Of a stretch of 64,000 nucleotides of DNA, positions 1 through 64,000 are shown one piece after another (position 1 is the stretch's first letter; each line of letters starts with the position of its first letter). The translations under genes were made by a program, and so were the position numbers. Source of the stretch: Byssovorax sp. (GTDB lineage Bacteria; Myxococcota_A; Polyangia; Polyangiales; Polyangiaceae). Location of the stretch: NCBI GenBank assembly GCA_025362495.1, contig JANYGI010000139.1, positions 1-64,000 of the forward strand, read 5' to 3'. The notes under the pieces were generated by a model. That model did no database searches. It saw nothing but the letters and a program-made list of their open reading frames with translations, and was not told the DNA's origin.

Positions 1-24
1 GCTGCGCCACAGGAGGGTAGGATC

Positions 25-942
25 ATGTGGAATGGTATGTTGCAGTTTGCTTCCTTGATCGTGCTGGCGGTGATCGCCTGGTACGCCAAGGAGACCAGCC
101 TATCGCTGGTCCGACTCCGTGTGTTCCTCGACGCGCGGGACATCGAGCACCGGAAAGACAGGACCGACGACCGAAAGGCCCGAGGTGCTCGCGCCCAATC
201 CATTGATATCTGGTTGCGGGACACGCGCGCCATCTGGGGTAAGCTGTTCTCCAGCACCGAGCGGCTTCGTGGGATCGGCGAAGAGCTCGTCGCCCAGGAG
301 CGAACGACCATCGAGATGAGGACCGCGTCCGACCCGACGACGGCAGCTCGCGGCGATCGTGACAGCGACTGCGCGACGCAGGTTCTCGATAGGCCCCCGG
401 CGCGGAGGTCGGCTCCGGTGCCCCACGCGGCGCCCGCCGAGGTGGCAGCGGGGATCGGGCCGCGCCCGCTCCCGGCGAGGAGCGGCCCGGTGTCGCTGGT
501 CTCGACGCGCCGGCCCGCGCCCATCACGGTGCCTGATCCTGGATCGGTGGGAGTTCCCTCTCGACACCGGACCATGACAGGGATCCAACCTGGGCCCGTG
601 GAGAGCGGCGAGCGCCTCTCGTGGGAGGCGCTCAGGCGCGAAGGATTGATCGGGAGCACGGTTCACCGCGGACGCGCGGTCGAGCCGCCGCCGTCGCGAT
701 TTCCCGGGACCATGCTGTCGATGCAAGCGGCGACCGCGGAGCCAGGCAGCGCGCCGATCACGCCCGCGCGCTCGATCGCGGCCGTCCAGACCAGGGAGGT
801 TTGCAAGGAGCCAGGATGCAACGGCGGCTTCGTCGCGATCGGGAACGGAGGAATCGGCCGCTGCCCCGTGTGCGCCGGCTCCGGCCTCGTTGCCGTTCGG
901 CAACCCGAGTGCAATCGACGCGAGGGAGAGGCCACGGCATGA
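25..942 (+). CDS. Membrane-anchored protein with C-terminal zinc-ribbon-like CxxC pairs
   Basis: Function not recognised. The 305-residue product starts with one hydrophobic segment (about residues 5-20), which should anchor it in the membrane. A charged region and a long Pro/Ala/Arg-rich low-complexity stretch follow. The last 40 residues hold two cysteine pairs, C-K-E-P-G-C and C-P-V-C-A-G-S-G, spaced by a glycine-rich loop. The second resembles the CxxCxGxG units of DnaJ-type zinc centres, so a small zinc knuckle is likely (inference). An AGGAGG-like ribosome site lies at 11-16, about 8 bases before the ATG. The stop codon overlaps the ATG of the next gene (ATGA), so the two are probably co-translated. 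Confidence 0.6.
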   Translation: MWNGMLQFASLIVLAVIAWYAKETSLSLVRLRVFLDARDIEHRKDRTDDRKARGARAQSIDIWLRDTRAIWGKLFSSTERLRGIGEELVAQERTTIEMRTASDPTTAARGDRDSDCATQVLDRPPARRSAPVPHAAPAEVAAGIGPRPLPARSGPVSLVSTRRPAPITVPDPGSVGVPSRHRTMTGIQPGPVESGERLSWEALRREGLIGSTVHRGRAVEPPPSRFPGTMLSMQAATAEPGSAPITPARSIAAVQTREVCKEPGCNGGFVAIGNGGIGRCPVCAGSGLVAVRQPECNRREGEATA

Positions 943-1241
943 CCAGACCGCATCCTCGTCAGGCCCGACTTGCTCGAATCCCGGCTGGCCCAACCCGCGA
1001 AGTCGCCGCGCCAGTGCGCCTCGCTCGGAGGGTGATCCGCGTCCCCCGCAGCCTGGACCAGACATTGAACATGATCGCGGAGCGTCTCCTCGACGAGACG
1101 GCGCAAGTCCATTCGTTCTCCGCCGTCATGCGCGGGCTCGTCACGCTGGGTCTGCTGGCGATCACCGAGGCGCCGCACCTGGCGCCGCTGTTCGTCGGCG
1201 TCCGCATCGCCCGAGGCCGGAAGAAGACGTCAACGCCTTGA
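939..1241 (+). CDS. Small basic protein with a ribbon-helix-helix-like segment
   Basis: The 100-residue product begins at an ATG that overlaps the stop of the preceding gene by four bases, which decides the start. After an Arg/Pro-rich tail there is a short beta-strand-like stretch (V-I-R-V-P-R-S-L) and two amphipathic helices (about residues 40-75). This layout recalls ribbon-helix-helix DNA-binding proteins. That reading is an inference from pattern only, because no diagnostic residue can be checked. With the upstream zinc-knuckle protein it forms a two-gene unit of unknown role. Confidence 0.5.
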   Translation: MTRPHPRQARLARIPAGPTREVAAPVRLARRVIRVPRSLDQTLNMIAERLLDETAQVHSFSAVMRGLVTLGLLAITEAPHLAPLFVGVRIARGRKKTSTP

Positions 1242-1279
1242 CGCGACTGTTCCAGCGCGGCGAGCCGACCGCGAGCGAC

Positions 1280-1651
1280 TCAACCGCCAGTCCCGCTAGT
1301 CGCGGTGCTGGGCGGCCACCCGGGAGAGCACGTAGCTAAGCAGTGGTCATCTGCGCAATGACTCACCGCTTTGGAGATATCGCTGCAGCCCGGCTGAAGA
1401 TAGTTCACGCAGTCGATGCAGGCTTTGTCTCTGCACTGCGCGATCTCGGCGCAACAGTTGTCATGGAGGCAAATGTCGCACGGATTTCCTCCGTCTTTGT
1501 CACTCGTGACGAGATAGACACCCTCGCAATTCGGAGCGCCGCCAAAGCCATTCCCACTAGCTGTTGCCGAAGTGCCAAGGTCCTGGCGGCAAGCGACGAC
1601 GACAACGCCCGGCACCGCGAACAGAGCAAACCCAATCAGAAGGGTGCGCAT
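1280..1651 (-). CDS. Small Cys-rich lipoprotein
   Basis: This is a 123-residue exported protein. Residues 1-21 form a hydrophobic signal ending in a lipobox-like V-V-A-C, so C21 should be lipidated. The mature part holds about a dozen cysteines in CxxC and CC arrangements (for example C-D-I-C and N-C-C-A-E), which suggests several disulfides outside the cytoplasm. The gene lies 19 bases downstream of another Cys-rich lipoprotein gene on the same strand, so the pair is probably an operon. I do not recognise a family. Small Cys-rich lipoproteins of this type are frequent in myxobacteria. Confidence 0.6.
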   Translation of the reverse strand: MRTLLIGFALFAVPGVVVVACRQDLGTSATASGNGFGGAPNCEGVYLVTSDKDGGNPCDICLHDNCCAEIAQCRDKACIDCVNYLQPGCSDISKAVSHCADDHCLATCSPGWPPSTATSGTGG

Positions 1652-1670
1652 GGTTCTCCTCGAGGACCTG

Positions 1671-2741
1671 TCAGGGGCGACAGCAAAGCGTAGACGGATG
1701 GATCGGCACAGCGAGACCGCTCGGCTGGCCGCCCATCGGCTCGCATGTGCCCGGGAGGTACGTGGCAGGCTTCGCGGACTTGCTCCCGAGCGCTTGGCCC
1801 GGTGGCTGGATATCGAGGCACGTCGTGCTTGCCGAGCTAACAGGAATTGGCACCAAGGGCGAAGCGCTGCACGTCAGGTTATCGCCCTTGTAGATCGAGA
1901 TCGTGCCTGTACACAGACTTCCGATCGGTGACCCACAGCCACATGCTGAACACTGACGATCGTCCTGGGTTCCTTGGTAGAAGACGTGCCGCTCGGTGAA
2001 TACGTTGCTGGCGTCGGCGGCAGGACAATCATTCTCGCCATTCTGGTAGATGCACAAACTGAAGCCTGGGGGAGTGGGATCGTTCTCTGGAATGCAGGTC
2101 GATCGCGAGAGCCGGCCCGGCGTCCAATCTTTGCCGTCGCAAGCGCGTGCGAATGTCTTCCAGTGCGACGCGATCACCTTCGCTGGCACCGGCGGAGCGA
2201 CCGCGCATCCGTTCTCGGTGATCGCGACCGCGCCGATGGTCAGCGAGAGGGCGGCGCCCGTCGGGACCTGGGTCGTGTCGTCGCAGTGTCCGTCCCACGG
2301 GGCGGGCGCGTCGAACGAGGTGAGGGTGCCTCCGGCGAAGTTGCCGCAGGTTTTCGTGCTCGCGGTGAGCGTCGACGGCAGCGCGCACGATCCAGTCGAC
2401 GGCACGCAGGCGCACGCTTCGCACATGGACGGGGCGACGAGATCGGCGTGCCCTTCGTACGAGATACTCGCCGGCCCATAGGGGCACTCCGGCGCTTGCT
2501 CCTCCGGGCCGAACCAGAGTCGACTCGGTCCGTCCCACCCCAGCGACACGTGCACGGCCTCGCCGGATCCACACCCCGAGCCGGCGTCCTGGTCCTGGTG
2601 GCGGCAGGGACCGGAAAGCCCATCCACGCCGACATGGGCAGGATAGGGATCCATGCAAATACGCCCGTCGATACCCGGGTCTCCCCCGCACCCGACGAGA
2701 ACGACGAGCATGGTCCCCACCCACGAGCCGCGCGCCATCAT
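1671..2741 (-). CDS. Cys-rich secreted lipoprotein
   Basis: The 356-residue product has a short signal with lipobox V-L-V-G-C (C18) followed by a mature region rich in Cys, Pro and Thr. Cysteine clusters such as C-E-A-C-A-C and C-S-A-C-G-C-G suggest a compact disulfide-bonded extracellular domain. No catalytic motif is visible and no function is assigned. The start is the first ATG after a run of in-frame stops; a second ATG follows directly. It is the upstream member of a two-gene leftward unit with the small Cys-rich lipoprotein at 1280-1651. A rival rightward reading of this stretch has no domain-like content. Confidence 0.6.
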   Translation of the reverse strand: MMARGSWVGTMLVVLVGCGGDPGIDGRICMDPYPAHVGVDGLSGPCRHQDQDAGSGCGSGEAVHVSLGWDGPSRLWFGPEEQAPECPYGPASISYEGHADLVAPSMCEACACVPSTGSCALPSTLTASTKTCGNFAGGTLTSFDAPAPWDGHCDDTTQVPTGAALSLTIGAVAITENGCAVAPPVPAKVIASHWKTFARACDGKDWTPGRLSRSTCIPENDPTPPGFSLCIYQNGENDCPAADASNVFTERHVFYQGTQDDRQCSACGCGSPIGSLCTGTISIYKGDNLTCSASPLVPIPVSSASTTCLDIQPPGQALGSKSAKPATYLPGTCEPMGGQPSGLAVPIHPSTLCCRP

Positions 2742-2923
2742 GCGGCGAGGCTATGCCATCACCATGTGAAGAGAACATGAAAAAAGGTGCATAGGTCTGC
2801 GGATGTCTGCTCGCTGAGGGCGCGAACGTCTCCGACGTGGCCCGCTCGTCCATGGTCGAAGCTCGGGAGCCGCCCTCCGGGAGACCCCCTGCCGCTGTTC
2901 CGCGACCGCTTCAGGATCGCGTC

Positions 2924-3154
2924 ATGGCGGTGGAAATTGAGCTGATTGTCCTTGCTCAAGCGCTCGCTCAAATCCTCGCCTTGAGCGCGATGGCGCGCTC
3001 CGAAGTAGTCAAGCTCCTTCAGGACGGCACCGGCATGACGGACGAGCAGGCGAACGAGGTGATCGCCTATGGTCTCACCCATTCGTTGCTGGTCGAGGAG
3101 CCGGCGGAGACAGCCGGGCTCCGGGGAACGTCGAAGTCAGCTCGACGAGCTTGA
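2924..3154 (+). CDS. Small hypothetical protein upstream of the hybrid kinase
   Basis: This is a possible 76-residue protein. The ATG at 2924 begins a plausible amphipathic helical sequence (V-E-I-E-L-I-V-L-A-Q-A-L) and the frame has a believable codon pattern for its first 60 codons. The product resembles no family I know. The end lies within 150 bases of the likely kinase start. No strong ribosome site is visible. It could be a short regulator or simply an open frame, so confidence is low. Confidence 0.35.
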   Translation: MAVEIELIVLAQALAQILALSAMARSEVVKLLQDGTGMTDEQANEVIAYGLTHSLLVEEPAETAGLRGTSKSARRA

Positions 3155-3297
3155 TACCGGCTTCCACTACCCATCCTGGGGACCCGCGGACCACGGAACC
3201 CTGCACCCGCCTGACCGCCTCCGCGCTCTCGCTCTCGGCGTGCGCGGGTGCGCCCTTGACGAGCGGCTCCTCGGGTTCGACACGCCCTCCGCCCAGG

Positions 3298-5634
3298 ATG
3301 AAGAAGCAAGGTGATCCGAAGCTCCACCCCATGAATCTGGTATTACGAGGGCTCCTCAACGGAACGAGCGATCCTATCTATGTCAAAGATCAGCTCGGTC
3401 GCTATGTCTTTGTGAACGCAGCGTGCGCGCGCCTGCTCGGAGCGACCGCGGAGTCGATCGCCGGCAAGCATGATCACGAGCTATTTCGCAGCGAAGAGGC
3501 CCAGCTCATGCGCGAGAAGGATCAAGCGGTCCTGCTCACGGGCCAGCCGCAGACGTTCGAGGAGACCCTGGTTCGACCCGAGGGCACCCACGTTTTCCAT
3601 ACCACCAAGACTGTCTATTATGATCCTGCAGGCGAGGTGGCCGGCATCATCGGAGTGTCCCGCAACATCACGGAGCGCAAGGCCCAGGAGCTGATCTACG
3701 CCCGGCTGGCGGCGCTCGTGGACTTCTCCGCAGACGCCATGATGGGGCTGACGCTCGACGGCACGATCACGAGCTGGAACGCCGCCGCGGAGCAGATGTT
3801 CGGCTACTCGTACCAGGAGGCGCTTGGCCGACCGATCAAGATGCTCGTTCCACCGGAGCGGTACCGGCAGCTCGCGGAGTTCAGCGCGCGCATCCGCCGC
3901 GGCGACCGGATCAGGAACCACGAGACGAGCGGGCGTCGCAAAGACGGGTCGAAGGTCGCGATCGCGCTCACTCTGTCACCCATCGTGGACCCGGTAGGGA
4001 TCATCATCGGGACGTCGATGATTGCCCGCGACATCACCGAGCGCAGGCGGGCCGAGAAGTTCCTGCACGACAGCGAGGAGCGGCAACGGCTCGCCGTCGA
4101 GGCGGCTCACCTCGGCATCTGGTACTGGAGCTGCGAGGACGACGAGCTCGTGTGGACACCGCAGTGCAGGAGCATGCACGGGCTGGGGCCGGAGGACGAG
4201 GTGACCTATGCGCGCTTCCTGGCTCTGGTGCACCCCGACGACCGCGCGCGGATCGAGCAGGCGACCCAGAGCGCCCTGGAGCACCGCTCCGACTACGCCG
4301 CCGAGCTCCGCGTGGTCTGGCCCGACGGTAGCATTCACTGGCTCTCCACGACGGGCCGTGTCGTCAGGTACGGTGACGGCAGCCCCGATATGATGCTGGG
4401 GGTGACGATCGACATCACCACGCAAAAGCAGGTAGAGCAGGAGCGCGCCGAGCTGCTCCGCCGCGAGCAAGAGGCGCGCGCCGAGGCGCAGGCCGCGACG
4501 CGCGCCAAGGACGAGTTCCTCGCCGTGCTCTCCCACGAGCTGCGGGCGCCCTTGCAATCCATGCTGGGCTGGACCCAGATGCTGCAAGCGCCGGGCGTCG
4601 ACCTGCCCAGAATGCAAAAAGGCCTCCTGACGATCGATCGCAACGTCAAGATGCAGGCGCGGCTGATCGAGGATCTGCTCGATGTCTCGCGGATCGTGGC
4701 GGGCAAGCTGCGGTTGGCCAGCGAGCGAGTCGATCTCCTGGCCGTCGTCGAATCGGCGCTCGCGTGCGCGAGGATCGGGGCGGAAGCCAGGTCGATCCAG
4801 CTCGACGCGACGCTCGATCCGCAGGCAGGCGAGGTGCTCGGCGACTCCGCGCGGCTCGAACAGGTAATCTCCAATCTGCTCTCGAACGCGGTGAAGTTCA
4901 CGCCGAAAGGCGGGCGCGTGAGCCTTCGGCTCGCGCGCGACGGGATGACGGCCAGGATCACGGTCGAGGACACCGGCGCCGGGATCTCGCCCGAGTTCCT
5001 CCCGTATGTCTTTGATCGATTCTGTCAGTCGGAGAGTACAATCAAGCGCTCGCATGGTGGGCTTGGCCTGGGCCTGGCGATCGTGCGCCACCTGGTGGAG
5101 CTCCACGGAGGAACGGTGACGGCCGAGAGCGCTGGAGAAGGAAAGGGCGCCACCTTCCGCGTGAGCTTACCGCTCGCCGAGCGCGAGCGCGGCGATCCCG
5201 GGACGCGTCCCTGGCAGTTCCGGCAAAATGAGCCCCGGCCGCCGGTGACGCTCCAGGGCGTGCGCGTCGTGGTCGTCGACGACGATCCCGACACCCGTGA
5301 GCTGCTGGAGACGGTGCTCCGCGCGGCCGGCGCCGAGGTGCATGCCGCGCCCTCTGCGCGCGACGCCATCGACGCGATAGGATCCTTTCGCCCGCACGTG
5401 CTGCTGAGTGACATCGGGATGCCCGACGAGGATGGGTATGCGCTCCTCCGTCACGTGCGGATGCGGGAAGTCTCGGGGAACGGTCACCTCCCTGTCATCG
5501 CCCTGACCGCCTTTGCCAGCCAGGCAGAGCGTGAGCAGGCGCGCGCGCACGGGTTCGACGCCCACCTCGCGAAGCCGGCGAGCCCCCGCGATCTCGCGCT
5601 CGTCATCGCCCAGGTGGTAGCGCGGAGGTCTTGA
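3298..5634 (+). CDS. PAS-PAS-PAS hybrid sensor histidine kinase with C-terminal receiver
   Basis: This soluble hybrid kinase senses an unknown signal, autophosphorylates and can pass the phosphate to its own receiver. Three PAS domains (about residues 15-135, 135-260 and 270-385 from this start) precede a coiled linker, a HisKA domain with H-box S-H-E-L-R-A-P-L (H413), and a HATPase_c domain with an N-box (N-L-L-S-N-A), G1 box (D-T-G-A-G-I) and G2 box (G-L-G-L-G-L-A). The C-terminal REC domain has D705 as phospho-acceptor and K in L-A-K-P. No transmembrane helix is seen. The frame is open to 3151, but the first 49 codons there are low-complexity and non-PAS, so the ATG at 3298 is preferred. 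ATG 3331 is possible. No output domain follows, so a separate partner is expected. All catalytic boxes are present. Confidence 0.9.
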   Translation: MKKQGDPKLHPMNLVLRGLLNGTSDPIYVKDQLGRYVFVNAACARLLGATAESIAGKHDHELFRSEEAQLMREKDQAVLLTGQPQTFEETLVRPEGTHVFHTTKTVYYDPAGEVAGIIGVSRNITERKAQELIYARLAALVDFSADAMMGLTLDGTITSWNAAAEQMFGYSYQEALGRPIKMLVPPERYRQLAEFSARIRRGDRIRNHETSGRRKDGSKVAIALTLSPIVDPVGIIIGTSMIARDITERRRAEKFLHDSEERQRLAVEAAHLGIWYWSCEDDELVWTPQCRSMHGLGPEDEVTYARFLALVHPDDRARIEQATQSALEHRSDYAAELRVVWPDGSIHWLSTTGRVVRYGDGSPDMMLGVTIDITTQKQVEQERAELLRREQEARAEAQAATRAKDEFLAVLSHELRAPLQSMLGWTQMLQAPGVDLPRMQKGLLTIDRNVKMQARLIEDLLDVSRIVAGKLRLASERVDLLAVVESALACARIGAEARSIQLDATLDPQAGEVLGDSARLEQVISNLLSNAVKFTPKGGRVSLRLARDGMTARITVEDTGAGISPEFLPYVFDRFCQSESTIKRSHGGLGLGLAIVRHLVELHGGTVTAESAGEGKGATFRVSLPLAERERGDPGTRPWQFRQNEPRPPVTLQGVRVVVVDDDPDTRELLETVLRAAGAEVHAAPSARDAIDAIGSFRPHVLLSDIGMPDEDGYALLRHVRMREVSGNGHLPVIALTAFASQAEREQARAHGFDAHLAKPASPRDLALVIAQVVARRS

Positions 5635-5687
5635 GCGCTGCCTCTGGAGAGCGAGAGCCTGGTGCTCTCGGGAGCGTCTCCATGGCT

Positions 5688-5835
5688 TCACGCCGCCGGC
5701 ATCCTCGGCAGCTCGATGGAGAACACGCACCCCTGGCCGGGGAGATCCCGCACGCTGAGCGTGCCCCCCATGGCCTCGATGCCTTTGCGGCTGATGGTGA
5801 GCCCGAGACCGAGGCCGATTCGCTGCTGCCCTCGC
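5688..5835 (-). pseudogene. 3' stump of a histidine kinase gene (HATPase G2 box to stop)
   Basis: Read leftward, this stretch encodes only the last part of a HATPase_c domain: the G2 box G-L-G-L-G-L-T-I-S-R, then the E-A-M-G-G-T-L strand and a typical F-S-I-E-L-P ending, with a stop at 5688-5690. Everything upstream (N-box, G1, H-box, sensor) is missing. The homology ends near 5830, where hairpin-rich non-coding sequence begins. It is the broken 3' end of a divergent kinase gene. The opposite strand has no sensible reading here. The right boundary is approximate. Confidence 0.7.
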
Positions 5836-5884
5836 GCTGTGGCTACCTCATCACCTCGCTCCGACCCCGGCCTCCCCGGGGTGC

Positions 5885-5995
5885 AACAGGGTCTTTGACC
5901 CACTCCGAGCGGGTAACCGACGTACCGGGAGTACCTCGCCGAGGTAGTCGGGCGGCGACTACGACGCACTCCGACCGGAGCGGGGAGGTACTCTG
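5885..5995. repeat. Cluster of short hairpins at a rearrangement junction
   Basis: Between two truncated kinase genes lie several perfect inverted repeats. GGGTC-ttt-GACCC is at 5889-5901. TACCTC-gcc-GAGGTA is at 5932-5946. It overlaps GTAGTCG-ggcgg-CGACTAC at 5944-5962. A 9-bp inverted pair (GAGTACCTC at 5929-5937 and GAGGTACTC at 5985-5993) encloses the last two. The octamer CACTCCGA also occurs twice, near 5902 and 5967. No reading frame fits. It looks like the scar of a mobile or recombination-prone element at the deletion joint (inference). Confidence 0.55.
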
Positions 5996-5998
5996 GAC

Positions 5999-7060
5999 GC
6001 GGATGCTGATCGACGGCAAGGTTTCGCCTTCGAAGCGCGAGCACGCGCTCGTCGTCATCGAGCGGAACGCGGTCGCACAGGCGCGCTTGATCGACGATCT
6101 GCTCGACGTGTCGCGGATCATCGCCGGCAACATGCGCCTTCATTTCACGGAGCTCAACCTCGCTCGCCTGATCGAGGCGGCCGTCGACTCCGTGCGGCCG
6201 ACGCTGGACGCCAAGGGCATCGCGCTCCAGGTGCACCTCGAACCCGTCACCGCCCCCGTCGTGGGGGATCCGACGCGGATACAGCAGGTGATCTGGAATC
6301 TCCTCGTCAACGCTGGAAAGTTCACGCACAAGGGTGGTCGGGTCGACGTCACGCTGGCGTGCGAGAGCTCTTTCGCCGAGCTCCGCGTCGTCGACAATGG
6401 TCGGGATATGCGCGCCGATCTCTTGCCGCAGGTGTTCGATCGCTTCAAGCAGGCAGAGACAGGGAAGAGCCGCTCTCAGGGCGGCCTGGGCCTCGGTCTC
6501 GCCATCAGCCGTCACCTGGTCGAGCTTCATCGTGGTCGACTCGAAGCCTACAGCGAGGGTGAGGGGCGGGCTCGTCGTTCGTCCTGAATCTCCCTCTGGC
6601 GCCTCTCCCGGAGTCATCGGAGGTGACGAGCCTCGGTAACCGGCCCAGCTTGGCCGACATCGACGAGCTCGAGGGGCTCCGGGTGCTCGTCGTCGACGAC
6701 GAGGAGGTCGCGCGCGAGCGGGTCACGTCGATCCTCTCCGAGCACGGCGTCATCTTGATCCCTGCGCACAACGCCGCCGACGCCTTCGAGGCGCTGGTGC
6801 AGTATCGGCCTGACGTGATGATCTCGGATATCGCCATGCCGATCGAGGACGGGTATTCGTTCATCCGGCGCGTGCGCCGGCTCCCCCCCGAGAACGGCGC
6901 CGCGACCCCCGCCGCCGCGCTCACGATCCACGCGAGCGCGGAGGATCGCACTCAGGCCCTCGTCGCCGGCTATCAGATGCACATCCCCAAGCCGGCTCAG
7001 GCCGCCGAGCTGGTGGCCGCCGTCGCCAGCCTGGCGCGCATCGCTCGATCGATGAAGTCG
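5999..7060 (+). pseudogene. Broken hybrid histidine kinase: no H-box, frameshift before the receiver
   Basis: Codons from about 5999 encode the second helix of a HisKA domain (A-R-L-I-D-D-L-L-D-V-S-R-I) and a near-complete HATPase_c with N-box-like N-L-L-V-N-A-G-K and G2 box G-L-G-L-G-L-A-I. The phosphorylatable histidine and all sensor domains are gone. The G1 box reads D-N-G-R-D-M where D-x-G-x-G is usual. The frame stops at 6585-6587, but between about 6565 and 6577 a one-base loss shifts the expected F-V-L-N-L-P-L-A ending into another frame. That frame runs directly into a receiver (V-L-V-V-D-D-E, I-S-D-I-A-M-P). Past about 7060 it stays open into the antisense of the next gene, to 7348. 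This was one hybrid kinase-receiver and is now non-functional as a kinase. A freestanding receiver could still be made from 6623. Confidence 0.75.
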
Positions 7061-7169
7061 AGCATTCCAATCGAGGCGAGGCACGCCGGGCAGATGGAGA
7101 GTCCACGCGGGCGAGGCTTCCTCGTTCACCCCCGCGATTCAACCCCCTTCGATCGCGGCCGCGGTGACG

Positions 7170-8492
7170 TCAGAGGCCGGCTTTCCCGATCCCGGCGTGC
7201 GTCAGCGTCTCCCAGGCCATGTGATGAGTCGCCCCGGTGGGGCGGATCGTCGGCAGTAGCTTCTTCGTCTCCGGCAAATCGAGCCCGGCGCGACCGAAGA
7301 GGGCGTTGTACCCTATCTCCCACATGGGATCGGGCGTCGCGTCGGTGAGCTTGCCGCCGCAAAGCCAGCTCGGGACAGCGGCCTTGTCGAGGAACTGGGC
7401 GTGAAACTCGTAGCCTGCGCGCAGGCGCTCGGGCTCCTCGGCGAAGAGGTCGACGCCTTGAATCGTCGCGGTCTCTGCCGCATTGGTCATCGCGGCGAGG
7501 CCATACTGCACGTGACCGAGATCGCGGCACGTCTCCTGGCAGAGGCCGTCGACGAATTTCGACTGGTCGTACCAGAACGCGATGAGCGCGGCGCCGGTCT
7601 TGCTGCCAGTCGGCGGCGGGACGGGCGTGGCGCCGTCGGTCGCGAGGTACACATAGGCGGGGGTGCGCTTGCGCCACTGGTCCACCGAGGTCTTGAAGGC
7701 CGCGTGATCGTCGAGGAACACGGCGATCCCCATCGACGCTTCGATCATGCTCAGCTCCCAGTTGCCGTTGGAGGCGCTGCCATGATCGATGAGCGGCATG
7801 TAGGCCTTTTCGAGCATGACGCCGAACGCGTCGACGTCGGCCTTGGCCCAGCCCGCGTAGGTGTAACGCATGATCTCGGACGCGCGCGGCCAGATCGAGG
7901 CGGCCCACGCGGCCTGGAGCGCCGCATTGCTGTTGGTGTGCTCGACGAGGACGGCCGACCAGGCGTTCATGATCTCGATCGACTTCTTGGCGTGGGCCTC
8001 GTCGCCGGTGAAGTACCAGAGCAGCGCGTGGGCGTAGGCCGCGAGGACGTCGTTCTTCTCCTCGGTGCAGCCATGATCCGGGTTCGACGTTGGGCCGCAC
8101 TCGACGGTGGCGCGCGGCATGGCCTGGTAATCGAGGGCGGCGAACGAGCTCTTCTTCAGCTCGGCGAGCGCGGTGCTCCAGGGCTCGGCGTTCGCCGCGA
8201 GCTTGGCCTTCACGAAGTCGAGCTGGCCTTTGTCGACCTGGACGCCCGGGTGGACGAACGCGTTCGGATCCTTGATCGGACCGCCGCCCGCGCCGCCGCT
8301 GCCGGCGGTGACGGTGGTGCTCGCGGCGCCGCCGACTCCGGTGGTCGCCGCGGCGCCTCCCGTCCCCGCCGCGCCCCCGGATGACGAGGCGCCGGTGCTC
8401 CCGCTCGCGCCGCCGGAGGGACCGCCCGCGCTCCCGCAGCCCCAGGCGAGCGCGAGAGTGGCAGTCAGGAACCCGCTCAGTAGTAGCTTCAT
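7170..8492 (-). CDS. Alginate-lyase-family lipoprotein
   Basis: This is probably a secreted polysaccharide lyase that acts on uronate polymers at the cell surface. The 440-residue product has a signal peptide with lipobox A-W-G-C (C19) and then a Gly/Ser/Thr linker of about 45 residues. The catalytic domain resembles the alpha-barrel alginate lyase family (PF05426): N-G-N-W-E-L-S-M near the middle, C-R-D-L-G-H-V-Q-Y-G-L with its conserved histidine, Y-N-A-L-F-G-R, and H-H-M-A-W-E-T near the end. The frame is open upstream to 8906, but the ATG at 8492 gives a clean lipoprotein signal and is chosen. Substrate specificity is unknown. Its 3' end faces the kinase debris. Longer antisense frames over it are shadows. 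Confidence 0.8.
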   Translation of the reverse strand: MKLLLSGFLTATLALAWGCGSAGGPSGGASGSTGASSSGGAAGTGGAAATTGVGGAASTTVTAGSGGAGGGPIKDPNAFVHPGVQVDKGQLDFVKAKLAANAEPWSTALAELKKSSFAALDYQAMPRATVECGPTSNPDHGCTEEKNDVLAAYAHALLWYFTGDEAHAKKSIEIMNAWSAVLVEHTNSNAALQAAWAASIWPRASEIMRYTYAGWAKADVDAFGVMLEKAYMPLIDHGSASNGNWELSMIEASMGIAVFLDDHAAFKTSVDQWRKRTPAYVYLATDGATPVPPPTGSKTGAALIAFWYDQSKFVDGLCQETCRDLGHVQYGLAAMTNAAETATIQGVDLFAEEPERLRAGYEFHAQFLDKAAVPSWLCGGKLTDATPDPMWEIGYNALFGRAGLDLPETKKLLPTIRPTGATHHMAWETLTHAGIGKAGL

Positions 8493-8718
8493 GGCGGCCG
8501 GTCTTTCGTGAGAGGAAGAGGCCGCCGCCGCCGCGATGACGACGGCGGCCGGCAGCGCGCCGCCGGACGCGAGGGGGAGGTGGCTCATGCGTCGGCAATG
8601 TAGCGGGTTTCGCGCCGCCGTGTTCCGGAGATTGGCCAGGCGATCGCTCGGTCGCGCGGCCCCGGTGATGATAGCCTCTCGCGGCGAGCGCGCCTCGCGT
8701 GAGAGAGGGTGGAGGACC

Positions 8719-9414
8719 ATGAGCGACGATCGACTGACCCGGGTGGCGGATGGATTGTGGACTGCGAGCGAGCCCGAGTTTCGCATGCTCGGGTTGAAGC
8801 TCGGGACGCGGATGACGATCGTCCGGCTCCCCGGCGGTACGCTGCTGCTCCACTCGCCAATCGCCATCTCGGCGGCGCTCGCCGCGGAGATCGACGCGCT
8901 CGGCACGGTGGGTCACCTGGTCGCGCCGAACCTGTATCACCACGTCCACGTCGGCGACGCCCGGGCGCGCTGGCCCGCGGCGCAGCTCCACGCCGCGCGT
9001 GGGCTCGGTCGAAAGCGCGCCGATCTGCGCATCGACTCGGTGCTCGGCGAGGGCCCGCCGAGCAAGGACTGGGCAGATACGCTGTTGCCCGTGCCCATCG
9101 AAGGGTGCTTGCTACGAGAGACGGTGTTCGTCCACCCGTCGAGCCGCACCGTGGTGAGCTCGGATCTCTTCGAGAATTTCCTCGCGATGGATGACACCTT
9201 CACGCGCCTCTATCTCCAGGCCTCCGGGGTCTGGCAGAAGCCGGGCTGGGGCCGCTTTCTCCGCGTGCTCTACCGCGATCATCGCGCCGCGCGCCGCAGC
9301 GTCGACGCGCTGCTCGAGCATGATTTCGAGGGCGCCATCATCGCCCACGGGACGCCGGTCACCCACGGCGCAAAGGACGCCATCCGCCGGACGTTCGAGT
9401 TCTTGAAGGCCTGA
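8719..9414 (+). CDS. DUF4336 family protein (metallo-beta-lactamase-like fold)
   Basis: The 231-residue cytoplasmic protein resembles DUF4336, whose members have a metallo-beta-lactamase-like fold but lack the full canonical metal motif. Visible marks are a start of the form L-T-R-V-A-D-G-L-W, the strand M-T-I-V-R-L-P-G-G-T-L-L-L-H-S-P, A-P-N-L-Y-H-H-V-H-V near residue 75, and the C-terminal I-I-A-H-G-T-P-V. Its role is unknown. A GGAGG site at 8711-8715 sits 4 bases before the ATG at 8719, which decides this start over an upstream in-frame one at 8536. The gene is divergent from the lyase lipoprotein; the 226 bases between them hold both promoters. Confidence 0.75.
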   Translation: MSDDRLTRVADGLWTASEPEFRMLGLKLGTRMTIVRLPGGTLLLHSPIAISAALAAEIDALGTVGHLVAPNLYHHVHVGDARARWPAAQLHAARGLGRKRADLRIDSVLGEGPPSKDWADTLLPVPIEGCLLRETVFVHPSSRTVVSSDLFENFLAMDDTFTRLYLQASGVWQKPGWGRFLRVLYRDHRAARRSVDALLEHDFEGAIIAHGTPVTHGAKDAIRRTFEFLKA

Positions 9415-9433
9415 TATCCAGAAATACGCCCGG

Positions 9434-9592
9434 GTGATCTTCACCGAGCGTGCCTATGAGGACATCGCCGAGATCGAGTGGACCAACACCGCTCTACGCG
9501 GCCTAGCCGACCTCGCGCGAGAGCGAGGCTGGGGCGCCGCGGCGGTCGACGACATCACGTCGGCGATGGGCCTCGACGAGCTGGGGTGGTAG
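9434..9592 (+). pseudogene. Short frame, possible remnant with a PCP_red-like tail
   Basis: Within the 313-base gap between two clear genes, a GTG at 9434 opens 52 codons. The pattern (I-E-W-T-N-T-A-L-R, then L-A-R-E-R-G, then V-D-D-I) loosely recalls the small C-terminal PCP_red-like domain (W..A...L......AR..G...V....). The frame stays open upstream past the GTG without a start, so a decayed gene is as likely as a real small one. The rest of the gap shows nothing except the GGAAGG ribosome site of the next gene. Confidence 0.25.
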
Positions 9593-9727
9593 TCGAAGGC
9601 CGCGCCGCACGAGCGCCGCGCCGCCCGCCCCGCCGAGTCGCTTGTCGTCGCCCTTGACTCGGGCCGCGTCGCCGCCGATGATTCGCACGCGAAACATCGG
9701 TCCCCTCACCATTCTGGAAGGTCATTC

Positions 9728-12343
9728 ATGGCGAACGAACTACGCTTCGACGGACGGGTCGCGATCGTCACCGGAGCAGGCGGCGGCCTCGGCCGCTCCC
9801 ACGCGCTTCTCCTCGGCGGGCTCGGCTGCAAGGTGGTCGTCAACGATCTCGGCGGCTCGATGCACGGCGGCGGGCGCAACAGCGCTCCGGCCGAGAAGGT
9901 CGTGGCGGAGATCAAGGCCCTCGGGGGCGACGCCGTCGTCAACGCCGACTCGGTGGAAGAGGGCGGGAAGATCGTCCAGGCCGCGCTCGACGCGTTCGGT
10001 CGGATCGACATCGTGATCAACAACGCGGGCATCCTCCGCGACACCAGCTTCCCCAAGCTGGGCGAGGAGGACTGGGACCTCATCAACCGTGTTCACGTGC
10101 TCGGCGCCTACCGCGTCACCCACGCGGCGTGGAGTCACATGCGCGACGCCGGCTATGGCCGGATCATCTTCACCTCGTCCGGCGCGGGAATTTACGGCAA
10201 TTTCGGGCAGGCCAACTACAGCACGGCCAAGCTCGGGCTGGTCGGCCTCTCCAACACCCTCGCTCTCGAGGGGCGCAAGCGCAATATCTTCGTCAACGCC
10301 ATCGCGCCTGTCGCCGGCTCGCGTCTGACGGAGACGGTGCTCCCCAAAGAGATCATCGACGCCCTCAAGCCCGAGCTGGTCTCTCCGCTGGTGGCCTATC
10401 TCTGCCACGAGTCGAGCAAGGAGACCGGCGGCCTGTTCGAGGTCGGCGGCGGCGTCTTCAACAAGCTGCGGTGGGAGCGCACCGTCGGGAAGACGTTCAA
10501 GCTCGGCAAACCGATCACGGTCGACGCGATCGCCAAGGCCTGGCCCGCGATCACCGATTTCAGCAAGGTGACGCACCCGCCGGATCTGACCACCTCGATG
10601 CAGCCCGTGCTGGAGAACCTCCAGAAGAAGAGCCTGGGTGGCAACGACTTCATCGACGTGGATCTGGCGCTCGGGTACGAGCTGCCTCCGATCGAGTCGA
10701 GCTACACCGAGCGGGATCTGGCCCTCTACGCGCTCGGCGTGGGTATCGGCAACGATCCGCTCGATCCGAAGGAGCTGCAGTACGTTTACGAGATGCACCC
10801 GGACGGGTTCCGCGCGCTGCCCACCTTCGCGGTCATCCCGGCGATCAACGCCGTGCTCGAGATGGCCAAGCAGGGGAAGACGGCGCCCGGGCTCAACTAC
10901 GGGTTCGATCGCATCCTCCATGGTGAGCAGTACACCGAGCTCAAGCGGCCTCTGCCGACGAGCGCCAGGCTGGTTCACAAGGCGCGGATCAAGGACATCT
11001 GGGACAAGGGCCGTCACGCCGTGGTGGTGACCGAGACCCGGAGCTACGACGAGAGCGGCGAAGAGCTGATGACCAACGAGCTCACGATGCTGGTGCGCGG
11101 CGCCGGCGGGTGGGGCGGCGAGCGCGGGCCGACGGGCGAGATCAACGTGCCTCCCGAGCGCGCCCCCGACGCCTCGACCGAGGAGAAGATCAGCGAGAGC
11201 CAGGCGCTGCTCTATCGCCTCTCCGGCGACTGGAACCCGCTCCACGCCGATCCTTCGTTCGCGAAGAACTTCGGCTTCAAGCGGCCGATCCTCCACGGGC
11301 TCTGCACCTTCGGGTACGCGGCGCACGCGGTGATCAAGGCCTTCTCGGGCAACGATCCGCGATTCTTCAAGAGCATCCGGGTGCGGTTCGCCGACAGCGT
11401 GTATCCGGGCGAGACGCTGATCACCGAGATGTGGAAGGAGTCCGACACCAAGATCGTCTTCCGCTGCAAGATCAAGGAGCGCGACAAGGTGGTGATCAAC
11501 AACGCCGCCGTCGAGCTCTACACCGAGATCCCGAAGGCCAAGGCCAAGGCTGCTCCGGCCAAGGCCGCTGCGCCCGCGGCAACCGCAGCTCCGGCGGCGG
11601 CTCCGGCCGACGACGGGAAGCTCACGAGCGGCGATGTGTTCGTGGCGATCCGCGATTTTCTCTCGAAGAATCCCGAGACCGTCGCCAAGGTGGCCACGGT
11701 GTTCCAGTTCGAGCTGACCGCGCCGGCGAGCTCGTGGCTGATCGACGTCAAGAATGGTGCTGGCTCGGTGACGGCCGGGAAGGGCGCGGCCGACGTGACG
11801 CTGACGCTCTCGGACGAGGACTTCCTGGCGATGACGAGCGGCGCGGCCGATCCGCAGAAGCTCTACTTCGGCGGGAAGCTCAAGATCGATGGGAACGTCA
11901 TGGCTTCTCAGAAGCTGACGTTCCTGAAGAAGGTCGATCCCAAGGCCGCGGAGAAGGCGATCCGCGAGGCGCGACAGGCGACCTCGGGCGCGCCGAAGGC
12001 CGAGGCGCCGAAGGCCGAGAAGCAGGCCAGCGCGCCGGTGATCTTCAAGGCCCTTGGCGAGCGGCTGGCCGCGGATCCGGCGCTCGCGGGCGATCTCGGC
12101 GCGGTGATCACGTTCGTGATCACCGGGCCGGACAGCGCGTGGACCGTCGATGCTACGAGCGCTCCGGCCACGGTGAAGGAAGGCAAGAACGCCGCCGCGG
12201 CGACGACCTTCAAGCTCGCTGACGAGGTGCTGCCCGAGCTCGTCAAGGGCCACCTGGCCTCGGATCTCTTCCAGCGCGGCGCGCTCCGCGTCGACGGCGA
12301 CATGCGCCTCGCCCACAAGCTCGGTCTGTTCAAGGGCCTGTGA
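9728..12343 (+). CDS. MFE-2-like multifunctional beta-oxidation protein (SDR + MaoC hydratase + two SCP2 domains)
   Basis: This carries out the middle steps of fatty-acyl-CoA beta-oxidation in one chain: hydration of enoyl-CoA and oxidation of (3R)-hydroxyacyl-CoA. Residues 1-300 are a short-chain dehydrogenase with G-A-G-G-G-L-G near residue 14 and catalytic Y164-x3-K168. Residues about 310-600 are a hot-dog (R)-hydratase with the hydratase-2 motif around D-W-N-P-L-H-A-D and P-I-L-H-G-L-C. An Ala/Pro/Lys linker leads to two SCP2 lipid-binding domains (about 635-740 and 765-868). Eukaryotic peroxisomal MFE-2 has the same order but a single SCP2. A GGAAGG site precedes the ATG by 8 bases. The SCPx-type thiolase gene follows, so the operon can complete the cycle after acyl-CoA oxidation. 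Branched-chain or sterol side-chain substrates are an inference from the family. Confidence 0.92.
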
Positions 12344-12371
12344 CCGCTCCGTTCGAGAAAGGATGATGATC

Positions 12372-13553
12372 ATGGGTCGAAGAGTGAATGTGATCGGCGT
12401 CGGGATGACCAAGTTCGCCAAGCCGGGCGCGAGCGAGGAGTACAACGTGATGGCCACCAAGGCAGCTCGAGCCGCACTCGAAGACGCCAAGGTGGGCTAC
12501 GACCTGATCGAGCAGGCCTATACCGGGTACGTCTACGGGGACAGCACCTGCGGCCAGCGAGCGATCTACGACGTGGGCCTGTCCGGGATCCCGGTGTTCA
12601 ACGTCAACAACAACTGCTCGACGGGATCGAGCGCGCTCTACCTCGGCCGCCAGGCGATCGAGGGCGGCCTGGCCGAGTGCGTGATCGTCGTCGGCTTCGA
12701 GAAGATGGAGAAAGGCGCGCTCGGCTCGAAGTTCACCGATCGCACCAACCCGCTCGAGTACCACGCCGGGGTGATGAACAAGCTCCAGGGCTTCACCGCC
12801 GCCCCGCCCGCCGCGCAGATGTTCGGCGGCGCGGGGCGCGAGTACCGCTTCAAGTACGGCACGAAGCGAGAGACGTTCGCCAAGGTGGCCTCGAAGGCGC
12901 GACAGCACGCGGCCAACAACCCCTACGCGCTCTTCAACACGCAGCTCACGGTGGAAGAGGTGCTGGCCTCGGACGAGGTGTTCGATCCGCTGACGCGCTT
13001 CCAGTGCTGCCCGCCCACCTGCGGCGCGGCGGCGGCGGTGCTCTGCTCGGACGAGTTCGCGAAGAAGCACGGCATCGCGAACCCGGTGTACATCGCGGCG
13101 CAGTCGATGACGACCGACTACAAGTCGAGCTTCGACGAAGACAGCATGATCAAGATGGTCGGCTACGACATGACGAAGCAGGCCGCCAAGCAGGTCTACG
13201 AGAAGGCGGGCGTGGGCCCGGAGGACGTCGACGTGGTCGAGCTCCACGACTGCTTCACCACCAACGAGGTGCTCACCTACGAGGGGCTCGGGCTCTGCAA
13301 GGAGGGTGAGGCCGAGAAGTTCATCTGGGCCGGCGACAACACCTACGGTGGGAAGTACGTCACCAATCCTTCGGGCGGCCTTCTTTCCAAGGGGCACCCG
13401 CTCGGGGCGACCGGGCTCGCGCAGTGCACGGAGCTCGTGTGGCAGCTCCGCGGGACGGCCGACAAGCGCCAGGTCGAGGGGGCGAAGGTGGCTTTGCAGC
13501 ACAACCTCGGCCTCGGCGGGGCGTGCGTGGTGACCATGTACCGGCGCGACTGA
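12372..13553 (+). CDS. SCPx-type thiolase (3-ketoacyl-CoA thiolase)
   Basis: This cleaves 3-ketoacyl-CoA to a shortened acyl-CoA and acetyl- or propionyl-CoA, the last step of beta-oxidation. The 393-residue chain resembles the thiolase part of peroxisomal sterol carrier protein X. The nucleophile is C82 in N-N-N-C-S-T-G-S-S. The second active-site block is H-D-C-F-T-T-N-E, and the final glycine loop is G-H-P-L-G-A-T-G. Three ATGs lie in frame (12363, 12366, 12372). The third is chosen because an AAGG at 12358-12361 then has normal spacing and the conserved start G-R-R-V-N-V-I-G follows at once. It is co-transcribed with the MFE-2-like gene 28 bases upstream. The SCP2 domain that eukaryotic SCPx carries on the thiolase is here on the other protein. 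A hairpin follows. Confidence 0.9.
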
Positions 13554-13579
13554 CGCGGCGACGGGGGCGCGGGATGGCA

Positions 13580-13618
13580 GCGATCTTCACGGGCGTTCAC
13601 GGCGCCTGTGAAGATCGC
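13580..13618 (+). terminator. Strong stem-loop after the beta-oxidation operon
   Basis: GCGATCTTCAC (13580-13590) pairs perfectly with GTGAAGATCGC (13608-13618). An inner GGCG/CGCC pair extends the stem around a 7-base loop. It lies 27 bases after the thiolase stop. No U-run follows, as is common in high-GC genomes. An intrinsic or transcript-end-protecting hairpin is the simplest reading. Confidence 0.65.
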
Positions 13619-13748
13619 CAAGCCTTGAGACCCGCCCGACGAGTCCTGACATCAACGAGCGAGGCCCGGAGCCGCGCGCCACTGCCGCGCGAAGCACGGT
13701 CGGCAGCATTGGCTTGTTCGGAGACACGCTAGCCTCCTCGATGGTGGC

Positions 13749-14741
13749 TCAATCTCGTGAACGCCGCGCCGAGGCAAGAGCGACAATTTCCTCGGCGGAA
13801 GTCGCCGTGGTTGCCCGCGCGATACATTGATCGAGCGTCAGCTGGTCCTCGCACGCTTCGATTCGAGCGCGAGCTTCGATGCCAACCGGAATGTTGCGCG
13901 CCGCGAGGATTGCGAGGACGGCCGCCGCCTTGCCCTTGACGAAGCCCGCGGTCTCCCCCTTGACGAAGCCGGCGCTCTCCCCCTTGACGAAGCCGGAGGC
14001 TTCGCCCGCGGCTTGCCCCTCCGCCCACCTGGCCTCGGCGATCGCCAGCACCTGCTGAATCTCGTCCCTCACCTTCTCGTACGCATCGAGCTCCTCTTGG
14101 GTGAACGTGGCCTTGTTGGCGAGCGCGAGCGCATCCCGATATACCGCGGGCAAATCCGCTGGCACCTCGGTCAGCTCCGGTGCATGAACGAAGAGCCATG
14201 CCCACCGGGATGCTCCCGTATCAGGCTTCCGCTCGGGCAGCTTGGGCAGCTCCAGGAACGCATATTGAACCTGCAAGAGACCAGCGTTGCCCGAGCCGCG
14301 TTCGGCCATGTTCCATCGGCTCAACATGGGCACCGGGGCGAGCCCCTGCGCCTCTTGCGCCGCATCGGGCCATATCTCGAAGTCACAAATGGAGATCGCC
14401 ACAACGTCGCTCAGCGTGTCGTACCACTTGCCGGCTTTGAGCTGACCGACATACGCCTTGCAGGCGTTGTAGACAACGCGGTTGACGAAGCCCGGATGGT
14501 GGATGAGCTGCATCTCCACAACGAAAGTCGTTCCCGCTCGGTCCTTGCAGCGAACGTCCAGGATCGACAGCTTGGCCCCTACCGCCAGCGGGAGTTGCTC
14601 GCTCGGCAGGTACTCGATGGCGTCGATTGCTTGCTCGCCCTGCCGATCGAGCAGATCATTGAGCAATCCCCGAAGAATGTCGGGATGCGTCGCGAAGATG
14701 CGCCGGAATACGAAGTCGTTGGTCAGATCCGCAAAAGCCAC
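13749..14741 (-). CDS. Rpn/PDDEXK_2-family nuclease (transposase-like)
   Basis: This belongs to the PD-(D/E)XK nuclease family annotated as PDDEXK_2 or Rpn recombination-promoting nuclease. The start A-F-A-D-L-T-N-D-F-V-F-R-R-I-F is diagnostic. The nuclease core follows, with D in L-S-I-L-D-V-R-C and the E-x-Q of F-V-V-E-M-Q-L. The middle part (L-L-Q-V-Q-Y-A-F-L-E-L-P) recurs in a broken copy at 15.4-15.6 kb. The C-terminal third is helical and includes three tandem G-F-V-K-G-[EK]-[STA]-A octapeptides. The start is the GTG at 14741, because residues before it have no homology although the frame is open to 14867. Such genes multiply within genomes; this one looks intact. It lies in a debris zone, which fits mobility. 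Confidence 0.8.
   Translation of the reverse strand: MAFADLTNDFVFRRIFATHPDILRGLLNDLLDRQGEQAIDAIEYLPSEQLPLAVGAKLSILDVRCKDRAGTTFVVEMQLIHHPGFVNRVVYNACKAYVGQLKAGKWYDTLSDVVAISICDFEIWPDAAQEAQGLAPVPMLSRWNMAERGSGNAGLLQVQYAFLELPKLPERKPDTGASRWAWLFVHAPELTEVPADLPAVYRDALALANKATFTQEELDAYEKVRDEIQQVLAIAEARWAEGQAAGEASGFVKGESAGFVKGETAGFVKGKAAAVLAILAARNIPVGIEARARIEACEDQLTLDQCIARATTATSAEEIVALASARRSRD
13931..14002 (-). repeat. Three tandem 24-bp units inside the Rpn gene
   Basis: Three near-identical 24-base units (13931-13954, 13955-13978, 13979-14002) share the core CCCTTGACGAAGCC and encode the octapeptide G-F-V-K-G-[EK]-[STA]-A on the minus strand. The array is in frame, so copy number can change without breaking the gene. 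Other Rpn proteins also have variable C-terminal repeats. Confidence 0.85.
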
Positions 14742-14982
14742 GCTTCCGTGGTACCGAGGCCTGAGTCCGGAAGCAACCCGATCACGTCGAAAACCGCGAA
14801 CACGGGGGCCGGCCGCGTCACAGAGACTCGACCAAATGCGAGCCGGCGGGCTCCCGCGTCGCCGCATCCGGTCCGACGGCCGAACGCCCTGGGCTTCTGC
14901 CGTGGGTGGGCGCGCGCAGCGTGCCTACCCGTCGGTCAGCAAGCCCTGGTTGGGCGGCACGCGCCTGGCCCGGAGCGGAGGC

Positions 14983-15385
14983 CTACCGGGATTGGGCTCT
15001 GCCGCGGGCCGAGACCTGCTGCTCGAGGACCTCCACGGCGCGCTGCGCGCCGTGGGAAGCGCGGATAGGCGCGGCCATGGACAGCGCCCGGTGCGCCACC
15101 GCGGCGTTTCCGATTGTCTCACGGAGCGCCGAGGACAGCGCGTCGGAGCTGAAATACCGGCTCAGCGGTGCGGGGCCGAGTCCCTTCGCGCGCACGCGTG
15201 AAGCCCAGTAGTGCTGGTCGAACATGTGCGGAGCGATGATCTGGGGAACCCCCGCGCGCAGCGCCGTCGCCGTGGTGCCCGCTGCTCCGTGATGAACGAC
15301 GGCCGAGAGCCTCGGGAAGAGCGCGGCGTGATTCACCGGTCCGATCACCTCGTATCGCGGATCGCGCACCCCCTCGCCAATGCCA
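14983..15385 (-). pseudogene. 3' stump of a UGT/MGT-type glycosyltransferase
   Basis: Read leftward, about 130 codons encode the nucleotide-sugar-binding C-terminal half of a GT1 glycosyltransferase. Visible are a position like P-V-N-H-A-A-L-F-P, the signature V-V-H-H-G-A-A-G-T-T, A-L-R-A-G-V-P-Q, and the P-x-x-x-D-Q-x-x-W-A block. The acceptor-binding N-terminal half is absent. At about 15385 the sequence switches to a broken Rpn gene fragment in another frame. No start codon or ribosome site suits it, so it is a dead fragment. The original would have been about 400 residues. Confidence 0.75.
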
Positions 15386-15389
15386 GCCC

Positions 15390-15625
15390 ACCCTCCAGCG
15401 CAGCTCGGAACGGCCCAGGTGGCAGATCGGCGGGGATCGCCGTCAAGCTGGGTGCATGAACGAACAGCCAAGCCCACTGGGAGGCGCCTGTCGTGGGCTT
15501 GCTCTCGGGCAGCTTGGGCAGCTCCAGGAAGGCATACTGCACTTGCAAGAGCGTGTTCGCGCTCTGATCCGGCTGCCGCGAGCTGCTTGAAAGGCTCTCT
15601 GTCATGTCCCAGCTTGGTGATCTCT
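15390..15625 (-). pseudogene. Internal fragment of a second Rpn/PDDEXK_2 nuclease gene
   Basis: About 70 codons match the middle of the intact Rpn gene at 13749-14741. The stretch L-L-Q-V-Q-Y-A-F-L-E-L-P-K-L-P-E is identical and the following W-A-W-L-F-V-H-A-P is shared, with scattered differences elsewhere. Neither the catalytic N-terminus nor the C-terminal repeats are present. It abuts the glycosyltransferase stump. It is an older, diverged copy, not a fresh duplication, and suggests repeated insertion of this family at this site. Confidence 0.75.
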
Positions 15626-15835
15626 CCCATTCGACTCCTCCCGCCGGCGCGAGGGCGACCAGGCGAGCGAACGGTATGGCGGCCAACTCGGACGTGTCAA
15701 CGTCCGCCGCTGACGGTCGCGCGGAGCGTCGGGCGTCGTCCGAGCAGGCGTGACGACGGCGCGAATTCCTCGACGTGCTCCGGTCGACGCGCGCCGACGG
15801 CAGCCCCGGTCGAAGCCGCCTCCGAGGCCGCGAAG

Positions 15836-15863
15836 ATCGCGTCCGAGGATCCTCGGACGCGAT
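15836..15863. repeat. Perfect 28-bp palindrome
   Basis: ATCGCGTCCGAGGA is followed immediately by its exact reverse complement TCCTCGGACGCGAT, with no spacer; the centre is GGATCC. The first flanking pair does not match, so the symmetry is exactly 28 bp. It lies in about 580 bases with no intact gene (15626-16204). The rest of that stretch holds only the thiolase fragment below and unremarkable GC-rich sequence. It could be a protein-binding site, a recombination or resolution site, or a remnant of an element end. Confidence 0.8.
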
Positions 15864-15976
15864 TGTTCGGCGGCGATCCCCGGCCGAGCCCGGCGAGGAC
15901 GCTCTCGCGCGAGCGCACGGCGCGGTCGAGGCCGCCCCGACGGCTCCGGGCGCCGACGCGAGCCTTCCGAGCCCTG

Positions 15977-16061
15977 CCAGGTCGAGGGGGCGAAGGTGGC
16001 TTTGCAGCACAACCTCGGCCTCGGCGGGGCCTGCGTCGTGACGGTGTACCGGCGCGACTGA
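15977..16061 (+). pseudogene. Last 85 bp of a thiolase gene (paralogous fragment)
   Basis: These 85 bases match the 3' end of the thiolase gene at 13469-13553, including the stop codon, with 81 identical positions. Three of the four differences are silent and the fourth changes Met to Val. A mostly silent pattern fits a fragment of a second, once-functional thiolase more than a copy decaying after duplication. Nothing upstream of 15977 continues the match. It marks another deletion edge in the debris zone. Confidence 0.8.
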
Positions 16062-16204
16062 GAGGGGCGGACTCGACTCGTGGCGCCCTCGCAACGGCGA
16101 TGCGCGGGCGCCACGGGATCGACTGGATCGATGCGCCGAACGAGCGCAATTCCAGGATAAATCAAGGGCTGACGGGCTGGCTCGCATCCTGCTCAGGCCT
16201 CGAC

Positions 16205-17446
16205 ATGGCCAACGATCTCGCCCTGTCTTCACTCTCGCTCTCCCTCGTCGCCTTCGCGTTCCTCCCGCTGGGCGCGTGCGGCGGGACCACCGAAACGACG
16301 CCCACCGGGTCGACGACCAGTGGCAGCACCTCGGCCGCGAGCACCACCGGCAGCGGTGGGAGCGGCGGCAGCGGCGGCGCGGGCGCGGGGGGCGCCACGG
16401 CGACGAGCAGCGCCAGCAGCAGCAGCGCGAGCAGCTCGTCGGGCGCCGGCGGCAGCGGCGCGATGGCGATGTTTCGCTACGAGCCGGCGTGGACGGGGGT
16501 CACGGCGGTCACCGTCATCGGCGGCTTCGGTACGGCCACGGACTGGGACCCGAAGCAGCCCTATGCCACGCTCGTCAAGGGCGCTGACGGTGCCTGGACG
16601 GCCCCGGCCAGCTTGCCTGATGGAAAGTATCCGTACCTGTTTCAGGTCACCGGCGACGACGCGGCGAGCCCGACGTACAACCGCTATGCGATGGATGGGG
16701 CCTCGTCGGACTTCATCGCCTGTCCGGCCAGCTCGCCGACGTACGGCATGATGAACTCCAATCCGTGCTCGCTGCTCACGCTGCCGGCGCCCGCGCCTGC
16801 CGTGATTCATCACGTCAAAGGCCTCGTCACCTACGATGGCGTGGGCGTCGGCGGGTATCTCGTCCAGCTCGATCGCGACGAGCCGATGTCGCACCACTTC
16901 TTCGAGAACCGCGCAGTCACGGCCGCGGACGGCACGTTCGATCTGCTCAGCGCGTCGGCGTCGGTGCGGATCCAGGTGCTGCACCCGACGTTCCTGAACA
17001 AGACCGACGCCCAGCGCGATCCGGTGGCGCTTTCGGCGCTCCGCCGCGCGCTGTCGTCGAGCGTGGCGATCGACAAGAACGTCAAGCTCGATGCCGTCGA
17101 GGTGGCCTATCACGCGTCCGCCGCGAACCTCCCGGTCGGCACGACCACGCTGCCCACCACCTTCAAGATCAGCGTGATCCCCGGGTACGCCCAGGCGCGA
17201 GCCAGCGTGTACGGCAGCGGTCAGGCCATGATCAAATCGATTGGTGATCCGTGGTTCAGCTCGGCGTACGGCGCCGCGACGGACGCCGCGTTCGACGGCA
17301 CCTTCACCACCAAGCAGGCGATGGAGATGGCCGTCAAGCCCGGGGAAAAGTACTTCTGGGGCACCTGGCAGCGCGGCGCGGCGGCGCCCCCGGGAGGGGT
17401 CCAGTGGGAAGGCGAGAGCATGGTCTTCCCGATCATGTGGCAGTGA
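16205..17446 (+). CDS. Secreted lipoprotein with a CBM48-like/E-set segment
   Basis: The 413-residue exported protein has a signal ending in L-G-A-C (C25) and a Gly/Ser/Thr linker of about 65 residues. The next part (about residues 95-155) has the rhythm of a glycogen-binding CBM48/E-set domain: a strand, G-G-F-G-T-A-T-D-W-D, then D-G-A-W-T-A-P-A-S-L-P-D-G-K-Y-P-Y. A carboxypeptidase-regulatory-like strand pattern (V-K-G-L-V-T-Y-D-G-V-G) follows at about residue 205. The ATG at 16205 is chosen because it gives a proper signal peptide; the open frame upstream is debris. The exact role is unknown. Binding a surface or extracellular glycan is inferred. Confidence 0.65.
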   Translation: MANDLALSSLSLSLVAFAFLPLGACGGTTETTPTGSTTSGSTSAASTTGSGGSGGSGGAGAGGATATSSASSSSASSSSGAGGSGAMAMFRYEPAWTGVTAVTVIGGFGTATDWDPKQPYATLVKGADGAWTAPASLPDGKYPYLFQVTGDDAASPTYNRYAMDGASSDFIACPASSPTYGMMNSNPCSLLTLPAPAPAVIHHVKGLVTYDGVGVGGYLVQLDRDEPMSHHFFENRAVTAADGTFDLLSASASVRIQVLHPTFLNKTDAQRDPVALSALRRALSSSVAIDKNVKLDAVEVAYHASAANLPVGTTTLPTTFKISVIPGYAQARASVYGSGQAMIKSIGDPWFSSAYGAATDAAFDGTFTTKQAMEMAVKPGEKYFWGTWQRGAAAPPGGVQWEGESMVFPIMWQ

Positions 17447-17462
17447 AGAGGCGTCGCCTCGA

Positions 17463-19133
17463 TCAGCGCTCGAGGGCGAAGCCGTTGACGCTCGGATCGC
17501 GGTAGCGCGCGTAGTCGATCGGGAACGGTGAGACACGGCTCATCCCGTCGCGGTGGCGGATCGTCAGCGCCATCGGCGTCACCTCGCGGTAGTTGCTCGC
17601 CTCGGGGAGATCGTCGTTGGTCGCGCCGCCGGCCGAGAAGAGGCTGAGCAGCGTGGCCTCGGGATCGCTGTACACGGTGCGGAAGCCCTCGATCACCCGC
17701 TCGTGGCCGCGGATCATCGTCGAGCAGCCGAGGCGCGCCATGAAGCGCTTGAACTGCGATCGGCCGAAGGGAAAGCGGGTGTTGGCGCGCTGGAGCTCGA
17801 TCGGCACGTGGTCGGCGTCGCTGGGATCGCTCCACGTCATCTGCTGGCGGAGCTCGGGATCGTTGAGGCCGGCGAGCGTGTCGAGGCGGGCTGCGCCGGT
17901 GTCCTCGCGCGGGATGCCGGCGTGAACGAAGAGCGTGCGATCGAAGACCAGCATGCTCGGCAAGAGCTCGAAGAGGCGCAGGTGCGCGTCGAGGAGCGCG
18001 CGCGGGGCGATCGCCGAGATGGAGTGGATGGCCTCGGCGGGGCGCACCGGGGACTCGATCCGATCGCCGAGGATCATGTAGTGCTCGTGGTTGCCGCGGA
18101 GCACGAAGACGTGGGCGGGCGCCGCGAGGAAGAGGCGGAGCGCCGTGCGGAGGATGCCGTCGTAGCTCCGGTGGCCGCGATCGATGTAGTCGCCGAGGAG
18201 CACCAGCATCGGGAACGGAGCGCGCTCGGGCGCGGCGCGGTACGCCTCGACCCTGGCGAAGAATTCGCCCTGCATCACCGCGGATTTGAGGCACGAGTAG
18301 CACCCGTGCAGATCACCGAGGACGAGCAGCTCGTACTCTCGTCCAGGCTGCGGCGGCGCGACGTACACGTGCCCATCGAGGAAGGGCGCCTGCCCCGCGA
18401 ACGCGGCGAACGTGGCCCCGCTCGCGAGGCGGCCTTGCCCGCGCGCGCGTTGCTCCCAGAGGCGCGCCTCGACCTGACGGATCACCTCGATGTCGGCCGC
18501 GGCCTGGTGCGCGAAGACCGCTGGATCGGTGGAGTATCGGTGCTCCGAGCCTTGAAAGAAAGGGTGATCGAGCGACTTTGCCGGGCGGGCGCGCGGCTCG
18601 TCGAGGATCATCGCCGAGCCGCGGCGCGAGTACGGGCTGGGCGGCGCCGCGGTCACGGGATCGTCGCGGAAGAGGGCGACGAGCTCGTCGCGGAAGCGCT
18701 GCTCGTTCGGGTGGACGTGGCCGTCGGCGCGGATCAGGCCGTCGACCATCTGCAGCAGCGCCGCGCGGTTGTTCGCGCCGAGGCGCTGCAAGAGCTCGTA
18801 GCAGCGGAGCTTGAGCAGCGAGCTCGCGAACTGGCCGGCGCGCTCGCCCGCGGCGACGCTCTCGGTGACGGCCGAGCGCACCTCGTGATCGATGCTGGTG
18901 ATCGCGTGGTAGAAGTGCGCGCGCCACTGCGGCACGACGTTGCTGCGCGTGAGGTGATCGGCGCCGAACGACTCGTCGGCGCGCCGCGCGATCAGCTGGT
19001 CGGCGACGTCGCGGATGAAGCTTTGCTCGGCCGCGTCGAACTTGCCGTCGGCGTGGGCGAAGGCGACCAGGACGAAGAGGATCGCCCGCATCTCGAGCTC
19101 GGCGATGCGCGCGTCGGCGCTGAACGACACCAT
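17463..19133 (-). CDS. TerB-like domain fused to a calcineurin-type phosphatase
   Basis: The 556-residue soluble protein joins two modules. The N-terminal 180 residues look like a TerB/DjlA-type helical domain in two halves (F-A-H-A-D-G-K-F-D-A-A-E and I-R-A-D-G-H-V-H-P-N-E), whose acidic loops may bind metal. From about residue 270 comes a PPP-type metallophosphatase: L-G-D-L-H-G-C-Y, then L-L-G-D-Y-I-D-R-G, then L-R-G-N-H-E, then a late F-V-H-A-G-I-P. All metal-binding residues of the first blocks are present, so it should be an active Ser/Thr or bis-nucleotide phosphatase; the substrate is unknown. It converges with the lipoprotein gene ending at 17446. Confidence 0.85.
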   Translation of the reverse strand: MVSFSADARIAELEMRAILFVLVAFAHADGKFDAAEQSFIRDVADQLIARRADESFGADHLTRSNVVPQWRAHFYHAITSIDHEVRSAVTESVAAGERAGQFASSLLKLRCYELLQRLGANNRAALLQMVDGLIRADGHVHPNEQRFRDELVALFRDDPVTAAPPSPYSRRGSAMILDEPRARPAKSLDHPFFQGSEHRYSTDPAVFAHQAAADIEVIRQVEARLWEQRARGQGRLASGATFAAFAGQAPFLDGHVYVAPPQPGREYELLVLGDLHGCYSCLKSAVMQGEFFARVEAYRAAPERAPFPMLVLLGDYIDRGHRSYDGILRTALRLFLAAPAHVFVLRGNHEHYMILGDRIESPVRPAEAIHSISAIAPRALLDAHLRLFELLPSMLVFDRTLFVHAGIPREDTGAARLDTLAGLNDPELRQQMTWSDPSDADHVPIELQRANTRFPFGRSQFKRFMARLGCSTMIRGHERVIEGFRTVYSDPEATLLSLFSAGGATNDDLPEASNYREVTPMALTIRHRDGMSRVSPFPIDYARYRDPSVNGFALER

Positions 19134-19251
19134 GATCGCCCGCGAGCTTATCCGTTTTCACCGCGGCGTCGCGGACGGCGCTGGCCATTGCGTGACGATT
19201 CGAGCGCACGCCGCGCTTGCCGCGCGGAGGCATCGAGGCTTTGATTCGAGG

Positions 19252-20559
19252 ATGAAGCGTCTCGTCCCCGGTCTGGCCGCGTCCGTGATCTCTCTCGTCG
19301 CCTTCGGGTGCGGCGGCTCCGATTCCCCCGCGCAGAGCACCGGGACGAGCGCCGGTAGCACGAGCGGCAGCGCGAGCACCGGCGGCGAAGGCGGGAGCGG
19401 CGGCGCCGGCGGCGCCAGCACCGGCAGCACCGGCGGGAGCGACTTCGCCGTCGGCCCGCACGCGCCGGCGCCCCAGGTGGTGAACCTCGGCGGCCCGGTG
19501 CTCAAGACGCCGAAGATCATCGCCATCACGTACAACGAGGATGCCAATCAGGCCGAGCTCGACAAGTTCACGACGGAGCTCGCCGCGTCGAGCTACTGGG
19601 CGGCGACCACGAGCGAGTACGGCGTCGGTCCGCTGACGGTCGGCGCGCCGATCCACCTCGCGACGGCGGCCCCCAAGACGACGACCGATGCCGACTTCCT
19701 CGCGCAGATCAACGCCAACCTCTCGGGCCCGAACCCGGCCTGGGGCGCGGCGGATCCCAACGTGGTTTACACCTTCGTGCTGCCCGAGGGCTCGACCATC
19801 GACAGCGGCGGCGTGTGCTGCTCGGGCTACGATGCCTATCACGACGAGACCAAGGTCGGGGCGACCAAGGTGGCTTATGCCATCGTCTGCACGTGCCCTG
19901 GCTTCGACGGCCCGGGGATTTCAACGCTCGGCTCGCTCACCACGGCCCTGAGCCACGAGATCGTCGAGGCCGTCACCGATCCTTACGTGCAGACCAAAGC
20001 GGCCTTCGGCGCCACGGCCGACGCCGACGTCGCGTGGTCGCAGGTCACCGAGGGCGAGCTCGCGGACATGTGCGAGTTCGACGCCGATCAGTACCTCCAG
20101 CCGGCCGACATGCACTATCAAGTGCAGCGCTCCTGGTCGAACGCCGCCGCCGCCGCCGGCAAGGACCCTTGTGTGCCCCCGTCGATCCCGGCCGACGTGT
20201 ACTTCAACAGCTCTCCCGTGATGACGGATACGGTGAACGCCACCTGGTACAACGGCGCCGTCAAGGCCACTGGCGTGAAGATCGCCGTCGGCGCGACGAA
20301 GACGGTCGACGTGCAGCTCTGGAGCACGGGCGCGACGCCGGGGCCCTGGGACGTGGCCGCGGTCGATTACGGCGACGCGTACAACGGCAAGGCCAACCTG
20401 CAGCTCACGTTCGACAAGACCTCTGGCAACAACGGTGACGTCCTCCACCTGACGATCAAGGTGCTCCAGGCCGACCCCAACTTCGCGTCGGAGCCGTTCT
20501 GGATCGAGTCGACCCTGGGCAACGCGTCGAACATCTGGATGGGTGTCGTCGGCCAGTAG
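19252..20559 (+). CDS. Secreted lipoprotein with HExxE motif, EXORDIUM-like
   Basis: The 435-residue product has a signal with lipobox A-F-G-C (C20) and a Ser/Gly/Thr linker to about residue 65. The core contains strands T-P-K-I-I-A-I-T-Y and Y-A-I-V-C-T-C-P, then T-A-L-S-H-E-I-V-E-A-V-T-D-P. This H-E-x-x-E-A-x-T-D/N-P signature occurs in secreted bacterial proteins and resembles the A-H-E-I-A-E-L-A-T-N-P of plant EXORDIUM proteins. A zinc-dependent activity is conceivable but not shown. The last 130 residues look like a beta-sandwich. The ATG at 19252 is fixed by the signal peptide. It is divergent from the TerB-phosphatase gene. Confidence 0.65.
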   Translation: MKRLVPGLAASVISLVAFGCGGSDSPAQSTGTSAGSTSGSASTGGEGGSGGAGGASTGSTGGSDFAVGPHAPAPQVVNLGGPVLKTPKIIAITYNEDANQAELDKFTTELAASSYWAATTSEYGVGPLTVGAPIHLATAAPKTTTDADFLAQINANLSGPNPAWGAADPNVVYTFVLPEGSTIDSGGVCCSGYDAYHDETKVGATKVAYAIVCTCPGFDGPGISTLGSLTTALSHEIVEAVTDPYVQTKAAFGATADADVAWSQVTEGELADMCEFDADQYLQPADMHYQVQRSWSNAAAAAGKDPCVPPSIPADVYFNSSPVMTDTVNATWYNGAVKATGVKIAVGATKTVDVQLWSTGATPGPWDVAAVDYGDAYNGKANLQLTFDKTSGNNGDVLHLTIKVLQADPNFASEPFWIESTLGNASNIWMGVVGQ

Positions 20560-20571
20560 CGTCGTTGCCAG

Positions 20572-20607
20572 TGGCTCGTCCGCTGCCGGTCACGGCGGGA
20601 CGAGCCA
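20572..20607. terminator. Bidirectional hairpin between convergent genes
   Basis: TGGCTCGTCC (20572-20581) pairs perfectly with GGACGAGCCA (20598-20607). An inner GCCG/CGGC pair closes on a four-base loop. It lies just after the rightward lipoprotein gene and contains the stop codon of the leftward phosphatase gene, so it can serve both transcripts. Confidence 0.7.
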
Positions 20608-21258
20608 GATCTCTTCCCAGTACCCCTCGTCGCCGTCGCGCCGCAGCAAGAGCGCCGACGCGTTGGGGGGATTGGGCTCCTTCTCGAACCACGCCGGGTT
20701 GAGGTTGAGCCATGCCATCCGGAACGCGCGCTGCGTGACCCCGTGGAGGAAGATGACGTGGTGCTCGAAGCGCGAGCGGTGGACCTTGCCGATGAAGACG
20801 GCGAGGCGCTGCGCGACGTCGGCGCGGCTCTCGCCGTTGGGGCAGCGGAAGTAGAAGCGCCCCGCGAGATCGCTCATGCGGCGGCGCTTCTCCCAGTGCG
20901 CGGGATCGCGCGCTTCCATCTCCTCGTCGGTGAGGCCGTCCCAGTCGCCGAACTCCTGCTCGCGAAGCAGGAACGACTCGCGGCGATGCACGCCGGCCGC
21001 GCGCTCGCCGAAGGCTTCGTGGAGCACGATCTCCTGGGTCTGGGCGCAGCGCAGGTACGTCGAGCTCCACGCGCAGACCGTCGCGGGATCGAGATCGAGC
21101 GTGGCGATCTTCGCGCCGGCGGCCATCGCGCCGGGATCCGCCTCGGGATCAATCAGCGGGATGACGTGGTCGGGCGTGAGGCGGTAAACGGTGGGATCGG
21201 CGTTCGCGGTCGATCGCGCGTGGCGCACGAGGACGATGGATCGGACGGAGACGTTCAT
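20590..21258 (-). CDS. Histidine phosphatase superfamily protein
   Basis: The 222-residue cytoplasmic enzyme belongs to the phosphoglycerate-mutase-like family, which removes phosphate through a phosphohistidine intermediate. The catalytic block is V-L-V-R-H-A-R-S-T-A-N at residues 8-18, where the common form is R-H-G. The second histidine lies in I-F-L-H-G-V-T. The insert between them has E-Q-E-F-G-D-W-D-G, typical of broad-specificity members. The substrate cannot be told. The ATG at 21258 is chosen because conserved sequence begins directly after it, although the frame is open further upstream. Confidence 0.85.
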   Translation of the reverse strand: MNVSVRSIVLVRHARSTANADPTVYRLTPDHVIPLIDPEADPGAMAAGAKIATLDLDPATVCAWSSTYLRCAQTQEIVLHEAFGERAAGVHRRESFLLREQEFGDWDGLTDEEMEARDPAHWEKRRRMSDLAGRFYFRCPNGESRADVAQRLAVFIGKVHRSRFEHHVIFLHGVTQRAFRMAWLNLNPAWFEKEPNPPNASALLLRRDGDEGYWEEIWLVPP

Positions 21259-21314
21259 CGCTCGCGGGAGAGTACCTCTTGACGCGGGCAGTCTCGTGCG
21301 GGAAACGCCGAGGC

Positions 21315-22448
21315 ATGGTGGAGAGTCGATCAAGGTGGTTCGCGGCCTCGCTCGTCGCCGCCGGGATCTGGTCTCTCCCGGGCTGCTCCGGCGGCGAACC
21401 CGGAGCGACCGCGAGCGAGGCGTCGTCGTCGTCGTCGTCGCTCGGCGCGGGCACGGGCGGCGCTGGCACGAGCGGGTCGGTCTCCGCGAGCGCCTCGGGC
21501 ACCGGCGGCTCCGGCGTCGACGTGGCCCCGCCGAAGCCCCCTGGATTGACGACGTGGATGACGGGCAACGCCGCCGACGCGCCCGTCGTCCCCGCGGGAC
21601 CGGGGCTGATCCTCATGGGCGGCGGCACCGACGTCGACGCGGCGTTCACGTGGTGGAAACCCTACGTCAACGGCGGCGACGTCGTCGTGCTCCGCGCCTC
21701 GGGCGCCGATGGATACAACGATTATCTCTACACGCAGATCGGCGGCGCTGACTCGGTCGAGACGCTCCTCGTGACGTCGCCCGAGCTCGCGAACAGCGCC
21801 TACGTCAGCTTCGCGATAACGCACGCGGAGGGCGTGTTCCTCGCGGGCGGCGATCAGGCGAGCTACCTCGCCGCGTGGAAGGGCACGGGCGTCGAGACCG
21901 CGCTGATGAAGGCCTGGGCGCGCGGCGCGGTGGTCGGCGGCACGAGCGCCGGCTGCGATGTGCTCGGCGCGTTCATCTTCGGCGCGCTCCACGGTTCGGT
22001 GCTCTCCACCGAAGCGCTCGCGGATCCCTACAACCAGTACATGACGATGGACCGCGATTTCCTGGCGCTGCCGCCGCTCGCGGGCTTCATCCTGGATACC
22101 CATTTCGCGCAGCGCGATCGAATGGGCAGGCTCGTCGGTTTCCTCGGCCGCGTCCTCACGGACGGGTGGTCGAAGCAGGCCCACGGCCTCGGGATCGACG
22201 AAGCGACGGCGATCGTGGTGGACTCGAAAGGGCAAGGGACGGTGCTGGGCAGCGGCTCGGCGTACCTCGTCGACGCGACGTCGGCGCCGACGACGTGCTC
22301 CGCGGGCAAGCCGCTCGAGTACGCGAACCTCACCGTGCACAAACTCGGCGCGGGCGCGACGATCACGCTGCCGCTGGGCGCGACGCCGGTGATCGGCTCG
22401 ACGCTGACCGCCTCGGGCGGCGCGCTCACTCCGGCGAACCCGTATTAG
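21315..22448 (+). CDS. Secreted cyanophycinase-like serine peptidase (S51)
   Basis: This is probably an extracellular relative of cyanophycinase, which degrades the Arg-Asp storage polymer cyanophycin. The signal ends in L-P-G-C (C24) and a Ser/Gly linker follows. The class-I-glutaminase-like fold is marked by L-I-L-M-G-G-G-T-D, A-G-G-D-Q-A-S-Y, the nucleophile elbow G-G-T-S-A-G-C, and the D-T-H-F-A-Q-R-D-R block that supplies binding and catalytic residues in this family. The product from this start has 377 residues, close to secreted cyanophycinases. An in-frame ATG at 21279 gives a longer, less typical signal. Other peptide substrates are possible. Confidence 0.8.
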   Translation: MVESRSRWFAASLVAAGIWSLPGCSGGEPGATASEASSSSSSLGAGTGGAGTSGSVSASASGTGGSGVDVAPPKPPGLTTWMTGNAADAPVVPAGPGLILMGGGTDVDAAFTWWKPYVNGGDVVVLRASGADGYNDYLYTQIGGADSVETLLVTSPELANSAYVSFAITHAEGVFLAGGDQASYLAAWKGTGVETALMKAWARGAVVGGTSAGCDVLGAFIFGALHGSVLSTEALADPYNQYMTMDRDFLALPPLAGFILDTHFAQRDRMGRLVGFLGRVLTDGWSKQAHGLGIDEATAIVVDSKGQGTVLGSGSAYLVDATSAPTTCSAGKPLEYANLTVHKLGAGATITLPLGATPVIGSTLTASGGALTPANPY

Positions 22449-22527
22449 ATCACCGTGGGCCTTTCCTTGCGCGCCGAGGAAAGCGACAATCCGAGGCATC
22501 GGCCTCCGTCGAGGTCAGGGAGAGCCA

Positions 22528-22908
22528 ATGCGGATCCTCTTGTGCGAAGATCAAGACGCCATCCGGCACATGATCCAGACGCTGGTCGGCGCCAGCGGTC
22601 ACGAGGTCGTGGGGGTGGCGCTCGGCGCCCAGGCGGTGGAGCTCGCCCTCGCAGATCACTTCGACATCCTGCTGCTCGATCTGATGCTCCCCGGTGCGCT
22701 CGACGGGTTCGCCGTGTGCGAGCGGATCCGCGCCGAGAAGGCCACCCACGATCTTCCGGTCTTCGTGATCTCCGCGATGGATGATCCCGAGTCGCGCCGC
22801 CGCGTGCTCGCCGCGGGGGCCACGGCCTTCTACGCCAAGCCGTTTCGCCCGCTCGAGCTGCTCGCGGACATCAACTCGCTCGGCCGCGCGAAGGCGGCCA
22901 AGCGGTAG
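22528..22908 (+). CDS. Single-domain response regulator
   Basis: The 126-residue protein is a receiver domain alone. Acidic residues are at C-E-D, D51 in L-L-L-D-L-M-L-P is the phospho-acceptor, S in V-I-S-A-M is the switch residue, and K in A-K-P-F completes the active site. There is no output domain, so it should relay phosphate or act by protein contact. Orphan kinases elsewhere in the genome, such as the hybrid kinase at 3.3 kb, are possible partners, but no link is visible here. A G-rich ribosome site (GGGAG) precedes the ATG. Confidence 0.88.
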   Translation: MRILLCEDQDAIRHMIQTLVGASGHEVVGVALGAQAVELALADHFDILLLDLMLPGALDGFAVCERIRAEKATHDLPVFVISAMDDPESRRRVLAAGATAFYAKPFRPLELLADINSLGRAKAAKR

Positions 22909-22966
22909 GAGCGTTCCCCCCGGGTTCGCTCTGGACACGGCGAGGCAACGGGGACATGGAGGGCCG

Positions 22967-24079
22967 ATGAACGCGCTCCTCCGTGCCGCGGGCCTCTCGA
23001 TCGCGGCCCTCGGCCTCATCTTCACCGGTTGCAAGGACGACAAGACCACCGCGGCCGACGACGCCGGCGCGGACGACGCCGGGCGAAAGCCGGTGCTCGA
23101 CGGCAAGCTCGGCGCGGCGGTCGCGGCGGCCGAGTCGAGCACGCGGCAACCCTCGGCAGCAGGCGCGCCCGGCGATGGGCCGCCCGAGGCCGGCTTCTTC
23201 CCGCCCGGTGGCGCGGACAAGGCGCAGGCGCCCGGCGCGCCCGCCAAGGTCGAGGTCCTGGGCGAGGGCGCCGAGCCGCGCGTCTTCCTGATGACGGCGC
23301 CGCCGAGCGAGCAGCAGGTGCGCGTCCTCGCGGGCTACAGTCAGGGCCCGCAGCAGCAGCTCCCGGCATTCGATTTCAACCTCGCGATCAAGGCCGACGT
23401 GCCCAGGAGCAAGGATGATCTCGGCAAGCCGGTACCGATCGTCGCGAAGGTCGTGTCGGTGCAGATCCCCGGCGCGGGCGGCAAGCTCCCGAAGGAGATG
23501 ACCGACGGCCTCGAGAAGCTGAAGGGCGCCGAGATCCGCTACAAGCTCACGTCCGACGGGTCGATGCTCGACGTGACGACGACGCTGCCGAAGGACAAGG
23601 CTCCGAGCCCCGAGATCGCCCCGCTGCTCGATCTGGCGATGCGCGGCCTGCTCGAGGCCGTGACGCTGGTGAACGTGCCGCTGCCGAAGAAGCCGGTCGG
23701 CGTCGGCGGGTACTGGATCGCGACCGATCGCGGGACGTCGTTCGGCATCGACGTGGTGCGCTACCGCGTCTTCAAGGTGCAGAAGATCGACAAGGATCAG
23801 GCGACGCTGACGGTCGACACGCGGCAGTACGCGGTGAGCGAGCAGATCGATCTCGGAGCGATCGCGCAGAACCAGAAGATCGTCGCCGAGCGCTTCGAGT
23901 CGCAGGGGAAGGGCTCGATCAGCTGGTTCGCGAACCAGGTCGTGCCGACGACGAGCGAGGTGTCGCAGCGGACGACGGCGGCAATCGGCGGCGGGCCGAA
24001 GGGGCAGCCGAAGGGCGGAATTCAAGTCGAGCTCCGCGCGAAGACGGGCGAGGTCGACAAGTCCGACAAGAAGAAGTAG
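22967..24079 (+). CDS. Lipoprotein of unknown function
   Basis: The 370-residue product has a signal with lipobox F-T-G-C (C22), a charged Asp/Ala-rich linker and a mature domain rich in beta strands and lysine. Its pattern (E-I-R-Y-K-L-T-S-D-G, then G-V-G-G-Y-W-I-A-T, then long amphipathic strands) recalls lipoproteins of the DUF6263 kind that form lipid-binding beta structures. This is only a resemblance. The end is Lys-rich. The ATG at 22967 follows a GGAGGG site. It lies 58 bases after the response regulator gene and may share its transcript. Confidence 0.6.
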   Translation: MNALLRAAGLSIAALGLIFTGCKDDKTTAADDAGADDAGRKPVLDGKLGAAVAAAESSTRQPSAAGAPGDGPPEAGFFPPGGADKAQAPGAPAKVEVLGEGAEPRVFLMTAPPSEQQVRVLAGYSQGPQQQLPAFDFNLAIKADVPRSKDDLGKPVPIVAKVVSVQIPGAGGKLPKEMTDGLEKLKGAEIRYKLTSDGSMLDVTTTLPKDKAPSPEIAPLLDLAMRGLLEAVTLVNVPLPKKPVGVGGYWIATDRGTSFGIDVVRYRVFKVQKIDKDQATLTVDTRQYAVSEQIDLGAIAQNQKIVAERFESQGKGSISWFANQVVPTTSEVSQRTTAAIGGGPKGQPKGGIQVELRAKTGEVDKSDKKK

Positions 24080-24160
24080 CGCGTCCGCGTCCGTTGGCGA
24101 CGCTCATGCATGGCGATCCTCGGGGAGGCGCGGCGACCTGGACGGCGCCGCGGAGACGCC

Positions 24161-24607
24161 ATGGACGACGAGAATTCCCGCAATTTCGAGGCTCAGCTCG
24201 ATGCGGAGGCGCTCACGTCGGGGCAGCGTCGTCGGCTCGGGATTTTCCAGGTTGTCGAGAACCGCGTATCGGAGCGGATCGAGGCGTTCTGCGAAGAGAC
24301 TGGTGCCGAGGTGGTCGACGTGGCCGTGCTGATCATCGCCCCCGCGGCCAACGCCGTGTTCTTCGGCTCGGCGACCGAGCCGGGGACTGCCGTGATCCTG
24401 GGCGATCGCCGGAGGCTCCACGCGTTCCTGGGTGAGGTGCTGCCGAGGGCGCCGGATGTGCTCTTCGATCCGTATGCGGATTTGCTGGAGCCCGCCCCGC
24501 TGCGGTGTGTGCGCGTCCTGATCATCGATGACGAGTCGTTGACCGTGGTGAGCTATGGCAGCTTCATCACGGTCGAGCTCGATCCAGCGGCGATGGCGAT
24601 GGCGTGA
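24161..24607 (+). CDS. Hypothetical cytoplasmic protein
   Basis: The 148-residue acidic protein shows no family I recognise. It has a helical first third (S-G-Q-R-R-R-L-G-I-F) and alternating strands and helices later, among them V-D-V-A-V-L-I-I-A-P-A-A-N and V-R-V-L-I-I-D-D-E-S. This could be a small alpha/beta fold. An in-frame ATG at 24110 exists, but the residues between are Arg/Gly-rich and unlike the rest. The gene converges with the frameshifted gene on the other strand, 33 bases away. Confidence 0.55.
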   Translation: MDDENSRNFEAQLDAEALTSGQRRRLGIFQVVENRVSERIEAFCEETGAEVVDVAVLIIAPAANAVFFGSATEPGTAVILGDRRRLHAFLGEVLPRAPDVLFDPYADLLEPAPLRCVRVLIIDDESLTVVSYGSFITVELDPAAMAMA

Positions 24608-24640
24608 GCGCCGCGCGCACCCGGCGACCTCGGCCGGCCG

Positions 24641-26159
24641 TCACGGGGGAGGCAGGTTGAGGTTGTCGAAGCTGGAGCTCCCCGGGCTCGCCTGGGCGCT
24701 CCAGCCGCCGCTCTCGAGGTACACGTCGAGCATGTCGATGGCCATCGGGATCGGGGTCAGCTCGGCCTGGGGCTGCCAGGCTTTGCCGTCAGGCGAGGTG
24801 TCCCAGTAAACGGTGTTCGCGCTATCGCGGATCCGCCACCAGCGGTGGGTCGCGGGCACGTAAAGCACGCTCGCGAGCTCCAGCCAGGCGCCGGCCGTCT
24901 TGATGCTGGGTGACAGTCAGGGCCCCGCCGGCCTCGGCCAGCATGCCGGGCTTGTCTTCCCAGCCCCGCCCCCACGCGAGCGACTTTGCGCCATCGTTGA
25001 AATCGTCGGTGAAGGTGCTGATGGGGCAATACTTCTCCTTCGGCAGCCCGCCGCCGTTGAGCCGGTCGAAGTGGGCCGCTCCCGGGTTCACCTCGCCGCC
25101 GTCGGTGCCCGCGCCGAACCAGACCCACATGAGGCTCATCGGGAACAGCGTCGCCGAGGCGATCTGGGCCCTGATCGTCCAGGCGGCGCCGTCACTCGAG
25201 GTCTCCCAGAAGGTGGTCTGTCCATCCTCGCGCAAGCGCCAGTGGCGGTGGGCGACGGGGTCGAAGACGATCGACGTCAGGTTGGTCGTCATGCCCGCGA
25301 GCTGGTAACCGAAGCGGATCTGACCCTTCTGCTGGACGATCTGGAGGTAGTTCTTGTCGTAGCCGGTGCCGAACCAGCTCTGGGCGCTCGTCAGGGGGTT
25401 GGTCGCCGTGGCCCGCTCGATCGATAACGAGTCTCCGCGGAGGTCGTAGGCACGATGAGAGTCGAGCTCGCCCCAGCTGCCGCTGGGGCTGCTGCTCGGC
25501 AGGGTGATCACCGCCTCGCCGCCGGCCTCGGCGACCGTGTTGCCATTGGAGTTCAGGGTCCACAGGTCGCCCGGATCGCCGCCGGGAAAGTCGTCGGCGA
25601 GCACGCTGGTCCCGGTCTCGCCCGCGCCGATGGTGACCTCGCGTCGCACCGGCGTGTCGCCCGCGTGGGTGGCCTCGATCGTCAGCTTTCCTGGCTGCAC
25701 GGCGACGGGGACGCCGAGGCGCTCGGGGCCGAGGGGCGCGCCGTCGAGCGTGACCGTGGCGCCGACGCCGGGATCGGCCAGCGCGACCACGAGCTTGCCG
25801 ACGCGGCGCTCGAGCACCGCCATCTCGGCGGCGGCCGAGTCGCGCGTGCGCACGTACTTCGGATCGGTCTCGGCGCGCGTGGTCGCCTCGCGCGTGGTGG
25901 TGGCCATCTCTTCGTAGGCCTCGGCCGTCTTGCCGAGCGCGACGAGGCAACGCGCGACCATGAGGCGCGCGTCGGGGCTCTTCGAGGACGCGAACGCCGC
26001 GCGGAAATGCGGCAGCGCGTCGGCCTGGCGCCCGCCGTCGAAGAGCTTTTGCCCGGCGTCGAACTCGGCCTTGGCGTCGGCCTGCTGCGCGAACGCCGGC
26101 CCCGCGAGGAAGAGGATCGCCAGCGCGGTCGCGCTCATGCCCTTGCGCCGCAGCGTCAT
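24641..26159 (-). pseudogene. Frameshifted envelope protein: TPR/PEGA-like N-part plus two repeat domains
   Basis: The leftward frame from 26159 encodes a signal peptide, a TPR-like helical stretch (A-K-A-E-F-D-A-G-Q-K-L-F-D-G-G-R), a PEGA-like strand pair (G-A-T-V-T-L-D-G-A-P-L-G) and a beta-jelly-roll domain ending near F-D-R-L-N. A second jelly-roll copy begins but is thrown out of frame between about 24895 and 24908. The intact continuation (A-G-A-W-L-E-L, then H-R-W-W-R-I-R-D-S) runs in the next frame to a stop at 24641. The two copies share H-R/x-W-R-I/L-R and S-P/S-D-G-x-A-W. A single base would restore a product of about 505 residues. It lies 7 bases after the Ser/Thr kinase gene. Either natural decay or a sequence error explains the shift. 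Confidence 0.75.
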
Positions 26160-26166
26160 CGCCAGC

Positions 26167-27597
26167 TCAAAGCTCCGTCGGTCGAAACGTGGTGGTGGTC
26201 GACGTGGGGCGCCCCGCCGTGGGCTTCGGTGACGCGGCCGCCGCCGTCGCTTTCGCCTTCGGACCGCTCGTCGCGGCGCTCGCGATCGCGCTCGGCATCG
26301 ACGACGCGGAGGCCGTCGGTGTCGCCGTCGCTGCGCTGGCGATCGCCGCTGCGGTCGGCGCGCTGCTGGGCGCGATCATCGCTGCGGCGGCGGCCGGCTC
26401 GCTGAGCGCAGGCGGCGCGGACGGTGGGATCAGCAAGCGACCCGCGGCGCCCGCGACCAGCGCGATGCCGGCGGCGGCGATGAGCAACACGGCGCCGGTG
26501 CGCTTCGGCTTCGCGGCGACCGCGACCGACGCGACGGCCGCGCCATGGGTCGACGTGGGCTCCGGCTCGACGCGGAGCGACCCGGTCGTGCTCGTCGACG
26601 CCGGCGCGGTGATCGCCGAGCGCGACGCCGACTGCGCGGGCTTCGGCAGCGATCCCGACGGCGAGTCGGTGCGGCCCTCGTGCGCCTTGAGCTCCTTGAC
26701 GAAGATCGCGACGTCGCGCGGGGCCGCGATCGCCACGCCCGAGGCCTTCGCAGCGGCCTCGAGCGCCTCGCCGAACGCGGCCGCGGTGGAGAACCGATCG
26801 GCCGGCTCGCGCTGGAGCGCGCGCTGGCAGACGGCCTCGATCTCCTCGGGAACGGCTGGATTGAGGGCCCGCACGCTGCGCGTCTCGCCCTTGAGGATCT
26901 GCGTGAGGAGCTGCCCGTCGTTGTCGCCGCGCACGAGGCGCTCGCCCGCGAGGATCTCCCAGAGCACCGCGCCGGCCGCGTAGACATCGGTGCGCCGATC
27001 GACGCCCGCGCGCTGGATCTGCTCCTGCGCCATGTACGGGAATTTCCCTTTGACCTCGCTGCCGCGCGTCGTCGAGAGGCGCGACTCGGCCTGGGCGACG
27101 CCGAAGTCGGTGAGGCGAGTGACGCCGTCGACGCCGACGAGGATGTTGTGCGGCGAGATGTCGCGATGCACGAGGTTGAGCGGCTCGCCCTCGGGGCCGG
27201 TGAGCTCGTGGGCGGCGTGCAGGCCGGCGAGCGCGTCGAGGAAGATCCGCAGCGTGAGGTCGAGCGGCAGCGTGCGCCGCGCGCGTCGGAGCTGGCGGAG
27301 CACGGCCTGGAGCGCGGGCCCCTCGACGTACTCCATGACGAGGAACAGGCCGTCTTCGTCCTGCTGCACGTCGAGCGTGGCGACGACGTTGGGGTGACGG
27401 ATGCGGGCCGCGAGGCGGGCCTCGTCGAGGAACATGGCGACGAAGTCGGGCTCGGCCGCGAGGTGCGCGTGCATGGCCTTGACCGCGACGAGCCGCTCGA
27501 AGCCGCCCGCGCCGAGCGCGCGCCCGAGGCACACCTGCGCCATCCCGCCCGACGCGATGACGCGGATGATCTCGTAGCGGCCGCCACGCAAGGTCAT
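26167..27597 (-). CDS. Hanks-type Ser/Thr protein kinase, single-pass
   Basis: The 476-residue protein has a kinase domain at residues 8-285: G-loop (A-S-G-G-M-A-Q-V), V-A-V-K lysine, C-helix glutamate in F-L-D-E-A-R, catalytic loop H-R-D-I-S-P-H-N-I-L, and D-F-G. The loop has Ser-Pro in place of Lys-Pro, common among myxobacterial kinases. The usual A-P-E is A-Q-E (Y-M-A-Q-E-Q), which is unusual. After a linker comes one transmembrane helix (about residues 365-385) and an Ala/Ser/Thr/Pro tail outside, with no PASTA or other sensor. The ATG at 27597 sits directly before the kinase fold; upstream codons look random. It is followed 7 bases later by the frameshifted repeat-protein gene. Confidence 0.88.
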   Translation of the reverse strand: MTLRGGRYEIIRVIASGGMAQVCLGRALGAGGFERLVAVKAMHAHLAAEPDFVAMFLDEARLAARIRHPNVVATLDVQQDEDGLFLVMEYVEGPALQAVLRQLRRARRTLPLDLTLRIFLDALAGLHAAHELTGPEGEPLNLVHRDISPHNILVGVDGVTRLTDFGVAQAESRLSTTRGSEVKGKFPYMAQEQIQRAGVDRRTDVYAAGAVLWEILAGERLVRGDNDGQLLTQILKGETRSVRALNPAVPEEIEAVCQRALQREPADRFSTAAAFGEALEAAAKASGVAIAAPRDVAIFVKELKAHEGRTDSPSGSLPKPAQSASRSAITAPASTSTTGSLRVEPEPTSTHGAAVASVAVAAKPKRTGAVLLIAAAGIALVAGAAGRLLIPPSAPPALSEPAAAAAMIAPSSAPTAAAIASAATATPTASASSMPSAIASAATSGPKAKATAAAASPKPTAGRPTSTTTTFRPTEL

Positions 27598-27708
27598 CGC
27601 TTCCAGGCTACACGAAAGCGGGGCCGCGTCGCGCGCGGTCACGCGGCGTCGAGAGCACGTGAACACGCGTACCTGCGTCGCTGTGGATCCAGGACGCGAG
27701 CGACGCGA

Positions 27709-27996
27709 TCACTTCGCGGTGAGCAACCCGAGCAGCGTCACGAGGAGCGCGAGGCCGAGGATCGGGACGGCGATCCAGCCGATCACGGTGAGCCACCCGC
27801 GGCGGAGCGTGCGCCCGCCGCGATCCTCGCAGGCCAGGCAGATCGCCCACACGCGCGCGCCGCCCTCGGTGAGCACGCAGCAATCGCCGCACACCGGCTC
27901 TCGGCAGCGCGCGCAGGGGCCGGCGGCGAGCGCGCCGCAACGCAGGCACCTCGCGGGGCTGCTGCCACCGTCGACAGGGATGAGCGCGCCGGACAT
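27709..27996 (-). CDS. Small zinc-ribbon membrane protein
   Basis: The 95-residue protein has an N-terminal domain with at least four CxxC-type pairs (C-L-R-C, C-A-R-C, C-G-D-C-C and C-L-A-C). The spacing is like a B-box or treble-clef zinc finger. One hydrophobic helix (about residues 70-92) follows and should anchor it with the zinc domain in the cytoplasm. Function unknown. Small proteins of this type sometimes tether partners to the membrane. It lies just upstream of the Ser/Thr kinase gene on the same strand, about 110 bases away. Confidence 0.6.
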   Translation of the reverse strand: MSGALIPVDGGSSPARCLRCGALAAGPCARCREPVCGDCCVLTEGGARVWAICLACEDRGGRTLRRGWLTVIGWIAVPILGLALLVTLLGLLTAK

Positions 27997-28130
27997 GCCG
28001 CCCAGCCTAGCGCAGGAGGCGCCCCGGCGCGCTGCTCGCGAAAGCTGAAAAGGGCTTCGTGATCCGGGATAAGCTCGTCATGGAGGCTTATCATGGTTTG
28101 ATTGGCTGTGATCGCCGGGCGGTGACCGCC

Positions 28131-28150
28131 GCCACCGCAAACGCGGTGGC
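28131..28150 (-). terminator. Stem-loop after the sigma/anti-sigma operon
   Basis: GCCACCGC-aaac-GCGGTGGC is a perfect 8-bp stem with a four-base loop, three bases beyond the stop of the leftward FecR-like gene. No U-run follows. A second 7-bp inverted pair (GATAAGC at 28068-28074 and GCTTATC at 28086-28092) lies farther downstream. The 28001-28153 gap holds nothing else. Confidence 0.6.
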
Positions 28151-28153
28151 CTT

Positions 28154-29368
28154 TCAGCGCTGCGCGGCAATCTTCACGGCCTCGGCGCGGCGATACCCGT
28201 CCGGGTACGCCTGCAGGTAGCGCTGCGCCGCCGCCGCGGCGTCGGCCTGCCTGCCTGTGCGCTGCAGCGAGAGAATGGAGAGGAACGCCGCGTCTTCGCC
28301 GCGTCCATCGGCGGGGTGAGCCTTCGAGAAATCGGCGAGGCGCCTGGCCGCAGAGGGGTAATCGCCGCGCTCGAAGAGGTGCACTGCGTCGGCGAAATCG
28401 GTCGCGCCGGGCTCGACCTTGGGGGGAGCGGGCGGGGCCACGGCGGGGACGACAGGCTCGTTCGCAGGGGCCGTGGCGGCCGGCGCGACCGCGACCGCGG
28501 GAGCAGGCCTCGTGACGACGCGAGCCGAGGGGCGCGCGCCCGGAGCCGCGATGGACGCGCGGCCGAGGCGCGGATCCGCGGCGGCCGCGGGCGCGGGCGT
28601 CGTCCGATCGACAGCGGGGATCGCCGGGGCGGGAGGTGCGGTATCGACAGGCGGGCTCCAGGTGCTGCCGGCGGAGAGCTCGAATACGGCGCCGCTGTAG
28701 CGGACCTCGGCCTTGCCCTCTTGCACGGTCACGGTGCGGACCTTTGAATTGGCCGCCTCGACGCGCACCGACGCCCCGGCGAGCTCGATCTCGCCGTCGG
28801 CCGTCTTGATCAGGAAGCGCTCGCCCTTCGCGAGCGGGCGCACCACGAACGTGGCCGCGCCCTCGTCGAGAGTGACAGTCTCCGCGCCGGCCGCCGTCCG
28901 CTGGGCGAAGCGCGCGCCGCGCTCGGGAGCCACGGTGGTGGCGAAGCGCGCCGGCGCCGCGGCCGAAGGAGCGGTGAGCGCGACGCTGGTGCTCGCGGGC
29001 TCGCTCGGAGGCGCGTTGTGCGCCGTGAGCGGGGTGTGCAGCGTCCAGCCCACGAAGGCCGCCGCGAACATCGCCGCTGCGAGCATCAACCCCGTCGCCC
29101 AGCTCGGGCGCGAGCGCGCGAGCCCGCGCGGCTCGATGCGCGCCGCCTCGTAAAGCAGCCTGGCGCGGCTGCGCTGCTGCTCGAGCGGCGTCTGCGCCTC
29201 GGGGTGCTGATTGGCAATCTCGCGCAGCTCGGGCAGGGCCTCCAGGTGCGCGCGGCACGCCTCGCAGGTGGCCACGTGACGGTCGAGCGAGGCGGCCTCC
29301 CGCTCTCCCAGCCGACCGTCGTACCGCGCCTCGACCAGACGCATCGTATCGCAGGACTCGATGCTCAT
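28154..29368 (-). CDS. Anti-sigma factor with ZAS zinc finger, FecR-like domain and TPR tail
   Basis: The 404-residue inner-membrane regulator probably holds the adjacent ECF sigma factor inactive until an envelope signal arrives. Residues 1-60 are a ZAS anti-sigma domain with H-V-A-T-C-E-A-C. A transmembrane helix lies at about residues 85-105. The periplasmic part has a FecR-like beta domain (about 145-225), a long Ala/Pro linker, and a C-terminal TPR-like helical region (F-E-R-G-D-Y-P-S-A-A-R-R-L). The start ATG overlaps the sigma stop codon (ATGA), so the two are co-translated. No TonB receptor lies nearby, unlike classical FecIR systems. Confidence 0.85.
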   Translation of the reverse strand: MSIESCDTMRLVEARYDGRLGEREAASLDRHVATCEACRAHLEALPELREIANQHPEAQTPLEQQRSRARLLYEAARIEPRGLARSRPSWATGLMLAAAMFAAAFVGWTLHTPLTAHNAPPSEPASTSVALTAPSAAAPARFATTVAPERGARFAQRTAAGAETVTLDEGAATFVVRPLAKGERFLIKTADGEIELAGASVRVEAANSKVRTVTVQEGKAEVRYSGAVFELSAGSTWSPPVDTAPPAPAIPAVDRTTPAPAAAADPRLGRASIAAPGARPSARVVTRPAPAVAVAPAATAPANEPVVPAVAPPAPPKVEPGATDFADAVHLFERGDYPSAARRLADFSKAHPADGRGEDAAFLSILSLQRTGRQADAAAAAQRYLQAYPDGYRRAEAVKIAAQR

Positions 29369-29970
29369 TGGATGCCTCGTTTCGCCAGCGTTCGTCGTAG
29401 ATCGAGCCGCGCGTAATGGAGCCTCGTCCACACGGTGGCAGCAGGGATGCCGAGGGCCGTCGCGACCTCTTCGCCGGACAGGCCCTCTCCTTCGATCATC
29501 AGGAAAACCATGCGCTTCTCTTCCGAGAGGCCGCTCAGCACCGAGTCGGCCGTGGCCAGCTCTTCCGTCACCATGGCCTTCGACTCGGGCGTCGAGCTCA
29601 CCGCGCGGGCGATGGTGTTGCCGAGCTCGGTGATGGCGTTGCTCCACCGGGCCCGCTTGCGCGCGCTCTGCCGCACGAGCTGCGCCGCGATGCCGACGAG
29701 GAACGCGCGCGCCGAGGGGCGGCCGTCGTAGGTCGCGGCGATCCGCATCAGCGTCAGGAATGTCTCCTGGACGATGTCGTCGGCGTCGGCGCCGCGGTTC
29801 GTCGCGCGGAGCACGAAGCGCCGGACCGCTTCGCTGTGGCGGTCGTGGAGGATGCCCAGCGCCGCGAGGTTTCCCCCGGCGATGCGCGCGATCACGACGC
29901 CGTCATCTTCGGGAGGGTCCTGGCGTCGCGGCATCGTGATGACCGACCCGCGCGAGCTCGCGGCGCTCAT
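29365..29970 (-). CDS. ECF-type RNA polymerase sigma factor
   Basis: The 201-residue sigma factor has region 2 at about residues 30-105, with D-A-D-D-I-V-Q-E-T-F-L and R-A-F-L-V-G-I-A. Region 4 is at 135-195, with L-S-G-E-E-V-A-T-A-L-G-I-P and V-W-T-R-L-H-Y-A-R. Region 3 is absent, as expected for the ECF group. It overlaps by four bases both the upstream exported-protein gene and the downstream ZAS/FecR gene, which makes this a tight operon. The order puts putative effectors or sensors ahead of their regulator, so the sigma factor may control its own operon. Confidence 0.9.
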   Translation of the reverse strand: MSAASSRGSVITMPRRQDPPEDDGVVIARIAGGNLAALGILHDRHSEAVRRFVLRATNRGADADDIVQETFLTLMRIAATYDGRPSARAFLVGIAAQLVRQSARKRARWSNAITELGNTIARAVSSTPESKAMVTEELATADSVLSGLSEEKRMVFLMIEGEGLSGEEVATALGIPAATVWTRLHYARLDLRRTLAKRGIQ

Positions 29971-30890
29971 CGGATCACCGCTTCGATACCGAGGGAGACG
30001 CCCGCGCCGATGGTATCGGGCAAGAATTCGCCGTCGAGCGCCACCGATCCGCGGATCGGGCCCGCGAGGGGAAATGACCCGCGGAGGCCGAGGCCGAGCT
30101 GCGGATTGATGTGCACGGACAGCTCGTCATGGGGGCCGGGCTGACCAGGCGGCACGTTGGTCGCGCTCGGCTCGAACGCGAACGTGATCGACGGATCGAC
30201 CGTGAAATGAAGCTGAAATGCGCTGTCGATGAGGCGGCGACCGCCGGACACGCCGAGCGTCGCCTCGGAGGTCGTGTGGTTGTGGTGCTCGCCCGAGCGC
30301 TCGAGCGTCGCGGGGATGGCGCCGCGCAGCCAGAAGCCTCCCGACCAGGCGCCGAAGGGGACCATGGCGCGCACCGTCGCGGCGCCCCAGATCGCGTCCT
30401 CGGGCTTGCGGTAGCGCGCGCCGACGAGGGCATCGACGAAGAAGCGAGGCTCGGCCGGCGGCGCGACGGCGATCGGCTTCTCGATCGGCAGCGGCTGCGC
30501 GACCTTTGGCTCGACGTTGCCGAGCGGCGCGGGCGCGACGTCCGCGGCGGGGGCCGCGAGCAGCGCTTTGGCCGAGGGAACGAGGTCGGCCGCGCGAGGG
30601 ATCCGCCGCTCGACCCGTCGCCCATCCGCATCGGTGAGCGTCAGCGTCGCGGTGGTGCCGCTCGTGTCGACGGACACGGTGAGCACGCCGCCGGTGCAGC
30701 TCCAGGCTTGACCTTCCACGGACGTCGCCTCCATCAGCTCGGTCATCGCCTGGCGAAAGTCGAGGGGCATCGTCGCGTCGGCGCGTTCGATTCGCACCGG
30801 CGCACACGGTCCCGCGCTCGCCGTTCCGGCGAGCAGCGCGGCGGCCGCGAGCGACGCGACCCCGACGACTGGAGCGAGGCGCATCGTCAT
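29967..30890 (-). CDS. Exported beta-rich protein of the sigma operon
   Basis: The 307-residue product has a signal peptide (cleavage after A-S-A near residue 26). An N-terminal domain resembles a strand/helix repeat (I-E-R-A-D-A-T-M-P). After an Ala/Pro linker comes a C-terminal region (about 150-307) of alternating hydrophobic strands with glycine and aromatic ends, such as F-F-V-D-A-L-V-G-A-R-Y. This could be an outer-membrane or periplasmic beta-barrel-like domain. No family is recognised. It lies 3 bases after the His-rich lipoprotein gene and overlaps the sigma gene. Confidence 0.65.
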   Translation of the reverse strand: MTMRLAPVVGVASLAAAALLAGTASAGPCAPVRIERADATMPLDFRQAMTELMEATSVEGQAWSCTGGVLTVSVDTSGTTATLTLTDADGRRVERRIPRAADLVPSAKALLAAPAADVAPAPLGNVEPKVAQPLPIEKPIAVAPPAEPRFFVDALVGARYRKPEDAIWGAATVRAMVPFGAWSGGFWLRGAIPATLERSGEHHNHTTSEATLGVSGGRRLIDSAFQLHFTVDPSITFAFEPSATNVPPGQPGPHDELSVHINPQLGLGLRGSFPLAGPIRGSVALDGEFLPDTIGAGVSLGIEAVIR

Positions 30891-30893
30891 CGA

Positions 30894-31631
30894 TCAGTGA
30901 TCGTGATCGTTATCGTGATCGTGATCGTGACCGTGACCGCCGTGACCACCCGGCCCGTGATCGTGGCTGGCGCAGCCCATCTGCGCGGGCGCGTTCGCGA
31001 CGGGGACGCCCATCGGCAGCGCCGCGCTCGCGTCGCTGGTCGAGGTCGTCGCGGTGGCGCCCGAGGCCGCCGTGGGATCCGTCTGCCCGAGGTCGGGGCA
31101 GCCGTTGCTCATGTCCTCGGCGACGCTGCAGTCGACCGCTGCCGTCGTGGCCGCGCAGGGCTGCGTGGTGCCCGCGATGACGCCGTTCGTGCACGTCGCC
31201 GCCGTCGTCGTCCCGGTGATCTGGAGCGCCTGCATGTTGGAGCCGACCTTCGGATCCCAGTAGCGCACGGCGCCGATGTCGAGCGCGCCGCCACCCGAGG
31301 TCACCTGGATCTCGGTGCGAAGGCGGCCACCGCTAGCGTCGAGGACGAGCGGCGTCGACTTCCCATCGGCCGAGAGCAGCAGGCGGTACGTCCCGCCCGA
31401 CTCGAGCAGCGCGGTGAACGTGCCGTCGCTGAGGACGGGCGTGATCGCCGAGGTGCCGTCGTCGCGCGCGACCGTGATCGCGGTGAGCGCCGCGGGAAAC
31501 GAGGCCTGATCGATCGAGCCCGTGAGGGCAGAGGACGTCGACGACGTGGTCGAGCCCGAGTTGCAGCCGGTGAGGGCCGCGGCGCCGAGCAGCGCGCCGG
31601 CAGTCAGGTTCTTGAAGAGCGGGTGGAGCAT
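30894..31631 (-). CDS. Lipoprotein with His/Asp metal-binding tail
   Basis: The 245-residue product has a lipobox L-T-G-C (C23) and a mature domain of about 120 residues with strands such as D-G-T-F-T-A-L-L-E-S-G-G-T-Y-R. The C-terminus ends in a run of His, Asp and Gly (H-D-H-G-P-G-G-H-G-G-H-G, then H-D repeats), a clear divalent-metal ligand pattern. The DNA there is a degenerate GTGATC hexamer repeat (30897-30950), so repeat number can vary in frame. It is the first gene of the four-gene sigma operon, which suggests the operon responds to or handles a metal (inference). Confidence 0.75.
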   Translation of the reverse strand: MLHPLFKNLTAGALLGAAALTGCNSGSTTSSTSSALTGSIDQASFPAALTAITVARDDGTSAITPVLSDGTFTALLESGGTYRLLLSADGKSTPLVLDASGGRLRTEIQVTSGGGALDIGAVRYWDPKVGSNMQALQITGTTTAATCTNGVIAGTTQPCAATTAAVDCSVAEDMSNGCPDLGQTDPTAASGATATTSTSDASAALPMGVPVANAPAQMGCASHDHGPGGHGGHGHDHDHDNDHDH

Positions 31632-31764
31632 GGAGTGCCTCGAGCGGTGAAGTGTTGCACGGGCCGCGCGAGCCGCGCGGAGGAAGAAGCCGCCGCTGCG
31701 CCCCGGCGTGGGGAGGTGAAGCGCAGCGGAGGCACGGGGGTTGGCCCGGTTCGCCCGTTAACTT

Positions 31765-31779
31765 CAGAAATATTTTCTG
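31765..31779. promoter_or_regulatory. AT-rich inverted repeat upstream of the sigma operon
   Basis: CAGAAA-tat-TTTCTG is a perfect 6-bp inverted repeat with a three-base centre, in an AT-rich island unlike the surrounding GC-rich DNA. It lies about 135 bases ahead of the first gene of the leftward sigma operon. An operator or promoter element is possible. The rest of the 31632-32098 gap shows no gene. Confidence 0.35.
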
Positions 31780-32098
31780 GAGCGTGAATTCGAAGCGATC
31801 GCCGGACAGCCGCGCGGTTGCGGCGGCGCGTCATCGGTCGATGGCAGAGCGTTCTCGTCGTCCCGCGCCACCCCTGCCACGGTGCTCGCCATCACTCCGA
31901 CAGAGTTACTCAGGCGCCTCCGGTCGGCAGCAGGCCCGCCCGAGAGCGCGTGGGCAGGGCGAGTCTCCCGGCGGCTCTGCCGGCGAGGTGATCGGGTGAT
32001 CGACGCGCTCGATTCCCTCGCTGCCGAGCGAAGCCCTGTCGAGGGTCGTTGCCCAGCGTCGCCCGACGTCAACGCCGGGCGACGGGGCGCGCCGAGCT

Positions 32099-34300
32099 TC
32101 AGTTGATGGTCAAATCGAGCTGATACTGCCCGACCTGCTTGTTGTCCTGGTAGCCCTGGACCCAGGTGTAATACGTGCCTGCCTGGAGCGACATGCTCAG
32201 GCTGGAGCAGGGGAACACGCCGCCGTCGTCGTTGAACGTCAGCTCCGTACCCGTGCTGTTGTCGAGGTGCAGCAGCGTGTCGCCGGGGCAGCTCGTCGCG
32301 TCGTTCACCGAGTGCACCGTCAGGGTCGCCATGCCCGGAGCGGCCAGCGTGAACGAGTAATAGTCGTGGTCGGGCGGGGCGATGGTGCCAATCCACTTGG
32401 TGAAGCCCGGCCACTGCGGCGTCGCCGTCATCAGCGTGTTGTTGGGCTCGATCTCGTAGGGCGCCTCGGCGTGGCAGGTGGGATCGCACCCGTCGCCGGC
32501 GGTGGTGTTGCCGTCGTCGCACTGCTCGGTCCCCGACTGGACCACACCGTCGCCGCAGCTCGGGGGAACGACCTTGATCTTCACCACGTACGAGGCGATG
32601 GCGGCGCTGTTGCCGTTGTACTCGACCCGGACCTTGTAGGTGCCGACGGCCATGTTGGCGGCCGCGGCCGTGGTCGCCGGCGACAGCAGCGAGCACTTCG
32701 CGGCGCCCCCGTCGTCGGCGGTGCCGATCAGCGCGCCCACGGGGTTGAACAGGGTGAGCTTGGAGTCGAAGCCGTTCGGGCAACCGTTGAGGCCGTCGGT
32801 CACCTGGATGAACACCGACGAGCCGGCCGTGGCGACGCTGAAGCTGAAGTAGTCCTGGTCGCCGATCGGGCTGATCGCGGCCGCGAAGCCGTCGGCGCTA
32901 CCGAGCGGGTTCGCCGTGGCCTGCGTGTCGTTGGGCTCGGTCTCGGTGATGAAGTTACCCTCGAGCTTGCACGTCGGCGAGCAGCCGTCGCCCGCGGTCG
33001 TGTTGCCGTCGTCGCACTGCTCGCCGAGCTGGAGGATCCCGTCGCCGCACGCGGGCGGCTGGAGCTTGATCCCCAGCACGTAGAACGGGGTGAGCCCGTT
33101 GTTGCCGAACTCTTCGACGCGCACGTAGTAGGTGCCGACCGCGAGGCTCGCCGCCGCGGGGTACATCGTCGGGAGGATCGCCGAGCAGCTGTTGGGCCCG
33201 CTCTCGTCGTCGCTGACGAGCTCGGTGCTGGTCGCGTCGTAGAGGTACATCTTCGAGTCGAAGCCGGCGGGGCAGTTGCCGAGGCCGTCGGTGACGGTGA
33301 GCGCCACGGACGAGCCGGGGACGGTGACGACGAAGCTGAAGTAGTCCTGGTCGCCGGTCGTGCCGATGGCCGCGACGATGCCGTTCTGCGCGCCGAGCGG
33401 GTTCGCCGTGGCCGCGGTGTCGTTGGGCTCGACCTCGTTGCCGAAGGTGCCCTCGAGCTGGCACGTCGGCGAGCAGCCGTCGCCCGCGAGGTTCGCGCCG
33501 TCGTCGCACTGCTCGCCCGCGCTGAACTGGACGATGCCGTCGCCGCAGCTCGGCGGCGTGAGCTTGATGTCGATGATGTACGCGCCGATCGGGTTGATCG
33601 TCAGGTTCTCCACCTGCACGTAGTACTGGCCGGGCACGAGGCCCTGGAGCGACGGGTTCGTCGCCGGCAGCAGGAGCGAGCAGTTGCCCGCGCCGCTCGC
33701 CTTGTCGGACGCGAGGAGCTGACCGTTCTTGTCGAAGACGCGCATGTACGTCGTCGCGCCGACGGGGCAGCCGCCCATGCCGTCGCTGATCTCGGCGCGG
33801 AGCTGAGAGCCGCCGACCGTGACGTCGACCTCGAACACGTCGACGTCGCCGATCGGGTGGAGCGCGGCGGTGAAGCCCTTCGTCCCCATTTGCAGGACGT
33901 TGGCGCTCGATTTCAGGTTGTTCTGCTCGGTCTCGGCGGGGTAGGCCGCGCTCCCCACCGGCTGCATGAAGGGCGCGCCGCCCGTGCCGCCTTCGCCGCC
34001 CGTGCTCGCGGAGCTCGACGCGCTGGACGAGCCCGCCGCCGCGCCGCCCACGCCGCCGGTGCTGCTCGTCGAGCTGGTCACGTCGCCGCTGCTGGTCGCG
34101 CCGCTGACCGATGACGAGGCCGAGGCTGACGCCGTCGCCATGCCGCCTGCGCCGCCGTCGCCGGTCGTGAGCGAGCTGCCGCCCGCGCCGCTCGGCGTCT
34201 GCGTCGCGCAGCCCGCGGTCGTCGCCAGGCCGAGCGCGCTCGCGAACAGGACCGGCGCGGCCAGGCGTTGCGCGAGCTCAGGCAAGCAAAGTCTCTTCAT
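32099..34300 (-). CDS. Large lipoprotein with four PPC-like domains and Myxococcus Cys-rich repeats
   Basis: The 733-residue secreted protein has a signal with lipobox T-A-G-C (C31) and a Ser/Gly/Thr linker. Then four units alternate. Each has a beta-sandwich of the PPC (pre-peptidase C-terminal) kind, with a pattern such as G-D-Q-D-Y-F-S-F and C-P-x-G-x-D-S/T. The units are joined by short Cys-rich repeats of the form C-G-D-G-x-x-Q, E-Q-C-D-D-G, D-G-C-x-P-T-C. The repeats resemble the Myxococcus Cys-rich/DUF4215 repeat. No catalytic domain is seen, so it is a surface or binding protein. The ATG at 34300 gives a clean signal peptide; the longer frame upstream is disregarded. Confidence 0.85.
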   Translation of the reverse strand: MKRLCLPELAQRLAAPVLFASALGLATTAGCATQTPSGAGGSSLTTGDGGAGGMATASASASSSVSGATSSGDVTSSTSSTGGVGGAAAGSSSASSSASTGGEGGTGGAPFMQPVGSAAYPAETEQNNLKSSANVLQMGTKGFTAALHPIGDVDVFEVDVTVGGSQLRAEISDGMGGCPVGATTYMRVFDKNGQLLASDKASGAGNCSLLLPATNPSLQGLVPGQYYVQVENLTINPIGAYIIDIKLTPPSCGDGIVQFSAGEQCDDGANLAGDGCSPTCQLEGTFGNEVEPNDTAATANPLGAQNGIVAAIGTTGDQDYFSFVVTVPGSSVALTVTDGLGNCPAGFDSKMYLYDATSTELVSDDESGPNSCSAILPTMYPAAASLAVGTYYVRVEEFGNNGLTPFYVLGIKLQPPACGDGILQLGEQCDDGNTTAGDGCSPTCKLEGNFITETEPNDTQATANPLGSADGFAAAISPIGDQDYFSFSVATAGSSVFIQVTDGLNGCPNGFDSKLTLFNPVGALIGTADDGGAAKCSLLSPATTAAAANMAVGTYKVRVEYNGNSAAIASYVVKIKVVPPSCGDGVVQSGTEQCDDGNTTAGDGCDPTCHAEAPYEIEPNNTLMTATPQWPGFTKWIGTIAPPDHDYYSFTLAAPGMATLTVHSVNDATSCPGDTLLHLDNSTGTELTFNDDGGVFPCSSLSMSLQAGTYYTWVQGYQDNKQVGQYQLDLTIN

Positions 34301-34429
34301 TTTCCGTCTCTCTGCGGGAGGGTACGCTTCGAGGTCCCGAGCGGTCCGCGGGGCCTCGGGCATCATAGCGCGCCCGGGCCGCCGCGATCCACGTGCGCGC
34401 GCGTCTGGTTCGTGCGAAGCCCTGCAGGA

Positions 34430-34822
34430 ATGCGCCCCGTCGTGGAAGCGGTCGTGACCGAGCTGCTCGTGCGGCACCGGGCCTCGGGCCGGGTCCACCT
34501 GAACGACATCGACGAGGTCATCGGCGCCCTGCCCGTTTCGTACGACGAGGTCGATCACGTCATCGCGCGCCTCGAAGCCGAGGGGCTCGTGGTCGGCGAA
34601 CCGCCCGATGAGGCGGCGATCACCGTGATGCGCGACGTGATGGCGAGCGCGCGTCGGCTGCGCGGAGCGCTCGAGCGCGCGCCCACGGTGGAAGAGATCG
34701 CCTTTGATTCAGGGCACGCCGTGCACCTCGTCCGGCGCGCCCTCGAGAGCGCGAGGAGCGCGGGCCCGCGTCCGCCCCTGCCCGGACTCATCCGTCTCCC
34801 CCGCGATGGAAAGCCGGAGTAG
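34430..34822 (+). CDS. Sigma-70 region 1.1-like protein joined to a region 3-like helix pair
   Basis: The 130-residue protein begins with a segment closely like sigma-70 region 1.1: V-T-E-L-L-V-R, then V-H-L-N-D-I-D-E-V-I-G-A-L-P and E-V-D-H-V-I-A-R-L-E. The second half has a sigma region 3 pattern (A-P-T-V-E-E-I-A-F-D-S, then V-R-R-A-L-E-S-A-R). Regions 2 and 4, which recognise promoters, are absent. It cannot act as a sigma factor, but could bind RNA polymerase or mimic the autoinhibitory 1.1 domain (inference). The start ATG follows a GCAGG site; the codons before it do not fit. It lies 9 bases before lptA. Confidence 0.6.
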   Translation: MRPVVEAVVTELLVRHRASGRVHLNDIDEVIGALPVSYDEVDHVIARLEAEGLVVGEPPDEAAITVMRDVMASARRLRGALERAPTVEEIAFDSGHAVHLVRRALESARSAGPRPPLPGLIRLPRDGKPE

Positions 34823-34831
34823 CATCGCCGC

Positions 34832-35323
34832 GTGACGTCCCGCGCCCCGGCCCTGTTGATCTTCGCCGCGACCGTCGCGATGTCCGGCGCGCCCGGGGCC
34901 GATCCGCTGCCGACCGGGGCGGCGCGCGAGCCGCTCGAGATGTCGGCCGAGCACCTCGAGCTGGACGTCGAGGCCAAGACGGCGCTCCTCACCGGCAGCG
35001 TCAAGCTCACGAAGGGTCCGCTCACGGTCGAGTGCCCGCGGGTCGAGGTTCGCTACGATCAGGTGCCGCACGTCACCTGGGCCAAGGGCTCCGGCGGCGT
35101 CGTGGCCGAGGTCAAGGGCGTCCGCGCCGAGGCTCCCGAGGTCGAGCTCGATCTGCCCGGGCAAGCGCTGTCGCTCCGCGGCGGCGTGCGCCTCACGCGC
35201 GGCGAAGGCTGGATCACCGCCGACCAAGCCACGATCCAGATCGCGACGGGCAAGGTGTCGATGGTCGGCGTGAAGGGATCGATCCCCGTCGGCCCGCTCC
35301 CGGGGACGAAGTCCCCGCCTTGA
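34832..35323 (+). CDS. lptA: LptA-like LPS-transport periplasmic protein
   Basis: This probably forms part of the periplasmic bridge that carries lipopolysaccharide from the inner to the outer membrane. The 163-residue product has an N-terminal signal (residues 1-24) and one OstA/LptA-type beta-jelly-roll: L-E-M-S-A-E-H-L-E-L-D, then T-A-L-L-T-G-S-V-K-L-T, then L-S-L-R-G-G-V-R-L. The start is GTG at 34832. Its stop overlaps the TTG proposed for lptB. No lptC gene lies next to it. The match is to the fold pattern, so confidence is moderate to good. Confidence 0.75.
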   Translation: MTSRAPALLIFAATVAMSGAPGADPLPTGAAREPLEMSAEHLELDVEAKTALLTGSVKLTKGPLTVECPRVEVRYDQVPHVTWAKGSGGVVAEVKGVRAEAPEVELDLPGQALSLRGGVRLTRGEGWITADQATIQIATGKVSMVGVKGSIPVGPLPGTKSPP

Positions 35324-36072
35324 CCACATCGTCAACGACGTCGCCGCCTGTGCTCCATGCGGCGGGGATCAGCGTCGATCTCGGCGGAGCGCCCGTGCTG
35401 CGCGCGGTGACGATCGGCGCTGCGGCGGGCGAGGTGCTCGGCATCTTCGGCCCGAGCGGGGCAGGGAAGAGCACCCTCTTTCGCGCGCTCGCCGGCGAGC
35501 AGCCGCTCCGCGCCGGGAGCGTGCTCCTCGATGGCCACGACGTGACGGCGCTGCCGCTGTGGAGACGCGCGCGGCGCGGCCTCGGCTACTTGCCGCAGAC
35601 GCCGAGCGTGCTGTGGGATCTCACCGTCGCCGAGAACCTCGCGGTGTTTCGATCGGTGGCTCCGCGCGCGCCGGGGCCGGACCTCGATCCGTCGGCGCTC
35701 GCGGCCGAGCTCGGCCTCGAGGCGCGCCTCGACGTGCGCGCGGGCTCGCTGTCGGGGGGCGAGCGCCGTCGCCTCGAGCTCGCCCGCGCCCTCTCGGCCT
35801 CCCCGCGCGTGCTGCTCTGCGACGAGCCGTTCGCCGCGATCGATCCCCTCGGAGCGGCCCGCGTCGCGGCTCGTCTGCGCGCCTTCGCCGCCGCCGGCGC
35901 CGCGGTGATCATCGCCGATCATCACGTCGCCGAGGCCCTGGGCCTCTGCCACCGCGCCGCGCTCCTCATCGAGGGCGAGCTCGCCCTCGTGGCCGAGCCC
36001 GCCGCTTTCTCGGCCGACCCGCTCGTCCGGAAGCACTATGTCGTCCTCCCCGAGTGGCGACCTCAAGCCTAG
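35320..36072 (+). CDS. lptB: ABC transporter ATP-binding protein LptB
   Basis: This powers LPS extraction by the LptB2FGC complex at the inner membrane. The 250-residue protein has Walker A G-P-S-G-A-G-K-S, Q-loop L-P-Q-T-P, signature L-S-G-G-E-R-R-R, Walker B V-L-L-C-D-E-P and the H-loop histidine in A-D-H-H-V. The closeness to lptA and the order before hpf match the lptA-lptB-rpoN-hpf arrangement of many proteobacteria, except that rpoN is missing here. The start is uncertain: TTG at 35320 overlaps the lptA stop, and GTG at 35347 is an alternative. The fold begins after either one. Confidence 0.85.
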   Translation: MTTSSTTSPPVLHAAGISVDLGGAPVLRAVTIGAAAGEVLGIFGPSGAGKSTLFRALAGEQPLRAGSVLLDGHDVTALPLWRRARRGLGYLPQTPSVLWDLTVAENLAVFRSVAPRAPGPDLDPSALAAELGLEARLDVRAGSLSGGERRRLELARALSASPRVLLCDEPFAAIDPLGAARVAARLRAFAAAGAAVIIADHHVAEALGLCHRAALLIEGELALVAEPAAFSADPLVRKHYVVLPEWRPQA

Positions 36073-36142
36073 AATAGCAGCGCCGTTGGTGGAGAGAATC
36101 CGGCAGCTTCGTCGGGCTGCCCGCGGTCGCGTCTCATTGTCG

Positions 36143-36162
36143 CGGGCCCCGGGTGGGGCCCG
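36143..36162. terminator. Perfect GC hairpin between lptB and hpf
   Basis: CGGGCCCC-gggt-GGGGCCCG forms a perfect 8-bp stem. It lies 70 bases after lptB and 143 bases before hpf. An A-run follows on this strand, so it is not a textbook terminator here. It may stop or attenuate read-through, giving hpf its own regulation. The rest of the 36073-36305 gap shows no gene. Confidence 0.5.
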
Positions 36163-36305
36163 ACGCCCACGAAAAAAGAGGCCCGTCGTTCTGCAATAAA
36201 CGGAGCAATCTCGCGATGCAGGGTGTTACGCTGCGACTTGAAACAGATGCGTGCTCGACCGGTCCCGGCGAGCTCACGCGACACCGGAAGAAAGGCGAAT
36301 CTCCG

Positions 36306-36674
36306 ATGAACATAACGATCACGTTCCGGCACATGGATGGGTCGGAGGCAGTGAAGAAGCATGCCCACGAGAAGATCGCCAAGCTCCAGAAGTTCCTCCG
36401 ACAAACGATGTCGGCGCAGGTGACGATCGCCGTGGAGGGCCTCGAGCACATCGCCGAGGTCAACATCTCGTCCGGCAGCTCTCACTTCCACGCCACGGAA
36501 CGGAGCAACGACATGTACGCCTCGCTCGACATGGTGCACGACAAGCTCGAGCGTCAGATCCGCGCGCAGAAGGGCTCGGAGCTGTCGAAGAAGCGCCACG
36601 GCACGAGCGCCGGTGAGTTCGCCGCGAGCGTCGAGAACGCGCCCCCGGCGCCCACGTCCCGCCCGCGTTCGTAG
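36306..36674 (+). CDS. hpf: Ribosome hibernation promoting factor (HPF/YfiA family)
   Basis: The 122-residue protein binds the 30S subunit and keeps ribosomes inactive in stationary phase. The start M-N-I-T-I-T-F-R-H-M is typical. The alpha/beta fold continues through A-Q-V-T-I-A-V-E and V-N-I-S-S-G, with D-M-Y-A-S-L-D-M-V-H-D-K-L in the second helix. It is the short form, with a disordered tail of about 25 residues and no C-terminal dimerisation domain. A GAAAGG-like site precedes the ATG. The order hpf-ptsN is conserved in proteobacteria. Confidence 0.9.
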   Translation: MNITITFRHMDGSEAVKKHAHEKIAKLQKFLRQTMSAQVTIAVEGLEHIAEVNISSGSSHFHATERSNDMYASLDMVHDKLERQIRAQKGSELSKKRHGTSAGEFAASVENAPPAPTSRPRS

Positions 36675-36774
36675 CTGGCCGACTCTCCCCTCGGATCCTA
36701 TCTTCCACCCCAATTCACGGAGCGGATCTGCCTCCCCGGCGGCTCCGCTCCGTGCCCGAGCTTCCGACGGAACC

Positions 36775-37257
36775 ATGGGAGTCAGCCAGATCCTCACGCC
36801 CGACCACGTCTCCCTGGCCAGCGCGGCCGAGGGGCTGGTCCGCAACAAGCCCGAGGCCATCCGTCGGCTCTCGATGTTGCTCTCGCACGGCCAGTCGATG
36901 GTGTCGGCCGACGAGATCGAGCGCGTCCTCGCCGAGCGGGAGGCGCTGCAGTCCACCGGCGTCGGCGGCGGCGTCGCGATCCCTCACGGCGCGATCGACC
37001 GGCTCGATCACCTCGTCGGCGCCGTGCTCCTCTGCCCCAAGGCGATCGAGTTCGACGCCATCGATCGCGCCCCGGTCTCGATCCTGTTCGCGGTGATCGG
37101 CCCGAAGCGCGCGACGGGCGAGCACCTCAAGACGCTGGCGCGCGTGTCGCGTCTGCTGCGCGACGACAGCTTTCGCGAGCGCCTCCTCGGCGCGAAGAGC
37201 GGCCGCGACGCGTTCGCCATGATCGCCGACGAGGAGGGGAGGGTCGCCGGAACGTGA
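36775..37257 (+). CDS. ptsN: PTS IIA-type protein PtsN
   Basis: The 160-residue phosphocarrier of the nitrogen-type phosphotransferase chain receives phosphate from HPr and signals by binding partners, not by sugar transport. The active histidine lies in V-A-I-P-H-G-A-I-D. The IIA(fru/ntr) fold shows in I-L-T-P-D-H-V and L-F-A-V-I-G-P. Its GTG-overlapped end (GTGA) ties it to hprK. ATG at 36775 starts the conserved sequence. With hprK, rapZ, ptsH and ptsI downstream it makes a full regulatory PTS; no EIIB or EIIC is present. Confidence 0.9.
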   Translation: MGVSQILTPDHVSLASAAEGLVRNKPEAIRRLSMLLSHGQSMVSADEIERVLAEREALQSTGVGGGVAIPHGAIDRLDHLVGAVLLCPKAIEFDAIDRAPVSILFAVIGPKRATGEHLKTLARVSRLLRDDSFRERLLGAKSGRDAFAMIADEEGRVAGT

Positions 37258-38432
37258 GCGCTCGCGAGAGCAGCCCGGGCACGCCGCCGCCGCCGCCGCC
37301 ATCGCTCGCGCCGGCCGTGACGGTGCGCGCCCTGATCAACGATCCGGGCCTCGGCATCGACGTGACGCTCCTCGCCGGGGAGAACGGCCTCGATCGCACC
37401 ATCCGCCATCCGCGCATCCAGAAGTCGGGGCTCGCGCTCGTCGGCCACTTTCACGGCATCGTCCCGACGCGCGTGCAGATCCTCGGGCAGACGGAGCTGT
37501 CGTTCCTCCACCGGCTGAGCGCGGACGATCGCAAGCGCAGCCTGCGCGGGTTCTTTCGCCTCGATCTCTGCTGCGTCGTCCTCACGCAGGGCACGCGCCA
37601 CAACGACGAAGGCTCCGGCGTCGGCGTGATGCCCGTGCCCGAGCTGGTCGAGTGCGCCGAGGAGACGGGCACGCCGCTGCTCCTCGCCGACGAGCGATCG
37701 AGCACGGCGATCAACGCCATCCACGGCCTGCTCGACGATCGCCTCGCCCCGCGCATCCGCCTCCACGGCGTGCTGGTCGACGTGTTCGGCGTCGGCCTCT
37801 TGCTCATGGGCGCGAGCGCGATCGGCAAGAGCGAGAGCGCGCTCGATCTCGTGATGCGCGGCCACCGCCTCGTCGCCGACGACGTGGTCGAGTGCGACTA
37901 CCGGCCGCCGGGCATGGTCTTCGGCGCCGCCGCCGAGCTGCTGCGCCACCACCTCGAGGTGCGCGGCCTCGGCATCCTCAACGTGAAAGACTTGTTCGGC
38001 GTCACCTCGATCCGCGAACGAAAGCGGATCGACGTCGTCGTCAAGCTCGTCGAGTGGTCGAAGGACACCGAGTACGACCGCCTCGGCCTCGACGATCGCT
38101 ACCACGCGATCCTCGGCGTGAAGATCCGCGAGCTGATGATCCCCGTGCGCCCCGGCCGCGACATGGCCTCCATCCTCGAGGTCGCCGCGCGCAACGAGCT
38201 GCTCAAGAACGCGGGCCACCACGCGGCGCGCGAGTTCTTCGGCAACCTCGAAGGCTCGCTGCTGAGCGAGCGCCCCCACGACGAGTCCGCGGTGATGCCG
38301 CCCGTGGCGATGCGCCAGCCGCCGAGCTCCGACGTCGGCGCTCCCCGGCCGGCGCATCATCGGCCGCGCCCGCCCGAGTCGTCGGCGGGCTTCGCCGTGG
38401 TGATCCCGCCCAAGCCCCGGGGGAACGGATGA
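37254..38432 (+). CDS. hprK: HPr kinase/phosphorylase
   Basis: This phosphorylates HPr on its regulatory serine and can reverse the reaction. The 392-residue protein has an N-terminal regulatory domain (about 20-150), then P-loop G-A-S-A-I-G-K-S (186-193) and the family signature around L-G-I-L-N-V-K-D-L-F-G-V. The E-x-A-L block after the P-loop is present. A Pro-rich start and a Pro-rich tail of about 50 residues are extra compared with Gram-positive forms. The start is GTG overlapping the ptsN stop. Its stop overlaps the rapZ ATG. The target serine is seen in the ptsH product here. Confidence 0.9.
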   Translation: MSARESSPGTPPPPPPSLAPAVTVRALINDPGLGIDVTLLAGENGLDRTIRHPRIQKSGLALVGHFHGIVPTRVQILGQTELSFLHRLSADDRKRSLRGFFRLDLCCVVLTQGTRHNDEGSGVGVMPVPELVECAEETGTPLLLADERSSTAINAIHGLLDDRLAPRIRLHGVLVDVFGVGLLLMGASAIGKSESALDLVMRGHRLVADDVVECDYRPPGMVFGAAAELLRHHLEVRGLGILNVKDLFGVTSIRERKRIDVVVKLVEWSKDTEYDRLGLDDRYHAILGVKIRELMIPVRPGRDMASILEVAARNELLKNAGHHAAREFFGNLEGSLLSERPHDESAVMPPVAMRQPPSSDVGAPRPAHHRPRPPESSAGFAVVIPPKPRGNG

Positions 38433-39442
38433 GTGATCGCGTCCGCGTCGTCGTCGTCACCGGGCTCTCCGGCGCCGGTAAATCCACCGCGCTCCGCGCC
38501 CTGGAAGACCTCGGTTATTTCTGCGTCGACAACCTCCCGCCGGCGCTGCTCGATCGCACGGTCGAGGTCTGCGAGGCCGGCGACGTGCGGCGCATCGGCC
38601 TCGGGATCGACGTCCGCGTCGGCTCGTTCCTCGACGGCGCGGTCGAAGCCCTCGCGCGCATCGGCGCGGTCGACGCGACCGGCCGCCCGTCGCGCGACGT
38701 CGTGGTGCTCTTCCTCGACGCCTCGGACGAGGCCATCGTCCGCCGCTTCAGCGAGACGCGCCGCCCGCACCCGCTCACCGGCGCGGCGCGCGCCCGCATG
38801 CGCGATCCCGCCACCGCCGAGTGGAGCAGCTCGGCCCAGGTCGGCGCCGTCGCCGTGCTCGACGGCGTCCAGCTCGAGCGCGAGCGCCTCTCGCCGCTCC
38901 GCGCCAGCGCCACGGTCGTGTTCGACACCACGCTGCTCTCGGTCCACGAGCTGCGCGCGCAGGTCATCGCCCACCTCGGCCCGGGCAAGGGCGAGCAGCC
39001 GCGCATGACGACGCGCTTCATCTCGTTCGGCTTCAAATACGGCCTCCCGGTCGACGCCGATCTCGTCTTCGACGTGCGCCTCCTCGACAACCCGTACTTC
39101 GTCCCCGAGCTGCGCAACCTCGCGGGCACCGACGCGCCGGTGCGCGACTACATCCTGCGCAACCCCGACGCGCTCGAATTCATCCGCCGGGCCGACGACC
39201 TCCTCGCGTTCGCCCTCCCGCGCTACGAGCGCGAAGGGAAGAGCTACCTCACCGTCGCCATCGGCTGCACGGGAGGAAGGCACCGTTCTGTCACCGTGGC
39301 CACGGCACTGGCCGACGGCCTCCGAGAAAAAACAGGCCTCCCGATCCTGGTGTTGCACCGCGACGTCGGCAGGTCCGATAACTTCGGTCAGAGACCGTCT
39401 CCGCCCACCGGCGGAGGCAGGTGGGAAGGGGGGGCCAAATGA
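38429..39442 (+). CDS. rapZ: RNase adapter RapZ
   Basis: The 337-residue P-loop protein resembles RapZ/YvcJ, which in E. coli binds a small RNA and guides RNase E. Walker A is G-L-S-G-A-G-K-S (12-19). The C-terminal half, the RNA-binding part in RapZ, keeps F-G-F-K-Y-G-L-P, D-V-R-L-L-D-N-P and G-C-T-G-G-R-H-R-S-V. The last 20 residues are an unusual Gly/Pro/Arg tail not seen in the family. It overlaps hprK by four bases and ptsH by four, so expression is linked. Confidence 0.92.
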   Translation: MSDRVRVVVVTGLSGAGKSTALRALEDLGYFCVDNLPPALLDRTVEVCEAGDVRRIGLGIDVRVGSFLDGAVEALARIGAVDATGRPSRDVVVLFLDASDEAIVRRFSETRRPHPLTGAARARMRDPATAEWSSSAQVGAVAVLDGVQLERERLSPLRASATVVFDTTLLSVHELRAQVIAHLGPGKGEQPRMTTRFISFGFKYGLPVDADLVFDVRLLDNPYFVPELRNLAGTDAPVRDYILRNPDALEFIRRADDLLAFALPRYEREGKSYLTVAIGCTGGRHRSVTVATALADGLREKTGLPILVLHRDVGRSDNFGQRPSPPTGGGRWEGGAK

Positions 39443-39720
39443 GCGACGAAGCCTCCGGTCGATTCACGATCGTCAACGCCAAGGGATTGCACGCGCGCGC
39501 GGCCACGAAGCTCGTGCTGCTCGCGGGCAAGTACCCGTGCGAGGTCACCGTGTCGGGCCCCGATGGCCAGTCCGCCAACGCCAAGAGCGTGATGGGCGTG
39601 CTGCTGCTGTGCGGCTCGCAGGGCACCGTGGTCGAGGTCCGCGCCCGCGGCGCTCGCGCCGACGAGGTCGTCGTCGCCATCGGCGAGCTGATCAAGGACC
39701 GCTTCGGGGAGTCGGAGTGA
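39439..39720 (+). CDS. ptsH: Phosphocarrier HPr
   Basis: The 93-residue HPr shuttles phosphate from Enzyme I to IIA proteins. H18 in K-G-L-H-A-R-A-A is the phosphotransfer site. S50 in N-A-K-S-V-M-G-V is the place that HPr kinase modifies in other bacteria. The presence of S50 and of hprK together suggests real serine control. It has a slight extra N-terminus of 6 residues. The ATG overlaps the rapZ stop, and its own stop overlaps the GTG of ptsI. Confidence 0.95.
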   Translation: MSDEASGRFTIVNAKGLHARAATKLVLLAGKYPCEVTVSGPDGQSANAKSVMGVLLLCGSQGTVVEVRARGARADEVVVAIGELIKDRFGESE

Positions 39721-41492
39721 ACCACGACGTCTCGCCAGCGCGATCCGAGGTCCTCCGCGGCATCGCCGGATCACCCGGCGTGGCCGTCGGTCGCGCCGTC
39801 GTCGTCGGCGCGCAGAAGGCCGTCCATCGCCACCGCTTCGTCGCCCCGACCGAGGTCGCCGCCGAGATCGCCCGCTACGGCGAGGCCGTCGAGCGCGCCC
39901 AGCAAGACCTCCGCGAGATGGCCACGCTCGTCGGCGATCGCCGCGCCGAGACCTCGATCCTCGAAGCCTACGTGCTCATGGTCGCCGACGAGACGCTCGC
40001 CGAGTCGGTGCGCGTCCAGATCGAGACCGACCGTCGCTGCGTCGAGTGGGCCGTCGCCAACGCCATCGAGGTCATCGCCAACCGCCTCGCCGCCGTCGAC
40101 GATCCTTACCTCCGCGAGCGCAGCCACGACGTCGAGTTCGTCGGCGATCGCTTGCTCCGCGCCCTCGGCAACGATCCCCACGGCAGCGGCCTCCCGGCGC
40201 TGAGCGGCCCCTCGATCATCATCGCGCGCGACCTCTCGCCGGCCGACACCGCGGCCATGGTCGACGCCCCCGTCGTCGGCTTCGTCACCGAGATGGGCAC
40301 GCGCACCAGCCACACGGCGATCATGGCGCGCGCCCTGGAGATCCCCGCGGTCGTCGGCGTCAACGACGTGCTCCGCCGTGTCTCGGCGGGCGACACCGTC
40401 ATCGTCGACGGCCTCCGCGGCACCGTCGTCGTCCGCCCGACCCAGGAGCAGCTCGACGAAGCCCAGGGCCGCGCCGACCGCCACAGCGCCCTCGCGAAAG
40501 AGCTCCAGGAGTCGCGCCACCGCCCCCCGACGACGAAGGACGGCGTCCCGATCACCCTGCGCGCCAACGTCGAGCTCCCCGCCGAGGCCATCCTCGCGCG
40601 CGATCAAGGCGCCGACGGGATCGGCCTCTATCGCACCGAATTTCTCTACATCGATCGCGCCTCGCCCCCGACCGAAGACCAGCAGTTCGAGATCTTCCGC
40701 GCCGTGGTCGAGGCCATGCGCCCCAAGCCCGTCGTGCTCCGTACCTTCGACATCGGCGGCGACAAGTTCGCATCCACGTTCCAGGTCCCGCCGGAGATGA
40801 ACCCGATGCTCGGCCTCCGCGCCGTGCGCCTCGCCCTCTCGCGGCCCGACGTCTTCCTCGAGCACCTCCGCGCCATGGTGCGCGCCTCGGCCTACGGCAA
40901 CGTCAAGATCATGATCCCCATGGTCGCCAGCCTGAGCGAGCTCCGCCACGTGCGCGCGCTGCTCACCGAAGCCCACGCCGACGTCCGCGATCGCGGCCTC
41001 CCCTGCGCCGACGAGATCCCCCTCGGGGTGATGATCGAGGTCCCCTCCGCGGCGATCATGGTCGATCTCTTCGCGCAAGAGGCCGCGTTTCTCAGCCTCG
41101 GCACCAACGATCTCATCCAGTACACGCTGGCCGTCGATCGCACGAGCCGCTCGCTCGCGTACCTCGCGTCGCCCTTCGATCCGTCGATCTTGCGGCTGAT
41201 AGCCGGCGTGATCCGCGCGGGCGAAGAGTGGGAGTGCCCGGTCTCGATCTGCGGCGCCATGGCCAGCGATCCCCTCGCGGCGATGCTCCTGCTCGGCCTC
41301 GGCGTGCGCGATTTCTCCATGGAAGCGGCGGCGATACCCGAGATCAAGGAGGCCATGCGCCGCGTCACCCTCGCCGACGCCGAGACGACGGCCGCCGAGG
41401 CGATGCGGCTCCACACGGCCGAAGAGGTCGAGCACTGCGTCGCGGCGTCGTTCGCGCCGCTGCTCTACGATCTGCTGACGGGCGAACGATAG
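39717..41492 (+). CDS. ptsI: Phosphoenolpyruvate-protein phosphotransferase (Enzyme I)
   Basis: This starts the phosphotransfer chain by passing phosphate from PEP to HPr. The 591-residue protein is a standard Enzyme I with no GAF domain, so it is not PtsP. H199 in T-S-H-T-A-I-M-A-R is the phosphorylated residue. The C-terminal TIM barrel has E-I-P-L-G-V-M-I-E, G-T-N-D-L-I-Q-Y and the acid-base cysteine in V-S-I-C-G-A-M. The start is GTG at 39717 overlapping the ptsH stop. It ends the hpf-ptsN-hprK-rapZ-ptsH-ptsI row. Confidence 0.95.
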   Translation: MNHDVSPARSEVLRGIAGSPGVAVGRAVVVGAQKAVHRHRFVAPTEVAAEIARYGEAVERAQQDLREMATLVGDRRAETSILEAYVLMVADETLAESVRVQIETDRRCVEWAVANAIEVIANRLAAVDDPYLRERSHDVEFVGDRLLRALGNDPHGSGLPALSGPSIIIARDLSPADTAAMVDAPVVGFVTEMGTRTSHTAIMARALEIPAVVGVNDVLRRVSAGDTVIVDGLRGTVVVRPTQEQLDEAQGRADRHSALAKELQESRHRPPTTKDGVPITLRANVELPAEAILARDQGADGIGLYRTEFLYIDRASPPTEDQQFEIFRAVVEAMRPKPVVLRTFDIGGDKFASTFQVPPEMNPMLGLRAVRLALSRPDVFLEHLRAMVRASAYGNVKIMIPMVASLSELRHVRALLTEAHADVRDRGLPCADEIPLGVMIEVPSAAIMVDLFAQEAAFLSLGTNDLIQYTLAVDRTSRSLAYLASPFDPSILRLIAGVIRAGEEWECPVSICGAMASDPLAAMLLLGLGVRDFSMEAAAIPEIKEAMRRVTLADAETTAAEAMRLHTAEEVEHCVAASFAPLLYDLLTGER

Positions 41493-41612
41493 GTATTTTC
41501 ATCGTCCATCGGCGCTCTGCGTCAGGTCGACACGCCATCGTCACGCGGCGGTGAGTACAAAACATTTCGCTTGCCGCCCCGGGCTTGAGCTTCCTAGCGT
41601 GCCCCCCGCGTG

Positions 41613-43805
41613 ATGAACCGACACCGCATCCTTGGCTCTCTGGCGATCGCGGGCGGCACGGTCCTTTCGTGCATGGCGGTGCCCGGGTGCGGGCAAGAGG
41701 CGCAGCCCAGCGCGCCCCTCAAGGGCCAGGTCCACCTGACCTTGATCCACACGTCGGACATCCACTCGCGGCTGTTCCCGTACAACGCGCAGCTCGGGCA
41801 GGTCGACGCCGGGCTCGGCCTCGGCCAAGCCAACGCGATCGTCAACATCGGCGGCGCCGCGCGCGTCTCGCACATCGTCGGCCGCGAGCGCGCCCGGGCC
41901 TCGCGCGTGCTCCACCTCGACGGCGGCGATTGCTTCCAGGGCGCGCCGATCTTCAACTATTACTCGGGTGAAGCCGAGATCCGCACCATGGCCGCCATGG
42001 GCACCGACGTGATGATCGTGGCCAACCACGAGTTCGATCGCGGCGCGCTCAACCTCGGCCTCCAGCTCCAGCGCTGGGCGAGCTTCCCCGTCCTCGCGGC
42101 CAACTACCAGCTCGAAGATCCCAAGGTGCCCGGCAACTCGCCGCTCGGCACGATCATCCAGCCGTTCACCACCTTCGATCTGCAAGGCCTCAAGGTCGGT
42201 GTCGTCGGCATGGGCAACCTCTCCAGCCTCACGTCGATCTTCGACACCCCGAACCGCCTCGGCATCACGCCGCTCAACACCGTCGAGACCGCGCAGTTCT
42301 ACATCGATCTGCTCCGGCCGCTGGTCGACGTCGTGGTCTTCGTCACCCACCTCGGGCTCGACGTCGACGAGCGGATGATCGAGTCGACGACCGGCATCGA
42401 CGTCGTCCTCGGCGGCCACAATCACATCGTCCTCCAGCCGCCGAAGCGCGTGCGCGACTGCTCGCAGAACAGCGAGACCGACGCCGAGGGCAAGGTCAGG
42501 CACTACATCGAGTACGAGAGCCCCGACGTGCCCGGCCAGAAGCTCAAGCGCTACTGCAAGCCGCGCGACGTGATCCTCGCGCACTCGGGCGCCTTCGCGA
42601 AGTACGTCGGCCGCCTCGACCTCATCCTCTCGAACGATCCGAAGGATCTGGCCGATCCCGACTACGACGCCAACAACGGCTTCGAGGTCCTCACGCACGA
42701 GTACCAGCTCTTCCCCGTCAACGAGAACGTGCCGGAAGATCCGATCATCACCTCGCTCCTCGAGCCGTACCACCAGGGCCTCGACTCGCTCGCGAACCTC
42801 GATCTGCTCGTCGGCTACGCGCTCGACGGCTCGAAGCGCAACGCCACGAGCGGCGGCGACTCGCCCCTCGGCAACATGATCTCCACCGCGATGTGGCAGC
42901 GCCTCGGCATCAAAACCGACTTCGCGCTCACCAACAGCACCGGCATCCGCACCGATCTCGTCCCCGGCCCGGTCACCGTCGAGCAGATGTTCAACATCTT
43001 CCCGTTCGACAACTCGATCACCAAGATGCAGCTCTCCGGCCGCGAAGTGCAGGACATGTTCGACTTCGTCGCCCGCCGATCCACCGGCCGCGGCTGCGTC
43101 TCGCAGGTCCAGATCGCCGGCGCGCGGATCATCCTCGACTGCACCAAGAAGGCCTCGCCCACCGAGGCGCCGGGCGTCGCGTCGAACGTGTACATCGGCA
43201 CCCTCGACGCCACCTGCAAGAGCGACGGCGACTGCCCCGGCAACCTCAACGGCCAGTGCGACGTCGAGGCGGGGCGCTGCTGGGAGCCGATCCACGAGAT
43301 CGCCACCTACGAGCTCGCGACGTCGAACTACCTCGCGGGCGGCGGCAGCGGGTTCCGCGTGCTCCAGCGCAACACCACGCAGCTCGACACCAAGGTGCAG
43401 CAGCGCGACGCGCTGATCGACTACATCCGCGCGGGCGCGCCCTGCGGCGCCGACGCCAAGGGTCAGCTCAAGGACTGCAGCAAGGACAGCGACTGCGGCA
43501 GCGTCGGCGAAGGCTTCATCTGCGCCTGCCCCGACACCGCGATCGAGGGCGCGACCTGCAGCACCGATCCCAAGCGCACCTGCAGCGCGGGCGCGGGCCA
43601 GTGCGTCCTTGCGAAGTGCCGCGACGACGTCGCCGCCTACCAGCAGGCGACCTGCAACGCGGCGACGAGCAAGGCAGTCCAGAAAGAGTGCGAGTCGTCG
43701 ATCGCGCCCTGCAGCGCCGCCGGCGAGCAGTGCAAATTCCTCGCGTGCGTCAACCGACGCCTCGGCAACTTCAGCGACGGGCGGGTACGGATGGTGGGCC
43801 AGTGA
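41613..43805 (+). CDS. Secreted 5'-nucleotidase/UDP-sugar hydrolase-like lipoprotein
   Basis: This probably releases phosphate from nucleotides outside the cell. The 730-residue protein has a signal with lipobox V-P-G-C (C26). The metallophosphatase half has the family blocks H-T-S-D-I-H-S-R, D-G-G-D-C-F-Q-G, A-N-H-E-F-D-R-G and G-G-H-N-H. The C-terminal 5'-nucleotidase domain has N-S-T-G-I-R and Y-L-A-G-G-G-S-G-F near its substrate pocket. An extra Cys-rich tail of about 150 residues follows, with C-x6-C spacings, and is not part of the usual enzyme. An in-frame GTG at 41610 is equally possible. The gene overlaps the next one by four bases. Confidence 0.88.
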   Translation: MNRHRILGSLAIAGGTVLSCMAVPGCGQEAQPSAPLKGQVHLTLIHTSDIHSRLFPYNAQLGQVDAGLGLGQANAIVNIGGAARVSHIVGRERARASRVLHLDGGDCFQGAPIFNYYSGEAEIRTMAAMGTDVMIVANHEFDRGALNLGLQLQRWASFPVLAANYQLEDPKVPGNSPLGTIIQPFTTFDLQGLKVGVVGMGNLSSLTSIFDTPNRLGITPLNTVETAQFYIDLLRPLVDVVVFVTHLGLDVDERMIESTTGIDVVLGGHNHIVLQPPKRVRDCSQNSETDAEGKVRHYIEYESPDVPGQKLKRYCKPRDVILAHSGAFAKYVGRLDLILSNDPKDLADPDYDANNGFEVLTHEYQLFPVNENVPEDPIITSLLEPYHQGLDSLANLDLLVGYALDGSKRNATSGGDSPLGNMISTAMWQRLGIKTDFALTNSTGIRTDLVPGPVTVEQMFNIFPFDNSITKMQLSGREVQDMFDFVARRSTGRGCVSQVQIAGARIILDCTKKASPTEAPGVASNVYIGTLDATCKSDGDCPGNLNGQCDVEAGRCWEPIHEIATYELATSNYLAGGGSGFRVLQRNTTQLDTKVQQRDALIDYIRAGAPCGADAKGQLKDCSKDSDCGSVGEGFICACPDTAIEGATCSTDPKRTCSAGAGQCVLAKCRDDVAAYQQATCNAATSKAVQKECESSIAPCSAAGEQCKFLACVNRRLGNFSDGRVRMVGQ

Positions 43806-45271
43806 GCGCGCTTCGATTCACCTCTCTCTCGCTGGGCGCGCTCGGTGCGCTGCTGTCCATCTCCGCGTGCGGCGGTGACACCACCCCGGGCCTGCAAGGG
43901 CCGCAGTTCCACGTCGAGATCCTCACCGTCAACGGGAACCCGCTGCCCGCGCCCGACGCGCCGCTGCCGGCCAACGGCGGCAAGGTCACCGAGACGTGGA
44001 CGTTCACCATCGAGGCGCGCACCGCGAGCGGGGAGCCGGATCCGAGCTTCGACGGCGTCGTCCGCCTCAGCAGCAAGCCGGGCGCCATCTCCAAGGTCAC
44101 CGGCGAGGGCGCCGTCGGCCGCAACCTCCGCCTCAAGGGCGGCAAGGCCAGCGGCTCTGTCGAGCTCACGGCCGTGTACGGCCCGGCGCGCCTCTGGGTC
44201 GACGACCTCGGCTACGTGCCCGCCGAGCCCGGAAAGAAGCCCGCTTGCTCCAACGGCAAGGACGACGACGGCGACTACCTCATCGACTTCCCGGCCGATC
44301 CCGGCTGCGCCTTCGCCGACGACGACAACGAAGAGGGCGGCACCTACGCCGCCGGCGTGTCGAACGCCGTCAGCTACGCGCTGCCCCGCGTGTCCGACGT
44401 CCAGGGCCACGGCCCGGCGACGCCGTATCCCTACGAGAGCATCGAGATCAACACCGCTGCTCCTCAGCGCCTCATCGTCACGCGCGTCGCCAGCGACGGC
44501 TTCTACGTCACTGACATCAACGACGTCGACAAGGACAAGAAGTCGAACGGGTACAACCACCTCTTCGCCTTCAACTTCTCCACGCCGGCGGGCATGCGCG
44601 TCTGCGACCACGTCAGCTACCTCTCGGGCACCGTGAACGAGTTCTTCGGCTTCACCGAGCTGAATTTCCCCTCGTTCCAGCTCGATATCCCCCCCGTCGG
44701 CACCATGGGTAAATGCGAGGTACCCGAGCCGACCATCATCGACGCCGCCAGGCTCGCCAGCCCGGTCGAGATGGAGAAGATCGAGAGCGCCCTCGTGCGC
44801 GTCGTCGGCTACCACGTCGCGGCGAATTTCGGCCCGAAGCCCGTCGTCAACAACGTGTTCACCCCCGACTCTTCCAACTGCGATCTCAACGGCGACGGCC
44901 AGGTCGACTTCACCCTCAAGAACGAGGGGAGCTGCTCCGACGCCTGCTCGAAGAACCCCGAGTGCAGCGAGTGGACGTCGTACTCGGCGCGCGGCAACTA
45001 CAAGGTCTCGAAGAGCGCGAGCGACATGATCCAGATCCAGACTGGCACCGTGTCGACGTTCGATCCCGTCGCCAACAAGGGCCTCCCGCTCGACGCGGTG
45101 ACTGGCACTCTCCGTAACTTCTCGGGCGGCTCGCTCAACTGGACGATCGAGACGCGCTGCCCCGACGATCTCGCTTGTGGCCGTGTCGGCTGCGTCCCGC
45201 AAGCCCTCCCATCCGATCAGGCGTGCGTGCGCCTGCGGACGCAAGACGACAACGATCAAGGAACGAACTAG
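43802..45271 (+). CDS. Secreted lipoprotein with Asp-rich calcium-like loops and OB-fold-like part
   Basis: The 489-residue product has a signal with lipobox I-S-A-C (C23). A beta domain comes first, then a Cys/Asp motif of the form C-S-N-G-K-D-D-D-G-D, a usual extracellular calcium-loop type. The next part has V-S-Y-L-S-G-T-V-N-E-F-F-G-F-T-E-L, like the OB-fold domains next to secreted nucleases, but no nuclease residues are seen. The start is GTG overlapping the nucleotidase stop. It probably acts with the nucleotidase, since the two are translationally coupled. Confidence 0.65.
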   Translation: MSALRFTSLSLGALGALLSISACGGDTTPGLQGPQFHVEILTVNGNPLPAPDAPLPANGGKVTETWTFTIEARTASGEPDPSFDGVVRLSSKPGAISKVTGEGAVGRNLRLKGGKASGSVELTAVYGPARLWVDDLGYVPAEPGKKPACSNGKDDDGDYLIDFPADPGCAFADDDNEEGGTYAAGVSNAVSYALPRVSDVQGHGPATPYPYESIEINTAAPQRLIVTRVASDGFYVTDINDVDKDKKSNGYNHLFAFNFSTPAGMRVCDHVSYLSGTVNEFFGFTELNFPSFQLDIPPVGTMGKCEVPEPTIIDAARLASPVEMEKIESALVRVVGYHVAANFGPKPVVNNVFTPDSSNCDLNGDGQVDFTLKNEGSCSDACSKNPECSEWTSYSARGNYKVSKSASDMIQIQTGTVSTFDPVANKGLPLDAVTGTLRNFSGGSLNWTIETRCPDDLACGRVGCVPQALPSDQACVRLRTQDDNDQGTN

Positions 45272-45276
45272 GCGTC

Positions 45277-47295
45277 ATGTTTGACCGATCGCTCGCTGCC
45301 TCCGTGGCGGCCCTCTGCCTCACGACCGCCATCGCGGTCCCCGCCCTCGCCGACGATGTTCCTGCGGCTCCCACCCCCACGGTGCCTGTCCCGGCCGTCG
45401 CGCCGGCGCAGGATCTCCGCGACAAGGCTCGCACGGCGATGACGGCTGGCGACACCGCCGGCGCGTGCTTGCTCTTCGAGCAGAGCTATCAAGCCTCCAA
45501 GGGGCCTGGCAGCGGCGTCTCTCCGGACGACGCCCTCTTCGATCTCGCCGCGTGCCACGAGAAGGCCGGCAAGGCCGCCGCCGCGACCGCCGAGTTCAGC
45601 CAGCTCGCGGCGGGCAACGGTCCTCGCGCCGTCGAGGCCAAGGCCCACGTCGCGGCGCTCACCGCGGCTCCCCCGGCGTCGCCCGTCGACACCGCGCCGG
45701 TCGTCGTCCCGGCCGTCGCCGCGGGCACGACGCTGCCGCCCGTCGAGACGCTCACGGCCCCGAAGGACGCCCCGCCGACCCGCATCGGCGACTTCATGGA
45801 TACGCGCCTCTCGTGGACGTTCGGCGACGACGACATCCTCCACGCGTCGGGCCTCGCTCAGCCGTACTCGCCGAATTTCAACATCAGCGACCGCAAGCAA
45901 TACCGCCTCTTCTTCGACAACCTCAACTCGCGCTTCGGCGGCCGCGAGAACCTCACCCACCTCGCGCTCTACAAGAAGATGCCCGGGTTCATCAAGAACC
46001 TGGACACCGAGGCTTCGCTCGTCGTCCGCTTCGACGTCGCCTCCCTGGCGTCGAACACCAACAACCTCAATCAGGCCATCTACGACGCGGGCACGTACAT
46101 CCGCCTCACGTACCACACGGCCGGCGGGCCCGACGGCAAAGAGGGGTTGAGCCTCACCCTGTGGCCGCTCGACACCGATCGTTTCCGCCTCGGTTACCTC
46201 TACGACATCTCCTGGGGCGGCACGAACTCGTCGATCAACCAGTCGATCTTCCCCCGCATCCAGGGCAGCGCACCCGGCGCCAAGCTCCAGTATTCGGGCG
46301 ACGGCTGGAGCGTCTTCGCGGGCTTCAAGACGGCTTCGATCGTCCAGGTCGAGAGCACCCTCGTCCCCGGCACGAGCGATGTCGAGGCCACGCACCAGAG
46401 CCAGGTCAACGTCGGCCTCCTCGCCGGCGGCGCGGTCGATCTCGGCGATTACATGCACCTCGACCTCGGAGGCGGCTACTTCCAGCAAGGCAAGTTCGAC
46501 CTCCCCGACGTGCAGGGCAAGTCGGTTTACACCTTCGGTGGCTCGGCCCGCCTCGTCGCGCACGCCAAGGGCATGCCGGCCCCGCAGTCGATCGACTTCC
46601 TGCTCTACAAGAACGATCCGAACAAGCCCCAGGTCATCTTCGCGCCCGAGCGATACGAGCCCGGCAAGACGAGCTGGTCGGCCAGCGTCGAGTTCTCGAA
46701 CCTCCTCCAGAACGTGAAGGACTTCGACATCTCGGGCGCGACGAAGCTCCAGTCGGCGCGCGCCGCGGCCCTCCAGGCCAACCTGAAGTCGGGCTTCCTC
46801 CGCGCCAGCCTCACCGGCATCTACCGCGATCTGCCCTTCGTCGTCCGCAACCAGCCGAGCTACATCGCCTTCGAGTCGATCCCCGCGGCCGGCAGCACGA
46901 CCAACGAGCTCTTCTTCGCCGCGGCGACCGACTACTACATCGAGTCGGCCCACCTCACCCCCGGCATCGGCGCTGGCCTGCAGTTCCCGGCCTCGTTCAA
47001 GTCCACCTCGACCGACACGTCGAGCGCGCCGATCGAGCGCACCGTCGTCGTGCGCGAGCAGGGCAACATCGCCATCCTGCCGCTCAACAAGGGTGCTGTC
47101 CCGATCGTCCAGGCCCGCGTCAGCCTGAAATGGGACGTCTCGCAGATCCTGTCGGCCATCGTCTGGGCGCAGTACGTGCTCGACAACAACGGCAGCTTCC
47201 TGGCGCGTGACCCCAACGAAGGCACGCTCGGTATCCGCACCTTCTTGAGCCCGAGCTTCTTCGGCCTCGGCACCAGCGTTCAGGCCCGCTTCTAG
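45277..47295 (+). CDS. Outer-membrane porin-like protein with N-terminal TPR
   Basis: The 672-residue exported protein has a signal peptide (cleavage near A-L-A, residue 25). A helical TPR-like pair follows (T-A-M-T-A-G-D-T-A-G-A-C-L-L-F-E and D-L-A-A-C-H-E-K-A-G). The long C-terminal part is a series of amphipathic strands ending in aromatic residues, and the chain ends in V-Q-A-R-F, as many outer-membrane barrels do. It lies 5 bases after the previous gene. A nucleotidase, a binding lipoprotein and a porin together would suit uptake of phosphate or nucleosides (inference). Confidence 0.7.
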   Translation: MFDRSLAASVAALCLTTAIAVPALADDVPAAPTPTVPVPAVAPAQDLRDKARTAMTAGDTAGACLLFEQSYQASKGPGSGVSPDDALFDLAACHEKAGKAAAATAEFSQLAAGNGPRAVEAKAHVAALTAAPPASPVDTAPVVVPAVAAGTTLPPVETLTAPKDAPPTRIGDFMDTRLSWTFGDDDILHASGLAQPYSPNFNISDRKQYRLFFDNLNSRFGGRENLTHLALYKKMPGFIKNLDTEASLVVRFDVASLASNTNNLNQAIYDAGTYIRLTYHTAGGPDGKEGLSLTLWPLDTDRFRLGYLYDISWGGTNSSINQSIFPRIQGSAPGAKLQYSGDGWSVFAGFKTASIVQVESTLVPGTSDVEATHQSQVNVGLLAGGAVDLGDYMHLDLGGGYFQQGKFDLPDVQGKSVYTFGGSARLVAHAKGMPAPQSIDFLLYKNDPNKPQVIFAPERYEPGKTSWSASVEFSNLLQNVKDFDISGATKLQSARAAALQANLKSGFLRASLTGIYRDLPFVVRNQPSYIAFESIPAAGSTTNELFFAAATDYYIESAHLTPGIGAGLQFPASFKSTSTDTSSAPIERTVVVREQGNIAILPLNKGAVPIVQARVSLKWDVSQILSAIVWAQYVLDNNGSFLARDPNEGTLGIRTFLSPSFFGLGTSVQARF

Positions 47296-47308
47296 CCCTC
47301 GCGCAGAC

Positions 47309-47343
47309 GCCCTCTCGGCCGGCGATGCTGGCCTCGAGAGGGC
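47309..47343. terminator. Bidirectional hairpin between convergent genes
   Basis: GCCCTCTCG (47309-47317) pairs perfectly with CGAGAGGGC (47335-47343). An inner GCC/GGC pair lies in the loop. It fills the 58-base gap between the porin-like gene and the leftward membrane-protein gene. Confidence 0.7.
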
Positions 47344-47353
47344 CAATCCTTCA

Positions 47354-48625
47354 CTACAGCTCCGCGCGCTTCTCGGCTTCGACTTCGATGGCGGAGAGCG
47401 CCTCCGCGAGCGCGGCGTCATCGCCGTCGGCGGCCGCCTCGATCGCTATCCGCAGCTTCGGCGCGGCGGTGGCCACGGCGGCGCCCTTCAAACGCACCTT
47501 GCCACTGGCGTCGAGCGAGGTGCCGAGCGCCACCGCGGCGCTGGCGCGCGCCGACGCCGTCAGGCTCGGATCCTCGACGATCCGGAACAGCCTCTCGGGC
47601 GCCACCGGCGCGGTGCGATGATCGGCGTTGGCGCCGCTCCCGATCGCCCGCAGGCTCTGGATCCAGTCCGACACCGAGCGTGCCTGTCGCGCGAGCAGCG
47701 CTGTCTCCGCGGCCGGATCGCCCTCTCGGTGGCTCTCCATCGCCTCGCGGATGCGCTCGATGATCAGATCGATGCTGGAGCTCTGGAGCGACTGCTTCGA
47801 CGAGATCGGCACCCGCACCCGCGCGCCCGAGCGGAGCACGAGCTCGATCCCCCGCCACTTCTGCTTTCGCGAGTACCGATCGTCGATGAACCGCCCCACG
47901 CTCTCGATGTCACCGTAGCTCCAGAACTCTTTCTTCCCCATCCACGAGCGCAGGATACCGTCGGCGCCGACGGTGATACCCGTCCTCGTCAGGAACATGA
48001 AGCCGAGATAGGCCGCCAGGATCGGGAGCTGGATCCCCGGCCCGTGCATCCCGATCGTCCGCGTCAGCAGCCCGAGCAGCATGAACGTCCCCGCGAAGCC
48101 CACGCCGAGGACGATGGACCACAGAGGATCGGTGATGGCGCGCGAAGGCGTGGAGAACGTCGCTGCCCGCTGCGTGGCGTCGAGCCCGAGCGCGCGGAGC
48201 AGCTCGCGCCCCTCGGCCTCGTCGCGCACCCGGATTTCCATGGGAAGCTTGTTTTTACGCTGGATCCGCACGCGCGGGCCGCGCGGAGGATCGGGCACGA
48301 CGAACCCGGCGCGGATCTGATCACTCGAGAGGAGCAGCCGCCCGCCCTCGAACAGCCCCTCGGGGCCAGCCTCGAAGTCGCCTGGCAGATCGGTCGTCCA
48401 GGGGTTGTGCGAGAAGGCCGCCATGCTGCCGATCACCCCGCCCACGATCAGCAGGGGGCTCATCAGCGCCATCGCCGGAAGGCCGGCCGCGGCACCGACC
48501 AGGGCGGCCACCGGGCCCAGCACCGCCGCCGACACGGCGACCGGCAAGAGCACCCGATTGCGACGGACCTCGGTGGCTTTGCCCCGAAATCGCGCCTTCG
48601 ACTCCCTGTTATCGCTCAAGCTCAT
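47354..48625 (-). CDS. Multi-pass membrane protein with PH-like domain
   Basis: The 423-residue protein has two hydrophobic segments near residues 25-65, a beta-rich stretch, two more helices around 165-210, and a PH-like segment with F-W-S-Y-G-D-I-E-S-V. A helical tail follows. Function is not recognised; bacterial PH-like membrane proteins often scaffold other proteins. The ATG at 48625 follows a CCGGAGG site at proper distance, which decides it over a much longer frame. It is divergent from the Rrf2 regulator of the cysteine cluster. Confidence 0.6.
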   Translation of the reverse strand: MSLSDNRESKARFRGKATEVRRNRVLLPVAVSAAVLGPVAALVGAAAGLPAMALMSPLLIVGGVIGSMAAFSHNPWTTDLPGDFEAGPEGLFEGGRLLLSSDQIRAGFVVPDPPRGPRVRIQRKNKLPMEIRVRDEAEGRELLRALGLDATQRAATFSTPSRAITDPLWSIVLGVGFAGTFMLLGLLTRTIGMHGPGIQLPILAAYLGFMFLTRTGITVGADGILRSWMGKKEFWSYGDIESVGRFIDDRYSRKQKWRGIELVLRSGARVRVPISSKQSLQSSSIDLIIERIREAMESHREGDPAAETALLARQARSVSDWIQSLRAIGSGANADHRTAPVAPERLFRIVEDPSLTASARASAAVALGTSLDASGKVRLKGAAVATAAPKLRIAIEAAADGDDAALAEALSAIEVEAEKRAEL

Positions 48626-48677
48626 GATTCCTCCGGCCAGGCGCCGACGAGGGTAACCGCTCGCCAGGGATCTGTCT

Positions 48678-48704
48678 GCGGGCGCGCCCGCGAACGGGTA
48701 TACT
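48678..48704 (+). promoter_or_regulatory. Palindrome and possible -10 box ahead of the Rrf2/cysteine operon
   Basis: In the 90-base divergent gap, GCGGGCGCGCCCGC (48678-48691) is a perfect 14-bp palindrome. TATACT (48699-48704) is a good -10 hexamer; no good -35 is seen. Transcription would start near 48711, only a few bases before the ATG at 48716. That favours the GTG at 48740 as the translation start. The palindrome could be an autoregulatory site. Confidence 0.4.
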
Positions 48705-48739
48705 TGACTTCTCCGATGGGGGAACGCATATCCCGGGGC

Positions 48740-49192
48740 GTGAAGCTGTCCAACAAGGGCCGCTACGGGGTGCGGGCGCTGTTCGACATCGCCTTCCACA
48801 ACGCCGGCCGCGCGACCCAGATCCGCGAGATCGCCGAGCGCGAGCTGATTCCGGCGCGCTTCCTCGAGCAGATCTTCCAGGACCTGAAGAAGGCCGGCCT
48901 CATCGCCTCGAAGCGCGGCCCGCGCGGCGGCTACCAGCTCGCGCGCCCCGCCGCCGAGATCACCGTCGGCGACGTGATCCGCGCGCTCGAAGGCCCCGCC
49001 CTCGTGACGCTGGGCGAGGAAGAGTCTGCCGGGCGTCGGGTCGGCCCCGACGCGACGGCCGCCGCATTCCGCGAGATTGCGGCGACCGTCGAGAAATGCT
49101 TCGACGCGATCACCATCGCCGACATCTGTGTTCGCGGCGAGGCGATGGGCGCCCTCCGCCACTCCCGTGAGCGCACCAGCTACGTGATCTGA
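48740..49192 (+). CDS. Rrf2-family (CymR-like) transcriptional regulator
   Basis: The 150-residue DNA-binding regulator probably controls the cysteine operon that follows. The family start K-L-S-N-K-G-R-Y-G-V-R-A-L is seen right after the GTG at 48740. The recognition part has I-P-A-R-F-L-E-Q-I-F-Q-D-L-K-K and S-K-R-G-P-R-G-G-Y. There are only two cysteines, in a C-terminal part (E-K-C and D-I-C), and not the three-Cys cluster of IscR. This fits the cluster-free CymR kind, which in other bacteria senses cysteine status with cysteine synthase. CysK is the next gene, directly after the stop. An ATG 24 bases upstream is possible. Confidence 0.85.
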   Translation: MKLSNKGRYGVRALFDIAFHNAGRATQIREIAERELIPARFLEQIFQDLKKAGLIASKRGPRGGYQLARPAAEITVGDVIRALEGPALVTLGEEESAGRRVGPDATAAAFREIAATVEKCFDAITIADICVRGEAMGALRHSRERTSYVI

Positions 49193-50155
49193 ATGAGCAC
49201 CACCACCACCCTGCCCAGGCCCTCGCATCCGCTCGTCGTCGACAGCGTGCTCGACCTCGTCGGTGATACGCCGCTGTTCGAGATCCGCCGCCTCGACGCC
49301 GAGGCGCCGCGCGGGCGCGTCTACGGCAAGGCCGAGCACATGAACCCCGGCGGCTCCGTGAAGGACCGCATCGGCCTCGCGATGATCGAGGCTGCCGAGG
49401 CCTCGGGCGAGCTGCAAAAAGGCGCGGTCGTGATCGAGCCGACGTCGGGCAACACCGGCATCGCGCTCGCCATGGCCTGCGCCGCGAAGGGCTACCGCTG
49501 CATCCTCACCATGCCCGCGAGCATGAGCCTCGAGCGGCGCTTGCTGCTGCAAGCGTACGGCGCCGAGCTCGTCCTCACCGATCCCGAGCGGCAGATGGAC
49601 GGCGCTCTCGAGAAGGCGCGCGAGCTCGCCGCGGCGACGCCGGGCGCGTTCCTGCCGTCGCAGTTCGACAACCCCGAGAACCCGCGCGCCCACGCCGCGA
49701 CGACGGCGCGCGAAATCCTCCACGCGCTCGCGGGCGAGCGGATCGACGCGTTCGTCTCCTCGGTGGGTACCGGCGGCACGATCAGCGGCGTCGGCCGCGT
49801 CCTCCGGCAGGTGCGCCCGCGCCCGCGCATCATCGCCGTCGAGCCCGACGCCTCGGCGACGATCTCGCGCGGCGAGCGCGGTCCCACCAAGATCCAGGGC
49901 CTCGCTGCCGGTTTTGTCCCCGCGAACTACGATGCTTCGGTCGTCGACGAGATCCGCACCGTGACCGATCGCGCCGCGTGGGACACCAAGGGCGAGCTCG
50001 CTCGCAAGGAGGGGCTGCTGGTCGGCATCAGCGCCGGCGCCGCGGTCCGCGTGGCCCTCGACGTCGCGCGCGAGCTCGGGCCGGGCTCGGTCGTCGTCAC
50101 CATCCTCTGCGACACGGGCGAGCGCTATTTCAGCCTCGACGAGCACTTCAAGTGA
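49193..50155 (+). CDS. cysK: Cysteine synthase (CysK family)
   Basis: This makes cysteine from an activated serine and a sulfur donor, with PLP. The 320-residue enzyme has P-G-G-S-V-K-D-R with its PLP lysine, the substrate loop T-S-G-N-T-G, and G-T-G-G-T-I-S-G for the cofactor phosphate. A 17-residue N-terminal extension precedes the fold. The ATG abuts the regulator stop. Since CysM follows in the same operon, two cysteine synthases are present. One may use sulfide and the other the thiocarboxylate carrier. CysK is also the usual partner of CymR. Confidence 0.9.
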   Translation: MSTTTTLPRPSHPLVVDSVLDLVGDTPLFEIRRLDAEAPRGRVYGKAEHMNPGGSVKDRIGLAMIEAAEASGELQKGAVVIEPTSGNTGIALAMACAAKGYRCILTMPASMSLERRLLLQAYGAELVLTDPERQMDGALEKARELAAATPGAFLPSQFDNPENPRAHAATTAREILHALAGERIDAFVSSVGTGGTISGVGRVLRQVRPRPRIIAVEPDASATISRGERGPTKIQGLAAGFVPANYDASVVDEIRTVTDRAAWDTKGELARKEGLLVGISAGAAVRVALDVARELGPGSVVVTILCDTGERYFSLDEHFK

Positions 50156-50880
50156 GCGACGTGGCCTCCGCGAACGTGGTGATCATCGGCGCCGGCGGCA
50201 TCGGCGCGCCGGCGGCGATGGCCCTCGTCGCGGGGGGCGCGCGGCGGCTCATCGTCGTCGACGACGACACGGTCGAGATATCCAATCTCCACCGGCAGAT
50301 CCTCTTCACCGAGGCCGACGTCGGCCGCTCCAAGCTCGACGCCTTCGCCGCCGCCGTCGAGGCCCGCGCCCCGGGCGTCGTGGTCACGCGCGTCCCCGGT
50401 CGTGCCCTCCCGTTGACGGTGGCGACCATCGTCGCCGACGCCGCGGTGGTGATCGACGCCACCGACAACTTCGCCTCGCGCTTCCTCCTCGCCGACGCCT
50501 GCGCCTTCGCGAAGGTGCCTGTCGTGCACGCCGCGGCCGTGCGCTGGCAAGCGACGGTGATGGCCGTTCCGGCGGGCGGGCGCCCCTGCTACCGCTGCCT
50601 CTTCGAGGACGTCCCGCGTGGCGACGCGCCCGACTGCGCCACGGCAGGCGTCGTCGGTCCCGTCTGCGGCGTCGCGGGCGCCCTCGCGGCCGATCGCGTC
50701 CTGCGCCTCCTCGCGGGCGACGCCTCGACGTACGGCCACATCGTCACCTACGATGGATGGCGCGACACGCTGCGGAGCGTGCCAGTCCCCGCCCGACCTG
50801 GCTGCGCCCTCTGCGGCGCGGCGCCGACGATTCACGGAATACTCGCCAGCCGTTATCTCGCACCTGCGTGCGGCCTTTGA
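50152..50880 (+). CDS. ThiF/MoeB-like E1 adenylyltransferase for the sulfur carrier
   Basis: This activates the C-terminus of a ubiquitin-like sulfur carrier as acyl-adenylate so that sulfur can be added. The 242-residue protein has G-A-G-G-I-G (13-18), the conserved N-L-H-R-Q-I-L-F, and two CxxC zinc pairs (C146/C149 and C218/C221). The likely reactive Cys is C162 in D-C-A-T-A-G. It lacks the N-terminal E1 segment with R-Q-x-x-L-P-E-x-G, which appears instead in the small gene at 51182. There is no rhodanese domain. GTG overlaps the cysK stop. The carrier gene follows 18 bases later. Confidence 0.9.
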   Translation: MSDVASANVVIIGAGGIGAPAAMALVAGGARRLIVVDDDTVEISNLHRQILFTEADVGRSKLDAFAAAVEARAPGVVVTRVPGRALPLTVATIVADAAVVIDATDNFASRFLLADACAFAKVPVVHAAAVRWQATVMAVPAGGRPCYRCLFEDVPRGDAPDCATAGVVGPVCGVAGALAADRVLRLLAGDASTYGHIVTYDGWRDTLRSVPVPARPGCALCGAAPTIHGILASRYLAPACGL

Positions 50881-50898
50881 CCGATCAGGAGAACAGCC

Positions 50899-51180
50899 AT
50901 GGAAGCCAGCAGCACCGTTCGTATCCCCACCCCGCTCCGCACCCTCACGGCCGGCAACGACGAGGTCAAGGCGGCCGGCGCCACCGTCGCCGCCGTGATT
51001 GACGATCTCGAGAAGAACTACCCCGGGATCAAGGACCGCCTCCTCGACGAGAAGGGCGTCCGCCGCTTCGTCAACATCTACGTCGGCGAGGAGGACATTC
51101 GCTTCCTCGAAGGCCTCAAGACCGAGCTCAAGGGCGGCGAGCAGATCACGATCGTCCCGGCGATCGCGGGCGGATGCTGA
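50899..51180 (+). CDS. cysO: CysO-like sulfur carrier (MoaD/ThiS fold) ending Gly-Gly-Cys
   Basis: The 93-residue ubiquitin-like carrier has the MoaD/ThiS fold: V-R-I-P-T-P-L-R, then N-D-E-V-K-A-A-G, V-N-I-Y-V-G-E-E-D-I-R and I-T-I-V-P-A-I-A-G-G. Active carriers end in Gly-Gly, whose carboxylate becomes a thiocarboxylate. Here one more codon, TGC, puts Cys93 after the Gly-Gly, and the stop follows. So the gene product must lose the Cys to work, or it mimics the CysO-cysteine adduct of the Mycobacterium pathway. The JAMM peptidase in the operon is the natural candidate to remove it. The context (E1, CysM, JAMM) matches CysO. Confidence 0.88.
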   Translation: MEASSTVRIPTPLRTLTAGNDEVKAAGATVAAVIDDLEKNYPGIKDRLLDEKGVRRFVNIYVGEEDIRFLEGLKTELKGGEQITIVPAIAGGC

Positions 51181-51181
51181 G

Positions 51182-51472
51182 ATGAGCGCGCGGTTCGTCC
51201 GGCAGGTGCTCCTCCCCGAGATCGGGATCGAGGGCCAGGCGCGCATCGGTCGGGCGACCGCCGCGCTCTCCGGCGCCTCGGCCGCGCACGAGATAGCCAG
51301 TCTCTACGCCGCGGGCGCCGGCTTTGGCGCCCTGGCGACGGGGCCAATCGACGTCGACGCCCTCGCGCCGGAGGCCATCGTCGCCACGCCGGCCGCGCGC
51401 GAGGTGCTCGCCGGATCGCGGGCCGCGCTCGCCGCGATCCGCGCCGCCGTGCGCTCGGGGGAGGCCTCGTGA
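51182..51472 (+). CDS. Miniature E1-like protein with degenerate nucleotide site
   Basis: The 96-residue product begins like the N-terminus of MoeB/ThiF enzymes: R-F-V-R-Q-V-L-L-P-E-I-G-I-E-G-Q. Where the E1 glycine loop (G-A-G-G-x-G) should be, it reads S-G-A-S-A-A. The chain ends after another 55 residues with no catalytic or zinc part. It cannot be an E1 alone. The full E1 in this operon lacks just this N-terminal segment, so the two may complement each other, or it may be a shortened paralogue. The ATG is two bases after the carrier stop and its end overlaps cysM (GTGA), so it is kept as a coupled gene. Confidence 0.7.
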   Translation: MSARFVRQVLLPEIGIEGQARIGRATAALSGASAAHEIASLYAAGAGFGALATGPIDVDALAPEAIVATPAAREVLAGSRAALAAIRAAVRSGEAS

Positions 51473-52419
51473 GGAGCGCCCTCGTCCGCTCGCGCAAGCT
51501 CGGATCGGTGGCCGAGGCCGTGGGCAATACGCCGCTCGTCCGCCTGCACCACGTCGGCCGCGACGCGCCCTCCGTCGAGATCTACGCCAAGCTCGAGTTC
51601 TGTAACCCGGGCGGCTCGGTCAAGGATCGCGCCGCCCTGCGGATGATGACCGAGGCCTTCAAGAGCGGACAGCTCACCTCGGACAAGATCCTGATCGACT
51701 CCACCAGCGGCAACACCGGCGTTGCTTACTCGATCTTCGGCGCGGCGCTCGGCGTCCGCGTCCAGCTCGTCATGCCCTCGAACGTGAGCAAGCCCCGCAA
51801 GGACATCGCCGCGGCGTTCGGCACCGAGATCCTCTTCAGCGATCCGATGGAGGGCTCGGACGGGGCCATTCGCCGGGTGCGCGAGATCGTCGCCGCCGAC
51901 CCGGATCGCTATTTCTACCCGGATCAGTACTCCAACCCCAATAACCCTCTCGCCCACTACCACGGTACGGGCAAAGAGATCCTCGACGCCGTCGGCGACC
52001 GGATCACGCACTTCGTCGCGGGGCTCGGCACCAGCGGCACCATCATGGGCACCTCGCGGCGCCTCCACGAGCACACGCACCCGATCCGCTGCATCGCGGT
52101 CGAGCCGACCGAGGCGCTCCACGGGCTCGAGGGCCTCAAGCACCTCCCGAGCTCGCTCGTGCCGGCGATCCACGACGCGCGGGCGTACGACGAGACGTTC
52201 CGCGTCAGCACCGAAGATGGCTGGGACATGGCCGATCGGCTGGCCCAGGACGAGGCGCTGCACGTCGGCCACTCGTCGGGCGCCAACGTGTTTGCGGCCC
52301 TCGAGATCGCCAAGCGCCTCCACGCCGAGGGGCGCGGCGGCTGCGTCGTGACCATCCTCTGCGATCGCGGCGATCGCTACTTTTTGCCGATGAAATGGGA
52401 GAAGCGGTACACATGGTGA
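51469..52419 (+). CDS. cysM: CysM-type cysteine synthase
   Basis: The 316-residue PLP enzyme probably joins the carrier thiocarboxylate to an activated serine, giving CysO-cysteine. It has N-P-G-G-S-V-K-D-R with the PLP lysine, S-T-S-G-N-T-G, and G-L-G-T-S-G-T-I-M-G. The C-terminal part ends K-W-E-K-R-Y-T-W, as does the chain of actinobacterial CysM, whose C-terminus covers the active site. It is fused by overlap to the JAMM gene. CysM in Mycobacterium uses O-phosphoserine; the same is likely here from context, but the sequence alone does not prove it. Confidence 0.9.
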   Translation: MRSALVRSRKLGSVAEAVGNTPLVRLHHVGRDAPSVEIYAKLEFCNPGGSVKDRAALRMMTEAFKSGQLTSDKILIDSTSGNTGVAYSIFGAALGVRVQLVMPSNVSKPRKDIAAAFGTEILFSDPMEGSDGAIRRVREIVAADPDRYFYPDQYSNPNNPLAHYHGTGKEILDAVGDRITHFVAGLGTSGTIMGTSRRLHEHTHPIRCIAVEPTEALHGLEGLKHLPSSLVPAIHDARAYDETFRVSTEDGWDMADRLAQDEALHVGHSSGANVFAALEIAKRLHAEGRGGCVVTILCDRGDRYFLPMKWEKRYTW

Positions 52420-52964
52420 ACGTGGCTGAGCACCCCTGGACGGCCGGCGGGCTCTCGATCAGCAAGGCGGTGCTGGCCGCCGTCGAGGCCGACGCCATCG
52501 CCGGCTACGCGAAGGACGAAGAGGCCTGTGGCTACCTGCGCGGTCCGGCCGGCGAGGCCCTTCACTGCGACGAGCACGTGAAGATGGTCAACGTGGCCAA
52601 CAAGCTCCATGCGCTCGATCCCGAGACGTATTTTCGCACCGGCCGCACCTACTTCACCTTCAACGAGAAGAAGTTCGACGACGCCGTCGCCGCCTCGGCG
52701 AAGGAAGGCCGGCCGGTCAAGGTGCTCTATCACTCGCACCTCGACGCCGGCGCGTACTTCAGCCCGACCGACAAGGCCGTGATGAGCATGGGCGAGGCGC
52801 CCAGCGTCGAGGGCGGCCCGATCACGATGGGCAACGGGCCCAACTGGCCTCTCGCGTTCCTGGTCACCAGCGTACGCGAAGGGAAAATCGCCGAGCACAA
52901 CCTCTTCATCTGGAGCGCCGAGGCGCGCGATTTCGTCGTCTCGCCGCTCCACGTCGTCGAGTGA
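52413..52964 (+). CDS. mec: JAMM/MPN+ metallopeptidase (Mec-like)
   Basis: The 183-residue zinc peptidase should cut after Gly-Gly of the sulfur carrier, releasing cysteine. The JAMM motif is complete: a glutamate near residue 37 (D-E-E-A-C-G-Y), H107-S-H109, and S117-P-T-D120. The ATG at 52413 overlaps the cysM stop and gives a proper start; 52395 is an alternative. Mycobacterial Mec removes cysteine from CysO. In this operon the same enzyme could also cut the encoded Cys from the carrier. QbsD and HcyD are known JAMM peptidases that remove extra C-terminal residues from sulfur carriers. Confidence 0.9.
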
Positions 52965-52995
52965 CGCTCTCCCCTCTTCACGCCTCGGAGCATTG

Positions 52996-54702
<1,707 letters not shown>

Positions 54703-54791
54703 CACTTTGCCAGCTCGCCCCCTTTCACCCGGCCTTCGATGAGGCCACTCTCGGCGCCCCTTCCCGGACGTCCCCAGCGAGGAGACCGCTC

Positions 54792-55877
54792 ATGCCCCTG
54801 AATCATTACGTCACGCTCGGCCGCTCCGGCCTGCGCGTCAGCCCCTTCTGCCTCGGCGCGATGACCTTCGGCGAGGCGTTCGGCTTCGGCTCCAGCGTCG
54901 AGGACTCGCAGAAGATCCTCGACCGCTTCCTCGAGCTCGGCGGCAACTTCATCGACACCGCCAACATGTACACGCGCGGCCACTCGGAGAAGATCATCGG
55001 CGACCACCTGGGGCGGCACCCGGCGAAGCGCGATCGGATCGTCATCGCCACCAAGTTCTTCGGCAGCCTCTACGCGTCGGATCCCAACGGCGGCGGCGCC
55101 GGTCGCAAATCGATCGTCGCGGCCTGCGAGCAGTCGCTGCGCCGGCTCCAGACTGACTACATCGATCTCTACTGGATGCACTGCTGGGACAAGCACACGC
55201 CGATCGACGAGACGATGGCGGCGCTCGACGATCTCGTGCGCTCGGGCAAGGTCCGGTACATCGGCTTTTCGGACACGCCCGCGTGGAAGGTGACCGAGGC
55301 GCAGATGCTCGCGCGCTTCAAGAACCTCACCCCGCTGATCGCGCTCCAGATCGAGTACTCGCTCCTCGAGCGCACCGTCGAGGGCGAGCTCGTGCCGATG
55401 GCGCGCGAGATGGGCCTCGGCGTGACGCCGTGGTCGCCGCTCAAGAGCGGGCTGCTCAGCGGGAAATACACGCGCGAGAACGCCGCCACGCTGAAGAGCG
55501 ATCGCTCCGCGTGGATCAAGAGCTCGCTCAACGAGAAGACGTTCGGCATCATCGACGAGCTGATCAAGATCGCGGCCGAGGTCGACTCCACGCCCGCTCG
55601 CGTCGCGCTCGCGTGGGTGCAGGGGCGCCCGGGCGTGACCTCGACGATCCTCGGCGCGCGCACGCTCGCGCAGCTCGACGACAACCTCGCCGCGCTCGAC
55701 GTCACGCTGACGCAGGCGCACGTCGCCTCGCTCGACGCGCTCTCGAAGCCCGCGCTCAACTTCCCGGCCGACTTCCTCGCGCGCACGGGATCGTTCATGC
55801 ACCCCGGCCTCTCGATCAACGGCGACACGGCCGCGCCCTCGCCGATGACGCCGAAGAACGACGGCGAGCGGCACTGA
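54792..55877 (+). CDS. Aldo/keto reductase
   Basis: The 361-residue NADPH-dependent oxidoreductase of the AKR family is probably active on aldehydes or ketones. It has G-G-N-F-I-D-T-A-N-M-Y with the conserved Asp and Tyr, the catalytic Lys in A-T-K-F-F-G, and histidine in W-M-H-C-W-D. G-K-V-R-Y-I-G-F-S and a cofactor-binding end (T-S-T-I-L-G-A-R-T) complete the fold. The real substrate is unknown. The ATG follows GAGGAGAC. Its stop lies 14 bases before the next gene. The 90 bases between it and the PAPS synthase hold no gene. Confidence 0.88.
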   Translation: MPLNHYVTLGRSGLRVSPFCLGAMTFGEAFGFGSSVEDSQKILDRFLELGGNFIDTANMYTRGHSEKIIGDHLGRHPAKRDRIVIATKFFGSLYASDPNGGGAGRKSIVAACEQSLRRLQTDYIDLYWMHCWDKHTPIDETMAALDDLVRSGKVRYIGFSDTPAWKVTEAQMLARFKNLTPLIALQIEYSLLERTVEGELVPMAREMGLGVTPWSPLKSGLLSGKYTRENAATLKSDRSAWIKSSLNEKTFGIIDELIKIAAEVDSTPARVALAWVQGRPGVTSTILGARTLAQLDDNLAALDVTLTQAHVASLDALSKPALNFPADFLARTGSFMHPGLSINGDTAAPSPMTPKNDGERH

Positions 55878-55891
55878 GCTAAGCTGCCCTC

Positions 55892-57247
55892 GTGCCCCGA
55901 GCGCTCCCGTCGATCCTCGTCGCGCTCGCGCTCACCTCCGCCACCACGTTCACCACGTTCAGCCGGGAGGCGCGCGCCGATCTCGACGACGACGCCGCCC
56001 GGCTCGCCGCGAGCTGGACGGCGCGCGGCGCGATGCTGGAGCGGCTCGATCCGGTCTTCCTCGAGCGCGGACGATCCCGGGTGATCGATCTCGATCGCCC
56101 GGGCCAGCTCGCGAAGACCGAGAAGTCGGGGTGCGTGACGGTGGCGATCCTCGCGGCGCGGACCACGGATCTCCTCGCCGACGAGGGCGACGCCTCGGCG
56201 CACAAGATGCTCGATCCCGCGGCGGCGCCGCTGGCGCCGCTGGTGCCTCCGTCGCCGCACGGCGAGGACGAGCACCGCACCCGCAGCGCGGGCGGTGCCG
56301 CGGTGATCTCGCGCTGCGGCGCGGATTCGTTTGAGCTCAAACGAATCACGGTCGAGACCACGTCGCCGCGCGCGGCGGTGGAGATCCTGGTCGCGCGATC
56401 ACCGGCCGCGCTCGGCGAGATCAGCGAGGCGCTGCCCGAGCGCGCGGCGGGGCTCCTGGCGCCGCGCGGCGATCCCGGCGGCCTGATCGAGCCCGGCCCG
56501 ATCGGCGAGCGCATCGCCCGCGCCGAGCGCCGCGCGCGCAGCGAGGGCGCGTCCCGCGTCGTGAAGACGGTGACCCGCGCGTCGCCCGCGGGTCTCGGGC
56601 GCGTCACGCTCAAGCTCGGCGAGGGCTGCCATCGCCTCGATCTGATGGCCGAGGTGCCGAGCGCCGTCCCGCGCCGGGCCACCGATCTCGACGCCGAGGC
56701 CCATGTGCAGGAGGGCGGCCGCCTGCTCGCGCGCGATCGCGCCGACGTGCCCGACGCGCGCCTCGACTTCTGCCTGGGCGAGCTGACCCTGGTCGACGTG
56801 GCCTTCGCCGGGGCCTCGGGCGCCTCGCCGGTGACGGTGAGCGACGCGGTCTGGACGACGCCGAAGAGCCTCTCTGCGCGCTGGGGCCCGCGGGCGCGAG
56901 CGGGCTTTGCCGGGGCGATGCGGAAGCGCCATGCGCCGGCGCCGGTCGATGATGCCCTGTTCGAGGCCGTCGGTATCCAGGGGATCACCCAGGTGCCGAT
57001 AGCGGTCACTCCGGGTCAGTGTTACCTCGCCGCCGTGGGCTTGATTCGAGGCGACGCGCGGGCCATCCGCCTCGCGGCGACCCTCGGTGATCGCGCCCCC
57101 CACGACGAGGCGCTGGAGCGCCCCGAAGGCGCGGCGATCGCCTTCTGCGCGGGCCCTTCGCGCTCGGCCGTGATCGACGTCGACGTGCGCGGCAACGGCC
57201 CCTGGTGGGCCCTCTCGGTGTGGGGAATGGGCGCCGCTTCGTTCTGA
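55892..57247 (+). CDS. Exported protein with three repeats carrying paired cysteines
   Basis: The 451-residue protein has a signal peptide (residues 1-29) and no recognised family. It is built of at least three beta-rich repeats, each with one cysteine pair: C81/C142, C246/C294 and C377/C419. Each repeat begins with G/Q-C-x-x-(L/V) and its second Cys lies at the end of a strand. Long Ala/Arg/Pro linkers join them. It resembles the lipoprotein at 58664, suggesting a shared domain family. Start is GTG at 55892. The Cys pairs are likely disulfides in the periplasm. Confidence 0.65.
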   Translation: MPRALPSILVALALTSATTFTTFSREARADLDDDAARLAASWTARGAMLERLDPVFLERGRSRVIDLDRPGQLAKTEKSGCVTVAILAARTTDLLADEGDASAHKMLDPAAAPLAPLVPPSPHGEDEHRTRSAGGAAVISRCGADSFELKRITVETTSPRAAVEILVARSPAALGEISEALPERAAGLLAPRGDPGGLIEPGPIGERIARAERRARSEGASRVVKTVTRASPAGLGRVTLKLGEGCHRLDLMAEVPSAVPRRATDLDAEAHVQEGGRLLARDRADVPDARLDFCLGELTLVDVAFAGASGASPVTVSDAVWTTPKSLSARWGPRARAGFAGAMRKRHAPAPVDDALFEAVGIQGITQVPIAVTPGQCYLAAVGLIRGDARAIRLAATLGDRAPHDEALERPEGAAIAFCAGPSRSAVIDVDVRGNGPWWALSVWGMGAASF

Positions 57248-57438
57248 GTCACACGGCGAGGAGGCCTGAAGTGCAGGCGGCCTGACGCGTCGGGAGACTC
57301 GGTATCGGCGTCCGGCTCGGCTCTCTCGCTTTCCGGGGACCGTCGGTTGCATACGATCTCGGCGACACCAGAGGAGACGAGCGCGAGATGGTCGGCCATC
57401 GGCAGGCCGCGCCGCGCCCGCGCTGGATGAGGGGGACC

Positions 57439-58602
57439 ATGACGACCAATCTGCTCGATCTGGCGCGGGCGCAGCTCACGCCCGCCGTGATTCAACGCGC
57501 GAGCTCGCTCGTGGGCGAGAGCCCCGCAAATACCCAGCGAGCGATGGAGACGGCCGCGCCGACCATCTTCGCCGGGATCGTCCACGAGGGCTCTTCCGTC
57601 GCGGGAGCGAGCCAGTTGCTGCAGCTCCTCGAAGAGACGGGGCTGACGGGCTCGATGGCCGGGCTCGCCGAGCGCAACGAGGCCGAGAGCGGTGCGCTCG
57701 ACTCGCTCGTCGGCACGGGCAAAGAGCTGTTCGGTCGCCTCTTCGGCGGGCGCGCGGGCCCGCTCGTCGACGCGACGGCGGCCTCGTCCGGCGTCAAGCG
57801 ATCTTCGATGTCCTCGCTCCTCGGGCTCGCCACTCCCCTCGTCCTCGGCGCGGTCGGGAGCGAGGTCGCCACACGGCACCTCGACGCGGCCGGCCTGGCC
57901 TCGCTGCTCGGCGAGCAGAAGAGCGCTGTCGCGAGGTTGCTCCCGACCGGCGCCGCGGCGGCGCTCGGCCTGTCGGGCGTCTCCGCGCGCGAGCCGGTCG
58001 ATACCCGCGCTGCGGTGGTGAAGCCCGCGCCGGCGCGCTTCCCCTGGGTGCTGGTCCTGGCCATTCCGCTGGCGTTGATCGTCGGCTTCGCGCTCCGCAA
58101 TCGGGCGAACCACCAGCGCGCCGCCCAGCGCGCGCCCGACGTCATGGTGGCCCCGCCGGTCGTCCTGGCGCCGCCGGCTGCCAATGGCCCTCTCGTGGGG
58201 CAGGGGATTGCCAGTCAGCAGCTCGCGCAGATCCTGGCCGCGCCTGACGGCCAGGTGCCGAAGCGCTTCGTGCTCGACAACCTCGCCTTCGATACGGCGA
58301 CAGCGCAGCTCGCCCCGGGCGCGGCGACCACGCTCGACAGCGTGGCAGCGGTGCTGAAGGACCATCCGACCTCGCAGATCGTGCTCGAAGAGCACACCGA
58401 CGACGCCGGTGATCCGGCGGGCAACCGCGTGCTTTCGCAGAGCCGGGCCGACGCGGTCAAGGCAGCTCTCGTGGCGCGCGGTGTCGCGGCGGACCGGATC
58501 AGCGCGCTCGGCCTGGGGCAGGATCGGCCGATGGTGCCGGATGATTCGGAGGGCGCGCGGGCGCAGAACCGGCGGACGGAGATCGTGGTCGTGAAGCGAT
58601 AG
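57439..58602 (+). CDS. DUF937-like protein with OmpA C-terminal domain
   Basis: The 387-residue protein begins with a helical domain like DUF937 (L-L-D-L-A-R-A-Q-L-T-P and repeated Ala/Gly-rich helices). One transmembrane helix follows (about 200-220), then a linker and an OmpA-like peptidoglycan-binding domain (L-A-F-D-T-A-T-A, then E-E-H-T-D-D-A-G, R-A-D-A-V-K-A-A-L and N-R-R-T-E-I-V-V). The N-terminal domain would be in the cytoplasm and the C-terminal one would touch the cell wall. The ATG at 57439 follows GAGGGGG; an upstream in-frame start at 57388 is less likely. The 190 bases before it hold no gene. Confidence 0.8.
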   Translation: MTTNLLDLARAQLTPAVIQRASSLVGESPANTQRAMETAAPTIFAGIVHEGSSVAGASQLLQLLEETGLTGSMAGLAERNEAESGALDSLVGTGKELFGRLFGGRAGPLVDATAASSGVKRSSMSSLLGLATPLVLGAVGSEVATRHLDAAGLASLLGEQKSAVARLLPTGAAAALGLSGVSAREPVDTRAAVVKPAPARFPWVLVLAIPLALIVGFALRNRANHQRAAQRAPDVMVAPPVVLAPPAANGPLVGQGIASQQLAQILAAPDGQVPKRFVLDNLAFDTATAQLAPGAATTLDSVAAVLKDHPTSQIVLEEHTDDAGDPAGNRVLSQSRADAVKAALVARGVAADRISALGLGQDRPMVPDDSEGARAQNRRTEIVVVKR

Positions 58603-58663
58603 GCGCGCTGATCTGACCGACTCCTGCGGCGGTCCGGCCGGCCTCCGGCTATCCTCCGCGCCC

Positions 58664-60361
58664 GTGCTCCCGCGCCGCGCCGCCTCCGCGCTCCTCCTCG
58701 CTCTCGCCGCGCTCACGGCCTGCGGCGCCGCGCCGTCGCCTCCTCCCGCGCCGGCGGGGCCGCCGCCGGTCACGTCGCTTCACGTGCTCCCGGATCGCCT
58801 CGACGCGCGCCCGTGGCTCGCGCCGCAGGCCGCGGTGGCCTCGGCCGCCGGCGCGGGCCCGCTCCAGATCCTCGGCGCCGACGTCGCGTCGGAAGGCGAT
58901 CGACTCGGCGCGTTCGTCGCGATCCCCGAGGACGAGTGCCTGCTCGCGTACACGCGCGCGTCGCCCACGATCGTCGACGTCGATCTCTTCGCCTACGACG
59001 ACGACGGCAGCGCGTTCGCGACCGACGAGTCGCCCGAGGTCGAGGCGGCGGTGCTGGTGTGCCCCCCGCACCCGCGTCGGCTCTACGTCGTCGCGCGCGT
59101 CATGGCCGGCGCGGGGGTGCTGGCGATCGGCGTGCAGAGCGTGCCGCGCTCGGCGGAGGCCGCCGTCGCGAAGGCCGTCGGCGCGCGCGGACGACCCGGC
59201 GAAGACAGCGGAAAGCTCGACGCGTGGCCGGGGCTCGAAGGGCGGATCCGCGCCCATCGGCTCGGCATCGGCGCGCGCTGGGAAGACGTGCGCCGCGTCG
59301 TCGTCCCGCTCAGCCCGCGCGCCGCGACGCGGATCTCCGCGACGATCGAGGCCAACCGCTGCATCGATGTGCTCGCGACGCCGAGCGAGGAGATCGCCTC
59401 GTTCGATCTGCTCGCGGAGGACACGAGCGCGCGCATCCTCGCGCGCGGGCGCGAGCAGGGGCGCGATCGTTCGCTCGTGCTCTGCTCGGCGACGGCCGTC
59501 TCGATCTCGCTCTCGGTGCGGCCACGCGCGTCGCAGGGGCTCGCGGCGATCACCATCGGTCGCTCCAGCAATTTCGCTGCGAAGGAGATCAGCGCGAGCG
59601 CGCGGATCATCAGCGTCACGCAGCCGGCCGAGCTCGACGCGGCCCGTCGCGCGCTCGACGCCGAGCTCGGCAGCAAAGGGTACGCGGCCCCGAAGAGCGT
59701 CGCGACGGGCACCGCGCGCGTCGGCTCGCGCACCTCGATCAGCCTCGATTTGCCGGCTGGATGCGCGCGCCTCGACGTGATCTCCGGTCGCCCGCTCGCC
59801 GACGTCGCCGCGACCCTGTGGGACGACAGGGGCGCGATGATCGCCGACACGCGCGGCGGCGCAGGCGCCACGATCTTCGCGTGCGGCAAGGGGGGCGCGG
59901 CGCGCCTCGATCTCGAGGCGCTGGAGAGCCCCGGCCCGTTCGCCGTCGAGGTGCGCAGAGATCACACGGCGCCGCCGCTGCTCGTCGCGCACCCGATCGC
60001 GGCGGCGCGGCTGCTCGAGCGCCTCGGCGCCGGCGGCGATCCGATCGACGCTTCAGCCGCCGCCTCGGCGACGCTCGTGCAGCTCGATCCCGCGCAGCTC
60101 AAGACGTTCCCGCTCACCGTCGCCGCGTCGACGTGCGTCGAGGTGATCGCCGCGCTCGACGGCGGCGGCACCGGCGTCGATCTCCGCCTCGTCGCGCTCG
60201 GGACCGATGGAACGATGACCCGCTCGCCCGAGGTCGCCGGTGATCGCCTCTGCGCCGGGACGACGCCGGTTCAAGGGGCCTACGAGCTGCGCCTCGGGGC
60301 GGGCAAGGCCGACGCGCTGGTGGTCACGCGCGTCATCGCCGCGGAGCACGATCGACCGTGA
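58664..60361 (+). CDS. Lipoprotein with four Cys-pair repeats
   Basis: The 565-residue lipoprotein (lipobox L-T-A-C, C20) has four repeats of about 130 residues. Each holds one Cys pair with almost the same spacing: C92/C133 (41), C233/C274 (41), C367/C407 (40) and C491/C530 (39). Within each, C-x-x-V/L-x-x is followed by a D-V-D-L- or F-D-L-L-like strand, then a glycine turn and a strand ending at the second Cys. This looks like a disulfide-closed jelly-roll. No known family was recognised. The start is GTG at 58664. It shares repeats with the protein at 55892. Confidence 0.75.
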   Translation: MLPRRAASALLLALAALTACGAAPSPPPAPAGPPPVTSLHVLPDRLDARPWLAPQAAVASAAGAGPLQILGADVASEGDRLGAFVAIPEDECLLAYTRASPTIVDVDLFAYDDDGSAFATDESPEVEAAVLVCPPHPRRLYVVARVMAGAGVLAIGVQSVPRSAEAAVAKAVGARGRPGEDSGKLDAWPGLEGRIRAHRLGIGARWEDVRRVVVPLSPRAATRISATIEANRCIDVLATPSEEIASFDLLAEDTSARILARGREQGRDRSLVLCSATAVSISLSVRPRASQGLAAITIGRSSNFAAKEISASARIISVTQPAELDAARRALDAELGSKGYAAPKSVATGTARVGSRTSISLDLPAGCARLDVISGRPLADVAATLWDDRGAMIADTRGGAGATIFACGKGGAARLDLEALESPGPFAVEVRRDHTAPPLLVAHPIAAARLLERLGAGGDPIDASAAASATLVQLDPAQLKTFPLTVAASTCVEVIAALDGGGTGVDLRLVALGTDGTMTRSPEVAGDRLCAGTTPVQGAYELRLGAGKADALVVTRVIAAEHDRP

Positions 60362-60401
60362 ACGTGAAACTGAACGTGACCTTGACGGAGAACGAGACCG
60401 C

Positions 60402-61145
60402 GTGAGCTTCGGCAAGAACACCCGCGCGGACTACGGCGTCGACACCGCCGCGGCCGTGCTCCGCTTCATGGTCCTCGCCTTCGTGGGGATGATCTTCGCC
60501 CTGAGCGCGCCGTTCCTCGTGCACGAGCGCGAGCTCGCCGTGCACCTCGCGAGCCTCGGCCGCGGCCTGGCGATCTGGTGCTCGATCTGCGCGACGGTGA
60601 TGGTGTGGGGCAGCCGCGTGGGCAAGCTCCGCCTCCGCGATCGCGTCATCGCCGGGCTCGCGCTGAAGGGGAACGAGCAGGTGCTCGACGTCGGCTGCGG
60701 TCGCGGTCTCTTGCTCGTCGCCGCCGCGAAGAACCTCGATCGGGGCAAGGCGATCGGGATCGATCTCTTCGCGAAGGGCGATCCGACCGGCAACAGCGAG
60801 GCCACCACGCGCGAGAACGCGACCCTCGAAGGCGTCGACCAGCGCGTCGAGCTCGTCGCGGGCGACGCGCGCAAGCTGCCGTTTCCGGCGAAGCGCTTCG
60901 ACGTGATCGTCTCCAGCTTCGCGCTGCACGAGGTCCGCGATCTCGCGGATCGGCAGAAGGCGATCGCCGAGATCGCGCGGGTGCTCAAGCCCGGCGGCCG
61001 CGTCCGCATCGTCGATACGCGCCACACCGACGAGTACGTCACCGCGCTGCGCGAGGCCGGCCTCGTCGACGTGGCGCGGAGCGGGCTGAGCTTCGCCACC
61101 ATCGTCCCGTCGCGCATCGTGTCGGCGCGCCGCCCGCTCGCGTGA
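60402..61145 (+). CDS. Membrane-tethered SAM methyltransferase
   Basis: The 247-residue protein has two N-terminal hydrophobic helices (about 20-40 and 50-70) and then a class I methyltransferase domain: L-D-V-G-C-G-R-G-L-L as SAM motif I, acidic G-I-D-L at the end of strand 2, and G-D-A-R-K-L-P-F followed by V-I-V-S-S-F-A-L-H-E. The C-terminal part has V-L-K-P-G-G-R-V. The substrate could be a lipid or quinone because of the membrane tie; this is an inference. The start is GTG. It overlaps the next gene by four bases. Confidence 0.82.
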   Translation: MSFGKNTRADYGVDTAAAVLRFMVLAFVGMIFALSAPFLVHERELAVHLASLGRGLAIWCSICATVMVWGSRVGKLRLRDRVIAGLALKGNEQVLDVGCGRGLLLVAAAKNLDRGKAIGIDLFAKGDPTGNSEATTRENATLEGVDQRVELVAGDARKLPFPAKRFDVIVSSFALHEVRDLADRQKAIAEIARVLKPGGRVRIVDTRHTDEYVTALREAGLVDVARSGLSFATIVPSRIVSARRPLA

Positions 61146-62308
61146 TCTCCGCCGTCGCGCCCGCGACACCTCGCGACGGAGGTCGGCGCGCCGGGATCGT
61201 CGAGTTCCTGGTCCTCGGCGGCGGGACTCTCGTGCTCTTCCCGCTCTCGTGGCTGTTCCGGCGCACGGCGGGGCTCGACGCCTCCGAGGACTTCATCGAC
61301 GCGCTCGCCTATCACGCGGCGGTGGTGATCAACAATCCTCACTTCGCCGTCACCTATCTGCTCTTCTACAAGGACGCGAAGAGCCGCGCCCTTCCCGGCG
61401 TGTTCCCTCCGGGGCAGCGCGCTCGCTACCTGCTCGTCGGCCTGGTCGTCCCGCTGGTGCTGCTCGCGTGGGCCTGCTTTGCGCTCACGCGCGGCTCGGC
61501 CCGCTCGATGGGTAACATGATCGAGCTGATGTTCTTCCTCGTGGGCTGGCATTACGTGAAGCAGGGCTTTGGCATCCTCACGGTGTTCTCGGCGCGCCGC
61601 GGGTTTCGCTTTCGCCCCGCCGAGCGGATTGCCGTCCTCGGTCATTGCTTTGCCGGCTGGGCCTACGCCTGGGCGAGCCCCGCTGTCGCCGCGAAGAGCG
61701 TCCAGGAGAAGGGCGTCGTGTATACCGCGCTCGCTCACCCCATCTGGCTCGAGCAGGTAACGGGCGTTGCCTTCGGCCTCAGCGCCGTGGTGCTGGTCGT
61801 CGCGCTGGCACGTCGCTTTCGCCACGACCGGCAGCTACCGCCGTTCGCGCCGTTTCTCGGCTTCCTCGTGACAATCTGGCTCTGGACGATCTACTCGAGC
61901 CTCGATCCGCTGATGCTCTATCTGATCCCGGCGCTCCACTCGATCCAGTATGGATACGTGGTGTGGCTGCTCCGGCGAAACCAGGCGCGCGCCGCCGAGG
62001 GGCCGCCGCTCTTCGGGAAGCCGGCCGCGGTGCGGCTCACGGTCCTCGCCGGCTCGGCGATCGCGCTCGGATGGGTGCTGTTCCGCGGCGCGCCTTCGCT
62101 CCTCGACGGCGCGAGGGTGCTGAGATCGAGCCCCGCCGCGCGCCTCGGAGAGACTCCGTATCTGGCGGCGATCTTCGTGTTCGTGAACATCCACCATTAC
62201 TTCATGGATACGGTGCTGTGGCGGCGCGAGAACCCCGAGACACGCCATCTGGTCTCGGGGGACGCCGCAGGTGAGCCTCAGCCGCCGGAGCTCGAAGTCG
62301 CGCGGTAA
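61142..62308 (+). CDS. Polytopic membrane protein, His-rich
   Basis: The 388-residue protein has about 9 hydrophobic segments. Histidines recur near the membrane faces (Y-H-A-A-V, N-P-H-F-A-V-T-Y, G-W-H-Y-V, A-L-H-S-I-Q-Y and I-H-H-Y-F-M-D). Such patterns suit a metal site, as in membrane desaturases or Blh-like enzymes, but no known family is certain. The GTG start overlaps the methyltransferase stop, so they act together, perhaps on a lipid. Its 3' end overlaps the M32 peptidase gene by 31 bases on the other strand. Confidence 0.7.
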   Translation: MISAVAPATPRDGGRRAGIVEFLVLGGGTLVLFPLSWLFRRTAGLDASEDFIDALAYHAAVVINNPHFAVTYLLFYKDAKSRALPGVFPPGQRARYLLVGLVVPLVLLAWACFALTRGSARSMGNMIELMFFLVGWHYVKQGFGILTVFSARRGFRFRPAERIAVLGHCFAGWAYAWASPAVAAKSVQEKGVVYTALAHPIWLEQVTGVAFGLSAVVLVVALARRFRHDRQLPPFAPFLGFLVTIWLWTIYSSLDPLMLYLIPALHSIQYGYVVWLLRRNQARAAEGPPLFGKPAAVRLTVLAGSAIALGWVLFRGAPSLLDGARVLRSSPAARLGETPYLAAIFVFVNIHHYFMDTVLWRRENPETRHLVSGDAAGEPQPPELEVAR

Positions 62309-63813
62309 TCCCGGCCGAGGTAGCGTCGTGACAGGTGGCTCATGTAGTGAGCGGCGTCGAGCTTCTCGCCGGTCGCCGCGGTGAACAGCTCGTCCTGGGT
62401 CAGCAGCGAGCCCTTGCCGTGCACGTTCTCGGCGAGCCATTGCCGCAGGCTGGTGAACTGGCCCTGACCGAGCTCCTCGCGGATCTCGGGTCGCGCCTTC
62501 ACGGCCGCCGCGAAGAGCTGCGCGGCTCCCATCGCGCCGAGGGTGTAGGCGGGGAAATAGCCGATCCCCATCGACGGCCAGTGGACGTCTTGCATGTGGC
62601 CCTTCGCCGGATCGGGCGGGACGATCCCGAGCGTCTTCTTCATGCCTTCATTCCAGGCCTCGGGCAGATCACTGACGCTGAGCCTCCCGGCGACGAGATC
62701 GCGCTCCAGGTTGAAGCGAAGCAGGATGTGCCCAGGGTAGGTGAGCTCGTCGGAGTGGATGCGAATGAACGACGGCTCGACCCGGAAGAGGCGCCTCGCG
62801 AGGTTCTCCGGCGTGAACGCGGCGTCGTCCCCGCGGCCGGAGAATCGCCTCGAGAGCGACTCGAGGAACTCGGGCGTGCGGCAGGCCTGGAGCTCCAGGA
62901 TCATCGACTGGCTCTCGTGGATATCCATCCCCATGCTGTGGCCGGCAGGCTGGTAACGAAAAGCCGCGGGGGTGTTCTGCTCGTACATGCTGTGGCCCGT
63001 CTCGTGGGCGACCGTGAACAGGCCATCGAGCGGATCGTCCGCGTGATAGCGCGTCGTCATGCGCGAATCCCCGGGCGTGCCGCCGCTCATGGGGTGCATC
63101 TCGCCGACGTAGAGGACGCCGCGGCTGCTGTCGAAGCCGAGGTCGCGCACCAGATCATTGCCAATCTTCTCCAGCGCGTCGAGGTCGATCCGGGGCAGAG
63201 GCCGGGTCGGGCCGGCGCTCTTCTGCCGCTCCATCGCCTCGGCGATCATGCCTGGCAAAGCCTCTTCGAGCCGGGCGAACTCTCGTTCGACGGTGGCGAG
63301 CCTCAGGCCGGGATTGAACTGATCGAGCAAGGCCTCGTAGGGCGTGGCGACGCCGAGGGCGTCTTTCATGATCCCGCCGACCTCGCGCGCGACCGCGAAC
63401 GCGGCCTCGTAGCTGGGCTTCATCGCCGCCCAGTCGCCGCTGTCGCGATGGCGCGTATGGAGGTTGTTGCCCTCGATTTCCAGGCGAGCGCGCTCGCGGA
63501 TCAGCGCCTCGGGGAGGGCCGTCGCCGACACCCACTCGCGGCGCATGAGGCGGAGATTGGTCCGATCGTCGCGCGGCAGGCCATCTGCGTGGCTCTCGGC
63601 CTCGTCGAGCCAGTCCTTCACCTCGGGGTGCGCCAGGAGCTTTTGCCCGGCGCTGACGAGCGCCATCGACTGCTCGGAGCGGTCGGCCTCGCTGCCCGGC
63701 TTCATCGCCGTCATGCTGTCGAGGTAGAGAATGCTGCCCGCGCCGGTGAGGTTCGAGAGCAGGTGAAAGCGCTCTTTCAGGCTGGCGTAGGCGCTCTTCG
63801 TGGACGTCGTCAT
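62278..63813 (-). CDS. M32-family metallocarboxypeptidase
   Basis: The 511-residue cytoplasmic zinc carboxypeptidase probably trims amino acids from peptide C-termini. Zinc ligands are in H-E-T-G-H (270-274) and H-E-S-Q-S about 28 residues later. G-D-S-R-M-T-T-R-Y is the substrate-binding block before the zinc site. The H-P-F of most family members is H-P-M, and the usual W-D-x-x-T near the N-terminus is L-D-S-M-T, both conservative drifts. Length is typical for the family. Its last 31 bases overlap the membrane protein gene on the opposite strand. Confidence 0.9.
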   Translation of the reverse strand: MTTSTKSAYASLKERFHLLSNLTGAGSILYLDSMTAMKPGSEADRSEQSMALVSAGQKLLAHPEVKDWLDEAESHADGLPRDDRTNLRLMRREWVSATALPEALIRERARLEIEGNNLHTRHRDSGDWAAMKPSYEAAFAVAREVGGIMKDALGVATPYEALLDQFNPGLRLATVEREFARLEEALPGMIAEAMERQKSAGPTRPLPRIDLDALEKIGNDLVRDLGFDSSRGVLYVGEMHPMSGGTPGDSRMTTRYHADDPLDGLFTVAHETGHSMYEQNTPAAFRYQPAGHSMGMDIHESQSMILELQACRTPEFLESLSRRFSGRGDDAAFTPENLARRLFRVEPSFIRIHSDELTYPGHILLRFNLERDLVAGRLSVSDLPEAWNEGMKKTLGIVPPDPAKGHMQDVHWPSMGIGYFPAYTLGAMGAAQLFAAAVKARPEIREELGQGQFTSLRQWLAENVHGKGSLLTQDELFTAATGEKLDAAHYMSHLSRRYLGRDYRATSSSGG

Positions 63814-63841
63814 CTCTCGCGGTCTCCTGTTCTCTGTCCCG

Positions 63842-64000
63842 TCAACGCCGCGTCGGGCGCCCGCGCGTCGGCTCGTCGCCCTCGAGGAGCGACGCGCGCG
63901 TCAGCCCCAGACCGCCGAAGCGATCACCCACCTTCAACACCACCTCCTCCAGACGACGGCGCTTCTCGGGCGTCTCGTCGCGAAAGAGGGAGAGAGTCCC
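63842..64000 (-). CDS. C-terminus of a probable Y-family DNA polymerase (partial)
   Basis: The last 52 codons of a leftward gene enter from the right edge. The pattern (S-L-F-R-D-E, then R-R-R-L-E-E-V-V-L-K-V, then D-R-F-G and A-S-L-L) matches the ends of DinB/UmuC-type polymerases (S-L-F, R-L, D, R-F-G, L-L). The catalytic part lies outside the window, so this is not certain. Its stop lies 29 bases before the start of the M32 gene; the two may be one transcript. Confidence 0.5.
   Translation of the reverse strand, partial: GTLSLFRDETPEKRRRLEEVVLKVGDRFGGLGLTRASLLEGDEPTRGRPTRR

Follow-up and report, generated by a model that had tools for sequence, protein, structure and literature searches.

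A perfect palindrome in a Byssovorax genome as the probable remnant of a 41- to 42-bp repeat array upstream of a lost gene

INTRODUCTION

Iterons and plasmid centromere arrays consist of direct repeats at intervals of whole helical turns and lie beside the gene of a possible binding protein of the Rep, ParR, or ParB type, and transposases of the RAYT (Y1) kind accompany REP/REPIN palindromes, which are scattered over the genome. Here, we describe a perfect palindrome in a stretch of 64,000 nucleotides from Byssovorax sp. (the window) and relate it to a multi-paralog protein family whose genes are widely flanked by arrays of 41- to 42-bp repeats. The family is undescribed and unannotated, and the parts of the literature that we searched contained no account of it or of its arrays.

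Like iterons and centromere arrays, the family arrays are direct repeats at whole-turn steps next to the gene of a putative binder. The family differs in that it has no Rep, ParR, or ParB domain (28 members searched with PHROGs, PADLOC, and Pfam and one with NCBIfam), in that it occurs as several paralogs in many genomes, and in that its array lies on either side of the gene according to clade, at a step of 41 to 42 bp. With RAYT/REPIN systems it shares palindromic repeats that adjoin a single-gene family; however, a Y1 transposase domain was looked for and not found in the family, and its repeats are tandem and local, with the palindrome present at only two places in the 10.84-Mb genome at up to three mismatches. 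The units upstream of one member in genome G144 (L126/L173) carry, by eye only, a TTTCACGTGAAA dyad that we take to resemble the core of parS, the site of ParB, whereas other clades have unrelated dyads and the family lacks a ParB domain. Finally, the arrays resemble CRISPR loci as regular repeats beside a gene, but the units of the array in genome G181, described below, are contiguous and degenerate without unique spacers, and the family has no match in the defence library of PADLOC.

RESULTS

The window contains a perfect, spacer-free palindrome of 28 bp at positions 15836-15863 (no strand; arms of 14, ATCGCGTCCGAGGA and TCCTCGGACGCGAT), exactly as a first-pass annotation of this DNA had claimed. 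It is enclosed by a longer, imperfect hairpin or dyad at 15827-15874 (no strand) that appears when the DNA is folded as a single strand; the fold of 15816-15883 has a z of −3.4, and none of 200 shuffles was equally stable. No longer perfect palindrome exists in the window, the next ones measuring 24 bp (at 56324-56347) and 20 bp. The annotation had also called such a palindrome very rare by chance. A first-order Markov model predicts 0.004 palindromes as long as this in 64 kb and ∼0.7 in the 10.84-Mb genome; the length is thus rare for the window and unremarkable genome-wide. Palindrome length alone is no proof at genome scale, and it is the context that carries the case: a second copy with one mismatch in a duplicated segment of 369 bp and a core that matches the consensus unit of a relative's array place the palindrome beyond chance, in keeping with the earlier view of it as more than an oddity and part of something lost. 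The 20-base core of the palindrome has one record, a Demequina, in a collection of 84,980 genomes from which near relatives were possibly omitted, and none in viral contigs.

The second copy, at G000:C98:7815-7842 of the same genome, emerged from the genome-wide search for the 28-mer that had been proposed as a check, run here at up to three mismatches. Both copies lie in a segment of 369 bp (15609-15977, minus strand, against G000:C98:7701-8069 read from 8069 to 7701) that aligns without gaps at 85% identity. The two copies differ by 54 substitutions over the 369 positions of the segment and by 1 over the 28 of the palindrome, so that the palindrome does not appear clearly better kept than its flanks (hypergeometric P = 0.06); the longest identical runs between the copies are of 28 bases, and runs of at least 29 arose in 3,993 of 10,000 permutations. 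A coding function of the segment was considered and ruled out, since the substitutions are spread flatly over the three codon phases (18/16/20) and thus give no sign that it was kept as protein. RNA folds of the whole segment were not more stable than shuffles (z of −0.24 and −0.83), and no Rfam family reached its gathering score in the window. Searches of two overlapping sets of other genomes, one of 58 and one of 182 and neither with a member of the same genus, found only short matches to the segment. Contig C98 is 8.3 kb long, and its sequence on one side stops 213 bp past the segment.

The segment includes, on the minus strand at 15609-15630, what appears to be the vestigial start of a gene (MGEITKL, with its ATG at 15628-15630), preceded by a GGGAG-type sequence that is presumably ribosome-binding-like. 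In the window, the reading frame continues into unrelated debris; in the C98 copy, it reads MGEITKLVANRQSNASVVIAAL up to a stop, which makes 22 codons in the register of the family. Among 183 genomes of the order, this 22-residue start was matched in two, its own and G181, a member of another family of the order, where the match is the start of one open reading frame, MADETKLVANRQ (E = 0.17, weak on its own, the query being short). A hidden Markov model (HMM) of the protein family scored the 22 residues at 7.1 bits over positions 3-20, against 3.4 bits for the best of 2,000 shuffles. Because the start, the upstream motif, the position, and the register agree, we take the 369 bp to have lain upstream of a family member that is now lost; judging from the sequence, it is taken to comprise the upstream region and the first seven codons of a vanished gene.

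The family protein of G181 has 248 amino acids, and members generally have ∼250. We located 95 family places in 30 of the 183 genomes of the order and found members in 44 of 317 genomes of the class, often as several paralogs (up to eight candidates were scored per genome); many of the genomes surveyed are fragmented. The number of places per genome reaches a maximum of 11 and is six in the genome of the window (G000), where contig C82 holds a full-length member and stops 36 bp upstream of the gene. The end of this contig (L118) carries CGTGAAAC. Searches of 28 members against PHROGs and PADLOC gave no match, and against Pfam they gave three families, each by one weak match of a single member; the G181 protein had no match in NCBIfam and no homologues in plasmids, phages, or viral contigs. 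A PDB search with the family returned six sequences at E values of up to 1, the best over a stretch of 55 residues (E = 0.003). No DNA-binding domain was recognised in the members, which look alpha-helical by eye and have a conserved basic, RPTxRR-like stretch near the C terminus. Among the first 14 groups of similar neighbouring genes, the two largest are present at 12 and 8 of the 80 loci, in varying positions, and most of the others are one orthologous set.

Upstream of its family gene, at −286 to −99, G181 has an array of 4.6 copies of 41 bp with the consensus GAAGGGCTCCGAGGATCCTCGGACGCGAGCGCCGGCCGCCG. This consensus holds TCCGAGGATCCTCGGACGCGA, that is, the central 16 bases of the palindrome and the next five of one arm; the whole consensus core is exact in none of the single units. 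The sequence CCGAGGNTCCTCGGAYGCGA occurs at up to one mismatch at nine places in 5 of 183 genomes, of which the two G000 loci account for four (both strands being counted), units of the G181 array for two, and other loci for three. As the reversed-sequence control yielded five places in four genomes, the three stray matches (one each in G038, G180, and G070) are at chance level; they are on contigs without a family member, different from those of the family members, and were set aside as candidates for a link to the family. With two places in its own genome and its core in the array unit of a relative, the palindrome is neither a single occurrence nor absent from relatives, two of the signs that the first-pass annotation had named as speaking against it.

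When a profile of the four G181 units was slid along the gene-strand segment of the window, the top three scores fell at offsets 127, 44, and 86, and the place at offset 4 tied for fourth, which corresponds to steps of 40, 42, and 41 bp. The relic units defined in this way, all on the minus strand, are unit 1, the weakest, at 15934-15973 (offset 4, score −2.4); unit 2 at 15892-15933 (offset 44, score 1.8); unit 3 at 15851-15891 (offset 86, score −1.1), which ends in one arm of the palindrome; and unit 4 at 15810-15850 (offset 127, best score 6.7), which starts with the other arm. From the unit register, the axis of the palindrome (15849/15850) is the boundary between two relic units. When the palindrome was kept, dinucleotide shuffles produced chains of two in 49, of three in 4, of four in 1, and of five in 0 of 300 cases, and a chain of two is not significant; Markov resampling of the flanks around the kept palindrome produced a chain of three in 15 and chains of four and five in 0 of 3,000 cases. 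Within 1.04 Mb (25 loci, both strands counted), the window ranked second for chains of three and third for chains of four; the training array outranks it, and the rows nearest to it (L182 and L180) are arrays adjoining family genes. The C98 copy keeps the register weakly, with chain scores below 0 from two units on. Tandem Repeats Finder (TRF) detected no array in the window.

Whether such arrays belong to the family at large was assessed on 80 of its 95 places (L167-L246), the 15 left out including C82, on a short contig, and several fragments. With periods of 38 to 45 admitted, TRF found arrays within 500 bp of 31 of the 80 genes (18 upstream, 14 downstream, 1 both), and the period was 41 or 42 in all 36 arrays in the 79 kb of flanks; elsewhere, it found 26 arrays in 1.29 Mb, a rate that corresponds to 1.6 per 79 kb. 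In the first 40 regions, with periods of 25 to 60 admitted, the 15 upstream arrays had periods of 27 (2), 33 (1), 41 (5), and 42 (7). An array with a period unlike the rest, nine copies of 33 bp, lies at −411 to −115 upstream of a member (L192) in G048, a genome of the same genus as G181. B-DNA has 10.5 bp per turn, and 41 to 42 bp are about four turns, so that units at this step would all lie on one face of the helix. Repeat spacing by whole helical turns was thus found in 36 of 36 flanking TRF arrays and, at 40 to 42 bp, in the relic units of the window.

The same periodicity appears when flanks are compared with themselves. Of the lags between 25 and 60, 41 or 42 was the best in 26 of the 79 upstream flanks and in 30 of the 78 downstream ones, compared to 15 of 300 control stretches. 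In a per-gene test that asked for a best lag of 41 or 42 with a score of at least 9 in either flank, 52 of 80 family genes passed and 28 failed, compared to passes in 30 of 231 control genes from the same regions (Fisher, 3e-18), the controls being a sample of up to four per region with often coding flanks. Because the genomes of genus g14 are close to one another, the count was also made by clusters at 50% identity, and the test was passed in 19 of 22. The side of the array follows the clade: it is upstream in several groups and downstream mainly in the group whose proteins start like SKQVTDR. Units of different members are related (the 45 best pairs score at least 10.5, and 60 shuffled pairs score at most 9.5) and, in 43 of these 45 pairs, point the same way relative to the gene, although many of the pairs are between orthologs. 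When 13 of 34 unit consensi, chosen by hand, served as queries for chains of four, 49 of 65 top-five matches adjoined family genes, where DNA adjoining such genes makes up 7% of the DNA searched; since a chain search favours any array, this shows kinship of the arrays and no more. For the G181 unit, the window came fifth at −234, tied with a stretch that does not adjoin a family gene. Arrays of 41 to 42 bp that do not directly adjoin the family gene were seen in L202, L220, L224, and L226, ∼1.4 to 2.1 kb past the gene start, and further arrays lie away from family genes in L197 (at +8028) and L241 (at +5474), the unit of the latter resembling the array that adjoins the L241 family gene.

Only part of the units show a clear dyad. 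Inverted repeats that exceeded those of shuffles (P < 0.05) were present in 8 of 34 unit consensi (Fisher, 0.003), which represent 34 of the 36 arrays, the two left out (L214) being near-copies of those of L179. One of the eight is the G181 core, and another is a perfect palindrome of 18 bp in L228; many consensi have no dyad. Four downstream arrays that are related to one another, with 14 distinct units and the register set by hand, have a dyad of seven pairs in which 87.8% of the cells are paired and 17 cells are changed on both sides; none of 500 shuffles reached either measure, and versions with a slid register had one to five such cells. Two stricter measures, four pairs with changes on both sides (reached by 409 of 500 shuffles) and seven further pair types (reached by 406 of 500), were within the range of shuffles, which makes the conservation of the dyad in this downstream clade moderate evidence. 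Among 98 cells in dyad positions, G-U occurs in 5 and A-C in 4; the two are equally rare, and the property preserved could therefore be symmetry and not RNA pairing, although the numbers are small.

The surroundings of the palindrome are a debris zone, as first described. A thiolase tail repeat of 86 bp (15976-16061, plus strand), 95% identical to 13468-13553, abuts the 369-bp segment and may have been left by an insertion or a tandem duplication; the two thiolase ends are in direct orientation and bracket 2.4 kb of debris, and the copy ends at the stop codon. When an empty site was sought in the thiolase surroundings of 18 other loci (up to 1.5 kb of flank), the genes downstream in the window were unmatched. 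Within the zone lie, on the minus strand, a fragment of an Rpn-type gene (15421-15551, ∼80% identical to 14149-14279) and, at approximately 14983-15345, the C-terminal fragment of a macrolide-type glycosyltransferase, which scores below the NCBIfam cut-offs. An intact Rpn-type (PF12784) gene occupies 13749-14867. The genome has 13 PF12784 places, two of them below the curated cut-off.

DISCUSSION

In this study, we found that the palindrome sits in a duplicated upstream segment whose second copy has a family-type gene start, that it is surrounded by relic units in a 40- to 42-bp register, and that arrays of 41 to 42 bp widely flank the genes of the family. Based on these sequence comparisons, the palindrome is probably a unit boundary that survives from an otherwise decayed array of direct repeats of ∼41 to 42 bp each, upstream of a gene of which all but the first seven codons are now lost, and the array would have consisted of helically phased DNA sites for the neighbouring family protein, whose binding we infer. 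The arrays would act as DNA, with the dyad in at least some units forming a site for a dimeric protein. The candidate binder would most simply be the protein encoded next to the array, putatively a cooperative one, and once bound it may regulate the gene that encodes it or form a nucleoprotein structure locally. Within the window, the start of the gene is followed by fragments of an Rpn-type gene and a glycosyltransferase gene, so the pairing of protein and array would be broken, and with its partner gene lost, the array would be eroding.

A possible but distinctly less probable explanation is that the array acts as RNA, such that transcribed units fold into a run of hairpins in a 5' or 3' untranslated region (UTR) and the palindrome is one of these hairpins. 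This would fit the stable fold of the palindrome (computed with DNA parameters), the dyad cells that stay paired in one clade, the arrays of one clade that lie directly past the stop codon in what would be the 3' UTR, and the orientation to the gene that 43 of the 45 best unit pairs share, many of them between orthologs. Yet all 36 flanking TRF arrays repeat at 41 or 42 bp regardless of their sequence, a constancy that follows from helical phasing but not from a role as RNA; moreover, G-U pairs are not more frequent than A-C mismatches, and the window has neither an Rfam family nor whole-segment RNA folds above those of shuffles. We consider it improbable that a chance palindrome arose in decaying DNA, with the duplication and the neighbours unrelated to it. 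The genome-wide expectation of nearly one such palindrome agrees with this, as does the lack of clearly better conservation than in the flanks, but chance does not account for a core that is the unit consensus of an array before a similar gene start in another genus, or for the in-register relic units on its sides.

The first-pass annotation had instead linked the palindrome to Rpn nucleases, as a possible target, resolution site, or end of a lost element. Within 2 kb there are indeed both an intact gene of the Rpn type and a fragment of one, and the 86-bp thiolase tail repeat brackets the debris; against this, only 1 of the 13 PF12784 places is near the palindrome, the 8.3-kb contig of the second copy has no PF12784 match, the 28-mer has just its two genomic places at up to three mismatches, and its 20-base core is in none of the viral contigs. 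No sign of a recombination target or of an element end was found. The reading as a site of an Rpn-linked mobile element is not supported; it is largely refuted, and we rate it as very improbable. Scarcely any credence attaches to an intrinsic transcription terminator, which the strong, G+C-rich hairpin might bring to mind: a T run beside the stem is absent, and there are no terminator-like matches in 13400-16300.

The account of the palindrome as the relic of a protein-associated DNA array has a wider form, the case for which we regard as evenly balanced. The arrays and the family may constitute a two-part chromosomal module of Polyangiales-like bacteria, in which most paralogs have their own 41- to 42-bp array, at least some units with a member-specific dyad, so that a genome would hold several parallel protein-array pairs with diverging specificities; the window would then hold a fossil pair minus its gene. 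In either form, an uncharacterised multi-paralog family of large-genome bacteria is tied to a very regular feature of the adjoining DNA, and a lone palindrome in apparent debris becomes traceable to what is probably a lost gene. If each paralog recognises its own array, every such genome would offer several natural protein-site pairs at a fixed step. If true, this would allow the rules of recognition to be read directly and open the role of the private arrays, be it self-control, partitioning, or silencing, to inquiry.

Follow-up and report, generated by a model that had tools for sequence, protein, structure and literature searches.

Exported proteins carrying tandem PPC-like jelly-roll domains with a conserved cysteine pair, encoded next to a CysO-type cysteine cluster

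Two exported proteins, A and B, containing three and four copies, respectively, of a domain with a conserved pair of cysteines were identified in the window, i.e., the whole stretch of 64,000 nucleotides analyzed here (Table 1). These proteins probably consist of PPC-like jelly rolls arranged in tandem, three in the soluble protein A and four in the lipid-anchored protein B, each closed by one predicted intradomain disulfide, and would constitute stapled binding or structural modules of the envelope. The domain appears to be a divergent, uncatalogued branch of the PPC domains rather than a new fold, the copies in the window being missed by Pfam. A set of unannotated exported proteins can thereby be placed in a well-delimited branch of a fold already known, the predicted disulfide is open to test, and the repeats receive a profile that is lacking in Pfam. 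The most surprising result is the tie between these proteins and a gene cluster devoted to making cysteine.

Table 1. Features of the window: the cysteine cluster, proteins A and B, and their domains. Percentages are probabilities obtained in profile-profile comparisons.
Feature	Position	Strand	Remarks
Rrf2-family regulator, start of the conserved cysteine cluster	48689..49192 (first base approximate)	+	
CysK, PLP enzyme of cysteine synthase type	49193..50155	+	PALP
Activating enzyme, ThiF/MoeB-type	50155..50880 (first base approximate)	+	
CysO-type sulfur carrier, ThiS family	50899..51180	+	C-terminus AIAGGC
Short frame between CysO and CysM	51176-51472		Overlaps both; no Pfam hit
CysM-type PLP enzyme	51469..52419	+	PALP
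Mec-type JAB/JAMM metallopeptidase	52395..52964	+	Prok-JAB
CysC-Sat, APS kinase-ATP sulfurylase fusion	52993..54702	+	
Protein A, exported, three Cys-pair domains	55892..57247	+	451 aa; signal peptide ends between ARA and DL
Domain A-D1, residues ~52-182	56045..56437	+	Cys81-Cys142; long loop insertion; with B3, 85%
Domain A-D2, residues ~222-328	56555..56875	+	Cys246-Cys294; with B3, 97%
Domain A-D3, residues ~352-451	56945..57244	+	Cys377-Cys419; with B2, 96%
OmpA/DUF937 fusion protein, between A and B	57388..58602	+	
Protein B, lipoprotein, four Cys-pair jelly-roll (PPC-like) units	58664..60361	+	565 aa
Signal peptide II and lipobox of B	58664..58723	+	LTAC, residues 17-20 (Cys20)
Domain B1, residues ~66-170	58859..59173	+	Cys92-Cys133; PPC-like DxDL...D motif kept
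Domain B2, residues ~198-306	59255..59581	+	Cys233-Cys274; B2 of a homolog near the Pfam PPC cut-off
Domain B3, residues ~342-436	59687..59971	+	Cys367-Cys407; modelled, eight strands, pLDDT 86.7
Domain B4, residues ~462-562	60047..60349	+	Cys491-Cys530

The cysteine pair and its conservation

Protein B is a bacterial lipoprotein by the lipobox test, the cysteine of the LTAC motif lying behind a signal peptide, and this residue is kept in 50 of the 51 B homologs aligned. Translation of the two frames gave cysteines 20, 92, 133, 233, 274, 367, 407, 491, and 530 in B and 81, 142, 246, 294, 377, and 419 in A. The spacings reported in the initial annotation (41, 41, 40, and 39 residues in B; 61, 48, and 42 in A) were thus borne out, as was the absence of any unpaired cysteine from both proteins apart from the lipobox Cys20. 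No redox-active CXXC motif is present. When eight cysteines were placed at random, none of 200,000 trials gave four successive pairs 39-41 residues apart; conservation is a stronger test of the pattern than this chance calculation.

Of the 52 rows in the B alignment, among which the sequence identity to B drops to about 20%, practically all retain the eight paired cysteines (for Cys530, 48 of 49), and the six of A are retained in all 38 rows of its alignment. In the domain copies found at all the related loci retrieved, the two cysteines are kept together: both are present in 479 of 480 distinct copies, the exception being located at a contig edge. The spacing is 41 residues in 251 copies, 40 in 82, 42 in 49, and 39 in 28; the largest values reach 66. 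Since profiles containing cysteines could select for cysteines, the search was also run with the cysteine columns blanked, and both residues were found in 461 of 466 copies. The five exceptions (the contig-edge copy mentioned above, one whose cysteine falls directly next to the aligned column, and three weak matches out of register) can apparently be put down to misalignment or to the end of a contig. Among close relatives of the window, the looser first two pairs of A go with longer loops: the first pair is spaced by 41-46 residues in many homologs and by about 50-61 in the window copy and those most closely related to it, and the third by 41-42 throughout the A alignment. In a few B homologs (L015, L020, L021, L027, L029, and L030), an extra, apparently unpaired cysteine occurs exactly 20 residues past the second cysteine of pair 1 or 2.

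Judging from their sequences, all seven repeats of A and B are members of one domain family. In profile-profile comparisons, the B repeats were joined mutually at 96-99% probability and the A domains joined them at the values given in Table 1, versus at most 3.7% in the reversed-profile controls, and the cysteines were in register in the resulting alignments. In a single-profile search of the open reading frames of the window, the B3 model matched protein A at an E-value of 2.2e-6. The shared ancestry of the repeats would also be compatible with the spacing being a by-product of their duplication, the cysteines forming no disulfide at all. However, the B repeats share just 14-20% identity, and still the cysteines survive in essentially every copy, and the invariant columns of the domain consist of these two residues along with a few glycines and one aspartate, which makes a mere by-product highly improbable. 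One disulfide very probably pins each unit, as far as can be told from the residues conserved. Because single-domain paralogs encoded in the genome of the window keep the pair (C229-C274 in L133 and C187-C235 in L135), the simplest assumption is that the cysteines pair within one domain; a pattern dominated by disulfides between domains was rejected on the same grounds.

Proteins with the cysteine pair are widespread in the related genomes, for which a survey had been proposed in the initial annotation. Of 184 genomes of the order, 127 contain B relatives, weak paralog matches included, and 89 contain A relatives. The search with the B alignment gave matches in 157 of 290 genomes sampled in the class and in 98 of 331 genomes drawn from the phylum, a draw which includes the class; elsewhere in the phylum, most of the matches are short and low-scoring. 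A contig scan gave Minicystis rosea as the sole match, and no literature on the A or B proteins was found.

Fold and relationship to PPC domains

Neither A nor B gave a hit with Pfam, where the gathering score of the PPC family (PF04151, 25.9 bits) was not reached, and with Pfam and NCBIfam together nothing was obtained besides a chance match to LptM. No match was obtained when the PDB was searched with the B sequence or with the A and B profiles, while the profile of the wider family gave weak hits only, including Tk-SP (9ues) at an E-value of 2.2. The relationship to PPC was detected with a profile built from the PPC domains of related genomes, which matched B1 at 93% and B2 at 59%; the direct link was not significant in the case of B3, B4, and the A domains, which are connected with PPC only via other repeats. 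The B2 domain of the nearest homolog scored 25.0-25.6 bits against Pfam PPC, just under the cut-off. Pfam PPC matched 9 of the 55 members of the wider family, two of which passed the cut-off with their whole-protein scores (35.9 bits in L164 and 33.0 in L165); these scores sum several repeats, no single stretch passing alone. In L130, one Cys-pair domain and Pfam-PPC domains occur in the same polypeptide. The placement of the domain as a divergent PPC branch is based on the B1 and B2 profile matches, the Pfam matches among family members, this mixed protein, and the folds nearest to the B3 model. The statement in the initial annotation that the domain could not be matched to a named family therefore fails, given this remote homology, the nine Pfam matches, and the PPC-type nearest folds described below: a hit to a known family such as PPC, which had been named beforehand as the outcome that would speak against it, was essentially what was obtained.

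The alignments for structure prediction were made up of sequences from the window and from a single locus of Minicystis rosea (L061). The B3 model, based on an eight-row alignment, is an eight-stranded jelly roll (pLDDT 86.7) in which C367 (C30 of the model) lies on strand 3 and C407 (C70) on strand 6, in keeping with the jelly roll for which a structure prediction had been suggested as a check. The nearest solved fold is the C-terminal jelly roll of the subtilisin Tk-SP (VIA Z 12.2, rmsd 2.1 over 97 residues), followed by the GOLD domain of TMED1 (Z 11.0; 10.3 for another TMED GOLD match), the collagen-binding domains of ColH (10.7) and ColG (about 10), the C-domain of KP-43 (9.6), and the PPC domain of a Bacillus anthracis collagenase (9.5), with 5sv5 also among the best. 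The model of full-length B, made from two sequences, was poor (mean pLDDT 52), but each repeat contained about eight strands, arranged in a common order; its Foldseek list was used only to note that jelly rolls occurred in it. The repeated beta domain with a predicted disulfide closure, as proposed initially, is thus well supported by the invariant cysteines, the homology of the repeats with their cysteines in register, and the eight-stranded B3 model.

The presence of TMED GOLD domains among the PPC-type folds means that a match in fold does not by itself identify the family. No Pfam GOLD match was listed, and the similarity to GOLD is one of fold. The repeats might form a separate jelly-roll family, for example a GOLD-like one, which came to resemble PPC by convergence: the p24/TMED domains rank close, they also carry a conserved disulfide (PMC11414720), and B3, B4, and A give just a weak direct signal with PPC. 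However, the 93% probability of the B1-PPC match contrasts with less than 4% in the controls, Pfam PPC is matched by members of the family itself, and the two cysteines of the GOLD disulfide are about 72 residues apart (C49-C121 in TMED9), unlike the spacing of about 41 found here. A separate origin is accordingly rather improbable.

The classical jelly roll has strands 3 and 6 side by side in one sheet, with strands 4 and 5 forming part of the opposite one. If the PPC-like domains adopt this topology, the cysteine at the start of strand 3 would face that at the end of the antiparallel strand 6, and the predicted disulfide would bracket the excursion of strands 4 and 5 to the other sheet; a fixed excursion between the two cysteines would explain the near-constant spacing of 39-42 residues. 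By analogy with the halolysin SptA, such a staple would most likely make each domain a stable unit that resists proteases in the extracytoplasmic environment. Strung together, the units most likely serve as a non-catalytic module for binding or for structure at the envelope, and the products of the conserved gene pair, A and B, most likely work together.

Association with the cysteine cluster

From the cluster to protein B, the genes of the window are arranged in the order Rrf2, CysK, ThiF, ThiS/CysO, short frame, CysM, JAB, CysC-Sat, aldo/keto reductase (AKR), A, OmpA/DUF937, and B, all on the plus strand and separated by -25 to 140 nt. The CysO-type cluster (48689-54702) is complete. The CysO-CysM-Mec sulfur-carrier route is known from mycobacteria, and the gene set of the window matches it; MoeZ and CysO are the subject of PMC3227635. 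In the relatives, small frames similar to that located between cysO and cysM recur at the same place, and CysO mostly ends in GG, some forms having a few extra residues which a JAMM peptidase could trim.

The A and B genes have stayed beside the cysteine-making cluster across several bacterial families. Genes of the cluster were found near A/B in 42 of the 51 sampled genomes of the order, which were chosen for their B relatives and not at random: in 22 of 25 in the family of the window and in 20 of the 26 others with enough flanking sequence. The two groups of genes are mostly co-directional in the family of the window and mostly divergent, 1-4 kb apart, elsewhere. In the regions read from three genomes of another order, none of the cluster genes was present. 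The AKR, OmpA/DUF937, and methyltransferase genes of the window were found in none of the 41 related loci searched with tblastn, so that the region is not simply syntenic, and general chromosomal synteny was rejected as the cause of the association. At a dozen loci belonging to other families of the order, the gene of a kinase about 600 residues long (Pkinase in Pfam), a member of one conserved protein kinase family, lies between the cluster and A/B on the strand of the latter (for instance, L156 11153-12901 (-), L157 6793-8610 (+), L170 14813-16717 (-), and L171 7750-9549 (+)). Three or four Cys-pair proteins with one, three, or four domains are encoded side by side at loci L154, L157, L161, and L163, which suggests repeated gene duplication.

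A and B might on this basis act as sensors or outputs in a circuit linked to the cysteine supply, forming one module with Rrf2, CysO-CysM-Mec, and the Ser/Thr kinase. The frequency of the adjacency in both sets of genomes and the lack of the other window genes at the 41 loci, the kinase family inserted on the A/B strand, and the uniform orientation and short gaps in the window are all in favor of such a circuit. But a single shared transcript is unlikely where the blocks diverge 1-4 kb apart, the cluster genes are missing from the regions of the three genomes of another order, and a neighborhood can persist without any function, so that we regard the circuit as doubtful. The more specific possibility that the oxidative folding of the disulfides, or exported thiols, would report the cysteine or redox state is just as questionable. 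That A and B act throughout the order as functional partners of the CysO-type cluster, i.e., as an envelope module coupled to the cysteine supply, possibly along with the kinase, is advanced as a tentative and on the whole unlikely proposal. The conserved link nevertheless turns into a concrete hypothesis the idea of cysteine-coupled envelope proteins.

Comparison with known systems

The PPC domains share with the present family the eight-stranded jelly roll, the occurrence in exported proteins, often in tandem, the DxDL-like core motif conserved in B1, the kinship detected with profiles, and the Pfam matches of its distant members. They differ in that the copies of the window lie under Pfam detection and that A and B have no attached peptidase domain according to Pfam, an association which is common but not obligatory in PPC proteins. 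In addition, the cysteine pair spaced by about 41 residues, which is present in nearly every copy of the window family, is not shared by the 29 Pfam-PPC domains from related genomes, many of which show other cysteine patterns.

The C-terminal jelly roll of Tk-SP (PDB 3AFG, 9UES) is the nearest fold to B3, but it is a protease appendage with only 16% identity. The domains of ColG and ColH (PDB 1NQD, 3JQW) are likewise jelly rolls (Z about 10), which occur in tandem in ColG, and differ in being known to bind collagen and calcium. The GOLD domains of the p24/TMED proteins are also eight-stranded beta sandwiches with a conserved disulfide, but they are eukaryotic, their cysteines are more widely spaced, and no sequence link with the present family was found.

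In the C-terminal extension of the halolysin SptA, which is jelly-roll-like, the Cys303-Cys338 disulfide guards against proteolysis (PMC3158780). This extension belongs to a haloarchaeal protease, to which it is appended in single copy. It nonetheless contains one disulfide, supported by mutations and spanning 35 residues, in a domain of the jelly-roll type (PMC3158780), and is by analogy the best experimental parallel for the staple predicted in A and B.
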